Shown: one piece after another, positions 1-64,000 of the stretch | How the letters are laid out: every line of letters begins with the position of its first letter | Numbering within the stretch: position 1 is the stretch's first letter | Origin: Plasmodiophora brassicae | Lineage: Eukaryota; Endomyxa; Phytomyxea; Plasmodiophorida; Plasmodiophoridae | Direction of reading: 5' to 3' | Length of the DNA stretch: 64,000 nt | NCBI GenBank assembly: GCA_039704465.1 | Contig: JASFAU010000003.1 | Location: 1,240,001-1,304,000, forward strand | Program-made: the position numbers and the translations under genes | The notes under the pieces: generated by a model | What the model saw: only the letters and a program-made list of their open reading frames with translations | What the model was told of the DNA's origin: nothing | The model's database searches: none

Positions 1-989
1 TTGTCGCCCAGCCTGGACAGGAAGTTGAACAGGACCCGATAGTTCTCCCGGGTGAACGTGTCCGCCATGACGGCGCCGGCCGCCGCCGCCGCCGCCGCCG
101 CCCCTTCCACCATCGGCGCCGTGATCGTCTTCACGTACTGGTGCTGTTGTGGCTGTGCCGGGACCTGCACTTGCTGCTGCTTGACAGAAGCGTGCGATGG
201 TTCTCCGGGATCGGTGATGGCCTTCTTCGCGGGCGGCACCGCCGCCGCTGGCGCCTGCGACCGCGCCTTGTTCTTTCTGGGGACGTGCACGGTGACGGGA
301 GCGACGGGCGCCTCCGGCTTCTTGTCGGGCAGGCCCTGGCTCTGGCAATCGGCACAGTAAAAGTCGCGGGAATCGACGACGCGAACCGGCGGCTTGCAGC
401 ACTCGCGATGGTAGACGTAGGTGCAGCCCTGGCACAGGAGCATCTGTTTCGTTCGCGTGCATTGCCGACAGGCGGCGCAGTGCTTCTCGTGGATGCCGTC
501 CAGGCCGCCCTTGGCGAGCTCCAGGACCTGCAGCACGCGCGTCTCGTCCTGGTGCACGCGGTACAACGGCTGCACCTTGATGAAGTCGGGCAGGTCGGCG
601 AGACGCGGGCGCCGGTCGCCCGACAGCGTCCGCTTTCGTTCCGTGTGCCACATGCGGCAGCGCAGCGAGAGCGGCGTCCAGCGCTGGGAGGCCGGCAGCG
701 ACATGAGAGCCTCCAGAGGGAGCATCGAGTCAGGGTGCGCAGGTTGCGGCGCCGGCGGCGGTGCCGGCAGGGCCGCCGGCGACTGCACGGCGGCCTGCTG
801 GTCGGCAACGGGCGACGGCTCGCCGGTCATCGAGGTCGTCACGGGCGCGCCGGCCGTCGGCGATGCGAAATCGTTCTGCGACGGTGACGCATCCATGTGC
901 CCGGCGACGCTGTCCTCGTCCGTCACCATCGTCATCGCGGCCATGTCGCCGCCCTCGCTGCGTCGGCGACGCTTGACGGCGGCCGACAT
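1..989 (-). CDS. PHD-finger protein (3' end cut by window edge)
   Basis: One open minus-strand frame runs from an ATG at 989 to the window edge with no stop, so the C terminus is missing. The N terminus is basic (KRRRRSE), then low-complexity Ala/Pro/Gln-rich. A cysteine/histidine cluster follows (HCAACRQC, LLCQGC, YHRECC, YCADC), spaced as in a PHD zinc finger. PHD fingers usually read histone H3 tails, so a nuclear chromatin role is likely but inferred. A further Ala-rich tract precedes the edge. Long frames on the opposite strand are shadows of the GC-rich coding sequence. The next gene upstream is on the same strand, about 230 bases away. Confidence 0.8.
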   Translation of the reverse strand, partial: MSAAVKRRRRSEGGDMAAMTMVTDEDSVAGHMDASPSQNDFASPTAGAPVTTSMTGEPSPVADQQAAVQSPAALPAPPPAPQPAHPDSMLPLEALMSLPASQRWTPLSLRCRMWHTERKRTLSGDRRPRLADLPDFIKVQPLYRVHQDETRVLQVLELAKGGLDGIHEKHCAACRQCTRTKQMLLCQGCTYVYHRECCKPPVRVVDSRDFYCADCQSQGLPDKKPEAPVAPVTVHVPRKNKARSQAPAAAVPPAKKAITDPGEPSHASVKQQQVQVPAQPQQHQYVKTITAPMVEGAAAAAAAAGAVMADTFTRENYRVLFNFLSRLGD

Positions 990-1217
990 GTGTGGCCGTG
1001 GCAGGGTGGAGAGCGTCCGATCGAACGCCAACCCGCTACAGGGTCGTCGTCACCAAGTCCGTGGCACTGCGCCCCGCCGCCCCGCCCCTTGGCCGTGCCC
1101 GCCACCGCGTCCATCTCCGACGCCGCCGCCTTCACTGATGATCATGGTGATCCGCCGGCCCGCAACGCTCGGCACAGGGACACGCGCACGCGTCGTCGTG
1201 CCACCAGTCCGCCAACG

Positions 1218-3066
1218 TCACGACGACTTTATTGCTGGATCGCTGTCGCCGGCGGGCGTCGGCTGCGCCGGTGGTGGTTCGGGCGCGCCGGCTGTGGTGT
1301 CCGCGCTGCGGGACGACGGCGGTGGTACTGGCCTGGCGTAGTCGACAGCGTATGCGCGCAGGCATTGCAGGAACGGGGCGTCGGAACCCTCGCCCATGGC
1401 GATCAGGCGGCGGGCGACGGGAATGGCGACGTACGCGTCCAGGCAGGCGTAGTGGAGTTGCACCTGGGACAGGGGCCGAGCCGACCAGTCCGACATCTGA
1501 TCGCCACCGTGTGAGCGAGTACTACCTGGGCACGCGCGGGCGCCCGAGCGCCTACCTGCTGTGCTTTGCCCAGCCTCATCCCGAAACAGAAGACGACCAG
1601 GCGCCGCAACGACTTGGCTGTGGCCCCTGGATACAAATCCATGAAGATGTCGTTGAGGTCAACGACACTGGCCGCCCCGATGTCGAACGGTTTGTAACAT
1701 CTGCAATGGAAGTATCAGGCCATCGCGTCATACGCAGGGATGTACGCGGGGGATGACTTGGCCAGGCCGACGATGTCCCCTTTCACGGCGACACCGAGTT
1801 TGACAATGTCCTTGTTGGAAAGTACATCGGCCACAACGGCCATCATCCGCCGCCGAAGCCGCGTGTCCTTGACAAGAAGGTCGAAGACGAAGACGGAGCG
1901 TTCCGTGGCAATTTGCACGATGGCAACGGGGTGTCGAACGCCTACACACCATAGTCGACTGGGGTTGGGCGCATCGAACCATCCCGATGGGTACCTTTCC
2001 TGTGCGCTGGTTTCGTTTCCGTATCGACGCCGACGTATTCGTGCTTCTTGAGCGCGTTCTCGGCTAGATCGAGGAATTCGTCGCTGTCCACGAAAATCTG
2101 GTGCATCTTGGCACCAAGCTTCATGCGTCCAGTCAGAATGTTCATTCCGACCATCCACCGGGACTGGGCTTCTACAGAGGAACGACGCTCAGCGAATAAC
2201 ACGACGTGCGATCTCGTTCGTTTCGTACGGATCTCGCTACAGATCAGGCGCGCGTACCCTCGATGGCCGTCGTCGACGAGGTTGTTGATGGCAATCTCGA
2301 GTAGCGAATCGACGGGGGCCTGCTTGGCAACGGACGCGACGCCGTCCAGGCGTGCGCCCAACGGCAGCGAATCCTCCTTGTAGAAGACCTCAATCCAGTG
2401 CCGGATCTGCGATTTGCCTGCGATCACCGGAGCAGGTCAGTAATCGCGACCATTGCCCAACGTCGTGCGTACGTGACGGCAGAACACGGTTGAGATGATG
2501 CCCGAGGAAAACGAAGGCTGGCGGGTACACGCGCTGAAGCATCCAGGCCAGCAGCCCATGGCGGTCGTCAAGAATGTCGCCCGACACTTTCCTGGATGGC
2601 GACCAGGTCACCGACGTTTCCGGTGCCGCCCCATGGATCATCTTGGCGATCAGCATGGCGATTGCGTTGGCACGCTCGCCCGAGCATGCCAACTGCTCGA
2701 GCATGTCGATCGTCTGTAGGTGCCCTCGACTCAGCAGGTGGATCGCATGCGCGGCGACCTGTTTCACGTAGCATGAGCGGCCAACGCGACGTCCAACGGC
2801 ACCGTCTCGCGACGTACGAACGGGTTCTGCTTCGTGCGGGTCGCCAGCGCTGTACAGAATTCCACCGCATGCGGGCCGGTCCACTGAATGACATCGTACG
2901 GCGCCGGCCAGAGACCGTCGGAGACGATGACGCCGGCGGTCGACGTGGGTGTGCCCTCGCCAGCAAGCGTCGTCTGCAGACGGCACCAACAACGGCATCG
3001 CCGCCTAAACGCCAGCAACATCGTAGACCGCGGCGCCGCGTAGAAGGCCCGTTTCGGCACCATCAT
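1218..3066 (-). CDS. 3'-5' exonuclease, MUT-7/EXD3-like
   Basis: The gene is split by several short introns. The clearest is at 1942-1994 (53 bases), which joins ETKPAHRK to GVRHPVAIVQIATE in frame. The C-terminal half is a DEDD-family exonuclease domain: Exo I in YVGVDTET, an Exo II stretch ending LGVAVKGDIVGL and FDIGAASVVDLNDIF, and Exo III in LHYACLDAYVAI with the usual SDW..RPLS lead-in. The N-terminal part (from MMVPKRAFY) is helical with no recognised domain, as in MUT-7/EXD3 proteins. This fold removes nucleotides from RNA or DNA 3' ends. Small-RNA processing would be the MUT-7 role, but a WRN-exonuclease role cannot be excluded. Exon limits near 2400 and 2790 are frame-based inferences. 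Confidence 0.75.
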
Positions 3067-3168
3067 CACCCTTGTACCTATCCCATAACTTCGAGTAGCA
3101 CGATCTCATCCCGGTTGGGCCTTACGAACGGCCTCCGGCGTCATACAGCGATAGACCTTCATTATTAT

Positions 3169-3498
3169 TCATGTCCGTCGTCGTGTTCGTGTTTCGTCGG
3201 GAATGACGGAGCGGAAGACGGCATCGGATTGACCATCAGGGTGGCTGTTCAGCCGGCAACGCAGCAGGAATTCTTGCAGGGCGAGCAGGACAACGGCGAC
3301 GACCAGCGCGATTCCGTACGTGGCCGCGATGACGTACTGGTAGGCGAACACGTCACCAAGCAGGGTATCGTCTCCTGGACCGGGCAGCGCACGAACCGGC
3401 CCTGGATCCCTGAACTCGGCAGCGGGCGCCGACTGACACCATGACAGCAGGACGACGACGACGGTGACGCCAGCGACGATGCCGGCGCTGGCGCGCAT
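3169..3498 (-). CDS. Small secretory-pathway membrane protein
   Basis: An uninterrupted 109-residue frame. Residues 1-25 form a signal-peptide-like or anchor segment (IVAGVTVVVVLLSWCQ) ending near an APAA cleavage-type motif. A second hydrophobic helix lies at about residues 55-77 (IAATYGIALVVAVVLLAL). The tail is short, polar and Arg-rich (ETRTRRRT). It looks like a type I membrane protein with a short luminal part and a cytosolic tail. No family is recognised. It starts about 400 bases upstream of the helicase gene on the opposite strand, so the two may share a divergent promoter. Confidence 0.6.
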   Translation of the reverse strand: MRASAGIVAGVTVVVVLLSWCQSAPAAEFRDPGPVRALPGPGDDTLLGDVFAYQYVIAATYGIALVVAVVLLALQEFLLRCRLNSHPDGQSDAVFRSVIPDETRTRRRT

Positions 3499-3913
3499 GC
3501 CACTGACACAATTCAGCGACTGTGTCGTCGCGCGCGCGCGCCGCCCAATTTAGACTGACACGAAATCGCTGCCAGCCTGCATGGCGTATTACAGCGACTT
3601 GGCGCGCGGGAACCTTGCACCGCACTCTGCGTCGCCATATCCTACAGACCCGCCCCAGGGCATCCTGTCAGCGACCCCGCCCCAACGTACGCAAGCGACA
3701 TTACGGATCAGGAACGTTGCACAGCTGCGTGAGAAATATCAGTGACGATTGTGAAATGCCGAGAGTGCCGGTAGCATTGACCGATCGGTGTCGCGGCATG
3801 TCTGCTGAAGGCGCACAGCGGGGTTCGGTCGCGTGTCGACGGGTTGCCCCAGTGGGAGCTGCACGATGGCCACGGGGAAGTTGCACGGCAGATCCATCGA
3901 CGCTGCCGCGTAG

Positions 3914-6194
3914 ATGCGGGTCGGGGCGCTGCGGGGCGCGCGCGCGCTGTGGACCTCCTCGCTGACCAGTGAACAGGAGGCCGTCGTTCAGCATCCCGCC
4001 CGGAGACTGCTCGTCCTGGCCGGGCCCGGCACTGGAAAAACCCATGTCGGCTGCGAGTTGCTCGTGGCGCGCACGAGGAGGCGCGTCTGAACATGTTTGC
4101 TCCTGCGTGCAGATCATTGCACATCGGATAGCGCACCAGATCGACAGAGGAGATGTCGCAGCAGAGCATGTCCTCGCGCTGACATTCACAGAGCGTGCCA
4201 CTGATAGCATGCAGCGACGTTTGCGCGATATACTGGGGCCCAACCAGCACTGCAACGTGTTCACGTTTCATGCGTTCGCGACTGATTTGTTGCGCTCGTA
4301 CGCGACCGAGGCATCGCTCCCGGCAGACTTCAGGGTCGGTGCTGACCATGTGTCGACCTGTTTCGTTTGGTGCCGACCGGTGGCCCTAGGTGTGCGACCC
4401 GGTGCAGGAAAGCGTGTTCCTGCACAACCATCTGGACGAGCTGGTGGCCCCGGACCGATACCGGGAGCCCGCGGCGTGCAACGATCTGCTGCGAGCGTTC
4501 AACCATATCCAGGAGCTGAACCTGCCGTCCGACGCGTTGCAGTCGTACGACGATGAGCTATCGCGCATGTTTGCGTCGTTTCAAACGATCAAACGCCGGG
4601 CGAACATGCTCAACTACGCCGACGTCTTGCAGCTGTGCACGAACCTGCTGCAGGCGAGGACCGATATGCAGTCCGTGATCAGTGGCCTCCACCGTCTAAT
4701 CGTTGTCGACGAGTGCCAGGATGTGTGCACATCTTTGTTTGCGTTCCTGCGCCACATCGTTGCACGCGACGGTCAGACGGCCATAACCGCTGTCGGTGAT
4801 GAAGACCAGTCGATCTTCTCGTTTCGTCCTGGAGCACTCGGTAGTGCTGTCCAGCAGTTCCGAGACCACTACCCTGATATGGAACTCGAAACTCTGTCAA
4901 CGAGCTTCCGATGTCGAGAACGGATTGTCAGTGCTGCCCAGAGACTGATCGTGTACAATGCCGGCCGGCTTGATCGCCCTCCTCTCACCTCTGCGTTGCC
5001 AATGGATTCGCCAGGCGCTCTCGAGGCACTATACAGTACCTCACCGGACGATGAAGCCTCGACTATTGCAGAACGGATTCGTGGTGCGTCCGACAGTGCA
5101 TGCGTTGCGGTTGTGCTCACGTCTGGGTCACGCAGGATTCATTGCTGAGCATCCTGACCGGACGCTGTCAGATGTATGCGTACTAACAAGGAGCAACGAC
5201 GCGTGCGCTCGTATCGGAAGACTGCTTTCCAAGCATGTCCCTGTCCGGGTTGTTGGTGGGGGCCTGCTCCACATCCCTGAGATACGATTGGTATGACTCG
5301 TTTGCCACGTATCGAGCGAGAGTCGCGTATTGACTGAATGCAGATGGTGTCGTTCTTAATCGCGCTCACGACTCCCAGTAACGCCAAGTCCCTTTTCAAC
5401 ATCGTCACGTCTCACCTGTACACGTTCGCCCCAATGGATATCGTGGTCCTGACAGAGGGTCTCGACGTAACCATCCCGTCACGGCCCGGTAGCTGGACCC
5501 TTTGGCGCCGCCTGGAGGCGGTCGCCAAGAATGCTGACAATAAGTACGACGTCGAATTTGCCGCAGAATGCCAACGATTACTCGATGACGTCAACGGCTT
5601 AAGAAAGCTGATGTTCCGAGATGTAGTAAGCACGGTTGCCGCCTGGTGTGCCGTCGACGAGGAGGATCTCGAGCAATTTCTTCGCCGCACCTCCTCTATT
5701 GAATCGGCTCTCGGGACGGACCAGATTAACCTCATAGTACCCTACCTTCAGAAGGTTGGCCTTCTCGCAGTCGACGTTGTGACCCTGGTTTTGACATCGG
5801 GATTCCACAGCTCGCAGCGCATGGAGAGCAATTCTGCGACGATGTTGTGCCACCTGCCAGGAAACCGTCCGTGGATATCATGACAGTTCATAAGGCAAAG
5901 GGTCTCGAGTACAGGTTGGTCGTGTTCTCTATGCCTCCTGATACCACGTATCCTGGGCGGTTCCGGCCGGCGTTCCCCCAACTGCCATTGCATTCGTCCT
6001 CGTCATCGTCGACGACATTCATAGCAGAGCAGAGGCGCCTGGCTTTTGTTGCACTGACACGCGCAAGCGATGCATTCATCTTCTCGTCCGTGACGACTCC
6101 CGAGAAGGCGTCACGTTTCGTACGTGAGGCGCTGCCACTACCACCGGCAAGCAGCCAGCCTCAACGAGCATTTGCTTCATCATCATGGAGATGA
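3914..6194 (+). CDS. UvrD/Rep-like superfamily 1 DNA helicase
   Basis: At least five exons assemble into an SF1A helicase. Q-motif/Walker A is SLTSEQEAVVQ then LAGPGTGKTH. Motif Ia is LALTFTERATDSM, Walker B/II is IVVDECQDV, III is AVGDEDQSIFSFR, IV is LSTSFRCRERI, V is VDIMTVHKAKGLEY, VI is RRLAFVALTRASD. Two introns are clear: one of about 67 bases after GKTH, and one of 55 bases joining ADFR to VCDPVQ. Such enzymes unwind DNA 3'-5' in repair and anti-recombination. A nuclear or organellar role cannot be chosen from sequence. The protein ends about 50 residues after motif VI, shorter than bacterial UvrD. It converges on the ATP synthase gene. Confidence 0.85.
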
Positions 6195-6327
6195 CATTCG
6201 ACACGACAAATCCCCTGACTGATCAAGCGATTAGCCGCTATGATAATACGCTCTTCCGTCGTTGGCTGGCCAACAACTGATGCCTGATGTATTTGTCGTG
6301 AGGAAGAAACACACACAGTACGCGTCG

Positions 6328-6861
6328 CTAGTGGTGACTGGCCGCGCTAGACGTCTGCTCGGGTGTCGTATACCCAATAACGTGTCGCCGACCAACCCTA
6401 GCAGCAGGATTCAGCGATGTCTCAATCGGACACGCAATGAGGATATGTACATTTCGCCAATGCAGAAAAAGCCGAAGATCTGCACAGCAACGACAGCACC
6501 CTCGGCGACCTAGACATTGTACTCAGCGTGTAAGAATGCTTGGCCAAGAGGCTTGCCCCATACCTGGCGAACAGTAAGCTTCAACGGGTTCGCGATCTTG
6601 TCGCGAACCGAAGCAAGCTCTTCTGGCACGCCCTTGACGGCCTCGCCAAACGTGAGCATACGCTGGACCAAGATATCAGCCTGCAGGTCTTGGACCTTCT
6701 GTCCACCAATACATAGTCAATACCCTGGTAAACCAATCCTGTTTGCGAGCTTGGCGAACCCGAGCCATGTTGGCGATCTCCTGCGGGGACGCCGCGGCCT
6801 GCCCCGACTGGACGCGCTTCAGCGCGCGCTGCAGCGCCGGCACGCGCTCCATGAACTGCAT
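6328..6861 (-). CDS. Mitochondrial ATP synthase subunit g
   Basis: Four exons are joined by introns of about 61, 54 and about 60 bases. The spliced C terminus reads LTVRQVAEGAVV then FFCIGEMVGRRHVIGY, matching the transmembrane helix and GEhIGKRxIIGY ending of subunit g, which sits in the F1Fo membrane sector and supports dimer and crista formation. The N-terminal part is helical (QFMERVPALQRALKRVQ). The ATG at 6861 gives a protein of about 120 residues, normal for the family. An upstream exon is possible because a CAG acceptor-like site precedes the ATG. None of the exons alone is long enough to look like a gene, so it is easily missed. Confidence 0.75.
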
Positions 6862-7158
6862 CACCGCCGCGATCTGAGCCTGGTCCAGTACCGGTCGTCA
6901 GACCGGTTCGCGCTGGCGCCCCAACCCGCCCACAAACCATCCGTCCGTTCCACTTGGCCCCCGGCCACCGAAAATCCGCCCGATTGCGAATGGGTATAAC
7001 ACGGAATACACCTCACCGAACAGCACACCACTGGGAGAGGCGGCAGTACAATATATACCCCTGGACGAAAAACACGCTGTCTGGGGCTCATCCTTTTTTG
7101 GACTGTACTTTACAATTACAAAGTACTTATGAATGGATACGTAGATCGGTGTGTAGAA

Positions 7159-8060
7159 TTAGTATGGGTGGCCGACTTCTGCCTGTAGTAGGCATGTGCT
7201 CAGACCGCGGGACGCTGTGTTCGACGCAGGCCGGACGTCGAGGATCGCCATGTAGTCTCTCATGGCCGCCCGGATATTGCCCAAGCGCTGGTGGGCGTCA
7301 GCCCTGCCTTTGAGCAGGTCGGTGCTACGTGGGCGCAGCTCCAGCGCCAATGTGTAGTCGTCGACGGCATCGCGATACCGACCCAGCCTGCTGTAGACGG
7401 CGGCGCGCTCGGAGAAGACCTGCGCGGGGACGGGGTCCAAGCGAGCGCACTCGTCGAGACGAGAGAGGGCCTCCTGGTACCGCCCAAGTCGGAGGTCACG
7501 CAGGGCCTGCGGCAGAAGCAGGTCCAGCAGACTAGGGCGCACGTTTAGGAATGGGCAGAACACGTGACGAAACGCGTCCCTGACCTTTTCTTTGTGCGAA
7601 CGTGGGAGCTGGACATGGCGACCGCCTTGCGCAAGTCCTCGATGGCCATGTCGATGTTGCCAACCTGTTTGTAGGCGATCCCCCGGTTATGATAGGCGGA
7701 GGGGAACGCGCCGTTCAGGGCGATGCAGGCCGTGAAATCGTCGATGCTGGCCATCGTCCGGTTCTGTTTCTGGTGCAGGTACCCACGATCGAAATAGACC
7801 TGGAAATCGTTCGGGTTCATCTCGATCGACGTGTTGTAATGGTACATGGCCAGCTCGTAGTCGCGCTTGCCGAAATGGCATTCCGCGATGTAGTAATGCA
7901 GCCTGGCTGTGCGCCCTGGCGTACCGGGCTCCAGGTCGAGCGCCGCCTCCAGGTACGCCAGCGCTTCGTCGACCTGCTTCCGCTTGAACAGCGCCACACC
8001 GCGTTCCATCCTCGATTCCCGGTCAAGGGCGTGCTCTATGAAGTGGAGGTCGTACGCCAT
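7159..8060 (-). CDS. Tetratricopeptide-repeat protein
   Basis: Two exons are joined by a 53-base intron at 7532-7584 (GTCAGG to CCCTAG, branch-like TTCCTAAAC). The product, about 280 residues, consists largely of TPR units. Examples are MERGVALFKRKQVDEALAYL, FDRGYLHQKQNRTMASIDDF, YHNRGIAYKQVGNIDMAIED and GRYRDAVDDYTLALEL. TPR solenoids are protein-binding scaffolds, so no catalytic role is implied. The start ATG at 8060 is the first in frame. No signal peptide or membrane segment is visible, so it is probably cytosolic. Confidence 0.85.
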
Positions 8061-8273
8061 ACGCGCCGCCTATTTAACGTATACAATAATGATGGCGACG
8101 AAATGAGTCACGGTGGCGAACTCGACCTGCACCAGGCGAGTCACGGTCGCTCCACCACGGATGATGGTCGGAGACATCGGTACCCTGACAGTGGCCACAA
8201 GAACCTCATTCGTTTTAGAAACCCATATCCAGCGTGCTTGGAGTGCACGGGCCCTCGTCAGGGTCTTTCCCGA

Positions 8274-9542
8274 TTATACGCTGCGTGACCCTATGCCAAC
8301 ACATTGTACGGTGCAGAGGTCGCTGCAAGCTTGCCCAGAGCTGGACGCGGTCAGGCACTGCTCATGACAATGGTTGCAGGTAGCCACCCTCGCTTGGAAC
8401 GCGTTGACGAGTGCGGCCGTCAGGAATGCTAGCTGGACGTTGCTGCTGCAGATACGAATGCCCGGGCCGGATGGCTGGACGACTGTGTGCATGGCGATGC
8501 TGTTATCGTCGATCGAGTACAAAGCGAATGGGTTGTTGCCCCAGTCGGCATTGTTGGACGCAAACATGGTCGTTTCCGGCGCCGATGAACTCCTGACGAA
8601 TCCAGCCAGACGTCGCCGGGTGCGAACAGCGATGGACCCGGTCGCCAGATCACACGGCCGGTTCGGGTCGAAGCAGGAGCCGACAACAACGCCATTGCCC
8701 ATACGGTCCACGATAATCTTCACGGTTGTAACTGGGTTTGCCGCAGGCATGCTGGCTAGACCGCTGGCGTGGAACGTGAGCGTTGTACTGGAGCCGTCTG
8801 CAGCGTCCTGGATCGTCGTCTGGCCGACCTCAGCGTTGTTCATCCACCAGCGGCCAGAACCGTCAGTCATCAGCGACACGGAACTGGAGCCGCAAGCAGC
8901 TTGCCAATCGTGGGATTGCACGATATCGGACGCGATATAGGGCAGCCTGACTGCGGTCGTCATGACGTTCAGGATGGCGGCCCATGCAAACAACCGGATG
9001 CCACTGTGGTCAGCGTTTAGATATAACACCACGCGAACATGTCGGTCAGCTTACAGATGGCGGGCGTTACGAGAATGGGCCCAGATCACCGCAGAGAGAA
9101 AGCTTCCGGTAAGCAACGTGACGAACGCCATCAAACAGACGAACATGCGAGGGGCGTCGTTGCTCTTCAGGGCGGGATCGTCATACGGGCGAGTCGTGTA
9201 CTGGACGTACCGGGAGACGACTAGGAAGAGCTGCAGAATGGCGACAGTGAACGCCACAATACCCAAGATCGTTTCACGACGGATCGGTGTCGTGTATAGG
9301 AACATGGCCAGCCGGAAGTGCGGGCGAGCGCACAGTAATCGTTGACGATATCTCCAGTTGGGCGCGTGCGACTCAGCACTCTGACTGGCAATGGTCGGCA
9401 GCGGAATGCCGACGGCGTGGCTATCGGGCGACGCCTGATCCGTGCTCTCGACCGCCCCATATCGCGGGGGTGCATTGTCTGTCGCTTGACAAGCGATAGC
9501 CGCCAGCACGAAGCAGACGCAGACAACGTGTCCCACCGACAT
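8274..9542 (-). CDS. Secretory-pathway multi-spanning membrane protein
   Basis: Two exons are joined in frame by a canonical 51-base intron at 9004-9054 (GTAAGC, branch ATCTAAAC, CACAG). The N-terminal signal peptide is HVVCVCFVLAAIACQ, followed by a polar luminal part. Three hydrophobic helices follow: ILGIVAFTVAILQLFLVV, MFVCLMAFVTLLTGSFL and RLFAWAAILNVMTTAV. The second half is a polar domain with scattered Cys residues, a possible fourth hydrophobic stretch (VQLAFLTAALVNAF) and a Cys-rich end. No family is recognised. A decayed copy of part of the second half lies 1.2 kb downstream on the plus-strand coordinate axis (9833-10045). Confidence 0.65.
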
Positions 9543-9832
9543 TGTGCGAGACGTGCTGTACCCGGCAGCAAAAGTGCGACTGCGGATCCTCCTCCTCCAA
9601 CAGCAGCGGGTAGGTAGCTGCTGCGTGTCCGTTGAAGTCCGAGGAACGAACGCCGCAAGCCACAGCGACGCACCTCCTGAGTCGCGGGATGCTGGATGAT
9701 GGTGCCTGCTTTGCTACGACCACGGTCGCAAACGCTTTTAGTCCGACTGGTTTCGCACCACGATCTGGGTGGCCCGATGCCCGACACACTGAGCAGAGAC
9801 CGGTGCAAGCCGGCCCGCGGCTGAATCGTCCG

Positions 9833-10045
9833 CCGTCAGGAATGCTACAGGTAGCTGGGCGTTTTTCAGTGCATCTTCGGAGTCCCGGCCGGATGGTTGA
9901 GGAACAGTGTGCATGGCGACGCGGTCATCGTCGACTGAATACAGGTGCGATCGGCATTGTTAGACGCACACAATGTTGTTTCCGGCGCCGATGGACTCTT
10001 GGTGAATCCGACTGGTGAGGCACGCTTCTGCGCGGGTCTGCGCAG
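9833..10045 (-). pseudogene. Decayed duplicate of part of the 8274-9542 membrane protein gene
   Basis: This stretch is a diverged copy, same orientation, of about 8417-8632. Both begin with CCGTCAGGAATGCTA, share GTGTGCATGGCGA, then GTTTCCGGCGCCGATG and related blocks, but this copy carries deletions (for example around the ACAGGTGCGATCGG stretch) that break the frame. It has no intact reading frame. The bases between 9543 and 9832 show nothing recognisable apart from being upstream of the intact gene. Confidence 0.7.
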
Positions 10046-10060
10046 GTGTAAACACGAACC

Positions 10061-11107
10061 TCATCCTCCGAGTCGCATGGCGTCGAGGCTGTCTGTCCCT
10101 TCCGACAGGATGTCCGGGACATACGAAGTGTCTCGCGGATCCTCTTGTTCCCAATCGAACAGCGGGTCGGAACGATCCATATGTCTAAACGGGAATTCGT
10201 CCTCGTTGAAGTAGACATCTCGGTTGGTGGGGAAGAACTTATGTTCCGAGGGATCATAAAGGACATATCCTGAGCTTTGTTCGTCGTATCCGAGGAAGAT
10301 ACATTTACGCGATCTCCCACTAAGATCACTGTCGCGTTGCGCGTCAGCCGAATCGAATTGCGTGCTGTCTGGGGACAGCAGGTCAACGATCTGGTTACAG
10401 ACGTAGCCAGTGACGGCCCGATCGGCCTGGTGGAACTGGGTCAAAGCTGACTCAGGACATTGACATCTGTCAGCGCCAGGGAGTTTGGCTGGGCACGTGG
10501 CCGCGCCAGTCAGGAATGCCGACAGGCAGGTCTGCTTGAGCGCATTGTGAATGCGCTTCGACCACGCGTGGAAGTTCTCCACACCCCTGAGACGATCCGC
10601 CAGAGGCAGAGGGTCAGGTGTCTTCACCGGTTTGGTCCAGTCAACAGACGGATCCACGGTGGAAACGGTTTGCTGGGCCCGTGGGCTCTGTAGCTCACCG
10701 TTGTGGTTGGACTGTTGAGCTTGGAGGTGGGCTTTGAGATCCCGGTTCTCCTGCTGCAGCGTTTGCACCTGCGAGTGCATCTGCTGACACATGGCAAACA
10801 GTGCCTCGTAGGAGGGTGGTGAATCAGTCGACGACGAGGAATTCGACGCGACTGCCGTTCCAGACACGGACGGAGCGAGTTGTTGCAGAGCAACACCGCG
10901 ACCGCCAGCGTCGGTGGTCAGGTCCAAGGACATTGGAACCGATGGAGGAGTACCCGTGATGGGTGCAGTAGAAGAAGAAGGGCGGCCCATCACGGGTACT
11001 CCTCCATCGGTTCCAATGTCCTTGGTCATAACCTGATAGACGACTGTCCGGTGGCTGGTGGGCAAGAATGAAGAGTCGTTTATTTCCCCGACCAGCTGCC
11101 GAGCCAA
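10061..11107 (-). mobile_element. Internally deleted Ty1/Copia-type retroelement (gag joined to integrase-end fragment)
   Basis: A single 348-codon frame begins with a gag-like region: a Ser/Thr/Pro-rich stretch, a coiled coil (MHSQVQTLQQENRDLKAHLQ), then LRGVENFHAWSKRIHNAL, typical of Copia gag. It changes abruptly at residue ~260 to RSRKCIFLGYDEQSSGY, then LYDPSEHKFFPTNRDVYFNE. That block normally lies at the end of the Copia integrase, before reverse transcriptase. Protease, most of integrase and all of reverse transcriptase/RNase H are missing, so the copy is non-autonomous. No LTRs were identified. The frame also spans a 40-base inverted repeat. Confidence 0.75.
10924..11025. repeat. Perfect 40-base inverted repeat, 22-base loop
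   Basis: Bases 10924-10963 are the exact reverse complement of 10986-11025 (start CCAAGGACATTGGAACCGAT), separated by 22 bases. Both arms lie inside the gag-like frame and encode complementary peptides there, so it is probably a local inverted duplication. It could form a cruciform in DNA or a strong hairpin in RNA. Confidence 0.95.
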
Positions 11108-11905
11108 CGCCGTGGCGGATGCCGTACGGACCTGGTGCAGAAGTGTTAGGGCGTCGGTCCATATAGACGGCCTATCATTCTATAGAATCGTCATCCAACA
11201 GGCGGCTGGTCCCTGTCAGCATAATCCCAGACCGGAGCTGACCCAGTCGACTTCGCGCAACGGTACGAAGTCACAAGGACGTGGCTGGTCACTGGTCAGG
11301 AGCGCCTCCACTCGTCCGTATGTCATCATGACAATCGTTGCGGAAGTGCTAGTAGTTGGCGTCTGCGGCGCAGGTGCTGCCGGTTTCCCTTTAGTTACCC
11401 TGCTTCGCCTCCAAGGGCTCCGCATCGTGCGTAAATGCCAAATGGAAGACGTCTACAACGTCGGGGCCCGGCGAGTTGATTGGAACCGACTCATCCGAAA
11501 CTCAGCAGCACGCTGATCGTTGTAGGGAACGAGATGCTGCTGACAATATATCCCTCCTTTACATGGCTGCCCTTCAGGGACGAACGTTCTGGCCCCGCTG
11601 ACTGCTCACGTTTTCGTTCACCTCATCTGCGACAGCACGTGGTAGTGGCTAACTATGAGGCACGCAGGCGCATTGAGGTTTGGACGCCCCTGATCGGGAC
11701 AGTGCACTCCTATAAAGAGTCGATGGGCGAACAAACTCCACGCCCGTATGCTGGCCGCTCGGTCGTGGTCGTGGGCTCGTGGGTCGTGGTCGTGGGCTCG
11801 TGGCTCGGTTGCCAAGGCGACCTTTTTTGGTAATACGTTCCCGACTTTGTCAGAACGGGTTTTTGCGTGTCGTTGGCGCGTGTCATCGAGAGGTCGACGG
11901 TCACG
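11108..11905. other. Unassigned interval; one weak plus-strand frame and a short tandem repeat
   Basis: A plus-strand frame 11328-11516 (62 residues) opens with a Gly-rich hydrophobic stretch, VLVVGVCGAGAAGF, like the first strand-turn of a Rossmann fold. No continuing exon or family could be fixed, so it is not called as a gene. At about 11758-11812 a roughly 22-base unit (GTCGTGGTCGTGGGCTCGTG) occurs twice in tandem. The interval probably also holds the promoter of the V-ATPase gene. CCTATAAAGAG occurs near 11709, with no proof that it works as a TATA box. Confidence 0.35.
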
Positions 11906-12612
11906 ATGCTGTCCGTCATGCTTGCACCGACCTGTAATGAGGCAGCGCCGTTCTTCGGGTTCATGGGCGTAACGGCTGCGCTGGTATTCTCGAGTACGGT
12001 TTTGCGTAAGCCCGTCCTTGCATTCCATCTGAACGTCGTTTGAAGATCTCGGGTCCGCGTACGGGACGGCAAAGAGTGGCGTTGGGTTATCTTCCATGGG
12101 TGTCATGAATCCTCACATGGTTATTCGTAACATCATCCCAATTATCATGGCTGGTATCCTGGGTAAGAATAGCAGTGACGTGGCTCGTCCCCACCTCTGA
12201 AACTCGTCGAAGGAATTTACGGCCTCATCGTTGGTGTGATCCTGATCCAGAATGGTAATGTCGTAGGCAAGTTTTAACGGCCCTTTCGTTCTGACATCGG
12301 GGGTTGTAGTGACGACGTCTGGGTACTCGCTGTACACTGGTTTCGCGCATCTGGCATCCGGACTGTCATGTGGCCTCTCGTCGCTGGCTGCTGGCCTCGC
12401 TATCGGCGTTGTTGGCGACGCAGGTGTTCGAGCGAACGGACAGGTATGCTATCATCCAGGTAGCCAATTGCGCGTCTAAATGACATCTGCAGCAACCCCG
12501 TCTGTACGTGTCGATGATCCTGATCCTGATCTTCGCCGAAGCGCTGGGCCTATACGGTCTCATCGTTGCCATTATCCTGTCACAGAAGACGCAGACATGC
12601 ACCGGGCCGTGA
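11906..12612 (+). CDS. V-type H+-ATPase proteolipid subunit c
   Basis: Five exons. Introns at 11994-12045 (52 bases) and 12163-12212 (50 bases) are canonical. Two more follow, the last 49 bases long before QQPRLYV. The spliced protein shows all four family helices: [20 protein letters not shown], then YGTAKSGVG, then [20 protein letters not shown], then [20 protein letters not shown] and [20 protein letters not shown]. The glutamate in the last helix (FAEALG) is the proton-carrying residue. The subunit forms the rotor ring that acidifies vacuoles and endosomes. Two in-frame ATGs (11906, 11918) are both plausible starts. A long minus-strand frame over the first exon is a shadow. Confidence 0.92.
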
Positions 12613-12818
12613 AACCTTCCTTTTCCTCTAGCGAATGGTCGCCCACGTGTGACGGTATCCCAACAATAAACACCTGCTCTTACGGTCTGTTCACCGCTCA
12701 GGTCACCACGTGTCTCGAACAAATACGGCTACGTCTCAACTTGAAGGATGAAGTGTCAGTGGGTCACACGACAGACTGTTTATAGAAGTAGGTGAACGGG
12801 AAGGTCTGAGAGCGCACA

Positions 12819-13874
12819 TCACTTCGGGGACAGCAATCCGTGGGCCAAAGACAGGAACGCCTTCAGGAACGATGCCACAATGGGTAGACCCCAGTGAGAA
12901 GTTGACGTCAGATGCACCTTGTCGAAACCTGTACGCGCAGCTGCCTCTCGAACAAGAAGCTCGAAATCCGATTCCACATGCGCGTCCTTGCGCTGCATAG
13001 CATCAGCGATCTGTGCAAGTGTACGACCTTGAGCGACGGCTTGCTGCACAAAGAACGAGCACAGCACGTAGGTGACGATGCTTTCGTGCTGGACGCCGGC
13101 CGCAATCAGAACGGGAATGTCCCTAATCGGCTGCAAAGACGCGACATAGCACCGGGTCTCTTCTGAGAACGGCACCGACGCTTGACGCCACGATGACCAG
13201 CAGAAATAGATGTCGTCGAGCTGCCGCCAGCTGGGCAGGCAATAGCCGTGATCGATCGGAATCAGCCGATGGAGGCCGCCTACTTCACGCGACAACAGCA
13301 GGTTTCCTTCATGCCTGTCCATGTTGGCGATGCGCAGGTCGAGCAGGCCGATGCGATGAATGTTATCAGCGTCGAACAGGCCCGTGCCGAACTCCTCACA
13401 GGAACCTTCATGGTCGACGTACCGTTGCAGGCTGCCGAACTCCTTCATATGCCGATCAGGGAGCTGGACATCCGCAACCAGGGCACGCGTCTCTGGGACG
13501 CCAGCGAATCCACCATGATCCACGAGGAATGCGGCAACTTCTTTCGAACAGGATTCCCCACGAGCCGCGCCTGACTTCAACGCTTGGCCCGCTTTCTGCG
13601 CCTCCTCGCTTCGCGGCTTGAATACCCATTCAGGATCGCAATCGCAGTTGACGGATGTGTTCAGGGCGTAAGCGCCAGACAGCCCAGCCTCCGAGCCATC
13701 GATGCGACGGCCATGGAACTTGGCGGGCGACAGAGGCGCCATACAGGCGGAAAGCGCACCGCTTGCAATGAGATGGTCGACGAGCGTCGCCGACTTAGCC
13801 GCCGGCTTGACGCGCGCGCTGATCACAACGAGATCGGTCGCACCGACCATGATTGTCACCTCGAGACCGCCCAT
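12819..13874 (-). CDS. Phosphatidylinositol 4-kinase gamma-like kinase
   Basis: An intronless catalytic region close to plant-type PI4K-gamma. Landmarks are GLSGAYAL (glycine-rich part), EWVFKPRSEEA (ATP-binding Lys), KEVAAFLVDHGGFAGVP, IGLLDLRIANMDRHEGNLLL (catalytic loop, DRHxGN), LIPIDHGYCLPS (IDHG in place of DFG) and VPFSEETRCYVASLQPIRD. Family members phosphorylate phosphatidylinositol or, in some plant members, proteins. ATG 13874 is the first ATG. The frame stays open to about 13943, where a branch-like CTAAAT and CAG suggest an upstream exon, so the N terminus is uncertain. No ubiquitin-like N-terminal domain was seen. Confidence 0.85.
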   Translation of the reverse strand: MGGLEVTIMVGATDLVVISARVKPAAKSATLVDHLIASGALSACMAPLSPAKFHGRRIDGSEAGLSGAYALNTSVNCDCDPEWVFKPRSEEAQKAGQALKSGAARGESCSKEVAAFLVDHGGFAGVPETRALVADVQLPDRHMKEFGSLQRYVDHEGSCEEFGTGLFDADNIHRIGLLDLRIANMDRHEGNLLLSREVGGLHRLIPIDHGYCLPSWRQLDDIYFCWSSWRQASVPFSEETRCYVASLQPIRDIPVLIAAGVQHESIVTYVLCSFFVQQAVAQGRTLAQIADAMQRKDAHVESDFELLVREAAARTGFDKVHLTSTSHWGLPIVASFLKAFLSLAHGLLSPK

Positions 13875-14341
13875 GGCGACGCTTGTCGCTCCCACATGCT
13901 TAGACGCGCCCCATGCTTCCGCGTCACCCTCGCACGCTGACACCGTCGTGAATCGATTTAGCTTCGTGACCTCCGCCGCACCGCTCCCGATCAGTAGAAT
14001 CGTGTCGCGCCCTCGGGGAACGTGTTAACACACTGACTGGGTGACCTAATCTTAGCTCGCGTACAGTGGCGCGCGGCACTGCTCCCACGTCACACCCGAT
14101 AATGGATTCGGCGGAATGTTCTGCCACGCGACCGCGGTCGTGCGTACCGTACCGTGCCGCCGAATCGTTTGAAGGCGCGCTGCCAAACCACCAGGATATG
14201 GACCCGCACGGCCTGTATCTCCGACGCACTGCCCTTTAAGAACGTGTGCAAGGATCTGGAGGCCGCACCGGACCCATCACCGGCCGCGTTCTAGAACGGT
14301 GACGCATTCTAGATACGGGTGACGTATGCTATGTGGCAAGT

Positions 14342-14605
14342 ATGCGCGAACTCTGGGAAGATTACAAGGCGTTGAGTGCAGACCTCACTCAGCGACGCCT
14401 ACCATCGATCTCAACGGAACGGTGGTCGCCTGGGCCATACTACTTGACGGATACCAGGTATCAATACACGTTTGTTATCGGTACAATGACATGCTCCATG
14501 ACCATGTCCGATCTCACGCGTCCGGCCTTCGCCGTACCGCTTGTCGGCCCGTCATCAGCACCTGTTGCTTCGCCACAGTATGGAATGGTGCTAAGTATAC
14601 GTTGA
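14342..14605 (+). CDS. Short hypothetical protein
   Basis: An 87-residue frame starting MRELWEDYKALSADLTQRR, with a helical acidic/basic start and an aromatic middle (RWSPGPYYLTDTRYQY). GTATCA at about 14458 could be a splice donor, so the second half may be intronic. No family is recognised. It precedes the makorin-like gene by about 175 bases on the same strand. It is listed because its first half looks coding. The exon structure is unresolved. Confidence 0.3.
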   Translation: MRELWEDYKALSADLTQRRLPSISTERWSPGPYYLTDTRYQYTFVIGTMTCSMTMSDLTRPAFAVPLVGPSSAPVASPQYGMVLSIR

Positions 14606-14780
14606 CCGAGGGCGCTGTATTGTGACCATGGCTCGCAAGAGGACACCCAAGGAATGCCTTCTCGAACCAAGGGGGTTGGGTTGATCAGCGTCAACTACCA
14701 GTCGGAGGTGGTTTGATCTGCAACTTGACAAATCGTCTACCGGCGGCACGGCGCGGCGTTGCGGAGTGCGTCCCGGCGGA

Positions 14781-15767
14781 ATGCAGCGGCAAGGGCCAAG
14801 TGGGCGCCGAGCTAACCGTCGGAATAGTCCGCCGCTATTCGGGGACGACGAGCGTCGAAGTGCGGCATCGGACCGCCGTCGTCGCCGTGCGCAGCATCGC
14901 CCGTTCGCCATGCTGTGTCGATTCGCAGGCAAGTGCCGCAATGGGGACGCATGCCCATTCAAACATGATGCTCGACAGGCCGAGATTTGTCCATTCAATG
15001 TTCGTATGCCCTCGACCTTGATGGTCCTGTTAACTCATGGTTTTGATCGCCAATTTCAGCTCGCTGGACAATGCTCGTTTGGACAGCAATGCAAACGCGT
15101 TCATGGCGAGATGTGCCCAATCTGTTTCCTGCCTGCCTTGCATCCATTTAACACGGCTGCTGCCGAGCAGCATGTCTCCACCTGTAATGGGCCCCCGGCT
15201 GCCACCTCCTCTGTCTCTTTAGAATGCGCAATCTGCTTCGACACTATCGTGCATCAGCGAATCGGCCTCCTCACCCACTGCGATCATATTTTCTGTAAGC
15301 TCGTCATATAGGTTCTCGTTCGCTGTTTCTCAAGCGGCGTTGCAGGTCTCGACTGTATTCGGAAGTGGAGATCGACTCGTGATCCGGACCGCAGAGAGGG
15401 GACCGGACTGTATCGCCAGTGCCCTCTGTGTCGGACTACGTCACCGTTCGTGATTCCGTCGATGTTTTATGTGACGGGTGAGGCGAAACGAGAGCTGATT
15501 GACCGATACGTCGAGAAGTTGAAGATGATACCGTGCAAGTATGAGAGAGGTGGTGGCGAGTGCCGAGCGCAAACGCATTGCATGTATAAGCATACGAAGC
15601 CACCCACGCGTCACCGGCTTCGCAGTCGGCGGACCAGGGATCAGCTGGACCAGGCTCTAGAAATGCTGAGTCTGCTCCTGGAGTCTCTGGACGAACGCGA
15701 CATATCAGTACTGACGTCCACCCTCTGGCACAGCAGTGATGTCGACGATGACGACGGCTACTACTGA
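14781..15767 (+). CDS. Makorin-like CCCH and RING E3 ubiquitin ligase
   Basis: Three exons, introns at 15000-15059 (60 bases) and 15295-15345 (51 bases). The protein has CCCH fingers in makorin order: CRFAGKCRNGDACPFKHD, then LAGQCSFGQQCKRVHG, a makorin-type Cys-His segment (CPICFLPALHPF), a RING (CAICFDTIVHQR, HCDHIFCLDCIRKWR, CPLCR) and a last CCCH finger (CKYERGGGECRAQTHCMYKH). Makorins are RNA-binding E3 ligases. The RING spans the second splice junction, which supports the intron call. The N terminus is Arg-rich and disordered. The C-terminal tail is helical and ends in an acidic run. Confidence 0.9.
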
Positions 15768-15805
15768 TTACGAAACCTCGCGAAATCTGACAATATATGC
15801 GGCCG

Positions 15806-17124
15806 TTATTGGTATTCATAGTACTTGCGCGTTACTACAATGACGTTGCGTTGACGAAATTTGTCAGCCAACTCGTCCGGGCAGGTGAACACGTGCAGTT
15901 GCTGAAGTCGATGACAATGGCCCAGGATGGCGAACAACGATACACTCGTAACGCCCTCGCACATCCGAAGATTAAGGTCCTCCAGCAGCGTGCAACCTTG
16001 GGCTATCCGGGTGACTGATGAGTCTGTGATACTTGATATGCGGCACAGGGCAAGCTTTCTCAGCTGGGACAAGGAGGCAATCGTCGCAATAGCTTCGTCC
16101 GAGAAGTTCCCGAACGACAGTTCCAACGTTTGCAACTGCAAGCACGATCGAGAAAGGGCGAGGAGCGATCGATCGGTCAGGCGCGGCATGTAGCATAACT
16201 CGAGCTCCAGAAGTGATTCGGATGCCGTCACGAGGGGGATGATACCGAGATCGGAGACATACCGACACATATCCAGGTAGCATGAACGAAGCCCACTGAT
16301 CCCTGCATCTTCACAATCAGAACGCAGTACCAGCGATTGGAAGGGGAATAATCTCACGGGAAACAAGGTCATCATTTACCCAGGTGCAGGCAGTGAGATC
16401 TATTGATTTTACGTTTGCACGAGCGACGAGGACAGCGTCAGATAGGTCATATTCAGTCGAGCTCAGATCCAAATGAAACAAACGCGAGCACGCCCTGAGA
16501 AGAGCTAAGACTATGACAGAGGAGTTCGTCCTCAAGCGACGGAGGTCCAGCCGTCTCATCGCGGTATGCGGGTTAAACTCTACAATCAGTATTTAGAGGC
16601 TGTCATAAAACAGAAAGGAACTGCAGGACCTGGGAGTTCGCCTGCACCGTCCACAAACGTGCACTTCTCCAGAATGAGAGTATGGACACGGGGACACGAT
16701 TTAAGCACAGCCGAAAGACACGGGACCGATACTGCCGTCTCAGAGAGACATAAATACTCGAGAAGTGGGCATCGATGAGCTGCGAGGACCCCAAATTGGC
16801 CGCTGTTGTTAACCGTCTTCATGAAATGATTATGGATCCCTCCTATGTGATATTTCAGCATCAGGAATTGGTAACCTCAGACGCAATGCACGAACCAATA
16901 TCAACGTGCTTCCAGAGCGACGCCTTGAACGATAAGTCTTTCCACGACTGTGACACTAGCGACGTTTTGGCAAGGTCTACTGGGCTCAGCATGCGGCATA
17001 TCTACTTTCAGTTTGAGATGGCGCACGACAATAAGCACTCTGGCCCAGGGGCGGCTCACTTCAACCATCAGCGCTGTCGGCAACTGCCCCAAAGGATCCA
17101 CTTCTGCCAGTATCGCATACATAG
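15806..17124 (-). other. Domain segment: F-box and leucine-rich repeats (FBXL-type)
   Basis: Introns at 17002-17059 (58) and 16843-16895 (53) produce a textbook F-box: LPTALMVEICRMLSPVDLAK followed by TSLVSQSWKDLSF and LWKHVDIGG. Leucine-rich repeats follow through two more introns: CPLLEYLCLSET, CPRVHTLILEKC, CSRLFHLDLSSTEY, CLQLQTLELSFGNFSDEAIA, LRKLALCRISSITDSSV, CTLLEDLNLRMCEGVTSVS, and the end CHRLQQLHVF. FBXL proteins use the F-box to bind SKP1 in SCF ubiquitin ligases and the LRR to bind substrate. It may be a free-standing gene starting at ATG 17122 or the C-terminal part of the kinase-cyclin protein. Confidence 0.85.
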
Positions 17125-19215
17125 CTGGAGACAAGAGTTATTGAAGACAAGCACAATGAATATTGTGCACACGTACGCATTGCAGATCTTGGGGTGGCTA
17201 TCTCTCTCGAAACATTGGGAAACCGAGCCTGAGCAATCAACGAGCATGAGAGGTCGGATGCGAACCTACCCTGAGCGATGGGGGACATACTTTCACGGCA
17301 TAAAGGTCGTACCGCCCACTATCGGAATGCGCAAGTTCATGGAGCTTGAGGAGGTGTGATATGCAGACCGCGACCGATTGATCTTTGACGATCATCGCTG
17401 AGCTATCGGGCATAGAACAACTGCTTTGCTCGTTTCCCGATCGTCGTGCCTCACACCTGCCTGTGAGCCGGCCGGGCGAACAGTCTTCGTACTCTTTGAT
17501 GTACGGATCCAAAACATCACTCTTCTGAACATCAGTTCCAGGAAAGAGGCAAGAGTCAGTCGCGCACATACCATGCTGTCAGAAGGAAGCTGAGACAATT
17601 GTCGAATGGTACACATAATGGCAAGCGCAACCAGTTCTGGATCATCGCCGAACGGATCAGGCCCGTCGACCTGATAAAGCGGTTAGCAATTGCGCCAGTA
17701 ATTCATGAGATGCGACTGAACCATAGACAGCTGCAAGAAGTATAAGGATAGGTCGCGGGACACGGAGCAAGTCGTCGATGTAATCGCATGGAAATATCGC
17801 AGGTAGTTCAAAGGCGTCACGTAAGGGAAATGGCAGCGACAAGAGTTGATGATTGCTATTTCGCGTTGCTGGATGTCTTGACACGTCAGACGATCGCACG
17901 CGTATGACGACAAAGCGGCAATGGTCAGCGGAGGCGAGTGGCTTGACAGTTTGGTTGAGAGTAGCAAACATGTTTCACCGTCAAGTTGGGGGTCGCTTGA
18001 TCTCTTGTCATCGCCTAGGCTGTCGAAAAGATATGCGCAAGTAAACATAGGCGTGCAGCCTAGTTTGACACTACAGCTTCACGTAAGATAATCGAAGTTC
18101 GAGACATGAAACAATATGCCAACTCTTCGGCTAGATCAATCAGCCAGCTTAGAAGCAGACGTCGATTCTTGGCAAGCTTCTTCGCCTGCTTTTCTCGCCT
18201 CCATCTCGCACGGCCGAGGTTGCGGTACTGACGCTTAAAGGATGCCCGCAGCCGGGTCATAATGACCATATTCGTGAGCTTAGCATCGTTGCAGAGATTT
18301 GTACTCCCGTCACGGGTTTGACGAAGAACATCGAAGTACGAATGGGCAAGAACAGCGCCGACGGTTAACCGCTTTGTTGGCGTGATGACAAGGAGTTTCT
18401 TTATGCAACCATAAGTTAGTGGTGGCCTTCCCATACTGGACATAGTTCACGTACCTGGATAAGGTCTAAAGCACACTGATCGGGGACAGTAACGCTCTGC
18501 ATTCTTTTCCCCTCCCAATGAGGCAACCGCGAGGAGTAACCAGGGAGATCCTCAACCCCAGGCCAGGTGTCGGGAGTCGGTGTACCGAGCGTCCTGCGAA
18601 GCTGTTACTAAAGTTCGCATCCGATGACGTAGGGAACTTACGAAAACTGCCTTATCAATAGCGCGAACGAGGATCTGTCGCCAGGCGATCCGTCACCGAA
18701 CGGAGCGCCGCGACCATGAAATTCGTACAAAAGGCACCTTTCCAATGTAAGTTGCACATTACGCAGGTAGAGGTGATCGCAAACCCCAGTTTCCACAGAT
18801 CCGTAAACCCTGTTGATGTCCCGCTTCCTAACAGTTGCTCCGGCGCCGACCAATCAGAATATGCTCCGTCTGTCAACAATCATAAATGAAATACGTAGCC
18901 AAAACGCGGCGATGTACGATACCGACATTCGTCATCGTCCCAGCTGACCAGCTTAGACGATACGCTTGCAAATGTTTCGAGCACAGCAGTAGTAATCGTC
19001 AGTCGAGTGCTATGCCGCTCGACGAGACTTTTGGCAAGGTGGCCACGAAATATGGCGCTAGGCGGGACAATAAACGACATGGTATTGCTTCGTCTGTGGA
19101 ACCTGCGTCAACCTCAGGGGCACTGATCCGTAATAGACGATCGAGCACACCCACCAGTCCATCAAAGCGACTATTTGGAAGACCCACAGACGGATCCAAA
19201 TTGGATCAATTGCAT
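15806..19215 (-). CDS. Predicted CDK-like kinase / cyclin / F-box / LRR fusion protein
   Basis: One minus-strand chain of exons stays in frame through about a dozen short introns. A CDK-type C-lobe is followed in the same uninterrupted exon (18113-18398) by the first helix of a cyclin box. The cyclin ends YDLYAVKARFPNVSREIA. A canonical 52-base intron at 17125-17176 joins this in frame to an F-box and then leucine-rich repeats ending at 15806. Kinase to cyclin is directly supported. Cyclin to F-box depends on that intron. If it is not spliced, the cyclin protein stops at 17061 and a separate F-box gene starts at ATG 17122, with a 62-base overlap. The 5' end is uncertain (ATG 19215 is a candidate). 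Confidence 0.65.
17177..18398 (-). other. Domain segment: two-fold cyclin
   Basis: The cyclin box begins NRRLLLSWLIDLAEELAYC and continues across the 53-base intron 18060-18112 to TPMFTCAYLFDSLG, then ETCLLLSTKLSSHSPPLT, then DIQQREIAIINSCRCHFP and YVTPLNYL, matching the A/B-type cyclin fold. The second fold continues across introns 17671-17721 (51 bases, branch TTGCTAAC) and 17525-17571 (47), with ELVALAIMCTIRQL and the cyclin-B-like end SGRYDLYAVKARF. An intron at 17229-17290 (62) lies near the end. The basic linker before the box (RRQ/KQAKKLAKN) could be a nuclear signal. Confidence 0.8.
18113..19215 (-). other. Domain segment: CDK-type protein kinase (N-lobe degenerate or unresolved)
   Basis: Introns at 18399-18454 (56), 18594-18641 (48) and 18738-18784 (47) bring together YSDWSAPEQLLGSGT (APE motif), DLWKLGCLLYEFHGRGAPFG, then LIRQFSTLGTPTPDTWPGVE, then LPHWEGKRMQ, then LDLIQKLLVITPTKRLTVG and AHSYF. 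GTP.xxWPGV and PTKRLT are diagnostic of the CDK/MAPK group. Upstream of 18880 only fragments are seen: an alpha-C-like CRLLSRLAPYFVATLPKV, and VGIVHRRVLATYF, which would replace HRD by HRR. No DFG was found. The segment may be a pseudokinase, or the N-lobe exons may have been misread. Confidence 0.6.
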
Positions 19216-19618
19216 CTTCCTGAACGCAGGGTTTAACAGAAACTCAGAAACACACTGGACCACATCGTACGATGGGGATCTCCGCCTTGGATTTCTTCCG
19301 CCAGAACAAGCAAGCTCCACCGGCATCTGAGACCGTGACGTCAGTCGGCCCAGACGCCGATGTCCTTGACAGCTCTAGAGCTCGCAGCAGCGGCGCCGGG
19401 TACCCACTGGCGTCGACAACGCCGTCGATGTGGCGGCGAACCCCGCCTTCGACAACGTCGTCGCGCACAGCTCCCGTCATGCCGTTTTGCAGTGTGAGCT
19501 GGCAGGACCCGGGCCGGCCGGGTCTGTTACCAGCCCGTCGTGTAACGCTACGCACGCAGAGCAGCTAGGCAGTCGCTTCACTCAGCAGCAGATAATGACG
19601 TTTTACTGCTGCTGGTGT
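19216..19618. other. Interval between the kinase-cyclin and vWD genes
   Basis: About 400 bases lying between the probable start of the kinase-cyclin gene and the stop of the vWD gene. A 98-residue plus-strand frame (19272-19568, beginning MGISALDFFRQNKQAPPASE) is open, but it has no recognisable domain and competes with open frames in other phases. I do not call it as a gene. Confidence 0.3.
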
Positions 19619-21714
19619 TTACGAGACGACAATCATAGGCGCGTCAAGGTCGAAGCGGACCTTGAGGTGGTCGTCCGTGATGGTGTGGCCGCCTACTGGT
19701 TTGACGTTGCTGGCCAGGTTGACGTTGGAGTCGGTGGCGCCGGAGCCATCGGCTGACGAGGACGACGAGCTCTCGGACGGCGAGCTTGTGGTCGGCGAGC
19801 TCGGCATGGGCTTGGCGGCGGCACCCGTAAACTTGATCGGGCGCGGTTGCAGAGCGGGAACGAGCGGAGCGCTCGTTACGAGTGGCACCACGTACTTCAG
19901 CTGGTATGTGACACCTGACCCTGCAGGGATGTCGAGAGCCTTCACCGTTACATGCTGCTGCATGATGGCCGTCACCGAGAAGTTCGACGGAACAGAGGGC
20001 GACGTCTGAGGACCAGGGGCCGACGTTGCAGGGGCCGACGTTGCAGGAGCCGACGTTGCAGGAGCCGATGTTGCAGGGGCCGACGTCGCAGGGGCGGAAG
20101 TGTTCAACGTGACCACAGGAGGCATAGTCTTGTGCTTGAGGTAAGCAATCATGTTGACCGATGCGGACTTCTCCATGCCAGGACCCAATGACTTGTCGTA
20201 AACGCAGTTCTCGACGAATCCACCGAAGAGCGGGTCGCTGTCGATCATCTCCTTCGGCTGACCGCACAGACAGGCAGTGACAACCTGTAGAGCAATGTCA
20301 TGAACAAGGATGCCTCAGGCCGACGGTGAGACTCTATACCTTCTTAAGAACGACTTCGCTCTCGAAGCAAGGATGTTGCACCTAGCAAGCAATGCACCGT
20401 GAGAAGGAGATATGGAATTACAGAGCATCACTTACGACAATAGATTCGTTGCACTGCTTGACTGGAGGAGGCGGCACTGTGGGAGGCGCGTACGTCGGCG
20501 CCGGCCTGTGTCAGCTGTTAGCATATAACGATTTGGAACGAGAAGGCGGATCCTACGTTGGTTGTGGTGTGGGCTGTGGCGTCGGCTGAGGAGTTGGTGC
20601 AGGTGTCGGCGCTGGCGTTGGAGCGGGGGTCGGTGCAGGCGTTGGCGCAGGCGTCGGTGCTGGCGTGGGCTTCGGCGTCGGTGCAGGCGTAGGGCCTGGA
20701 GTGGGTTTTGGCGTTGGCGCAGGCGTTGGTGCAGGCGTGGGCGCGGGCGTTGGAGCCGGAGTAGGTGCTGGCGTTGGCGCCGGTGTCGGCTTTGGAGTGG
20801 GCGCTGGCGTTGGCATCGGAGTAGGCGCTGGTGTCGGTGGGCACCCTGCATTCTGGTGCGATATCGCACCACCCGCCTTGTAAGTGTCGAAATCTTTGGG
20901 CACCTGCTGACGGCTACCCGTGCAAGACCCACACAGGCCACTGCAGGTGTTGACGTCAGGCGCGTGCTGATTTCAAGGTCATCGACTGAGCACACACGGT
21001 TGTCTCGAGGCCACACTTACCACAACAAACATTTCAGGGCCGCAATCGATTTGCATGGGCGTATTCCCGGACATGAACTTGATACTGGCGACAGAGATGG
21101 ACTGGTCCCACTGGTTGATGTCCTTCGCCGTGTCGACACTGATCTTCATTTTCGGGTCGACATTCTTCTTAACCCAGTCACTCATCTCGCTGAGCGCCAG
21201 TTTGTGACCTGACGTGGGCAACGTCGTTAGCATTGTCTCTTCGTATCGCGGTACCAAGGACAGACCGTTGATCGTGGCGTGCTGCTTGTCAGCTTGCGTA
21301 GCGGTAGTCATCACAAATGTACACCCTTCTCGGGTAATCTGAATGTTGCAGTAGTCGACGTGTGTGAACTGAGGCTCTTTGCCATACATAGGGTTCTCGT
21401 CCGTCTAAAGAGACTGTCAGCGCGATCCGAATAAATAGCACTGGAACTTACGCGAGGAAAGCTCTGCTGGACCTGAAGAAGGACGTCCTCCGACTGGAAC
21501 CCGACAAACAGGCCCTCCCACTGGAAATCGTAACGAGTCTTTTGGTCACACATTCTGGCGTAGCGGCGTCAACCTGATGTTTGGTATCGCGTAGAGATGC
21601 AAATGGAACGTACATGTAATGGGGGTCTCCCGCACCCGAACAGTAGCACCCAGCATCGGTGACAGCTGCTCCTAGAAGAAGCGCAATGGTCAATTTCAAA
21701 GGCACGAACAACAT
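19619..21714 (-). CDS. Secreted von Willebrand factor D-like domain protein with Pro/Thr stalk
   Basis: Seven exons with introns of about 47-59 bases. The signal peptide [17 protein letters not shown] is followed by [20 protein letters not shown] and [12 protein letters not shown], the opening of a vWD domain. Later come a strand-rich middle, [12 protein letters not shown], and [19 protein letters not shown] (cf. LCGLCGNFNG). A long Pro-Thr-Ala repeat follows, then a Cys-containing stretch ([20 protein letters not shown]8-like), APATS repeats and a Ser-rich end. The repeats look like O-glycosylated stalks, so an extracellular adhesive or wall protein is likely. No transmembrane helix is visible at the C terminus. 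A tiny 42-base exon ([14 protein letters not shown]) is inferred. Confidence 0.8.
20015..20096. repeat. 15-base tandem repeat in the vWD-protein gene
   Basis: About five copies of a unit like GGGGCCGACGTTGCA, encoding SAPAT repeats on the minus strand. Single-base differences between units keep the frame, as expected of a coding minisatellite. Confidence 0.85.
20582..20845. repeat. Imperfect tandem repeat encoding a Pro/Thr/Ala stalk
   Basis: A roughly 12-base unit of the kind GGCGTTGGCGCA repeats across about 260 bases. On the minus strand it encodes [13 protein letters not shown] runs with occasional Lys, Met, Gly and Gln. Synonymous variation among units is common, so selection on the peptide rather than recent slippage is likely. 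Confidence 0.85.
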
Positions 21715-22043
21715 CGTGATGTCGTAACGAAAATGTCTTTAAGATGTGGCCGATGAAGCTTTGATATTCCCACGGACGACAGTAGCTGCCCAGTGTGAGT
21801 CACCACAGATCCCATACTGTCACCAGCCATGCAGCGTGAATCACCGTTCAGTCACATCAAGAAGTGTTTGGGAACTGGACCTTCGCGGCTACACTACTGG
21901 TTCAGACGTGTACGTGATATGTGACCGTAGGGTGCAACGGGAAGTACAATAATTATATTGGCCTTATTAGCTGTTTCCTGCGCTGATCATACAGGCCAAA
22001 AACTATAACAGCAACACCAACAAACGACACCTACAAGAGAGTC
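21715..22043. other. Interval without a supported gene
   Basis: Lies upstream of the vWD-protein gene and at the 3' end of the NIPA-like gene. It is more AT-rich than its neighbours. No domain-bearing frame or repeat was seen. It presumably holds a promoter and a polyadenylation region. Confidence 0.4.
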
Positions 22044-23286
22044 TCAGTAAACATAAGCATTGAAGGTTACAGAGGACGCACCAACCACGACACCAAGAAT
22101 GAACAATAGTAGTTGAGCGGTGGATAGGGATGCCCCATCGTGATAGACAATCAGGCCACCGAGGACGTTAAACGCTTCCAAAGTGAGAGCAAATACTGGA
22201 ACGACGACGACTTGGTCGTAGGCCCGCAGAGCGATATTCAGCCAGTGGACTTGGCAGGAGCCAATGCAGATCATTGCAAGGGTCGTTATGTACAAAGGCG
22301 GACTCGTGAAATAGTTGGGCTCCCCAGGAGTGAAGCTCTCGCGTACCAACAAAGAAGTCGCCTCTTCGAAACAATCAGCAACCGGAAACGTAGATGAATA
22401 GCTGGTGATGTCTTACTTGCAAATAAGACTGTGAATGACCCCAGAATACCTGTGCACGCAGGTAACGCTACCGATAGGAAAACTTCACGGTCGAATGCTG
22501 CTGACGCCGATCGTGGAAGCCGGACCTTAGCGTCATCTTCTGGTGGCATATCCACGAATGGGCCTGATGAGCTGACCGGTAGCAGAGGGTCGTTAACTGA
22601 ACGCATTCGAAGATACTCATCAGGCGTGGAATCAAGTTCTTGACGCTGGACGGCCCGGACGACCAATACGAAAGTGAGTAGCAGTACAGCTACCGTACAC
22701 AGATAAATAATCCCCTCGGTGCTGAGCTCAAACAGCGATACGGCGGGCGCGGGGGAGCCAAACGCAAGACCACCAAGGGACCCGAACACAACAATCGCAA
22801 TGCCCAGGACTATAGTCCTATTCAACGGCTCATTCAACAGGCAGTACGAATTGCTGAAACGCAAAGCCGTTAGCGCATCAATTACGATGCACGTAAACGA
22901 ATATACAATACCTGGCGTTCCAGACAAGCGTCAACGACCCAACGGCAGCAACGTCAGACTGAGGCGCCAGAGACAGTCCCAGCTATCCAGAATGGAGATC
23001 AACTTGATGGTTGTTGATGACTGACAGACCAACAGCATACCGCATTGCAGATGTTACCAAGAAGGTACATTGAAACACCGGCAAGCCATAGTGGCTTTAG
23101 CCAATACGGTCCAGGCTGATTCCTTCGATGCGATATCTTCTGGATCGTCACGCCCGTGTTATCGACAATGCCGCCCTGACAATCCAGACGGCGTTCATCA
23201 GGCACATCCACAGTCGCAGGGTCGAGCCCGCGTTCGCGTACCAAGATGCATAGCGCCACACCGGCGATCGCCTGGGCGTCCAGCAT
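22044..23286 (-). CDS. NIPA-type magnesium transporter
   Basis: Several exons assemble to a multi-spanning protein of the NIPA/DUF803 family. The start is MLDAQAIAGVALCILGGIVD, then VTIQKISHRR and YWLKPLWLAGVSMYLLGN, then ICNALGLSLAPQSDVAAVGS and LTLVWNA. Later helices include NRTIVLGIAIVVFGSLGGLA, LSVALPACTGILGSFTVLFA, YITTLAMICIGSCQVHWLNI and VVVPVFALTLEAFNVLGGL. An acidic cytosolic loop with phosphorylatable Ser residues sits mid-protein. NIPA proteins move Mg2+ across plasma or endosomal membranes. ATG 23286 is chosen because the first helix begins directly after it. The intron after ALCIL is about 65 bases. Confidence 0.8.
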
Positions 23287-23505
23287 GGCGCCTCTGGTCC
23301 GCACGAATCTCCGATACCAATAAAGTTACGATACCGACACGACCTGGCAGCCAGATTCTGTCCGGTACTGATAGAGCACTGACATGCGCGGCCCTCCTTC
23401 CCGGCTTGCAAATGAAGATCACCGGAATGATTCGTTCAACGAATCTGTTATACGATATGTGAAAGTTCATCACCGTATAGAGCAGTAATAGAACAGAAGT
23501 GGTTG

Positions 23506-23871
23506 TTATTCGGGCTCGGTCGATTCCATGACGCTGCCCAGATACTGAAGGTACCGCTGTCTAGCTGCGTCTCGTGCGGCGTTCTGTCGTTGTTTCGACT
23601 CCAGGTCGAGAGCGCTGTGCACAACCGCTTGATGCTTAGGGTCGATACGCGGAGGAGGGGGTGTTAGCAGGGCAGCTCGCTCCTCGCTGGTCATAGTCTT
23701 GAACGCAGGGTCGGCAAGAACGTCATCGAGCGACGGTCGTTTGGTTAGGAAGCGGATCTGGCAGCGGTGGAAGGCCATGCGCAACAGCATCGGTCTGCGG
23801 GGATCCGCGAGACCGCGACGTATGTAGGTAGGTACATACCCGTCTCCTTCTGGCGGTCGCCAATTGACCAT
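23506..23871 (-). CDS. Small conserved-looking protein, function unknown
   Basis: A 121-residue uninterrupted frame with coding-like composition. It opens MVNWRPPEGDGYVPTYIRRG, has a central FLTKRPSLDDVLADPAFK, a Pro-rich turn (LLTPPPPRIDPKH) and a charged C-terminal helix (ESKQRQNAARDAARQRYLQY). There is no membrane segment. The basic N-terminal half and helical tail would fit a small mitochondrial ribosomal or respiratory-complex accessory subunit, but that is a guess. It is separated from neighbours by about 220-250 bases. Confidence 0.6.
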   Translation of the reverse strand: MVNWRPPEGDGYVPTYIRRGLADPRRPMLLRMAFHRCQIRFLTKRPSLDDVLADPAFKTMTSEERAALLTPPPPRIDPKHQAVVHSALDLESKQRQNAARDAARQRYLQYLGSVMESTEPE

Positions 23872-24128
23872 GCTGTGTGAATCGGACGCTGAAGACAGGG
23901 TATGCGTCTATCGTTGCAACTTCCATCGCTCGTCCTGCATTGGATGTCGTGGCAGAAATAATAGAGCAGCGACAAGATCCGTTACCCGGGTGGCCCCAGC
24001 TAAATGTGGTCACCAACCCTCGCTACTACTGTCCTGTCAATACTGCAAGCCATATGTATAGTATGGGGACCATTCCACGAACGCATTTATATCCCGCCTG
24101 ACGCTACTCTGACCGTGCTTGCGACATC

Positions 24129-24618
24129 TTAGCCGCCTGCCGCGCCACCGCCTCGTTGGCCATGGCTGGGTTCCATTGAAGTATCCTGCGGGAAAGTGAA
24201 TCGTCAAGCTTCGCAATGATGACGGGCATGGTTGACACCGTACACATGCCCAAGCTCTTTCCGGAGCGGTGCTTCGCGATCCATCGTCAGAACGATATCC
24301 ATGCAAGGCCGGATGCTTAGCGCCAGGCTGATTCCCAGTCCGCTGGCTCCACCGCCAGCAAACAGCGCCACCTTCTGCAACAGCGATATCATCGCCCCGC
24401 GACGAGCCAGTCCACCTGCGTTGACAGCAGCGTCACAACGGTGCAGGAAAACGCATCCATGCCAGACAGATTCCATTACCCATAGCAACGCCGACACCTG
24501 CGAGCCCCAGCCCCGTGCCGAGCGCGGCGTAACGCGCCACCAATCGCCTGCACTCGCGGACGCCGTCTCGCTCCAGGGCATGGGGCTCATAGGTCCACAC
24601 CCGCCTGATGACCTCCAT
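24129..24618 (-). CDS. Small membrane protein, two hydrophobic helices
   Basis: Three exons. An intron of 64 bases joins LAGVGVAMG to GLARRGAMIS, and one of about 61 bases follows RKELGH. The first helix is YAALGTGLGLAGVGVAMG and the second ALFAGGGASGLGISLAL. The Gly-rich helices suggest tight packing in a membrane, as in small mitochondrial or ER proteins. The C-terminal exon could be read in two frames. The one ending at 24129 follows from the GTGTAC donor. No family is assigned. It is divergent from the L51/S25-type gene, whose ATG lies 100 bases away. Confidence 0.55.
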
Positions 24619-24717
24619 TGGTACTACTCAGGTGACTGAAGCGGCGTCCCGCACAATAGTCCGACGTCCGCTGACGGTGTCCCCGTCGCCCCACCCGCCG
24701 CGCCGCCACCTCGGGAA

Positions 24718-25196
24718 ATGTCTCGACGTTTGATGCCGGTCCAGCGCATGTCGCATGTGCAGTTCCAAGAGTATCTTCGCGACTGGAAGCGCGAGCTGAA
24801 CCCGACAATCCGCAGCATCGCCGTCAAGTGGCCTGCGGGCATCAGGGCCGCTGCTCCTCGGTACCGTTGGTCCGTTCGTTTGTGTCAGAGTCCCGCCGTA
24901 TAACGTGTCGGTGCAGGATATTCGTCCGTGATTATTTACCTGTGCTCCAGTTTCACAACACGCACATCAAGTGGACGAGAACGAAAAGCAAGGACGTGGG
25001 TGTCCCCGAGATCATAGCGGAATTCAGTCAGGCGCAGACTGGTCGTACGACGGGCACGTGCTGATCCGCTAACTGTGTCGCAGATAATGGGCAGCATGAA
25101 TCGATCACGATGGAAGGCGTCCCAACTGCTCTGCAGATTTTCGACGCTGTTTCCGAGAAACTAGGCCGCCGTACTGCATCTGCTAATGAATCGTAG
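24718..25196 (+). CDS. Mitochondrial L51/S25/CI-B8 domain protein (mL43/mS25-like)
   Basis: Three exons, introns of 56 and 42 bases, the second with branch-like CGCTAAC. The spliced protein, about 125 residues, contains FQEYLRDWKRELNPTIRSIA, then IFVRDYLPVLQFHNTHIKW and a C-terminal helix GVPTALQIFDAVSEKLGRR. The thioredoxin-like fold with a LPxLxFHN strand and a following TKS/EIxxEF stretch is that of the ribosomal protein L51/S25/complex I B8 family. That family includes mitoribosomal mL43 and mS25 and complex I NDUFA2. Which member it is cannot be fixed from sequence alone. A basic N terminus (SRRLMPVQR) agrees with mitochondrial import. Confidence 0.7.
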
Positions 25197-25457
25197 AATC
25201 TGAATCGTACTTATAATACACGGTCATACCGCATCCAGCGCAACACGACGCTTGTGGGGCTCCCCACCCCACCTGCACTGGCGATGGTGTCTGCCAATGG
25301 CCAGATAACGACTGTGGACTGCGGTTTCAATCGCCAATGGGCTACGACGTATGTGGTCCTCCACATACCCTTGGTGCAGGTAGACGGACCCCGTGGACCA
25401 GGCAGGCCGGGCGTGCGCATTCATTCTGGGCAATTTTGTCGCGACGGGTTGCCCGTC

Positions 25458-27531
25458 ATGATCGTACGAGTCCAGGGTGCCAGCGGGCTGAAACGCATCG
25501 AGTTGCCGGGAGGCGTGACGTCAACCTGGGATGATCTATTGCGGCAGGTCAGAAGCGTAGCCGGGTCGGCTCTGCCTGTCGTAATCACCGCCTGTATAGA
25601 CGGCGTTGAAATTCGATATGCCGCTCGGGAAGTTCCGCCTGTCAAGGCGGCCTTTGCATGACCAAGAGGTACAGTACGCGTCTACCATCAAATCGTGCCT
25701 AATTTGGTTTTGCCAGGTTCTATCTGTGGACCCGTCTACCCCATTGGGATCAATTTCCATTGTTCATGGAACGATGCTGTATCTGTCGCCCGATCCTGAT
25801 ATTGTCGCCGCATCCAACCAGAAGCCGTCGTTCAAACTGACTCCTGAGTGCCAACATGGCCCGAAGGGGCGATGCCTCCACTGCTTGTCGAAACCCGCGG
25901 CGGATGCACCCCTTGCTTCGTGGCTTTGCACGCACCCACCGACTGCCTTCTGCCCGAAGTGTCTTCCTCCTGAAGAACCGTCACCGGAGTCTGCTTCACC
26001 TGCGACGAACGACATTGATCCATCCAAGCCTCTGAAGGTCGACATCATTCCATATGCGCAGTTCATGAAAGAGCGTCGGGCCATCTGCGGTTATAAGCAC
26101 TCTGCGTCAACAGTGTGTCCCAACTGTGCTCCACCGCCAAAGCTCGAATATAGCGGCAAGTCCAAGTGCGACCGTGGCCATCGTTCGACTCTGTAATCAG
26201 GTTCCCCATGACGTTCCATTGATTTGTCTCTCAGGACCTTGGCCACACGGCGTCTGTGGCAAGTGTGCTCCTCCGAATGCTGTTCTGCACTTGCAAAAGT
26301 ACAGGCACTGCGATGGAATATCGTTCAAGAACACCGCTGCTGGTGAGAAGTTTATAGCCGGTTGGAATGCGAACCCTGGCCTCCAGCAGGCCGCGATTCT
26401 ATTCGGACGTTTTATCGACGAGCCGACTACGACGGGAAACTTTGGAGCAATTCGTGCTGAGGTGGAGTGCCTTTACAAACCACCTCAGGAGTCTTTGCCG
26501 GATGGAGTGAATTTGCTCCGCGACACACAAGAAGCAAATGCTCTCAAAGTTGTTGCTGAGCTAGGCCTTGAACCGGTAGGGTGGGCGATCACGACGCTGC
26601 CTCGTGGTGGCAAGGAATATGGTCAGAAGCAATCGTTGTCTTTTTCGCCTAAATCTTACATGTCTTCTCTGTCAGGAGGTGACGTGTTCCTCTCTGGACG
26701 CGAAGTTCGTCAGGCAGCTCGCTTTCAGCTCAAGTAAACTGTGCCTTACGTGGCCGCATTCTTCTGCGTACTAATTGTAATCCCGTTTAGGTTTGGCAGT
26801 AACGCGGAACTAGGGCATTCGAGGTTCGTGACGATGGTGATTCAACACAACGAGCAAGGAAACATTGAACCGAAAGCGTATCAAATATCAGATCAAGGTA
26901 GCTCCGTTCGGCTGGTGTTTGAGGTTCTCTTATGGAGGTGTGCTGCCAGGTGTTGCGTTGGAGCGAGATGGCTTAATTGAGGAAGGCTCGTCGATCGGGT
27001 TTATTCGACCGAAGATGCCAAAGGTTTGCTTCTAGCTGATGTTGTCGACTGCTAATCACAAAGAGTCCATTAGAAAGGCGATCTCCTTGCCTCAATCATA
27101 TACAAGAACCGGATGCTTAAACCCGGTGAAGATTTGCTGCCCGATGAGCTGCTGGTTAAGGTGATCCCGATGCAACCATTCAACCCCCAGCCAATGTTCA
27201 AATATCAGGTTTGCAAATCGTCCTGTTTGCTGTATGTCGTTTTAACGTGAGGTAGCATTTCCCATTTGACGGTACCGATGTACACGTTGCTGCTCATCTT
27301 CAGCGTCACGCCAGAGAGCCTATCCATGTGGGTATACTTTCCAGGTTCTACGAGTACCTGCTAACGATTACTGAACAGGTCAAGTTCTCTGATTTCCTGC
27401 TTCTGCTATATCTGCCCCGCATTATGGACTGGAAACTCGTTCGCGAAATAATCCATGCTGTCAAAACCGGTGTCTCCCCCGAGCCATCTGTCGTCACCCA
27501 AATTGAGTACGCACTGAAAGCCTACACGTAG
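25458..27531 (+). CDS. NPL4: NPL4, cofactor of the p97/CDC48 segregase
   Basis: The protein opens with a ubiquitin-like domain (MIVRVQGASGLKRIELPGGV), joined by 52- and 48-base introns to RPLHDQEVLSVDPSTPLGSI and HGTMLYL. The NPL4 zinc-binding region follows (CQHGPKGRCLHC, then CTHPPTAFCPKC). The MPN-like NPL4 core contains GPWPHGVCGKCAPPN, YRHCDGISFKN, QAAILFGRFID, IRAEVECLYKPPQ, LGLEPVGWAITTLP, MVIQHNEQGNIEPKAYQIS and SSIGFIRPKMPK. The C-terminal end FSDFLLLLYLPRI closes the family architecture. NPL4-UFD1 delivers ubiquitylated clients to p97/CDC48 for extraction and degradation. ATG 25458 puts the ubiquitin-like fold at the very N terminus, as in homologues. Confidence 0.9.
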
Positions 27532-28128
27532 AATGGAATAGTAAAATTCAAGAGCACGTTTCGACACGCCGTTTGTGGCTTACGATCGCAGTGGGCTGCG
27601 GTACGCCTGGGTCCCCAAGCACGTCAAGAAGCGACCGGCATCTTCGCACGCAGATGTACCTTCTCTGTCCACCGGAAGCAGCCCCATGCAGTGATCAGTG
27701 CGTTCGCATTCGAACCGGCCTGCCCAGTCGGCCTTCCCGTAGTAATGGTGTGGATGGATGGGTGATGGAGGAGCCAAGTAACTATTCGCAGCAAGTCGAC
27801 ATCTTGTCCCGGAATGGCACAGCCGGGAACCATGCCGATAGAAAACAAACGTCATCAACCTCACCGATGCACCCATATACGTAAAGTCTGATTTGACGGG
27901 GGACCATGCCCCGCCCAAGGCTGTGACTGACGGGACCTTACCGTGACAACGAAGCCAATCGCCGCTCAACACCATGAGGCACCTGCTATCGTCAATACCC
28001 CACATTTTCAGCATCAAAAGGTCTGATGAACAATCTCCATTGGATCAGTATCATCATTTCGATCCGGCGCTCACGATGCGTACATAGCTTCGGATCCGCA
28101 CGGCGGACTCCGCAGATTGCGTGCGGCT
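27532..28128. other. Unresolved interval between NPL4 and NSUN2
   Basis: About 600 bases. A minus-strand frame 27580-28017 (beginning MMLKMWGIDDSRCLMVLSGD) contains a good 54-base GT-AG candidate intron (GTAAGG to TCAG) that keeps the frame, so a small minus-strand gene is possible. Plus-strand coding potential (SGLRYAWVPKHVKKRPA) is also visible near 27600. An upstream NSUN2 exon may lie here too. Nothing could be identified by family, so no gene is called. Confidence 0.3.
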
Positions 28129-30429
28129 ATGCGCGGAAAGCAGGCCTTCGTGCAGTACTACTCTGCCCAGCGCATCGTCGATGAGGAGCAGTGGGACGAC
28201 TTCACCGATGCGCTGGAGCGACCGTTGCCAATAACATTCACTGTGACGCGGCAATTTGCTGGAGGGCTGGGTCTGCACTTGCAAGATCGGTTGCGTGATG
28301 GCGCGTTCCCTGAGGTGCAGTGTCTGGATTGGTATCCGGACGGGTCGGCCTGGAAAGTCGTGACGCGCCGAGAGGAATGGTCACCTGAATTCAAAGATTT
28401 CCTTTTGGCTGCCACTGAATCTGGCTTGATCGTCCGGCAAGAGCTCGTTAGGTACGGCAAGTTCAACTTTAATCCTCTGTGTGCCCTTCCTTATCGTTTG
28501 GAACAGCATGATTCCTGCTTTATTGTTATGTCAGTCTACCGGTGATGACGCCATTCAATCCATACTCGACATGTGCGCCGCTCCAGGTGCGTTTTGCGTT
28601 TCTGTTTCATTTGTCGTCCTTATCTGACCGTTACCAGGTTCGAAGACGTCTCAGTTGCTACAATTGGTTCGCGAACGGACGACTGGATTGCCTTTTGCTG
28701 ACGACGGTGTCGTTGTTGCCAATGATATCAACGCCAATCGTTGCCAGTTGACGCTGAACCGCTTGAAGTGCACTGGAAGTTCTGCCCTAGTCGTGACGCG
28801 CTGTGATGCAACATGCTTCCCGACCAACACTTTGTTCGACCGGGTTCTTTGTGACGCTCCATGCACTGGCGACGGTGACCGTTCCTTGAGTTCTTTGGGA
28901 TCGTGCCTTTTGTGACAGTGGTCGTAGGCACTATTCGAAAGTCGCCCAAGATGATGTCAAGGTGGAAGAGCACATCGGGCACCAATTTGCACTGCCTGCA
29001 AATCAAGATCGCGACTCGTGCTTTTCAACTGACTAAGCCTGGTATACGATATCTGTCGTAATGGTTAATTTTGTTCTTACATCGCCCGTCAGGTGGCCGT
29101 ATGGTGTATTCGACTTGTTCGCTGAACCCAGTTGAGAACGAGGCTGTCGTGCAGTATCTTCTTCGCGAGTTCGGGAGCGCTATCGAGCTCGTCGACATGT
29201 CCAAGGCGCTTAACGGATTGCATCGATCTCCCGGGCTGTCCTCTGTTCGTCGGCGACCAACTGTGTAGACGAATGCGTCTTGACAGGGTTGTTGCAGTGG
29301 GAGGTCATGGCCGCAACAAAATCGTGTACAAAGCTGAGCTCCTTTAAAGACGTGCAATCTGCCAAGGATGCTGGGTTTGGAGGCAACTGTCCTTCCTCAG
29401 TCTTTCCCTTGCATGACAGCAGCCTTGAGTTGAGCCGGGCCATGCGTTTCGTGCCTCACCTGAATGATTCGGGTGCATGAGTCTCGCAGCGTAAGTGGTC
29501 GGGTTCATCTAACCGGTTGATGGGCTAGGTGGATTCTTCGTTGCTGTCTTTCAGCGCGTGCCTACATGCTCGCCGTTGGCTGATGCCCCTGTCGTGACAA
29601 GCACTATCCGGGGTTCAAAGTACGCGTTTGGCTGCCAGTGTCACATGGCGACACCTTTATTGATGCATTTACGTAGCGATTGTACCTTCACGCCGTTGCT
29701 GGAGGTCGACGGGGGTCGAGAAATGGCAGGTACACCCAATCCGTCGTTGATATCGCAGACCCAGGTTACTGAAACGACAACGCAGAAACTCTGCGTTCGT
29801 CTATGTCGTTAGCAGATACGTTCCCGATGAATCTGCTTCACGTGCTGAAACGTGATGATGGAGGAGAGAGTGGCCGCCGATCCAAGGTGTACATGCTGTC
29901 GCCCCAGGCGTTGGAGAAGACCAGGTTCCACACTGAAACCGAAGGTGAGAGTCGTCCAGACTGCGCATGACCCAGACCGTCCTGACAACAATCCGGTACC
30001 AGGGTTGATGCATTCCGGCGTTCGCGTGTTCGAACGAACCTGCAGAAAGGATTCGTCCCTGGACGATTTCCGTATCTGCTGGGAAGGTCTCCCTCATGTG
30101 CTCCCTCATATGAACCCGGATGAGAGAATTCGACTCATTCCGCCATCGACATTCAGGGCGCTGCTCCATTCGCATGCGGTCTGTTCACCGGATCCCAACC
30201 ACCTCGTCAGGCAACAACGTTCGCTAACCCCCACCGTGCGTCGTAGGTCCCTATCGATTCCCTGTCGGGGTTACGCGACGCGCTGGACGGGGCCCTGCTC
30301 GGCAACATTGTGCTCCAGAGTGAGTTCCGGGGGCATCGCGTCAGCGTTGCCGCCCGATACGGGCGCGTCTCGGTCCAGGTGCAGAACCGCGGGGCGCTGT
30401 TCCGCTACCTGGCCCGGATCCTCGACTAA
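28129..30429 (+). CDS. NSUN2: NSUN2-like tRNA/RNA cytosine-5 methyltransferase
   Basis: About nine exons reconstruct an NSUN2-type enzyme: FVQYYSAQRIVDEEQWDDF, LDWYPDGSAWKVV, ILDMCAAP then GSKTSQLLQLV (SAM motif I), VVANDINANRCQL, DRVLCDAPCTGDGTIRKSPK (catalytic PC motif), RAFQLTKPGG, RMVYSTCSLNPVENEAVV (second catalytic TC motif), SGGFFVAVFQRV, and an NSUN2-specific C-terminal part (FPMNLLHVL, SGVRVFERTCRK, ICWEGLPHVLP). It would methylate cytosines in tRNA. The splice TGDG/TIRKSP exactly restores the family motif. A start upstream of 28129 is possible, since NSUN2 proteins usually carry some 30-50 further N-terminal residues. Confidence 0.88.
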
Positions 30430-30606
30430 TAGACGACGACGTTGCCGGCACCGTCCGCACGTGTCCCTTCCTCTATCGGTGCCAGCAGAACGATAGCGCG
30501 CGTCGACAGTGAGGTAGCTAGCGGTCGTCGTGCGGTGCCGGTGCGGTTGCGAGACGCGCCCGGATTGGGCGCAGTTCGACCAAGGCGGGTTCGCGTCGGC
30601 GCCGGG

Positions 30607-31380
30607 ATGGACGCCGTGCGGCGGGCGTTCGCCCAGTACTTCATGACGGTGGGCGTGGCCCGCGAGCTCCATGTCAAGAAGGAGTACAAGCTGATCCTGG
30701 AGATGTTCGCGTCGCCTGCGTCCGCCGACGGATGGAAGGACGCCATCGGCGCCATCAATCGCGTTCGTCCCGCGCGCCATCCGTCCCTGGTGGTCGACCT
30801 GACGAATCGCGCGTGTGTAGGACCTTCAGGTCATGAACATGGCGATTCGGGCGAGCGTGTCAGAGGTCAATGGGCACGTCTACTGGGCCCTCGCCACAAC
30901 GTCGAACGTCGGCGAATGCGCGCCCGCGCCCCCGATCGTATTGCGGTGACTGATGGATGCGCTGTGCAGGACGAGATCGCCAAGATGTCGCTACATTTCG
31001 ACCAGAAGGAGCTCGAGTTCTTCCGAGCGGTTGTGCACGCGATCATAGACGCGGGTGGGTCGTTGCCGAAGGCATCGATCCTGGACCTGCGTCAGTCCAG
31101 TGAATCGGCCATCATGGCCTGCCGGTTGTCAGCGCAGGACGTGGAGCGCGTTGTCAACGACCTCATCATGAGGAGGTGGCTTCGCGAGGACAAGGATGGC
31201 AACTACCTGCTGGGCGAACGCACCTACATCGAGATGCGGCCCGTCTTCGAGCAGATGTGCGGCGAAGGACGGATCCCCAAGTGTGCCAGCTGCCAGCGGT
31301 ACTGCATTCTTGCCAGCGACCGTGGCATGCACTTCCACTGCCAGGACAGGATGGACCGCAACGACGGTCGCGTTCAGTAG
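30607..31380 (+). CDS. NSE1: NSE1-like subunit of the SMC5/6 complex
   Basis: Three exons with introns of about 67 and 62 bases. MDAVRRAFAQYFMTVGVARE starts the first winged-helix region, followed after splicing by INRVMNMAIRASVSEVNGHV and YWALATTSN. The core DEIAKMSLHFDQKELEFFR and VVHAIIDAGGSLPKASILDL is the most characteristic NSE1 block. A WRLRED-like segment (MRRWLREDKDGNYLLGERTY) precedes a Cys-rich end (CASCQRYCILASDRGMHFHC), a reduced version of the RING-like domain that partners NSE3. NSE1 acts with SMC5/6 in DNA repair. The C-terminal zinc domain looks truncated compared with usual NSE1 proteins, so its E3 function is uncertain. Confidence 0.8.
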   Translation: MDAVRRAFAQYFMTVGVARELHVKKEYKLILEMFASPASADGWKDAIGAINRVRPARHPSLVVDLTNRACVGPSGHEHGDSGERVRGQWARLLGPRHNVERRRMRARAPDRIAVTDGCAVQDEIAKMSLHFDQKELEFFRAVVHAIIDAGGSLPKASILDLRQSSESAIMACRLSAQDVERVVNDLIMRRWLREDKDGNYLLGERTYIEMRPVFEQMCGEGRIPKCASCQRYCILASDRGMHFHCQDRMDRNDGRVQ

Positions 31381-31425
31381 CCCGAGTGTACCAACGCGCA
31401 ACACCGTTTCGTTATCGCCTGCCAT

Positions 31426-34399
31426 TTATCGATGCTCGTCGACACGTTTCGTTATCGCCGTTCCTGTCGGTTCGAGATCCGGCGGCGGACGCGGCGTCTG
31501 GTTGTGTGCGACCTGATGGCCAGCATGGGTCAAATGGGCGGCGACCTCGGGGTTGTCGATCGACCCCGACCTGTGCGAACTCGGACCGGAAGGCGGGCGT
31601 CTTCCTTGTTGCTGGTCTACGGTACCGGCGTCCAGCGTGTCGCGGCAGGACGACAGGGTCGAAGACGGCCGGCGACGCGCATGGCAGCATCGGCGCGATC
31701 GCCGCTCGCGGCGGTTTCACGCGCGACCGAATGAACAGGCGCTGGCCGTTCGTGACGACGACGACGGCGCCCGGCTGTCGGGGCGCGATCGAGATGGCGC
31801 CGGCCTGCGGTGCACGACACTGTCAGGATATGTGTCGCCTGGCGGTGGTGCCGCCTGTCGTTACCACCGGGGGCAACTCGTCCTCGTCCACCGCGTTGCT
31901 GTCCTCCAGCGTTCCTGCCAGGGCTGCGGGCGGGCGTTCAGCGAGGCAACTGGTGGCGGTGCTGGGGGAGGGCCTCACCTGGGAGCAGGTGCCCCTGGCG
32001 GATCAGGCCGCGAGGGCTGCCGAAACCGCTGGTGATCCCGCCGACCTTGACGTGGTCGCCGCCGCCTCCGCCGCTGGGCTTCTTCTGCCTGGTGGCAGGC
32101 GATGCTGCTGGTGGTGCCCGCGTTGCAACCTGTAGGGCGTCCGCGCCGGCAGACGTCTCGACGGGCGCCGTCGTCGGCACCGCTCGCCTCGCCGTTCTCT
32201 CCTTGTACGTCAGCTCTATCGCCTACCGATCGCGGAATGAGCTCCAGGTATTGGGCCGTCTCCCAGTGCCTGACCCGATGGGATCGCGACGAACGGGGCC
32301 CCAGCCGGAACAGGGACGCTAGCTGGGCACGGTCCGGGTGCAGGAGGACATCGCTGGCGTCCATGGTGAACCCCATCTCCAGCAGCACGTTGTCCAGCGT
32401 CAGCCCGTTGCGAACGGCGGCGCAGGCCCGATCGGTCAGCTCGCCCGAGCGCGACAGCGCCAGGATCACGTCCTGGAACCGGAAGTTCGTCGTCGTCGCG
32501 ATGGCGCGCAGGACGTCGAGATCCGCGAACGAATGCTTCGCCTGTGGGCACACGCGCTGTCAGGCCCCTGATCAGGCGCGTTGCAACGCCACCCGCCTGC
32601 CGACCATGTTCGTCTTCAGGTGCATGGGGCGGACGTCCTTGTCGTTGACCATCAGGGCCTGCAGGGCGGTCAGCATCTCGTGCGATTTCACGTAGCGATG
32701 GGCGATGGCACGCCTGAGGTCCTGTCCGAATGCTGTCAACGAGCGACGCTTCCGCCCCCCGAGCGTATGCCCGAGCGCGTACCTGCTTCGTGAGCCCGTT
32801 CGTCGCGAACCGGTCCAGATCGACGCGTTCGTCGGCATCGACTGTCTGCACCGACGATGGTGGCCAGGTCGTTGCACCGAGGCCCTGCTCGTGGACGCGT
32901 TTGTGGACGTGCTCGGGAGTCGTGCGCGCGGTGGTGCCCTCGACGGCCACGTCCAGGACGACGACCCGGTTGTGGATCGCCACGAACAGGCGCCCGAGAG
33001 TACCCGGCGACTCGGCCCATCCCTCCGTCAGGATGAGGTCGCTCGCCGGACACGGCAGGTTGATCTGGAACGCCTGCTGCCCCGTGCTCGTCGACCAGAC
33101 CTGCGATCATCAAACGGGGATCGTGCACCGCCTGCCAGCAGGCGAGACATGGCGGCCCACCTTGACGGTGCAATCGCGGGCACACGAGAAGACGTACTGG
33201 GAGTCGCGCGAGAAGAGGACGCGGTCAACGGGTGCCTCGTGCCGGAACGTGTAGAGGACCGTCGGGTGGAACCCGATCGTGATCGGCGATTCTGACCATC
33301 GCGTTAGACGCTGCGGGTCATCGTCTGAGGGGGGCACGCCGCACCGACCCGTCCCATTGACCAGGTCGTCCATTGTCGACTCGACGGATTCCTTGAGCTG
33401 GACCGTGCTCTTGGCCTGCTTCCGGGACGAACGCTGGGCGTCCACCGACCCTGTGTGGCGGTCGTCATTTGGGGATCGCCTCGCTGGCGGCGGACGCCTG
33501 ACCTTGATCGGATTTGAACGACAACGCCGACCAGAGTTTGACCGTGGCGTCAGCGGCGCCTGTGGCCAGGAACGCAGCGTTGGGGGATAACGCTGCCGCC
33601 AGCACTGGACCGCTATGGGACCTGGAGGTGTCCAACCACGCCGACCTGGTCGCCGTGCCCAGTTGTGACCGGGCCCAGTCCGGATCCGCCTGACCCATCG
33701 TCAGCAACGACCAGGCGCCGCCGCCGCCTCACATACCTCGATGCAGCACAGGCGGGCCTGGTTGTCGAGATCCCATACGCTGACGCACCCGTTCGACATG
33801 GCGCACGCGAGGCGCCCGATCGTGGCGTTCATCGCTGCGCGCGTGTCAGCCACGACGGCAGGGCCCCCTGTGGAGAGCCCAGCACCAACCGATCGACCGA
33901 ATCTGGCAGGTTTCCGAGATGGCGCTGGCCAGCTCCTGGCCGTTCTTCCAGTCCCACAGGCGAACCCGGCCGTCGCCACCCGTTGTGAACAACGTGTTCC
34001 CATCGGCGCTGAACAGGCAGTCGTATATGGCACCGCGTTGCCCTAAGGACGCGGTTAGGTTCGCCGGCCATGCCGGGCGCGCGTCGCACCTTGCAGGACG
34101 TGCATGGGTTGTGGGTGCGGGCCCGACCCCAGGCTCCAGACCGCGATGACGTGGTCGTTGCAGATCGTGATCACGTGGTCCTCCACGTTCGTGAACCGCA
34201 CGATGCGGATCTTCTTCGTGTGGACGCAGGCAGGGCGGCGGTTCAGCCGGGCGACGATCTGCAGGCGGTGGCAGGTCCAGACGATGCAGGACCTGCCCAG
34301 GCAGGTCGCCAGGCGCAGCTCATCGGGCGACACGTCGATGGCGCCAATGCCCTGGTCCAGTGTCAGACTGCGAACCAGGTCGCCCACCAGCGCCGGCAT
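31426..34399 (-). CDS. WD40-repeat protein with long C-terminal region
   Basis: Many short introns (47, 54, 47, 53, about 61, 63, 61 bases) keep one frame. WD-type repeats include LATCLGRSCIVWTC, YDCLFSADGNTLFTTGGDGR then VRLWDW, CAMSNGCVSVWDLDNQ, FLATGAADATVKLWS and RVLFSRDSQYVFSCARDCTV. After the propeller comes a helical part (DLRRAIAHRYVKSHEMLTAL, FADLDVLRAIATTTNFRFQD, LDNVLLEMGFTMDA) without a known family. From about 32200 to 31426 the exons are harder to follow (Gly/Pro-rich, then LEDSNAVDEDELPPV, and an end VAAHLTHAGHQVAH). That part could be a separate small gene. ATG 34399 is used; a GTG-initiated longer frame is not credible. Confidence 0.65.
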
Positions 34400-34507
34400 G
34401 ACACGCTCGCTCGTCCCCCTACAGCCAACGCGATCGCGTGCCACTGACCCCCAGCCAGGTGTGAATCTGACCCCCCGCTTCCCCGTTTAGATATGACGAT
34501 CGCCGCC

Positions 34508-35362
34508 TCAGCCCGCCAGCGTCGTCGTTGCCCGGCGTGTTCGTCGGCGACGGGCCCGCGCTGTGCCACCCGCCTTCCTGACGAGGTTGACGACGTTGTC
34601 GTTGCCGGACGCCTGCGCGTGACCCAGGACGGTCTCCCCGGTCCGGTCCACGTCGTTCGGGTTGGCGCCTGCTTCGCACAGCAGGCGAACGACGTCGAGG
34701 TGCCCAGCGCGACACGCGATGTGCAATGGGGCACGACCGCGACAGTCCCTCGCGCGTATCGACGAAGGCGCGTCCTGCACCCGTATCTGAATCATGGCAC
34801 CGTTGCACGTCATGGGTCCCGGTACTACCGATATCAGGTGGCGAATGGCGTTCGGCTGTCGCCCTTCGCTGGCCAGGATGTGGATCGCATGGGCGCCCTC
34901 GAAGAAGCCGGGGCTGGGGCCCACCAACTGGAGGGGTGGGGCGGTCAGCGTTGCGCGATTGCATGAGGAGGAGACGGGCGGAGGACGGCGGGGAGGTACC
35001 TGCGGGATCAGCGCCTGTGAGCGACAGTTCGGGCAGCAGGACCCGCCGTACGGGTCGCTGATCCAGAGCAGCAGCGCCCGCCCGCTCATCACCGCCCGAC
35101 AGCACCAGGTCAGGACGATGTCGTCGGCGTCGCGCAGCGTGTCGAACGACTGCAACGTGATCGGGCACTCGCGTCGCTTCCATCGTGCAACATCGCTTCC
35201 TGCCGCCTGCGGGCAGGGCCACCCCCGATGCACCGGCTGTTTCACCCTACTGTCGGTCAACCATGGACGCGTGCATCGCGACGCGGGCGACCTTTCGCGG
35301 CGGGCGAATCGTGCCCGGGTGCCGAACCGACAGGTGACGGCAGCACGCCTGCCCCATTGCAC
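34508..35362 (-). CDS. RING-like and ankyrin-repeat protein
   Basis: An uninterrupted frame of 284 residues. The middle has a RING/U-box-like module: RRECPITLQSFDTLRDADDI, a Cys-Cys pair in TWCCRAVMSG, and GGSCCPNCRSQ. The C-terminal half has ankyrin repeats (AHAIHILASEGRQPNAIRHL, RAPLHIACRAGHLDVVRLLC, EAGANPNDVDRTGETVLGHA). RING plus ankyrin repeats suggests an E3 ubiquitin ligase with an ankyrin substrate-binding arm. The first 60 residues are Arg-rich without features, so the true start could lie further in or be joined by an intron. Several long opposite-strand frames here are composition artefacts. Confidence 0.65.
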   Translation of the reverse strand: MQWGRRAAVTCRFGTRARFARRERSPASRCTRPWLTDSRVKQPVHRGWPCPQAAGSDVARWKRRECPITLQSFDTLRDADDIVLTWCCRAVMSGRALLLWISDPYGGSCCPNCRSQALIPQVPPRRPPPVSSSCNRATLTAPPLQLVGPSPGFFEGAHAIHILASEGRQPNAIRHLISVVPGPMTCNGAMIQIRVQDAPSSIRARDCRGRAPLHIACRAGHLDVVRLLCEAGANPNDVDRTGETVLGHAQASGNDNVVNLVRKAGGTARARRRRTRRATTTLAG

Positions 35363-35482
35363 GTCTTGTGGGGCACCGGCCGGTCCACCCGCGGACCGAC
35401 CGATCCGTTCACACGCGCCGGGCGCCCGACCATCCTTAAGCCGCCCATGCGTTTATTCGCAGCGGGCGCGACGCTCGACGAA

Positions 35483-36927
35483 TCACAGGCAGGACGCCAG
35501 CGACACGACGGCGGCGGCGAACGCGACCCAAGTTGGCCGTCCAGGCAGGCAGTCGCTGCCGGGAGCGACGGGCGACACGCGAGACGACGAGCGCGGGGCA
35601 TCACGGGACATGAACGCTGCTGATGCGAGGACGCCGACCAGGACAGTCGGCAGGACGACGGACGATGACCAGTGTCGAGCGGGTGCATCCCGCGTCTTCG
35701 TGGTGGCCGGGTGCCGCCTGTAGCGGTGCCGTGCCTCGTTGACGGTGGCGCCAAGGACGGCGCCCGCGGCTAACCCGATGCCCGCCTGTCCACAACACGC
35801 ATCAGGGCAACCGATGGGCGTTCTCTCCAGAGAGTGCACGACCAGACCTGCAATCGCGACAACCGATGCGCCTGGTCGTTTCGGGCCCCTGCGACGTTCG
35901 ACTCGGTGGCGGCGGCGTGCGGCGCGCTCTGTGCCTTGATCGCCGGTTCCGGAGCGATACCCTGCGTTGCTGTCTGACATTCCTGCTCTGGCGATGGGGT
36001 CGGCGATCGCCTACAAGAGCACGGCCCCTCTGCACCAGGTGCAGGCGGTTCGCCAACCGTTTCACTGGTACCGTCTTTGGACGCATTCTGATCCTCCACG
36101 ATGTGTTCTGGTACGGAATTGTCATATCCCGCCCTCTGAAGCTCCTGCTCCAACGTAGGCACTGTTGGGCTCGTCGTCCAGGGCCGTGTTGCTGTTATGG
36201 CAACGCCGTTCCCGCCCCGTTGGTGGATCTCGTGGTCGTCCCTGCAGACCAGCTGCAATTCACGTAGCTGCTCGACGGCCAGGGCCAGGTCGGCCTCACG
36301 CTCAGCCAGCGACCTGGTCAGGGATGCAATCTCGGCCGTCGCGGCCGCCAGTTCTTCATCGCGTTCCATCAACATGGACCGCCAGTCGGCGTCTTGCTGG
36401 GCCATCTGCCTGCATGCCTCCAGCTTGCTGAACAACGCCGCCTTGTCTTCCAGGGCCTTCCGTCTCAAGGCATTGCTGCCTTCGAGGGCCGCCTGTAGAC
36501 TCTGGACCTGACTCTCCAGGTGCCGACGCTGGCGAACAAGATCCGATATCTGTGCTTGCTGTTTCGCCTTCTCCTCAGGACAGGCCTGGTGTGCTTCCAG
36601 GAGAGGTTGGTGGTCCACCTCGCACGCCTGCAGACTACGCGATAGGTCACCCTTGAGCTTGGCGAGCGTTCTGCTAGTGTCTCGTTCGCGCTGCCGTGCC
36701 TGGTCGAGGTCGGCTGCCTGCCTCTCACACATGTCTTCCAATTGCTCGATCGCTGCGTCTTGCCTATCGATAACGGCGCGGGTACGTCCAGGGGACAGTG
36801 GCGCGCCCTCGAACGAGGCGGGCATCGGGGCCAGCTCCGAACCCAGCGCCGACGATGCAGACGACCCATGGACGGCAGCGACGACGGCAAGCAGCAGAAC
36901 GACGACCTGGGCGACACTACAGGACAT
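35483..36927 (-). CDS. Secretory-pathway coiled-coil protein with C-terminal membrane helices
   Basis: ATG 36927 opens a strong signal peptide (VAQVVVLLLAVVAAVHG). Residues ~50-230 are a continuous coiled coil (AIEQLEDMCERQAADLDQAR, AKQQAQISDLVRQRRHLESQ, SLTRSLAEREADLALAVEQL). A disordered Pro/Glu/Thr region follows. A 61-base intron (GTCTGG to GACAG) then joins RLSRLQ to AGIGLAAGAVLGATV in frame, adding hydrophobic stretches (SSVVLPTVLVGVLASAAF and WVAFAAAVVSLASCL) and stopping at 35483. Without splicing the protein would stop at 35770. A coiled-coil domain facing the lumen or outside, anchored at the C terminus, is the best reading. No family is recognised. Confidence 0.65.
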
Positions 36928-37160
36928 GGCTCGACCGCCACGTCAGGGGAGTGGATCTGCAAGCGCGCGAGCGACGGCCTCAACGACTGGTCGGCCTCGT
37001 TCGGTCGGTGGCTCGGGCGACTATTCCTGGCGTCGCGCGCTATTTTAGGGCAACTTCGCGGCTGCACGTTGCGCCGGGCGGGCGGCCGACTCCCGAGTCG
37101 TCCGCTGCTCAGGATCCGCACTTACATCATCAGGTCGGACGCCCATCGCGACATTTATCG

Positions 37161-38974
37161 TCAGACGTTGTTCTCCAGATCCTCCTTCTCGAATACCTTC
37201 AGCTTCTTCTCGATCTCGAGCGCCTGGTGCACAAGGACGCAGACGATCGGTCAGCAACGGCGGGCGCCGCCCCGGGTAGGAGGCGCCGTGCGTTACCTTG
37301 TCCTTCGGGTCGGCGACCATGGCGACAATCGTGACGAACATGATGGCGAACATGGCGAAGATGTACGCGTCGTGGTAGAAGATCATCCGGAAGAACGACA
37401 GGTAGAAGATCTGCGTCCCGAAGATGCCCCGGACGCTCGTGTCGTTCGCGTACATGCTGAAGTTGATGACGCAGAACTAAAGCGGCACACCTCTGTCAGG
37501 CACGGCGTGAAGTCGACCATATGACGCACGCGCTGACCTGAACGACGGGGATCGTGCAGATCAGCGTCAGCCATGTGTTGAACAGGAACGCGTTCATCAT
37601 GGTGTTGCCAATCTCCATCGGGTAGACACGAAGGCACCAGGGTATTCGCAGACCCAGGCGAAACACGCCCTTGATGCAGCATAGGATCAGGTACATGGAG
37701 TAGAACCCGAACGCCATGTCGCCCATCAGCGAGAAGCCGGGCAGGCTCAGGTCCATGAACAGCACGTTCAGGAACGGGTTCTTCACCACGGGCAGCAGGA
37801 AGACGCAGATCTGCACGAACCACGTACACGACAGGCTTAACCTACGACCGCAATGTCAGGCGTGGACGAACGGCCCGCTCCATTAGCACGTCGATCACCC
37901 GAGCAGGCCGGCGTTCAGCTTGGCAAAGTAGACGACCGGGTTGCCACCCTTCTGATGGTACGACACCTCCAGCATCCGCTTGTCGTGCTTGAGGCGCTGC
38001 ACTTCGGCCTCGAGCCGGTTCTGTATCTCCCGGTCCGACCGCCTGTTCTTCCGGCTGACGGCGCGATCCAGGTTGGTCTTGTTCTTCTGGAGCTCCTGCG
38101 CCATGGCAAGCAGCGTGCTGGCGCGCTTGCCGACCGCGATCTTCTCCTTGGCGTACTCCTGGACCGTCATACGCACGGGCCTCGTGCGGAACTCGTTGAT
38201 CAGGTCGATCGGCAGCGCGATCAGGCCGATCGAGCAGAAGAACATGAAGAAGAACCAGCCGATGAACGATATGATGGCGCCGCAGAACACAAGGAACGAG
38301 ACGTTCGTCGTCCACTGTCCCGTCGAGTTGTTGCACGACATGGGTGCGATGTCCTGCGATTTGCAGATGAACTTGCCCCCGCTGGCCTGCACCGAGGTCG
38401 GCGGGTACACCTGGGAGAAGTTGGCCAGGTTCGCCTCGCGTTTCTGCCACGACAGCGTGATCGTGGCCGTGTCCTCGTAGAAGTACATCAGGCCCAGGAT
38501 CAGGCCGAAGACGATGAACGCGATCACCGTGTACTGGAGGGCGGTGCCGGCCTGGCCGGTCCAGGCAGCGCCCGCCCCTTGCCCCGCATCCCTACGAGAC
38601 GGGTCAACGGCGCGCGCCATTCGACAGGCGGCGGCCCACGCCACGACGTACGGGCTGGTGTCGGATTCGTAGAAGAAGAAGGCGTACGGGACGATGATGA
38701 CCACCATGACGATGATGCAGATGAAGATGGTGGTCCAGATCGCCGTCATGTCCAGGCCGGCGCCGAGGCGCGAGTTGGCGACGTCGAGGGGCAGGGCCAG
38801 GATGGACGCGAACGACAGGTAGAAGCCGGCCAGGGTCACCAGCTTCGGGAACCAGGCGCCGACACGGTCGTCCGGGTGCCCGAACGTGATCAGCATCAGG
38901 ACACAGCCGACGATGATGATGCAGGACATGGCGACGACCGAGAACACGAGGAACCCGGCCGATGCCGCCACCAT
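37161..38974 (-). CDS. LMBR1-like multi-spanning membrane protein (copy A)
   Basis: Starts MVAASAGFLVFSVVAMSCII and encodes about nine hydrophobic helices with the LMBR1 signature IGLIALPIDLINEFRTRPVR, followed by a long coiled cytosolic loop (AVGKRAS, ELQKNKTNLDRAVSRKNRR). Later exons give FLLPVVKNPFLNVLFMDLSL, IGNTMMNAFLFNTWLTLICT, then IFGTQIFYLSFFRM. A last intron after DPKDK leads to ALEIEKKLKVFEKEDLENNV. LMBR1/LMBD proteins include lipocalin receptors and lysosomal exporters, but the substrate is unknown here. A tandem paralogue lies 110 bases upstream on the same strand (39084-40914). Confidence 0.85.
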
Positions 38975-39083
38975 GGTGCTGGCGCGAGCACCCGCCCGAC
39001 TACGTTATACGATGTGCATCGCCCGTCCTGTAACGAGCCCGGCCGTCACGACGACATGGGCGCAACCTTCCGCTCGTTCATTG

Positions 39084-40914
39084 TCACTCCAGCGCGTCTA
39101 TGCCACCACTCTCCAGGTCGTCGACCTGCTGCTGCAACCGTCGGTCGATGTCCAGCGCCTGGGGGAAGGGGGCGCGCTCCTCAGTGCCAACCCCAACCAA
39201 ACGAGGCAGACGACCGACCTTGTCCTTCGGAAACGCGAGCATGCCGATGCAGGTCAGGGCCATGACGGCCAGCATGGCCCAGATGAACGCGTTGTTGGCC
39301 CAGAGCAGCCGGAAGACCTTCAGGTAGAAGACCTGGACGCCAAAGATGGCGCGGACGCTGGTCCCGCTGACGTACGGGCCGAACGCGATCGTACAGAACT
39401 GGAACAAACAACCGATTCGGATGGTCGTCTTGCGAACAGGAACACTGATTCGTACTGACATGCGCGACCGGGATCGTGCAGATCAGGACGATCCAGGTGT
39501 TGAACAGGAACGCGTTCATCATGGTGTTGCCGAGCTCCATCGGGTAGATACGGATCAGGCACGGGATGCGAAGCCCAAGGCGGAAGACGCCCTTGACGCA
39601 GCACGCCAGCAGGTACAGGGCGTAGGCGGCGAACGCCAGCACGCCGAACAGGCCGAACCCGGCGATGCCCGTCGTCAGGTCCAGGAACAGCTGGTTCAGG
39701 AACGGGGTCTGCTGTCCGGCCAGCACGAACACAGCAATGTGCACCGTCCAGGTCAGGGTGAGGTTCAGCCTGGCGACAAGTCAGACGAACGCCAGGAGTG
39801 AGCTGTCGTGCCACCGACTGACGCGAAGACGCCGGCGACTAGCTTGGCAAAGTAGAAGACCGGGTTGCCGCCCTTCAGGTAGTACGATTCCTCGAGGAGG
39901 CGCTTGTCGCGTTTCAGGGCGTGGACCTCGACCTCGAGCCTGTTCATCGTCGTGCGATCCCTGCGCTTGCTCCTGCGTGTCATGAGGCGGGTGCTCCTGT
40001 CGAGTGCGGCGGCCAGAAGGAGCAGGGCGGTGGCGCGACGCCCCAGGGCCAGCCTCTGCTTCGCGTACTCGGTGACCGTCATGCGGGCGGGACGCGTCCG
40101 GAACTCGTTGATCAGGTCGACGGGCAGGGCCACGAGCCCGATACCGCCGAACAACGTGAAGAAGAACCAGCCGAGGAACGAGGCGACCGCGCCGCCGAAG
40201 ATCGCGAACGACACCGGCTGGTTCCACTGCACCGGAACGGTGTCACAGCCCTGCACGATCATAATCAGCATTGCGAATCGCCGTTTCGCTGCCGAGGTCA
40301 GTAACCGTTGCAGAATCACACTGGAAGACCGTGTCGGAACCAGACGGCGGGTAGGCCGGCGATAATGACATGGCGCTGCGCCTCTGTTGCTGCAGAGGCA
40401 CTTCGGCAACGTTCAGGTAGTAATACGCCACGCCGAGGATCACGCCGAACACGACGACGGTGGCGAGCGTGTAGAGTAGCGCGGTCCACGTCTGCTTACC
40501 GCAGGCAGCGACAGCGCCTCCAGCCCCGTTGCTAACGTTCAACCGACGTCAGACGCTGTTCTGGAGCGCGACGTGATCGCCCGCCCCATACGGATCGCTA
40601 TCGGATTCGTAGAAGAAGAACGCGTAGGGGACGACGACGGTGATGGCGGTGACGATGGTGATGAAGATGCCGGCCCAGACCTGGTCCATGGGCAGGCCGA
40701 TCCTCATCTGCGTGTTGGCGACGTCGAGCGGCATGGCGAGGATGGTACCGGCCGACAGGTACAATCCGAGGACGGTGACCACCTTCGGGAACCAGGCGCC
40801 GACGCGGTCGTCCGGGTGCCCGAACCTGATCAGCAGCAGCAGGCAGGCGCTGGCAACAATCAGCGACGCGGCCACGATCGTGAAGATCGTGAACCCCGCT
40901 TGGAGGGCGGCCAT
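39084..40914 (-). CDS. LMBR1-like multi-spanning membrane protein (copy B)
   Basis: Paralogue of 37161-38974 in the same orientation. Shared blocks are RFGHPDDRVGAWFPKVVTVL, VVVPYAFFFYESDSDPYG, GGIGLVALPVDLINEFRTRP, KGGNPVFYFAKL, GVFRLGLRIPCLIRIYPMEL and NTMMNAFLFNTW. Helix order and the charged loop after the LPVDLINEF signature are conserved, while loop residues differ strongly, so the duplication is old. The final intron is at the same place as in copy A (after FPKDK, before ALDIDRRLQQQ). Here the intron is also open in frame, which would allow retention without a stop. Confidence 0.85.
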
Positions 40915-40985
40915 GACGCAAGTGGAACCCGTCCCACCGGGCGAGACCGCTCTCGAACATCCAGACAAATCGCGTTTATTACGTA

Positions 40986-42461
40986 TTAATATGGGTTGGT
41001 CGGCACCGAGGCCGGGTTCTGGACTGGCGACGACCGTGGCCGGAACATGAGGACGTGCCACAGGCTTTCGCAGGCTCGGCCGATGCTCGTAAGCGACCAG
41101 GAGATCATCCAGCCGCGTGGCGAGAAGAAGAACTCGGGCCAGCCGGCGATGATGGCCGCGCCGGCCACGTACGTGATCATGGATAGGCCCAGGAGGATCG
41201 CATATCGGCTAAGCCGATGCAACAGGGCATTCATCTTCTTGTCGCGGTTGTTGGCCGTGACAGCCTCAACGATCTTCTTCGCCTCGATCCGGTACGACAC
41301 GGCGCCGTACAGGAAATGCATGCCAACGACCAACTGCAACAGGGCAAACATGGCCCCGTTGGCGATATCGATCAGCGGGTACTTCAGGTCGAAGTACATC
41401 GCGTAGGCGATGCAGACGACGATGTCGAATGCCAGGGGGATGGCACATAGCGCAACGGTATAGATCAGGCGATCACCTCGTATGATTCGCGTCAATACGC
41501 TGGCCGACTTCGCCTCCCGTATATCGATCTGGTCGAGGCACTTGTTCCAGAACGTCGCCGATAAGATCGTGCTGACAAACCCGAACCCAGAGAGGCTGGT
41601 CAGGAAGAAGTTCTGGACCGGCCCGGGAAGGTTGCCGGTCGAGTAAAACCCGCCGATGGCACCCTCGATGGCCTATCGGTCACATTAGGCGGTGAATGCG
41701 GAGGCGGAACGATCCAGCACGTCGTGGGTACCAGTGGAAACGTGGTCGAGATTTCGAGAGCCAGCGTGAAATGCGGCAGGCTGAGGCGGGAAGCGATAGA
41801 TCGACATAGGGTGCGCCAGCGGCGCCTTGCGTTCGGCTCCGTTGCACCCACGACGATACGCATGTGCTGGAACAGGAAAAGGGCCGCCATACAGCCGGAC
41901 ATCGTGAAGATCATCGCAGGCACCCATCTCAACAGCAACTGATACTGCCAGGAGCCGTAGACATCCACCCAGACATTATGGTCAGGAGCGACGCTGACGG
42001 TCGTGTTGGGCGACGCGGACAGGATTGCGTCCTGGGCCTCGGGTGTCACTTGCACATACACGTAGGGTATGGGGAGACGATCTTTCGGTATGTGTCTGCT
42101 GTGCGGGTCGTTAACGTAAGCGTTCAATGATGGTACCTCGACGGTCGTCAGAGCTGAACATGGAGCACCGTCAATGCCCGCGTGAGTCTGATAGGTCCTT
42201 CTTACAGATGTATGCAAGCGCTCCACTTTGTAGCACATTACTGTACTGCGTCTCGAAAGAGCACGGGCTGCCTTGCGTGACAACGACCACGCTGTTGCTG
42301 GGAACGACGATATCAGCAGCAGAGCAAGCGTCCCCTGTGAAGACGCTGATCGGAGCAACAGCTGGCAGGGCTCCGGACTGGGCACCCAGATAGGTCGTCA
42401 TCGGTGGACTGTAGAACGACGACCGATACAGGACGCTGCCAGGTTCGGCGTCCGGGAACAT
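40986..42461 (-). CDS. Seven-helix membrane protein with luminal PA-like domain (copy 1)
   Basis: Exons joined by introns of about 54 and 62 bases give a protein clearly related to 53113-54579. The luminal part contains VVVVTQGSPCSFETQYSNVL and QSGALAYI, which resembles a protease-associated (PA) fold. A single polar stretch leads to YQLLLRWVPAMIFTMSGCMA and six further hydrophobic helices, including SGFGFVSTILSATFWNKCL, YTVALCAIPLAFDIVVCIA, ALLQLVVGMHFLYGAV and YAILLGLSMITYVAGAAII. The signal-peptide exon was not fixed. Codons just upstream (VEVAAVCCTSDASV) read hydrophobic, so the true start is probably between 42461 and about 42560. Function is unknown; GPCR-like topology is an inference. 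Confidence 0.65.
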
Positions 42462-42935
42462 TACTGACGCGTCCGATGTACAGCAGACCGCCGCGACTTC
42501 GACGACACATTGTTTAGTCGCTGTCGCTGCCCTGGCCGATGACCAGCTTTACCTATAGTGAGGAAGGTCAACGTCGCCGGTTCCATAGCGCCTGTACCAA
42601 CTTCGATCTGGCCTCCAACCAAGGAAATCTGCATCCGGATGGCGCACCAACAATGTCCACTACAGCGATAGGCACTGACAGTGCCTATCGACGCTGGTCG
42701 AAAGTGATCCCTGACGTTCCCGCGACGATGCTTCTTCTGTGCACGCACATTGCAGAAATTCTGCTATAGGTTCTTCTCTACCATTGGCTGCCGGTAGATG
42801 GCCTTCAGGCATCTGCGAAGGCGTCCTAAAAAGATCTGGGTTACCGAACGCAACGTTCTGCTGCGTTTTTCGCGCGGACCACTTGCCGAATTTGTCGTGT
42901 GCAGCCGTGGAGCGCCGTCGGGCGGCCGCTTCGGT

Positions 42936-43600
42936 ATGACACTGCTCGACGTCATCAAGTACGTTCGTCAGGTCGGTGTGCGCCACGCTTTCCGCACGCT
43001 GCGTATGACGAACGAGCTGAAAATCGGGGCGTTGAAGGGAGTGGTACGCACATCCGTCGTTGGCGGATGAAATTCTGGCACTAATCAGGGGAACGTTCAG
43101 GATGCCAACGGGAACCGGTATTTCGAGTCCCTCTCTGAACAGGTAATATTGCCAACGCTGCATAATTGCTGTTCTGATATCGCCCAGGCCGGTAGGAACC
43201 GCTGGGTCGAGTACGCTAACCCTTCGTATTACGATGCCAGCCAGGTAGTCCTGTTTTATTCGTCAGCTGCCTGCCACTGACAATGCGTAGGTGACCCCCG
43301 AATGGCACCCTTGGTAGGGTCAAAGCACTCGACCGTCGCGCCAGATGCTGACCGTTCCACAGGCTGCATTACATGAGTGATCAAACGCCCGACGAGGTTC
43401 GGTTGATACCCTGAATTTTCACATGTCGCGTTTGACAAGTCGATCAGCTCCACCAAGCGAAACATAAATGGCAGCTACCGCACGAGGACAACAAGACGTT
43501 CACCAAGGATGCCTGGTACCCGCCTGGCCACTTCCTGAACGAGAAGGACGAAGTGCCGCGTCAGTACGAACCTTGGCAGCAGAAGGAAGGTTCCAAGTGA
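42936..43600 (+). CDS. NDUFA12: Complex I subunit NDUFA12 (B17.2)
   Basis: Six exons, introns at 43041-43088 (48), 43143-43187 (45), 43245-43290 (46), 43314-43362 (49) and about 43397-43474. The spliced protein matches NDUFA12 throughout: LLDVIKYVRQVGVRHAFRTL, MTNELKIGALKGGNV, DANGNRYFESLSEQAGRNRW and VEYAN, then VTPEWHPWLHYMSDQTPDE, and a C-terminal end WYPPGHFLNEKDEV. It is an accessory subunit of mitochondrial NADH:ubiquinone oxidoreductase. Each exon is only 20-35 codons, so the gene is invisible to simple frame scanning. The divergent 7TM gene lies upstream. Confidence 0.88.
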
Positions 43601-43987
43601 CAAGGTTGCCAGCGGCAGTGTCGCCCCGATAAATACGCCGCGTATGTAATCGCACAGCAGTGCACGCGGCAGCGGGCAGCCTCGTAGTATTTGTACATTT
43701 GGAACGATCGAAGTTGGAGGAGAACCCCCAAAAAAAAACGGCCAGGCAAACGAGTGCGCCAGTGTGAAGTCTGCGCGGAAAATCGCGGACGCCCACTGCG
43801 TGTGGCTCGCCGCTTGATCCCGCCCAACCAACCGAGTCCGACCGCCCTCAGGGGATCCGGCAGTCGCCTATTGCTCGATTTTGGACGGCGGCGCCAGTCG
43901 CGCTGGCTTTCGACCACGACGAGGACGATCGACCTGCATGCAAGCGGTAGTGATGCAATCGCAGGGAAGGTGATCGTGCAGGTCGGC

Positions 43988-46900
43988 ATGGCGTCGCATC
44001 GATCCCGTTCGCCGTCGTTGCTGGACAGCGTGTCGTCGCGGTCGGCATCGCCCGCCGAGCGGCAACGATGGGGGCGCTCGTCATCGTCGTCATCGCAACG
44101 CGCGTCACCCAGGCAATCGTCGACGATGTCGCCCAGGAGGGATCGTCGCTCACGGTCGCGATCGGGCGGGCGAAATCCAAGGGATGACCGTGAAAGATCG
44201 TTCGGCCATCATCGTGGGCGGCATGTTTTTCGGGGATACCACTCGAAGGGCGAGCGCCACAGAGAACCGCATGCTCAGCCGCATCCGAGAGCAGCAGGAC
44301 AGCTTGACGAGGCATTCCATCCCGACCTGGCGTCGCAACGCGGGCGAGCGTCTCTACCTCCACAAGCGAGTCTGTTTGCGGCCAATGTCCAGGCAATGCG
44401 AAGGGCCGTCTCTGATGGGTTTGCCGATACCGCCGGTCCTCCGAGGAGAAAATTCGATCGGAAAGGGCCTCGACGCGACGTATATTCGAATCGGGGCCGG
44501 CCGTATCGCTCTCCCGGGCACCAAAGGCAGGAATTTGGTGATTCGTTTAGTTTTCCTCGCGACCAGCAAGACCGTGATGCCGAGGCGTTGAGACCTCGCC
44601 CGCTACGAGCAGTTACGCCGCCTCTTGATGCGGCTCGAGAAAGAGAACGCGTTTCGTCCAGTGCCGTCCGGCCACGACCGCCGCTCTCGATTCGCGACGA
44701 CGTGACCACTATTGCGCCACCTGATTCGACAATATCTCCCGTCGCTGTCAGCGTGGAGCTTGGCGAATTCAATTCGTCGGGTTCTACAGCAGAAGCTTCG
44801 TTGTCTCATATGGGATCCAGTGTCTTTGTCAAGAACCTTCCTGATGAGTGTAATTGGGATTTTGTCTCCCAGTTTTTTCGCTCGTTCAATCCTACTGAGG
44901 TGCCGTCATTTGCTGGTTCATGCATATACATGCGCACTGTTGACAATCTCTTTGGCAGGTTTGCTATGCAGTGGATGGCTGGAGAGTATCATTCGAATCA
45001 GCTGAGCGTCGCGACAATGTCGTCAATGCGTTTCACGGCACCGCTGTTCATGGCTCCGTTATATCTGTTGTACCCTGGGTGGCACTGTCGTCTCGACCTC
45101 CTCCCGAAACCCCCGACTTGAACTTGCACTCTTCTGAGATTGCGGACGACGCCGTCGGCGTTGAGGTTCCACAGTCGTCTAAGACCATAATCTTAGCACA
45201 GCTGCCAACCGAATCAGTTGCTCCGTCAACGGTGGAGGAAGTGGCTCCCCAACAGCCCGCTCTGATCGACGAATGCGTCAATGTCGTGTGTGAAGCGTTG
45301 CTCCATACAGTCGCTGAGCATGCCTGGCGGGACGTTGTCGAGGCGCCGGTCTTTGCTTTTCTCGAGGAATGGGCTGGGAGACCTCATGTGCCCAAGCCAC
45401 GGGAAACGATTAACGCAAGTGATTCGAGTCAGCGGGCGCCGTCTTTGCCAGATCAACCACCGGGACCGTCCGCTCCTGCTGTTTCTGGACAGCCGGCAAT
45501 CATGCCTGAGCCGGCATTGTCAAGGAAGTCCACGCAGGCATCAGAATCAGGCAGGCACGCCACGCCCGATGTGCACCCGGCTAAGTTGAGGAGGACACGG
45601 TCTTCGTCTGCGCCCCGTGCTGATGCGCCAACCGTCGTTGATCGGCCTTCGGCGTCGCAAACCAGCAGTTTGCCATGTGGGTTCTGTGGTGCCAGCGATG
45701 ACCAGGATCAGATGGCGATATGCTCTTCGCGTGAGGCTGGCATGCCGTCTCCCGGCTGCACCTCTGCTCTTCATATTTATTGTATGCAACCACCTGTTCG
45801 ACGAATCCCGCGTCAATGGGCCTGCGATGCGTGCGAAAAGTTCCGCTCTGGCGCTGGCGATGCATTGTCGTCCGCCCAACCGCCACCACGTGGTGACAGC
45901 GGTGCCGACGATCAATCTTCCGGGTCTGATGGAGAACCACCTGATGAAATTTCCATGGCCAGATCGCGCTCGCAACGGAGGCCATCTGCCGCTGGGCAGG
46001 GCGGTGTCGTTTCTCCAAAGCATTGGCGAGGCGGACCGAGGAAGGGGTCGTCTCAACGATCACGCGACAACCCGCTCTCGTCGGACCACGCCGATGACAC
46101 TGCGAACTCGCGTAAGCGTGATCGTTTCAAATACACCCAGTAAGAGGATTGATTGTTTGTGTTTCCTTCTGTTGTCAGTGGCGTTTGGCGAAGAAGAGCG
46201 GGAAAGGCCTCGGCCATCGTCATCACCTACAATATCGTCGTCGTCCGGCAACGGTATGGCCGAGCAAGATCAACTGCCTGAACCGGCCCGTACCGAGTCG
46301 TTATCGCTTCCACCCGTTCATGCGACCGGAAGCGTCCGCACGGAAGGGTTCTACCGCCTCGCCAAGCGTCAAGCTGCGCCAAAGTCCCCCAAACGAGGTT
46401 TCGCCGCCGACGCTAAACGCGACCCGAACCAGGAACCAGATGACACCGCTGACGTACTGTCGTCAAGGCGAAGCGACAGGGCCGATCGTCGAAGGTTCTG
46501 TGCAGGTTCGAGTCTGTCGTGCCGTTCACCTTTTCGTTTACTGACCGCTTGGTGATAGCACTGCCAGCGGCAAGTACTGTTCTGCAGGGCAACGCGCTTG
46601 CGTCCCGCAAGAAGAGCCTGCAATTGTTTAGGTCCAGCATTCACGCCTGGGGCGTTCGGACGACCGAGCCGCTGCTTGCTGGCGAGCTGGTTATCGAATA
46701 CATTGGCGAGATCATCTCCGCGCGCATCGCCGACATTCGTGAGAAGCAGTACGAGCGATCCGGCATCGGTTCATCGTACTTCTTCAAGGTCGACGACGAC
46801 ATGATCATCGACGCTACCAAGCAGGTCGGACCGATGAACAATCACGTATGGACGCCTGTTCGAATTGACTGGGGACCATCAGGGCAACCTTGCGCGGTAC

Positions 46901-47098
46901 ATCAACCATTCGTGCATGCCGAATTGCAAAGCGCGGGTGGTGACCGTTGGCACCACACGTCGAATCGCGATCTACGCGCTGCGAGCGATCCGACCCGGCG
47001 AAGAGCTGTCGTACGACTACAAGTTCGCCGACGAGCCGGAGGAAGATAAGATCCCGTGCTGGTGCGGCACGAAACGCTGCCGGGGGTTCCTCAACTAG
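43988..47098 (+). CDS. SET1: SET1-like histone H3 lysine-4 methyltransferase with SR-rich N terminus, RRM and PHD
   Basis: N-terminal residues ~1-270 are Ser/Arg-rich ([23 protein letters not shown]). An RRM follows ([20 protein letters not shown], then after a 59-base intron [13 protein letters not shown] and [12 protein letters not shown]). A PHD finger is seen in [18 protein letters not shown] and [19 protein letters not shown]. An nSET-like [17 protein letters not shown] precedes [68 protein letters not shown], and post-[16 protein letters not shown]. Catalytic NHSC and the YDY tyrosine are present. COMPASS-type H3K4 methylation in the nucleus is the expected role. Confidence 0.88.
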
Positions 47099-47209
47099 CG
47101 TGCTCCATTCGCCATGTTCGAGTATAATCGCATATCCATCCCAGGCCAATCACGGGGCGAGCTCTGGCACTGGGTGCGCCGCCACCACCCCTCTAGAACG
47201 ACCGGCAGA

Positions 47210-48655
47210 ATGTCGACGATTCAGCTGCGTTTCAGCAGGCGATCGGCAGCGGAAAGCGCATCGGCGGCGGCAGCGTCGTCGCCGGTTCCCGGACGGGCGC
47301 CGTCGATTGCCGTCCGGCCACGACCCCAGCTGCGGTTCAACCTCGAAGCGGCGATCGCACGGTGCCAGCGCCTGGCCGAAGAGGACGTCGCCCTCGGGCT
47401 GCGCTATGGCACACCGCCTTGGGAAGTCTCGTCGCGATTCGACCACGTAGGTGAGCGCCCACAGTCGCCACCACCACCACCGGCTCCCGTTGCCGTTGTG
47501 CGACCGCCTCGCGATCGACGAACGAAATCAGCACCGAATCCCAAACCCGTGCCGCTGTTGAAGCCGATCTCGGAAGCGATCGAACGGGAATCCCGTCGCC
47601 TGGAAGAGCAATCCGACTGCCTGGACGACGTGCCGACGCGCCAGGCGCCAACGCCATTGACCCGGTCCGAGATCGAGAGCGAACGAGCGGCCGCTTTGCG
47701 CATCCTCGACGACATTCGACGGCAGATTCGTGAGGAGCAACGACAGCGCCAAGGAGATGGAGACCCGCTGCACGCTGCCCACCTGCTCGTTCGCGACGTC
47801 GTGTACGTTTGCGACAGGTCGCCTGTGTTACGCGGCTGACGTGGGGCTGGTTCACAGGACGACCGGCAGGAGCGAGATCGTATCACGGGCGGGTCGTGCA
47901 GCGACCCAGTGTCGGTCTGTTGAAGACGCCCAGCGGCTAGCGAGCTCGCTGCGGGAGACGATGTCCCCACTGATTGAGGATGCCGAAGCGATCGTCGCGC
48001 ACCTGGACCGACGCCCAGCTGGGCAGCGGCGGCCGCAAGACATCGTCGCGTTCGCCGACGACATCTTGGACGACCTGCTGACGGATGCTGTTCAGGCATT
48101 GAACCAGACGGATCTGACCCAGGCGATGGCTTCTCGGACAACCGTTGACGAGTTGCAAAGGGAGAAGGCGCGCATCGCTCGTCGGTTGCTGGAGCCGCAG
48201 GCAAACACAGAGGCAAAAGCCGTCGTGACCGACGTGAGTGTCAGAGCGAAGCAGGCGCTTCGCCTGGCTGACGATCAGCTCTCGGCGATATCGCGGTTTG
48301 TGCCCGATGATGACGCAGACCAAGCGGGGCTTCCGGCGCCACGTGTGGGTAGCGATGACCTGTACCGATGCCGGGACGAGTACCTCGAGTTCGTGAATCG
48401 AACCCAGGGTGGGTTGTATGAACAGACGGGTATCATGCCATGGCAGCTCGTGGAATCGTAAGTCGGCGCCTGGACTGGGCGTGGCACCGGGACATCCGAT
48501 TGAGTGGCAATGGCAGAGTCGCCGACAGCGTGGTCGATGATGCGATCGGCAACGTCTTCACCGAGCTGTCCACAATATTTGACGGGTTCATCGACGGCAT
48601 GGTTGGCAATGAACTGCAGCCGCTCCCTGAACTGGATGTCCCGCCTATAACATAA
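47210..48655 (+). CDS. Large coiled-coil protein of unknown function
   Basis: Three exons. A 55-base intron with GTACGT donor (about 47807-47861) joins LLVRDVV to TTGRSEIVS, and a 62-base intron joins WQLVES to VADSVVDDA. The protein is about 440 residues, mostly helical and charged: NLEAAIARCQRLAEEDVALG, SEIESERAAALRILDDIRRQ, SSLRETMSPLIEDAEAIVAH, DDILDDLLTDAVQALNQTDL and a C-terminal VFTELSTIFDGFIDGMVG. Two acidic DDhhDDLL-type helices recall centrosomal or microtubule-associated proteins, but this is only resemblance. The ATG at 47210 is about 110 bases after the SET1 stop, same strand. Confidence 0.7.
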
Positions 48656-48781
48656 TAAGGAATACAATGGACATCTAGATAAGATACCCTGGCCGCTTGC
48701 AGGCAATGCGGGTAGAACGATGAACGCTGTACTGCAGTTGCACTGTAGTACCGGACATTACCTTCCCAGGGTATGGCCATT

Positions 48782-48909
48782 ATCGGTTACGTTCATACAA
48801 CACCGAATGTGCCGTATCTCATTCCGAATTGCGAAGCCAAATGGTGTTTGGCCTGTTCAGTACTCGGGAGGGGGACCACCGGGGAACCGCATGGTGATGT
48901 AACCTTTTT
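48782..48909 (+). repeat. Dispersed 128-base repeat, copy 1
   Basis: Starts ATCGGTTACGTTCATACAAC and ends GATGTAACCTTTTTGG. It is nearly identical to 55237-55364 (one base differs in the first 30 and the 3' end diverges after the T run). It stays open in one plus-strand frame (IGYVHTTPNVPYLIPNCEAK) but has no known domain. Confidence 0.9.
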
Positions 48910-49153
48910 GGAACCTTTTGATTCTGCCAAGTTGGTTGCCTGCGAATTGGCGCCAGCTGGCGTACGTAGTCGCGGACGGCGCCAATCGCGCTCCCGGCAA
49001 GGCCTATGGAATTGTTAAAACAGAGAATGGCTGGTTGAGTGTAAAATACATGTATTTTACATGTAAAAACATGTTTAAAACAGCAGGGGGCGCACATACC
49101 ATGGTCAGTTGGTCACGGTCCTGACAATTACCTGACCAGATTCGATGACCTCT

Positions 49154-49223
49154 GTAGACCGGACCGCCCAGCTAGGCCACGGGAGCAGCTGCTCTCGTGG
49201 CCTAGTTGGGCGGTCCGGTCTAC
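49154..49223. repeat. Near-perfect inverted repeat, 35-base arms, no loop
   Basis: GTAGACCGGACCGCCCAGCT at the left end is the complement of the right end; the arms meet at GAGCAG/CTGCTC. Only one or two mismatches occur over 35 pairs. No coding frame is associated. Confidence 0.92.
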
Positions 49224-49417
49224 ACCTCTTCGTCAACAACGGGGTACAAATGTGTGTCCGAAATTGCCTCGGGAAGTGTGCCTGGCTCGGCAATGCCAAC
49301 GAACCCTGCGAACTCCAGTCGAGCTACCTCTTCGTCACCGGAATCATCGTCCTGGCTCTTCGTCAAAGACGTCACGTACTCCTTCCGAACCAAGCGACCG
49401 GTTCAGCGTGTGAAAAA

Positions 49418-49940
49418 GCATCATGCTCCTGAGCCCAAGGTCAAGCTTCCGCCTACATACAACGGCGGCCGGGGAGAACTTCGCGGCTTCCTAAACCAGA
49501 TCAAGCTGGTTATCACCCAGCGGCCCAAGGTCAAGCTTCCGCCTACATACAACGGCGGCCGGGGAGAACTTCGCGGCTTCCTAAACCAGATCAAGCTGGT
49601 TATCACCCAGCGGCCCAACACCTACGCGACTGACGCTCAGAAGGTCGCGCTGGTGGGGCAGCTGCTGGGTGGTGACCAGCTCGATCTGGTTCAGGAAGCC
49701 GCGAAGTTCTCCCCGGCCGCCGTTGTATGTAGGCGGAAGCTTGACCTTGGGCTCAGGAGCATGATGCTGTGAAACCGTTCGCTGTTGTAGGGAGGCCTGA
49801 GCCTGCGTCAGTTGGTGTTGCTGTTGCAGCAGTTGGTCGTGCTGTTGCTGCAGTAGCTGCTGTTGTTGCTGTTGTTGCTGTTGCAGGATCTGGATCTGGG
49901 AGTTAAGGCCTGTGACGAGCTGGTTCCAGTCCTCCGCCAT
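49418..49940. mobile_element. Folded-back retroelement gag remnants
   Basis: A gag-like frame on the minus strand starts at ATG 49940 (MAEDWNQLVTGLNSQIQILQ), has a polyglutamine run encoded by CAG/CAA repeats, then PKVKLPPTYNGGRGELRGFL and NQIELV. The same peptide (PKVKLPPTYNGGRGELRGFL) is encoded twice in tandem on the plus strand at 49434-49613, followed by TYATDAQKVALVGQLLGG. Bases 49418-49513 and 49673-49768 are thus inverted copies. The LPPTYNGxxxELRGFL, TDAQKVALVG layout is typical of Ty3/Gypsy or related gag proteins. No polymerase or LTR was seen. Confidence 0.7.
49434..49613 (+). repeat. Exact tandem duplication of a 90-base unit
   Basis: Bases 49434-49523 and 49524-49613 are identical (unit begins CCCAAGGTCAAGCTTCCGCC). 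The unit length is a multiple of three, so the gag frame is kept. Complete identity implies a recent event. Confidence 0.95.
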
Positions 49941-50277
49941 TGCGGGCGACGAGAGAGACAGAGTCGGAACGCGGGCGGTCACGACGCGAGCTGGATCACG
50001 ACGGGCTTCGGACACGGGCACGGGACGACACGAGCTGGAGCACGGGCTCGGAAACTGGGACAGGAACAGGGACAGGGGTAGGCTTGGGATGGGCCCATAA
50101 CCAATTGAAGCAAGGGACACGAGAACTCAGGCAGGACAATAACACAATGATTTAACATGGCTGCGCCACGGATGCCGTACGGCAGTGCGCCGTGCGCCGT
50201 GGCCCGTGCTATCCCGCCGGGCGCACCGCGGACATTTGACGGGCGGCGACGTTTTCGGGGGGACACCGCCACACCGG

Positions 50278-50279
<2 letters not shown>

Positions 50280-50337
<58 letters not shown>

Positions 50338-50401
50338 GCACACATATATGCACACGCACACGCACACACACACACACACACACGGCAGCAGCAGCAGCAG
50401 A
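50280..50401. repeat. AC-dinucleotide microsatellite and CAG run
   Basis: An uninterrupted (CA)n of 57 bases at 50280-50336, a second interrupted AC tract to about 50382, then five GCA/CAG units to 50401. It occupies the gap between the gag remnants and the next weak frames. No gene is seen from 49941 to 50600. Confidence 0.95.
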
Positions 50402-50607
50402 GCTCACATAATTTTGTGTCATATGTAGGTCTTGCTTAATTGAAGATTCTGACTCATCATACGAGCAACGCAGAACCTCACTACGTGCGTTAGTGATGTC
50501 GACGTCGCGACCCTGTGCGGCCGGTATGCATAGGGCCATCTGAAACAGATGAAGCGGATCGAACGCGGTTCGCGCATAAACCAAACCACGAGACAGACGC
50601 AACGACG

Positions 50608-50769
50608 ATGGCGGCGGGTCCGGATCGCAATGCATCTGCTGCTCAAGCAGCGGTCGCTGTCGTGCCGCGCATCGTGGCTGATGCCGCGATGGGCAAGGCC
50701 AAGGGACGCCTGCGGCAGACGGCGTTGGCGCATTTCTCCTGGTTCCTGCAGCAAGGGTTGGGGATGTAG
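50608..50769 (+). CDS. Short hypothetical protein
   Basis: A 53-residue frame, MAAGPDRNASAAQAAVAVVP onward, with an Ala-rich helix and KGRLRQTALAHFSWFLQQGL. It has no domain and no visible splice partner. It ends 29 bases before the stop of the minus-strand gene at 50798. It may be a genuine small gene or chance. Confidence 0.25.
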   Translation: MAAGPDRNASAAQAAVAVVPRIVADAAMGKAKGRLRQTALAHFSWFLQQGLGM

Positions 50770-50797
50770 TGACGCATGACACGCAGGACTCGTTCCA

Positions 50798-51394
50798 CTA
50801 ACCGGTTGATGACGTTGCCATGGCGTAGAAAGTACAGAAAGTGAGCGATCGTTGTACGACGGTAGGAGAACTGCGGGTTTCGAACCTGAAGGACGTATCG
50901 ATCCGCTCGGCGAAAACTTCAGGGGTGACTCTTGTGATCGATCGGATCAAGGAAGCACGCTGATCGACAGGCATTTGCTGGCTGTACATGTTGAGGAGAT
51001 GCAGGTGGCTGCTCAGATGACGAACGACGTCGGCGGGCGCTCGACTGAAACTCGGGTGGAGGTGGTGGACTCACAGCGCCAGGATGGACGCGAAGAAGAG
51101 ATACGGGTGGTTGTGGAAAACGATCATGGCGATGGTTAGCCAAACGAGCTCCTGGGTGCTGAACGGGAGTGCATGATGGAGGCGCCCCGCGACGGGGCGA
51201 ACGGCGCGAATGATGCCATGGACGCCGGGACCAGCCTCTGTTAGATTGAAGTCCAACCCGGAGACGCCCACAGTGCCACGATCCAGCATGTCGCCAGCGC
51301 AGCATACCCGCGATGTGACGACCCCATCTCTGTTTGGACGAAGGACCGCCTTCCTGGGTCCCACTCCCGCATCGAATTCCCGGGCATCATGCAA
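50798..51394 (-). CDS. Membrane protein fragment, exon structure incomplete
   Basis: A hydrophobic block ELVWLTIAMIVFHNHPYLFF followed by ASILAL is followed by a good donor (GTGAGT) and a 69-base intron to LHLHLLNMYSQQMPVDQRAS, ending at the stop at 50798. The helix-plus-short-loop ending in HNHPYLFF is reminiscent of TMEM181/Wntless-type seven-helix proteins, but too little is visible to assign it. Upstream exons may continue towards 51800. The frame limit at 51394 is only the first in-frame ATG and may not be the true start. Confidence 0.4.
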
Positions 51395-51719
51395 ATTCGG
51401 GCAAGGCGGCCGAGCCGACCATGAGGACTATCCTGCCTGAATCGCTATGCGCGTGAATCTGTATTGCTCTTGCGTTCTTATACTTTACGACAGACGAGCA
51501 CGACGTTGGAGGCGTAGCCGCGAGGTTGGGGACGAACAGCTATACTGTCCGGACGAGTACCGCCGGATTGTTCGCATGTTCACGCCCGAGCGCCACGACC
51601 GCATTATCCAGGCGCCCTTGTGCACCGCGTTATTCCTGCAGGCGGCCGCTGAGCGCGTCCGGAGTAATACCCCATTTCGTTCTACTGACGGCTCAATTGG
51701 AAAGCGAGACAATAGTACA

Positions 51720-52699
51720 TTAGCGGCCATCACACTCCACTGCATCAGTGCTTTGTGGTTTCCGACAGATGAGGATGTAGTACGGGACGCGTATGATGGG
51801 CCAGTACGGGACAGCACCCAAGCGAAAGTGCTCCCATACTACATGCAGAGCGCGTTCGACGTACTGACGACGGGCTGCTTCCATATGCAGACCGCCGATC
51901 GAGGATGCCGTCTTCAAGAGCCATGAGGGGAGTGCCCAGTATCTCGAGCGGGCCTCGTCAGGATCGCAGCTACGATGAAGAACAAACATCAGTGTTTCGT
52001 CATGAAAACGTGAAGCCAAGAAACCTGGACGCCACAGTGAAATCGACGACGGCAAGGAGGCCACCGGGCGCCAGCATGCCGACCGCCTTATCGACTGCCT
52101 TCTGGTAATCGGGCATCCTTGAAATGGAGTACGAGAACGTGACTAGGTCCGCTTTGGCGAGAGAGTCGAAATCGGCGGCATCGCCGCAGACGAGTTCGCA
52201 GATGTCACCGGCCTGTAATCGGCGAACTCGCTCAGCGGCGATGTCCAGCATCGGCTGCGACACGTCAAGTAGATACACACGCGAGAATCGCGTCAGCGGC
52301 ATGATCTCCGACATCGCTTCGAGACTCCATCCCGTTCCTGCTCCGAAATCCACCCTGCAACCGCGACGTCAGCGTCATTATAATCAAGGCCCATCGTCAA
52401 CTTGGGACGCACCAGACAAGCGGCTTCGGTTCATCGGGAAGGTGATCGACAGCCACTTTCAGTGCTTCCGCTATTGTCGCATACCTTCATTAGCGGGGAC
52501 GTTTGCAGGTGGGGCGACGCCAGATACCTCGACCATGCAGTAGGCCAGCGCGGGAGCCGTCGTACTTCGACGCGTGTCTCGAGTAGAAGCGTTCGATCCG
52601 CTCCAAGGGAGGTACTGACAGATCGGACACGGCGTCGAAGAATGGCTGGACTGTTGCCCAGGCCCAGTCGCGAGCGACCCCGGCCGCACCGACCGACAT
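51720..52699 (-). CDS. BtaB-like SAM-dependent methyltransferase
   Basis: Exons joined by introns of about 57 bases each give IERFYSRHASKYDGSRAGLL and HGRAEALKVAV, then PLVWVDFGAGTGWSLEAM (SAM motif I), VYLLDVSQPMLDIAAERV, ICELVCGDAADFDSLAKADL, VTFSYSISRMPDYQKAVDKA, LAPGGLLAVVDF, and a C-terminal part with SRYWALPSWLLKTASSIGGL and IIRVPYYILICRKP. This matches the N-methylating BtaB half of betaine-lipid synthases (FYxxhAxxYDxxR, VPYYIxxGxK end). In fungi and algae it is usually fused to BtaA, but no BtaA domain is present here. It may make betaine lipid head-groups or another N-methylated product. Confidence 0.75.
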
Positions 52700-53112
52700 T
52701 CGTCAATGCGCGGCGCTGACGCCGACTGCAACGCTACCCTGCTTCGCGGATTTCGCGGTTCCGCGATGACACGGTGACGTCGGTGGCCACTGCGGTTCAA
52801 ATTATTGCGGAGAGCAGTGGACCCGTCCCGGCCGCCGCTCTTGACCAAAATTCCTCGGCCGTTGCCTTCGTTCCATGTCAGGTTTGGTGCCGTAGCATCC
52901 GCCTCGGGATGACCTGTCTGGTCATGTCCACCGGGCACCACGGGTTTCTAGTTGCCCAAGCAAACAGTTTACCTGTGTCTACAATGCGTCATCCGAATGA
53001 CTGCGGCTGCTGGCGCTCCCCAACGTGATGAAGTTGTCCACTGCTGGCACGCCTCGTCAATGGTTGCTGGACACTGATCAGTCCGGTCATTGATCTCTGA
53101 TTGCTAAAACCG
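52700..53112. other. Divergent intergenic region between the methyltransferase and the second 7TM gene
   Basis: About 410 bases between two divergent start codons. No frame with recognisable content. It presumably contains both promoters. Confidence 0.4.
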
Positions 53113-54579
53113 ATGCTGTGCTCAACGTGGCTGTTCTTCATCGCCACGGTTACGGCCGTCCATGGAACGGTAACATTCTCGGCGGTCGGCAACAGCGCCC
53201 TAGGCGGCGCGTCTGTCTATAGCCCAACCATGAGCGTATTCGCTGGGCCGCAACCGAATGATCACGTTTCCGTCACGGCGCCAGGCGACGTCTTCAGTGG
53301 GGATGTCTGCCGGCCTCTACGGCCGCTGTCGTACGAAGGCAAGGTCGTGTTCATTCGGTTACAAACGATGCCGTGCACAATGGAGACTATGTACACGAAC
53401 CTAATCGCCTCCGGAGCTGTCGCCGCGATCGGTACGCCATTCGTTTGCGCATTGCTTCGCCATGCATTCTCTGACAGCAGCGGCCTGACTGCAGTTATCA
53501 GGACAGGCGTCACACCGAACAGCAACATGTACCAGCATGATGGGTCCCGAGGCGGTCTAACGCGAAACCTTCCCATGCTATTCCTCGTCATTTCGCCGCC
53601 GGAATCGATTAGCGGTGCAATTGTCCAAGCCGCGGGACGTCTTGGGGACGTGGCCGCATTCCCGGACGAAAACGTCTGGTCGTTAACGTATTCTTCCTGG
53701 TATTACCAGCTATTGGTACGCGTACTTCCTAGCGTCATCGCGATTGCGGCCGGTGCTCTTGCTGGCATGTTTCTGCTATGGCATTGTCGAGGCATCGTCC
53801 GCCAGTACCACCAGAAGGTCCCCTGCAGCTCGCGTTCGGTGACCAGATTCGCGCGATTCATCAGCAAGAATGTGTCATACGTCCACTTTGTTCTGACAAT
53901 TGAATTCGTGACGTCGACTTTGTTGGGCGCCGTTATCGCGATAGGTGGCAATTGGTCTACACCAGGGCTCAGCGCCCAGGTTTCCAACTACTTTGGTTTG
54001 TGGCTCTCTGGATGGGGATGGGCCTGCGCTGTGATGGCAACCATGTTCTGGTCCCGCATGCTCGAAGAAGTTGCCCCACGTGCGTCGGCGCCTCTCATGT
54101 ACCGCGTGTTTCGTGGTGATTTCGCCCTTGTGACCGCGATTCTGTGCATCGCTCCCATCGTCTTTGAGAATGTCCTCTCTGCACTGTGCGTAGTCGACTG
54201 CTCGTCATCCAGCCTCCTGAACATTGGCGGTCTGTTCGGCGTGACGGTCCAGCTCCTAATCAGTTACCATCTGCTTGTGACCGTGTACCTGTTTCACAAA
54301 GAGGCTTCCAGGGTGACGAACGCGGTATCCTGTTCTTCGTCACAGGTTTCGATGTTTGCTTTCCTTCGACGGCTCAGCTCATGTGCGCTGGGCGTCGCCG
54401 TTGCCAGTATGCTCTGTGTTGTTGCCGTATCCATGCTCACGATTTCGTACAGTTTTCTGCATACTCCCACTGGCTGGACAGTCATCTGGGGACTCGGCTT
54501 AAACGGTCGTGCTCTCGATGCAGCATTTCAGGTTCTCCTCTTCAAACCTAGACACATGGGCATGCCCGGCTGCCGTTGA
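53113..54579 (+). CDS. Seven-helix membrane protein with luminal PA-like domain (copy 2)
   Basis: An intronless 488-residue frame. ATG 53113 opens a signal peptide (LCSTWLFFIATVTAVHG). Residues ~20-180 are luminal and contain APGDVFSGDVCRPLRPLSYE, VVFIRLQTMPCTMETMYTNL and IASGAVAAIG, resembling a PA domain. Seven hydrophobic helices follow: VLPSVIAIAAGALAGMFLLW, FVLTIEFVTSTLLGAVIAIG, YFGLWLSGWGWACAVMATMF, VTAILCIAPIVFENVLSALC, GGLFGVTVQLLISYHLLVTV, LGVAVASMLCVVAVSMLTIS and VIWGLGLNGRALDAAFQVLL. It is paralogous to the minus-strand gene at 40986, which retains introns. A GPCR-like topology is suggested, without proof of G-protein coupling. Confidence 0.75.
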   Translation: MLCSTWLFFIATVTAVHGTVTFSAVGNSALGGASVYSPTMSVFAGPQPNDHVSVTAPGDVFSGDVCRPLRPLSYEGKVVFIRLQTMPCTMETMYTNLIASGAVAAIGTPFVCALLRHAFSDSSGLTAVIRTGVTPNSNMYQHDGSRGGLTRNLPMLFLVISPPESISGAIVQAAGRLGDVAAFPDENVWSLTYSSWYYQLLVRVLPSVIAIAAGALAGMFLLWHCRGIVRQYHQKVPCSSRSVTRFARFISKNVSYVHFVLTIEFVTSTLLGAVIAIGGNWSTPGLSAQVSNYFGLWLSGWGWACAVMATMFWSRMLEEVAPRASAPLMYRVFRGDFALVTAILCIAPIVFENVLSALCVVDCSSSSLLNIGGLFGVTVQLLISYHLLVTVYLFHKEASRVTNAVSCSSSQVSMFAFLRRLSSCALGVAVASMLCVVAVSMLTISYSFLHTPTGWTVIWGLGLNGRALDAAFQVLLFKPRHMGMPGCR

Positions 54580-55647
54580 GGTGTTTGATTAAACTGGACT
54601 CGGTGCTCACCTGTCCCAAGACCTGTCTACAGGCTGCACGTAGGCGGTCAGTTGGAGGCACCCGGGCAACGTGCCGGCCCAGCGCACTACGAATCCTGAC
54701 TGTCATTAGCAAACGTTAATGTGATCTATGCATTCCGATCCGTATCTGCTGGACCTGCCAATCAGGAGGATCTGGCTGCCCTCTCACCTCAGGTAACCGT
54801 CACCGGATTTGAATCACTCGACCAGGTCGCGCGAATGGACGAGGTGGCTGCCGAGGACATCGTCGGCAAGGCCAAGGGCACTCTACACAAGGATGGTGTG
54901 CCGACGATGACGATGACGATGATGGTGCTCGCCATGTTGGGCAACGTCGGGCGATCTGCTCTCCTGGCCCAAACGGGTGGGCCCATGATAATGGATCAAG
55001 CAGGCAGGCTGTCTTACCCGGCCTGGCGCGGAGATGACAGAGGTCGAGTTCCAAGAATCAAGATGACCATGTGGAGCTGCCGACGGTTCTTCTTTCGTAA
55101 ACCCGACAGGATCCGGGAGATCATTGGTTTTCCTGACAGCGGGGTTCCAAATCCTGACAGCGGGGTTCCAAATGGAGGGAACCCGGCGGTAGCTACCTAT
55201 TGCCTTCCGTACATGAAGGTGGAAATGCGCCTGACCATCGGTTACGTTCACACAACACCGAATGTGCCGTATCTCATTCCGAATTGCGAAGCCAAATGGT
55301 GTTTGGCCTGTTCAGTACTCGGGAGGGGGACCACCGGGGAACCGCATGGTGATGTAACCTTTTTTACCAAATCTGACTGCGCCGGGGCTGACGCGTTATT
55401 GTCACGCCAGCCGACATTCTCTGGCACAGGGACAGCAAGCATTGCGTGCCTTTTTAACGGCTAGGATGTGGACACGCCGGGCCACTCCAGAAACCGTTCA
55501 TCTCTGTTTCAAACGGTGCCCGGTTGTGGGGTACGTCGAGCGCATTCCAAAGCGTATTTCAACGGCATAAAAGAAGCATGCTTTCATTTGTTAAGACGGT
55601 AGAAACCCGCACAGTCAAAACATGGTTGCCAAAGCGCAACCATTGGA
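54580..55647. other. Tail-to-tail intergenic region with repeat insertion
   Basis: A plus-strand frame of 247 codons (54721-55464) has no ATG at its start and no domain. It runs through the dispersed repeat and a short tandem duplication at about 55135-55172 (CTGACAGCGGGGTTCCAAAT twice), so it is treated as non-genic. The region separates the convergent 7TM and elongase genes. Confidence 0.5.
55237..55364 (+). repeat. Dispersed 128-base repeat, copy 2
   Basis: Near-identical to 48782-48909, same orientation. Boundaries are sharp on both sides: the flanks (CCTGACC before, TACCAAATCTG after the T run) are unrelated to those of copy 1. Confidence 0.9.
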
Positions 55648-56606
55648 CTACGCTTCATGAGTTTTGGGACCGGACGTCTTGCCAGGGGCAGGGTTCGTCC
55701 TGTAATTCTTGCGAAAGAAGGCGCCAAACACGTATTGCATCGTGATCATGTACACGCAGAGATATGCAGCACCCTTCCTTGAATAACGCGCGTCCTTAAC
55801 CGTGAGCATGTAGACAGACTGTACCAGCATCGCCATGAACTGGGCCAGCTGCAGAGTCGTGATGTACTTTCGCCAGAAGAACGGGTTACTCCAGTGGACT
55901 TTCTTGTTCGGCTCCGGCTTCTTAATAAAACAGGTTGCGAAGTAATATCTGAGTGGACCAGCATCAATGCTTGGTTTGCGAACGGCGGACATGTGCACAC
56001 ACCCGTAGAGTATAATATGAACAAAACTGTTCAGCATGACCGCGAAGTAGGTATCGCCACCAGGCCAGAAGTAACACGCCGCCCAGCAAATGAATACAAT
56101 CGATGCGTGATGGTACACATGAATAAACGCCAGCTGTCGCAACTCTGCATAGACGGCGTATCAAACACACGGTAGGGACTACGACCTGAGACGTACTTAC
56201 TGAAACGCGCGACAATAATGAAAGAGTCAATGAACTCGAGATATTTGCTGAGGTAGAAAATGTAGATGATCCGCGCCATGCCATATCCAGCCGGAGACGG
56301 GTCAACAGCATTATTCCACAACGTGTAGTTGTTGATATAAGCTTGTCGAGCTGTTTCCACGAACATGTACGCACTGAGACATGTCATCGCCAGGTTGTGC
56401 ACGATCGAGAACCGAGTCATGTCGTATCCTTTTCGGCGCGCCACCATCACCTTCTTGGCAATGCCCAGCAGACAGAGATAGGCGACAACCCCCGCCAGTA
56501 GGTGATAAAAGCTCACCATCGGCCAGTCCATGCATCGCGGGTGCGCATACGCGAGCATGCTGTCAACTTGCGACTGCACCCATCCCACCACCGCCGACAC
56601 CGTCAT
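55648..56606 (-). CDS. ELO-family fatty acid elongase (copy A)
   Basis: Three exons. Introns lie after FIIVARF (about 57 bases) and after HIILYG (55 bases). The catalytic HxxHH motif is in RQLAFIHVYHHASIVFICWA. Other family landmarks are DWPMVSFYHLLAGVVAYLCL, LSKYLEFIDSFIIVARFK (KxxEfhDT-like region), NSFVHIILYGYYFATCF and the C-terminal helix AAYLCVYMITMQYVFGAFF. These ER enzymes catalyse the first, condensing step of very-long-chain fatty acid elongation. The C terminus is Lys-rich, as is usual for ER retention. It is head-to-head with a close paralogue, whose start is 800 bases away. Confidence 0.93.
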
Positions 56607-56694
56607 GATGAGATGGAAGGAGCGCGCCGTGACTGGGCCGCGGCCCCTTGTTGCGCACTACCGTAGAAGAGAGGACCCGACCCGACTTCCGGTC

Positions 56695-56795
56695 CGCGGT
56701 CAACCGGTCCAGGCCTGGGGCTTAGGTAACCGGTTTACCCGGCGAAACGACCGGTTAACCGGAACTGGTCTTTGTGAACCATCGGTTAACCGACT
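56695..56795. promoter_or_regulatory. Cluster of AACCGGTT / GGTTAACC-type palindromes upstream of elongase A
   Basis: Within about 100 bases occur CAACCGGTCC, GGTAACCGGTTTA, CCGGTTAACCGG (56751-56762) and CGGTTAACCG (56783-56792). Spaced palindromes of one type between two divergent paralogues look like binding sites for a dimeric factor (AACCGGTT is the CP2/Grainyhead consensus). A regulatory role is inferred only. Confidence 0.4.
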
Positions 56796-57404
56796 AAATT
56801 TCATGGCATATATAAACACTCTTGCAACGGCACAGGAAAGACAACTGAAATGTATTACATTTTCTCCACGACCGCGACTTCATCAGCATTGAACGAGTTC
56901 TCATCGGACAAGCAGGAACGCCGCCTCCAGATACGCAGAACGCGGACTCCGATGGGCGGACGGCCGGACGGACGACCGCATCACAACTAGCGTGTTCCCG
57001 GCACGTTTCGAAAGAGTCGGCATCCGTGTTCGATCGTGCTTCCACCATCCGATGGGATCATTGTTACGACCGGAACATGACGAACCGCACCGGTTGCGAT
57101 ACCGGCAGTGTTTCGTTGGGGGAGTGGGGACACCGACCTCAGTCGGTTATCCCGAATGGTGGAGACAATCGTCGTCTGCCTTCACGTCGCGTCATGCCGT
57201 CTCCAAATATTATGCCGAATCAGGGTTCGCGGTGAGACTAAGACATCGCCCGCCGCCCCGCCGGTTGGGGCGGTGGGCGGGACTCGCAAAACTTGTAGTT
57301 GAGCGCACAGCTTTGTGCCAGTTGCGCACTGCAGTGAGAGGCCATGCCGCCGGGGGATGGCCCAAAATGGAGCAGCGGACTCGGGATTCGCTGTCAGTTG
57401 CACG

Positions 57405-58337
57405 ATGATTGGGTTCGTGCGTCATCAACTCGATGCCGTGCTCTCACAGGGTCATCCACGTATGCAGGGGTGGCCTATGGTGAATTTCTACCATCTGCTA
57501 CTGGCCGTCGCCGCCTACCTCGTCCTGCTATTCCTGGCAAAGCAGGCGATGCTGAAGCGCGGAAAGGGGTTCGAGCTGAAAACCTTCTCGCTGATGCACA
57601 ACCTGGCTATGACGGCGCTCAGCCTGTACATGTTCGTACAGACCTGCCGAGAGCTGTACATTCAAAAATATTCGCTGTGGAATAACCCTGTCGACCCAAC
57701 GCCGGCTGGCGATGGCATGGCTCATGTCATATACGTCTTCTACATCAGCAAATTCTTCGAGTTTATCGATTCCTTCATTATCGTGGCGCGGTTCAGTAAG
57801 TCCTGCATACTGCATTGTCCATGCGCTCGATCTGATTTTTAAATACCCGACAGGATTGAGACAGCTGGCGTTCATTCACGTGTACCACCACACGTCGATT
57901 GTGTTCATCTGCTGGGCGGCATGCTACTTCTGGCCTGGTGGCGACTCGTACTTTGTCGTTCTGCTTAATTCTTTCGTCCACGTAGTCCTTTATGGGTAAC
58001 GTTCCTATCATAATGCGGGTGTCGTGAATGTTTAATTAATCGTTTGTCCAGGTACTATTTCGCAAGTTCGATTGTTGAGAAACCGCAGCCAGGCGCCCGA
58101 GTCAGCTGGGCTAGCCCGTATTTCTGGCGCCGCTACATCACAACGTTGCAGCTGTGCCAGTTCGTCGCGATGCTGGGCCAGTCGTTGTACATGCTGACTG
58201 TCAAGGAGGCACGCTATTCCCGCAAGGGCGCCGCCTACCTTGGCATCTACATGCTGACTATGCTGTACGTGTTCGGGTCCTTCTACAAGGAGAACTACAA
58301 GGGCGGCAAAGCGCGTGCCAAGCTCCATGAAGGCTGA
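57405..58337 (+). CDS. ELO-family fatty acid elongase (copy B)
   Basis: Three exons with introns at positions homologous to copy A. MIGFVRHQLDAVLSQGHPRM opens the protein. Family landmarks are GWPMVNFYHLLLAVAAYLVL, ISKFFEFIDSFIIVARF, GLRQLAFIHVYHHTSIVFIC with the HxxHH box, NSFVHVVLYG and RKGAAYLGIYMLTMLYVFGS. The C terminus is Lys-rich. Copies A and B are clearly similar over their whole length but differ in many helix residues, so they may act on different chain lengths. ATG 57405 is chosen because it aligns with copy A's start. The upstream 56607-57404 interval contains no other supported gene. Confidence 0.93.
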
Positions 58338-58444
58338 TCGCACTGCAATGTACTGAGCTATATAGCACACTTGCACATGAACTGTGGGACTGGTTGCCGG
58401 CATCGATCGCGCGCAGGGGATCGTGATATGAGCTCGGATAGACC

Positions 58445-61066
58445 ATGAGCAGCGGTGCTGGAGTGTCACGATTCATCGTTCACATAGCCGATATAGGCGC
58501 TAGTGGCTTGGCCGGCCAGGCAAATAGGTCGGTGATCGCAGGTGGCGCCGTCCCTGTCTGTATTTAAACCGAATCGGCGGTGCCAGTGACTCCCAAACTG
58601 TCAACCCTTTCTGCCGAATTGACTTCGCGAACAAATACCGGCTTCTGCAGACCGAATTCATTGAGGACGGTAACCTAGACACCAATGTGGTCTATTCCGA
58701 TCATGTGGACTGACCACCGCGTCTGAACAGACGATGCCCCAAGCTGGAGCACAACGTTTACGTTTGTATTCGCGACCGTTCAGTGCCTCGAGGACGTCAA
58801 CGTCGTGTTCAGCGTCTTCGATCGCAGCGACAATGGCCATGAAGTCACGCTTCTGGGTAGCGCCACTATCGACCTGTACACAGTTGCGACCGGACCCGTA
58901 AGTCCCGCGCCTCGATTCGGCGAACCTTAGTCGCTTATCCCTGCGCACAAGGTGTCGCAGGACTTCCAGCTGATCACGGATGATGCAAGCGCACCTGCTG
59001 GCCATATCGCAATGGCCATCGAAATGATCCAGATCTGCGATCGTGTTATTTGCTGCGTGTCTAACTTGGCGCTGATCTCCAACGTTGACGAATCGTGTAA
59101 CCTGGCTAGAGCACGCGTGGACCTCTCGTTTTCGAACAGGTGCGTTATGCGTCGGCAGCCCATATAGGTTATACCTGATATATCGTCCGTCAGGCGCGAC
59201 ACTGCTGTCCAATCGGAGGTCATAGACGTGGTCGACCAGCTGAGCACACGGTGGCAGCAGGTCCCACCGCTACCTCTTTCAGGATCCGTGGTGGATCTGG
59301 AGAACGCCCTCATTAACCTGACCGTTATGGTCCAACAGCGCCCATCCGACACGGTCCACCTGGAAAGTGCTGTCTTGGATGGCCGTTCTTCTAACATCGT
59401 ACGTCGGTTCAGGAGGCCAGTGCGCAATGGGTCCAGTTTGGCCAGTGCCAATTGCCGATGTCCGACTTCCACCCATCGCGAACCGAAATCCAGCTCTTTG
59501 ATGAAAAGCTTCATGGCGGAATATCGAAAGGTGTCGACCACGTCACAGGTAAGGCCGAGTGTCATTCTGGCTAAACGCGCTGAACGTCGCGGCGCTAGGC
59601 ACGATCGTATTCGTAAACGGCCCGACAATGTCGCAAATGCTTGGTGGCGCCAACACTCACGATGGTACCGCCGCGTGAGGAATCGTATGCCACCCGCTCA
59701 TAACCGGTACCAGGCGTCCACCCTGGGGCCCTTGCGTGGGATGATGCGCCCACCCCAAGCCGAAGCAAGCTACAAGGTTCGCACGTCGCCTTCGCGTTGG
59801 CATCGCTAAACGCGAACTGACCAAGAATAGGCCCAATTCCATCCGAGTTGCCAGGCCTCGACCGTTTCTCCAGTCTTCGTGCGACGATCTGCTGGCGAGC
59901 GCCAACGGTCGCCCTATGTGACGCCACCCTGTGCATAACTGGCATTCGACGACGCGTCTGCGACGAGGACTACCTGCAACGTTCGTCTATTTCATAGCCG
60001 TGTGAGGTACCGTGCTGAGCAACGGGTTCGCATAGCATTGCCCCGAGGATGGACACTGGCGGTTGACGAGACCGGCACTGTATTCTTCCGATATCATCCG
60101 ACGAAGCAGACGACATGGTTGGACCCGCGTTACCTACCGCCAGGGTGGGAGCAGAGCATTACGCTCGACGGCGACGTGTTCTTCTTCTCGCATGTCACGA
60201 AGAACAGCACGTGGACCGATCCACGGAGCCTCCCGCCGACGTGGGGTCTGGCCGTGGAAGCCGTCGGCCCTAACGCTCGACCGCTGTTCGTCGACCATTC
60301 CTGTGCCATTGCGAATACCTCGACCACGATCGACCCACGTGCCCTACCCGACCACTACACCCAACATATCGAACCGGAAACGGGCAGCGTCTACTACAAG
60401 GACCACCATCGGCGCTTGACGACATGGGACGACCCACGGGAGGACATGACACGAGAGGATTTGCTGGAACGGATCGAACAGCATGTTGCCGGGTTCTTGG
60501 CGAGGCAAATGCAACATGCCAAGGAGCAGAGGTTAACGCAAAGCATCCCAGGTCCTGTACAAGAACGACTGCTGGCCATCGATGATGACGTGGCCGAGTT
60601 CCAGCAGTGGTACACGCAGAGCGAATCAAGGTGGGCGAACGAACGCGATGACCGCGAACGCGGCGAGCGTGCCAAGATGAAGGCAGCGGAGGCGAAGTTG
60701 AACGAGCTGAAAGCGACGAACACGTCGACGCTGGAAGCTCTGGAAATCAAATGGCAACAGGAGATCGCCGCGAAGCGCGAGGCGTTCCTCGCCCAATGCG
60801 ATTTCGCCGTTCGATCGATGAAGAAGGAGATCGCCGAGCTGGCCAGAAAGATCGACGACGACCGTAAGCAATGGGTCGAGGACATGATCCAGATGAAGAG
60901 TTTCGCCATACGTGAACAGGTCCAACTGCGACGGCAGCGCCGTGCTGCCATCGAGCAATCCCTTCGCGATCTCGTCCAGGCTGACCAGGACCGGAAGGCC
61001 GATCCTGCACCTTCGACCCCAGGCGACGGCCCAGCCCACAGGAACCCAGAGCCGGCAGGGATTTAA
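58445..61066 (+). CDS. C2-domain and multi-WW-domain coiled-coil protein
   Basis: The first eight or so exons give a C2 domain: FIVHIADIGASGLAGQANSD, NPFCRIDFANKYRLLQTEFI, DDDAPSWSTTFTFVF, VVFSVFDRSDNGHEVTLLGS and ATIDLY. More strand-rich sequence follows, C2-like in places (EIQLFDEKLHGGISKGVDHV). A 67-base intron at 59931-59997 joins VALCDATL in frame to RVRYRAEQRVRIALPRGWTL. Four WW-type repeats follow (LPRGWTLAVDETGTVFF..TTWLDPR, LPPGWEQSI..STWTDPR, a degenerate one, LPDHYTQHI..TTWDDPR), then a long charged coiled coil. The WW frame has no ATG of its own, which supports one gene. C2-WW order recalls NEDD4 ligases, but no HECT domain is present. If unspliced, the C2 protein stops at 59997. 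Confidence 0.65.
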
Positions 61067-61095
61067 AATAATACAATTATTCTGTATTGCCAGTT

Positions 61096-61275
61096 TATCG
61101 AATCGTGTGGGCGATAGCAAAGTCGCGAAACGCGTATTATGGAGGAATGGGGTCGTAGAAGGGCGCTGTAGCGGGGAGCAATCACGACTCGGAGCCCGAT
61201 GCTTATAGTACGTTGCTTTGATGTGGAACGACCTTTTGGCAGATTGAAAACGTGGGTAACATTCAGTATGCGGGC
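61096..61275. pseudogene. Decayed duplicate of the 63130-63310 region
   Basis: Aligns in the same orientation with 63130-63310. Shared blocks include CAGTTTAT..TCG, GGGCGATAG, GTAGAAGG, GCTTTGATGTGGAA and ACATTCAG. The frame is not kept. It appears to be the relic of a lost copy of the 3' part of the membrane-protein gene at the window's right end. Confidence 0.55.
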
Positions 61276-61311
61276 ACTAGAAAGTCAGACGGGTCAATGA
61301 AGTGCATGGCT

Positions 61312-61335
61312 GCGTCATGACGTCATGTGACGTCA
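61312..61335. promoter_or_regulatory. Two TGACGTCA (CRE-type) palindromes 10 bases apart
   Basis: TGACGTCA occurs at 61318-61325 and again at 61328-61335, one helical turn apart, preceded by GCGTCATGA. bZIP dimers bind this octamer. No gene start is obvious within 200 bases, so function is unknown. Confidence 0.4.
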
Positions 61336-61579
61336 AGGCTGGAGGCCCCCGTCATAACTCATATGGCGTCCCAATGAAAACCAGTCAAGGTTGCACGTCA
61401 GGGCTTTTTGAGGACAACCTGATCGGGGTTTTCGATATCCGCAGTCCCCACTCCCCACTCTGCACCTCGTGCCATGGCGAAGCGATCGAGAGCCTCGTCG
61501 AGCGAAGGCTTTGAGACTGTATTTTTCCAGTCCATACCAGCCACAGGATGACGATGGGATGGATACCGGTGAACGTCGC

Positions 61580-62055
61580 TGCGTGTGCATCATTGCGGTG
61601 CTGATGTCACTGCAACGACGGCACGGCTGAGGTCGCACGTCGACGTCTGCCCATCGTTTCTAGCGCGACGGGTTTCTTGGACGAATTCATCGATGCTCCT
61701 TTATTCACTCTGGTGGCACCGTCTACCGCTGGCGAACGTAACTTTAAGGTCATGTCTCGCATCGAGGGCGATCCGCGAACCCACCTGAATCCTGTAAAAG
61801 GTGGCGAGCAAGTCGCCTGTGTTGATAACAATGTCCAGCTCCAGCAGGGGAAGCATCTGCCGCCTCGGGATTCGGAATTTAGCCAGATTCTGCAATCGAT
61901 GACAGGTCCGCAATCGTTGTGGACGATTTGTTGCACGGCGAGCTCATCATGGAGCTCCAGTCCATACTGGAAGACGTGGACCCAGCGTCCCAGCCTGTTT
62001 CCGACCCATGTGGTGAAATCATTGGAATGTCGAGGAGGATGCGATTGGTCATGAG
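61580..62055 (+). mobile_element. Internally deleted hAT transposase relic (BED finger plus C-terminal dimerisation part)
   Basis: CVHHCGADVTATTARLRSHV followed by DVCP has BED zinc-finger spacing (C-x2-C ... H-x4-C). Close downstream, FTLVAPSTAGERNFKVMSRI matches the P-S-S-A-x-E-R-x-F block of the hAT dimerisation region. A C-terminal tail follows (PPRDSEFSQILQSMTGPQSL). The catalytic RNase H-like core that should separate them is absent, and the tail is frameshifted after QSL relative to the inverted copy at 62228-62440. Terminal inverted repeats were not found. Confidence 0.6.
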
Positions 62056-62227
62056 CCGAACTCGGATCATAGAAGCGGCGGACACGTCAATGTCGATATA
62101 TCTCAGACATGGGTGTGTCATAGCGCAAGTGCCAGAATTTATGACGCCATGACCTCATAAGGGTGTCATAATGTCATATAGTCCCGCCATATAACTTCAG
62201 CTCGCTGTCTGAGTTCAGCTCATGAGT

Positions 62228-62440
62228 CATGACCAATCGCATCCTCCTCGACATTCCAATCCCATTCACCACATGGGTCGGAAACAGGCTGGGACGCTGG
62301 GTCCACGTCTTCCAGTATGGACTGGAGCTCCATGATCATGAGCTCGCCTTGCAACAAATCGTCCTGGGAGAACAACGATTGCGGACCTGTCATCGATTGC
62401 AGGATCTGGCTAAATTCCGAGTCCCGAGGCGGCAGATGCT
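62228..62440 (-). mobile_element. Inverted copy of the hAT transposase C-terminal tail
   Basis: Reverse complement of 61853-62055 with small differences. In this copy the minus-strand frame is open: LPPRDSEFSQILQSMTGPQS continues as LFSQDDLLQGELMIMELQSI and an acidic end (WDWNVEEDAIGHDS), then a stop. The left arm lacks a few bases after the QSL codons, which shifts its frame. The arms are about 205 bases and lie about 170 bases apart. Confidence 0.75.
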
Positions 62441-63048
62441 GTGGCGCTTCATTGAAGTGCCACCCTCGTCATAGAAGCGGTGGACACTTCAATGACATTT
62501 CTGACACTTCACTGACCACCTATGACTGCCGTCCTTATCTTACCCTTACCGAATCGACGAAGCCCCGCTCAATTGGCGTCCCTGGACTGACGCTTTATCG
62601 GCGTTTCTACCCATTGACGTTCTATCGACGCTTCGGTTCCTCGCTCCGTTTAACGCCAGAATCGTGTATCAATGAAACGGCAATAACCCATATGCATGAA
62701 AATATTCAACGCATGGTAGTGGGCTTGCTAGGCTAGCACTTCAGTGTCTCGCTGATTAAACTTGTCATCCGCTATGGTCAGATTAAAAATTCAACCACCA
62801 AATCACGGAAGCGCTTAGCAAGCGACCAAAGGCAAGCCCTCTCGCCATGAGCTGATACCCCTCGTTGCGATAAACGGTGCGGATGTCGGTATTGCCTGGC
62901 ATCAGTGCGGCTCATGTGCCATCTGGCAACACGACAGTGAAGTCGACATTGACAGACGCAACACCTGGAGATGTACCGACGACCGTCATGCGCGGACACT
63001 CGACTGACTCGTCACCATCGAGGATGTCACCGGCCGTGGACGTCGCTG
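62441..63048. other. Interval without a supported gene
   Basis: AT-richer than average, with several short frames but no domain, signal peptide or repeat that I can support. It follows the hAT relics and precedes the 3' end of the last gene. Confidence 0.4.
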
Positions 63049-63999
63049 CTACCCTCGCCAAACAGAAGGTTCGTTGACGTAGCGGGATGCGCTGAACCGG
63101 TGACAACCAGCTGGGACGCTAGCACTCTGACACGACAGTTTATTGGTTCGCTGGGCGATAGTAGTGTCACGAAAGACGTTTGTCAAGGAAACAAAACTGT
63201 AGAAGGAACGTTGCGACGAGTAATCAGTAATCACACTTTGGAACTGAAGCCTGTGCGCTGCTTTGATGTGGAAGGGCCTTATAGCAGGTTGACCACATTC
63301 AGACACACGGTTATGATCATACGCTGGGGCATTGCGCGAATACCGACCAGGGATAGGAGCGTCCTTGGAGTTGTCGGTTGTCCCTTGTTGAGTCGATCCG
63401 AACCGGCTCCACGTGAGGTACTTGTCGACCGCGCTATACCTGGGGCAGAATGCCCAAACGTGCACCAGGCCTGCCAGCGTGAACGCATCCTGGATCATCC
63501 AGTAGATCGTGGTCAGCGCGTCGTAACTCGTCGAATTGAAGATCGCGAACAGGATCAGCGTCAGAGCCACGACGAACCCCATCCAGCCACTAAGACGAAC
63601 GCGCTGACTGAATTGCTCACGACGAGCGCGCTGGTGTTCATGGTCATCAAACCAGTGCGATCCGCCCAATGGATGATGAATACATACCTCGCCCGATGAC
63701 AGTTTAGTGGCCGTGCTGTTCAGCAGCTTGGCGAGACGCCCGCCGAAGATGACAAAGACAATGGAGGCGGCGATATCGCAGAGCAGGTACAACAAGGACA
63801 GATACGTCGTGTCCATGAGGTCGGTAAGAGTGACAGCTGTGATTATCATCTGGGCCTGATCTGCGATGAACAGGACGCCCAGGAAGGCCAACCCGATGGT
63901 CATCGCGAGTTTACGTTTGAAAGAAGGTGGCTCACTGGCCGTCAGGGATTCGTATGCCGCGTATGATACGGCCCCGACCGACAAATAATTGAACGCCAT
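63049..63999 (-). CDS. Multi-spanning membrane protein at window edge
   Basis: A 316-codon frame begins at an ATG that is the last complete codon in the window, so it may be an internal methionine and the gene may extend beyond 64000. Hydrophobic helices: MTIGLAFLGVLFIADQAQMI, SLLYLLCDIAASIVFVIFGG, MGFVVALTLILFAIFN and IQDAFTLAGLVHVWAF. A polar loop with several His residues lies between helices (CIHHPLGGSHWFDDHEHQ). The last 100 residues are hydrophilic and of unlike composition, so the true end may be a splice site upstream of 63049. It resembles the 7TM proteins at 41 and 53 kb in general layout, but no direct alignment was found. Confidence 0.55.
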   Translation of the reverse strand: MAFNYLSVGAVSYAAYESLTASEPPSFKRKLAMTIGLAFLGVLFIADQAQMIITAVTLTDLMDTTYLSLLYLLCDIAASIVFVIFGGRLAKLLNSTATKLSSGEVCIHHPLGGSHWFDDHEHQRARREQFSQRVRLSGWMGFVVALTLILFAIFNSTSYDALTTIYWMIQDAFTLAGLVHVWAFCPRYSAVDKYLTWSRFGSTQQGTTDNSKDAPIPGRYSRNAPAYDHNRVSECGQPAIRPFHIKAAHRLQFQSVITDYSSQRSFYSFVSLTNVFRDTTIAQRTNKLSCQSASVPAGCHRFSASRYVNEPSVWRG

Positions 64000-64000
64000 G

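Follow-up and report, generated by a model that had tools for sequence, protein, structure and literature searches.

The window under investigation, i.e., the whole stretch of 64,000 nucleotides from the genome of Plasmodiophora brassicae (Rhizaria), harbors on its minus strand a gene spanning positions 15806..19480, which is composed of 17 exons and encodes a protein of 941 amino acids (start codon at 19480-19478, stop codon at 15808-15806). A search of 5.8 billion proteins disclosed a sole match, the uncharacterized deposited P. brassicae protein P0001 (941 amino acids, "unnamed protein product"), which shares 96% identity over the full length with the first hand-made splice model of the gene. 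The alignment of P0001 to the window with splicing revealed that the span of 19215-15806 assigned to the gene in the preliminary description was too short, and yielded 16 introns of 47-62 nt each; since the script was restricted to GT-AG introns with a length of 40-74 nt, the type and size range of the introns are in part preset, which does not apply to the near-perfect match of the protein across the exon joins. P0001 and the window sequence, which presumably derive from different assemblies, differ in 6/941 residues (positions 292, 401, 420, 479, 587 and 884), with no differences within residues 1-291. The deposited splicing replaced the hand-made model (961 amino acids), from which it differs in six places, i.e., two introns of the kinase part, the intron 18112-18060, one acceptor and one overlooked intron of the cyclin part, and one acceptor of the leucine-rich repeat (LRR) part. 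The gene has close neighbors: the stop codon of an upstream ORF is located 138 bp away and that of a convergent downstream ORF just 38 bp away.

The analysis of P0001 with Pfam retrieved all four domain types, Pkinase, Cyclin_N, F-box and LRR, with scores over their cut-offs, so that the presence of the four in one predicted polypeptide, as originally proposed, finds support in a single deposited chain. The N-terminal part, encoded by exons 1-3 (18927..19480, minus strand, about residues 1-150), occupies the place where a kinase N-lobe is expected and contains no kinase motif. It is followed by a CDK-like C-lobe (18327..18869, minus strand, about residues 152-281), encoded by exons 4-6 and the start of exon 7. 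The Pkinase match (3.1e-8, 33.8 bits versus a cut-off of 31.7) covers residues 155-279 only; with the hand-made model it had remained under the cut-off (0.046). Among the best 60 of 396 matches, CDK3 (3.4e-19), CDK2 (about 2e-16) and CDK1 (about 1.3e-14) align within residues 157-282. The designation of this part as a CDK-type kinase thus holds for the C-lobe (residues 157-281, as judged from the CDK3 match) and fails for residues 1-155, which give no kinase score. These residues resemble neither the CDK of P. brassicae nor human CDK2 better than expected by chance, since 427/1000 and 887/1000 shuffled sequences, respectively, reach the same score. None of the VAxK, HRD and DFG motifs occurs in residues 1-290 of P0001, and no GxGxxG is found before the APE motif, the sole GxGxxG being located at residue 193, inside the C-lobe. 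A degenerate HRD/DFG pair in exon 3 was considered and rejected, given that MAFFT places the catalytic-loop region elsewhere and neither placement is significant.

Compared with an active CDK, the protein therefore retains a CDK-type C-lobe and lacks the catalytic motifs and the glycine loop. Judging from these features, the kinase part is predicted to be a dead, CDK-derived one, of which only the C-lobe is recognizable. The preliminary description had envisaged a self-contained cell-cycle kinase with a built-in activator and an SCF-recruitment module, and the occurrence of a CDK C-lobe and a cyclin in one chain would agree with a self-activating enzyme of this kind. The lack of VAxK, HRD and DFG over the first 290 residues and the shuffle-like similarity of residues 1-155 to CDKs make such an active kinase extremely improbable; moreover, if the upstream ORF is a gene, the 138 bp that separate it from the start codon leave scant space for an overlooked N-lobe. 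A separate canonical CDK with PSTAIRE, HRDLKPQN and DFGLARAFG motifs is encoded elsewhere in the genome (locus L019 on contig C6), its exons having been assembled with human CDK2 as a guide.

The possibility that the C-lobe has been retained for the docking of CKS1 was also considered and discarded, most of the aligned positions assumed to form the site being changed. We take D206, S207, I209, D210, P238 and S239 of CDK2 to belong to the CKS1 site together with E208; D206 and S207 are kept in the P. brassicae protein, and E208, I209, D210, P238 and S239 are changed in an alignment that an insertion renders uncertain. E208 is listed as a CKS1-site residue in the accessible text of PMC10318019, according to which CKS1 touches only the C-terminal lobe of CDK2. 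A CKS1 bridge like that of SKP2 is not supported by the predicted sequence.

The loss of recognizable kinase features might also be read as the decay of a pseudogene, a reading consistent with an N-terminal kinase part beyond recognition and with absolute codon scores close to zero in many exons (negative in 6/17); even the C-lobe block as a whole scores slightly negatively (-1.2 per 100 codons). However, the 17 exons are open in two P. brassicae sequences, whose six residue changes all lie outside residues 1-291. Codon usage was scored against 14 long ORFs of the window, which are not proven genes, and the score is influenced by stops in the other frames; on this basis, each of the six blocks scored favors the coding frame over the two other forward frames, as do 16/17 exons (the exception being 17228-17177), exons 1-3 included. 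The coding frame prevails over all five other frames in 13/17 exons, those that fail being 19102-18927, 18869-18785, 17228-17177 and 17001-16896. Taken together, these data make a decaying pseudogene very improbable.

The cyclin region (17177..18191, minus strand, about residues 327-575) begins in the last part of exon 7 and extends to exon 12. Pfam Cyclin_N matches it above the cut-off (9.2e-8, 32.3 bits versus 23) and Cyclin_C below (0.0029, 18.1 bits versus 22); the best solved relative, found with the first splice model, is cyclin D1 (1.7e-7). In both alignments, the Lys of STKL in the P. brassicae sequence pairs with that of ASKM in cyclin D1, and the Glu of QREV/QREI with that of QMEL; we take these to be CDK-contacting residues. 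The docking groove was examined by way of cyclin D1, whose register with cyclin A was assumed: the aligned residues are Leu at Ile213, Leu at Leu214, Trp at Trp217, Pro at Leu253 and Gln at Gln254, and Arg250/Gly251 fall beside a gap. In cyclin A, as reported in the accessible text of PMC10318019, the groove for the LFG of p27 comprises Ile213, Leu214, Trp217, Arg250, Gly251 and Leu253, and Gln254 is a hydrogen-bond partner. The groove thus appears partly kept and not clearly intact, and the changes of Leu253 to Pro and of Ile213 to Leu, together with the gap at Arg250/Gly251, render the docking of RxL-type clients uncertain. As a whole, the predicted cyclin part is diverged, with some key residues retained.

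The kinase and cyclin parts meet within exon 7 (18124..18398, minus strand), an intron-free single open frame in which the C-lobe ends, a basic linker follows and the cyclin box begins. Read from 18398 to 18124, this exon translates without stops as KLLVITPTKRLTVGAVLAHSYFDVLRQ...RRLLLSWLIDLAED; the claim that the end of a CDK C-lobe and the start of a cyclin box share one exon and one frame is thus borne out. The arrangement is the kinase-first order of kinase and cyclin found in oomycetes and alveolates, here with the junction inside a single exon of the predicted gene. The end of the exon had been misplaced, since the deposited splicing puts the following intron at 18123-18071 instead of 18112-18060 with an exon end at 18113; as a consequence, the tail 'ELAYC' quoted for the exon belongs to the intron, and the protein reads WLIDLAEDVKLGCTPMF at this point. 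Splice sites were scored by leave-one-out with a matrix built from only 15 other introns of the same gene, which ranks the donor of the intron 18123-18071 in the top 45.0% of GTs and its acceptor in the top 68.9% of AGs.

The second junction involves a 52-nt GT-AG intron (17125..17176, minus strand, phase 1), which links in frame the last exon of the cyclin to the F-box, as had been proposed. Its donor (GTACGT) ranks in the top 4.7% of the GTs of the window and its acceptor in the top 40.1% of AGs. The unremarkable acceptor, a Met codon located just before the F-box (17122-17120) and the short distances from the adjacent ORFs (138 bp upstream and 38 bp downstream, the latter convergent) might suggest that two genes, one for a kinase-cyclin and the other for an F-box-LRR protein, have been fused by gene prediction. 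Nevertheless, the unspliced cyclin frame reads into the F-box exon up to a stop at 17063-17061, past the F-box Met, so that two separate genes would overlap; in addition, the donor is fairly strong, the phase is compatible with the splicing, the deposited model shows the identical cyclin-F-box join, and the kinase-cyclin join is free of any intron. According to the accessible text of the papers describing it, the annotation of P. brassicae drew on RNA-seq evidence (PMC4471660, PMC6823432), and its predictors were trained on curated genes (PMC6823432). The splitting of the locus into two genes appears improbable, and, on the basis of the open reading frames and joins, it is highly probable that the gene encodes a single polypeptide.

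The F-box (16896..17124, minus strand, about residues 587-631) is encoded by exons 13-14 and is matched over the cut-offs by both F-box-like (1.4e-9) and F-box (7.8e-6). Leucine-rich repeats follow in exons 15-17 (15809..16842, minus strand, about residues 633-941), with LRR_At5g56370 over its cut-off (5.8e-8). This half of the protein matches FBXL2 (1e-18), FBXL17 (2.5e-15) and SKP2 (7.1e-7) and displays the order of FBXL proteins, an F-box and then LRRs; as far as its sequence goes, it is ordinary for its kind. Skp1 gives four matches in the genome, distributed over three loci, and cullins and a single CKS match are present as well, so the role in SCF recruitment formerly attributed to the F-box is plausible, in that it could recruit SKP1. 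A separate LRR gene on another contig (C7) shares 39% identity over residues 807-916, with an F-box-like start recognized by eye only.

Protein searches for other members of the same four-part kind (E up to 0.001, 10 and 10) returned P0001 alone. They scored 7994, 7995 and 2611 candidates, respectively, which in the first two cases were only those sharing most words with the query, and they reach sequences sharing exact words, so that relatives with low sharing, possibly including the oomycete fusions, would be missed. No relative was found in the viral contigs scanned with the CDK or cyclin sequences of P. brassicae. Within the genome, the nearest cyclin-kinase and cyclin-F-box pairs on one contig lie about 27 kb and about 53 kb apart, respectively, as judged by eye among the matches listed. 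Since 125/360 candidates were scored in the genome search for kinases, and the exon-wise matches lack the kinase and cyclin parts of the fusion gene itself, the evidence for its uniqueness is weak.

The words 'cyclin' and 'F-box' are absent from the main text of the P. brassicae genome papers searched, and no description of a four-part protein was found in the accessible text of the open-licence PMC literature searched. In the same kind of literature, the only report of natural CDK-cyclin fusions encountered was a Phytophthora study of 2010 (PMC3019232). The statement that no standard description of the architecture exists can therefore be maintained for the four-part protein and not for its CDK-cyclin core. 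According to the accessible text of that study, Phytophthora infestans possesses four CDKs with C-terminal Cyclin_N and Cyclin_C domains, PITG_21617 included, which were confirmed by RT-PCR and are probably inactive, with the catalytic Asp of subdomain VIb replaced by Asn and one of them retaining PSTAIRE; related genes were reported in P. ramorum, P. sojae and Hyaloperonospora arabidopsidis, as well as in Paramecium aurelia, Tetrahymena thermophila and Theileria annulata. The P. brassicae protein, set side by side with these fusions from their published description and not from their sequences, resembles them in being a single chain with the kinase before the cyclin and the kinase probably inactive; it differs in that VAxK, HRD and DFG are all missing, whereas the reported change in P. 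infestans is that of the VIb Asp to Asn. In the accessible main text of PMC3019232 the F-box is not mentioned, and LRRs appear in its table for TKL kinases only. The F-box/LRR half is a new element relative to the published CDK-cyclin fusions.

Other known proteins combine some of these parts. Cyclin F (FBXO1), an SCF receptor, likewise carries an F-box and a cyclin fold in one chain, but its F-box precedes the cyclin and it has neither LRRs nor a kinase part; the order kinase-cyclin-F-box-LRR of the P. brassicae protein is thus not that of cyclin F. SKP2, FBXL2 and FBXL17 share with it the F-box followed by LRRs and are devoid of cyclin or kinase parts. The cyclin-CDK fusions constructed in the laboratory for cell-cycle work also unite a CDK and a cyclin in one chain, and are man-made and active. 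SKP2, CDK2 and cyclin A are separate chains that come together in the solved complex PDB 8BYA (accessible text of PMC10318019).

The reading that we favor, to which a probability of about 0.5 is assigned, is that the predicted protein is the receptor of an SCF ubiquitin ligase, with an inactive CDK-derived front, a cyclin fold, an F-box and LRRs in one chain. The F-box would bind SKP1-cullin, the LRRs and the cyclin fold would present a substrate or a CDK partner, and the pseudo-CDK C-lobe might be a structural element or scaffold, or else provide an extra binding surface. Such a protein would work as cyclin F and SKP2 merged in one chain, unlike an active CDK, and the fusion seems better described as a device that tags proteins for destruction than as a self-activating kinase. 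What the sequences themselves display is an open gene model with these domains and devoid of catalytic motifs, in a genome with SKP1, cullin and CKS genes; expression as one chain, binding to SKP1, the partners, the substrates and any role in the cell cycle are inferred. An AlphaFold prediction of P0001, run on one sequence only, gave a mean pLDDT of 35.6, a value so low that sequence is the only basis for the fold of residues 1-155 and for that of the second half of the cyclin. Alternatively, the protein might act mainly on CDK, the cyclin part binding the canonical CDK of the parasite in trans, the F-box marking CDK partners or inhibitors, and the pseudo-CDK covering the cyclin as a regulatory lid. 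The retained cyclin Lys and Glu and the canonical CDK of the genome would agree with this, as would the inactivated CDK parts next to cyclins in oomycetes and alveolates (accessible text of PMC3019232); however, the residues before APE, in the place of the cyclin-contacting helix of CDKs, are unrecognizable, which makes the lid guesswork, and action chiefly on CDK seems unlikely.

If the SCF receptor reading is adopted, it is possible, rather than probable, that an F-box/LRR protein covalently captured a dead CDK and a cyclin, and that the core of this single-chain receptor is the pseudo-CDK-cyclin module of stramenopiles and alveolates, now also found in Rhizaria. If true, the module would be an old element of the SAR supergroup that has been overlooked. 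Descriptions of natural CDK-cyclin fusions are scarce, and a rhizarian fusion with all catalytic motifs lost and an F-box/LRR unit attached suggests that the cyclin might have been retained for binding and not for kinase activation. Within one chain, cyclin recognition would be directly linked to ubiquitin tagging, and the fusion may offer a handle on cell-cycle control in the clubroot agent, an obligate parasite of crop roots.

Upstream of the gene predicted to encode the kinase-cyclin-F-box-LRR fusion, ORFs are located on the reverse strand (19619-21738, -). When these were read by eye, a signal-peptide-like stretch appeared to open one of them and Pro-Thr-Ala repeats to be abundant in one; the Pfam scan of three pieces of this region gave no match. 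On the other side, the fusion gene converges with two forward-strand ORFs (14685-15767, +), the stop codons being separated by 38 bp. The first harbors a CCCH zinc finger above the Pfam cut-off (2.2e-6) and a sub-threshold match to the beginning of a RING domain, and the second gave no Pfam match; the arrangement is similar to that of Makorin-type E3 ligases. An open frame at 12822-14024 (-) contains a phosphatidylinositol 3-/4-kinase domain (PF00454, 3e-20).

The canonical PSTAIRE CDK gene of P. brassicae (L019) is located at G000:C6:960356-963775, its aligned part comprising five exons. The source labels P0001, the deposited protein matching the fusion gene, as "(mitochondrion)"; since this many-exon protein comes from a 1.88 Mb contig, the label is probably a record error.
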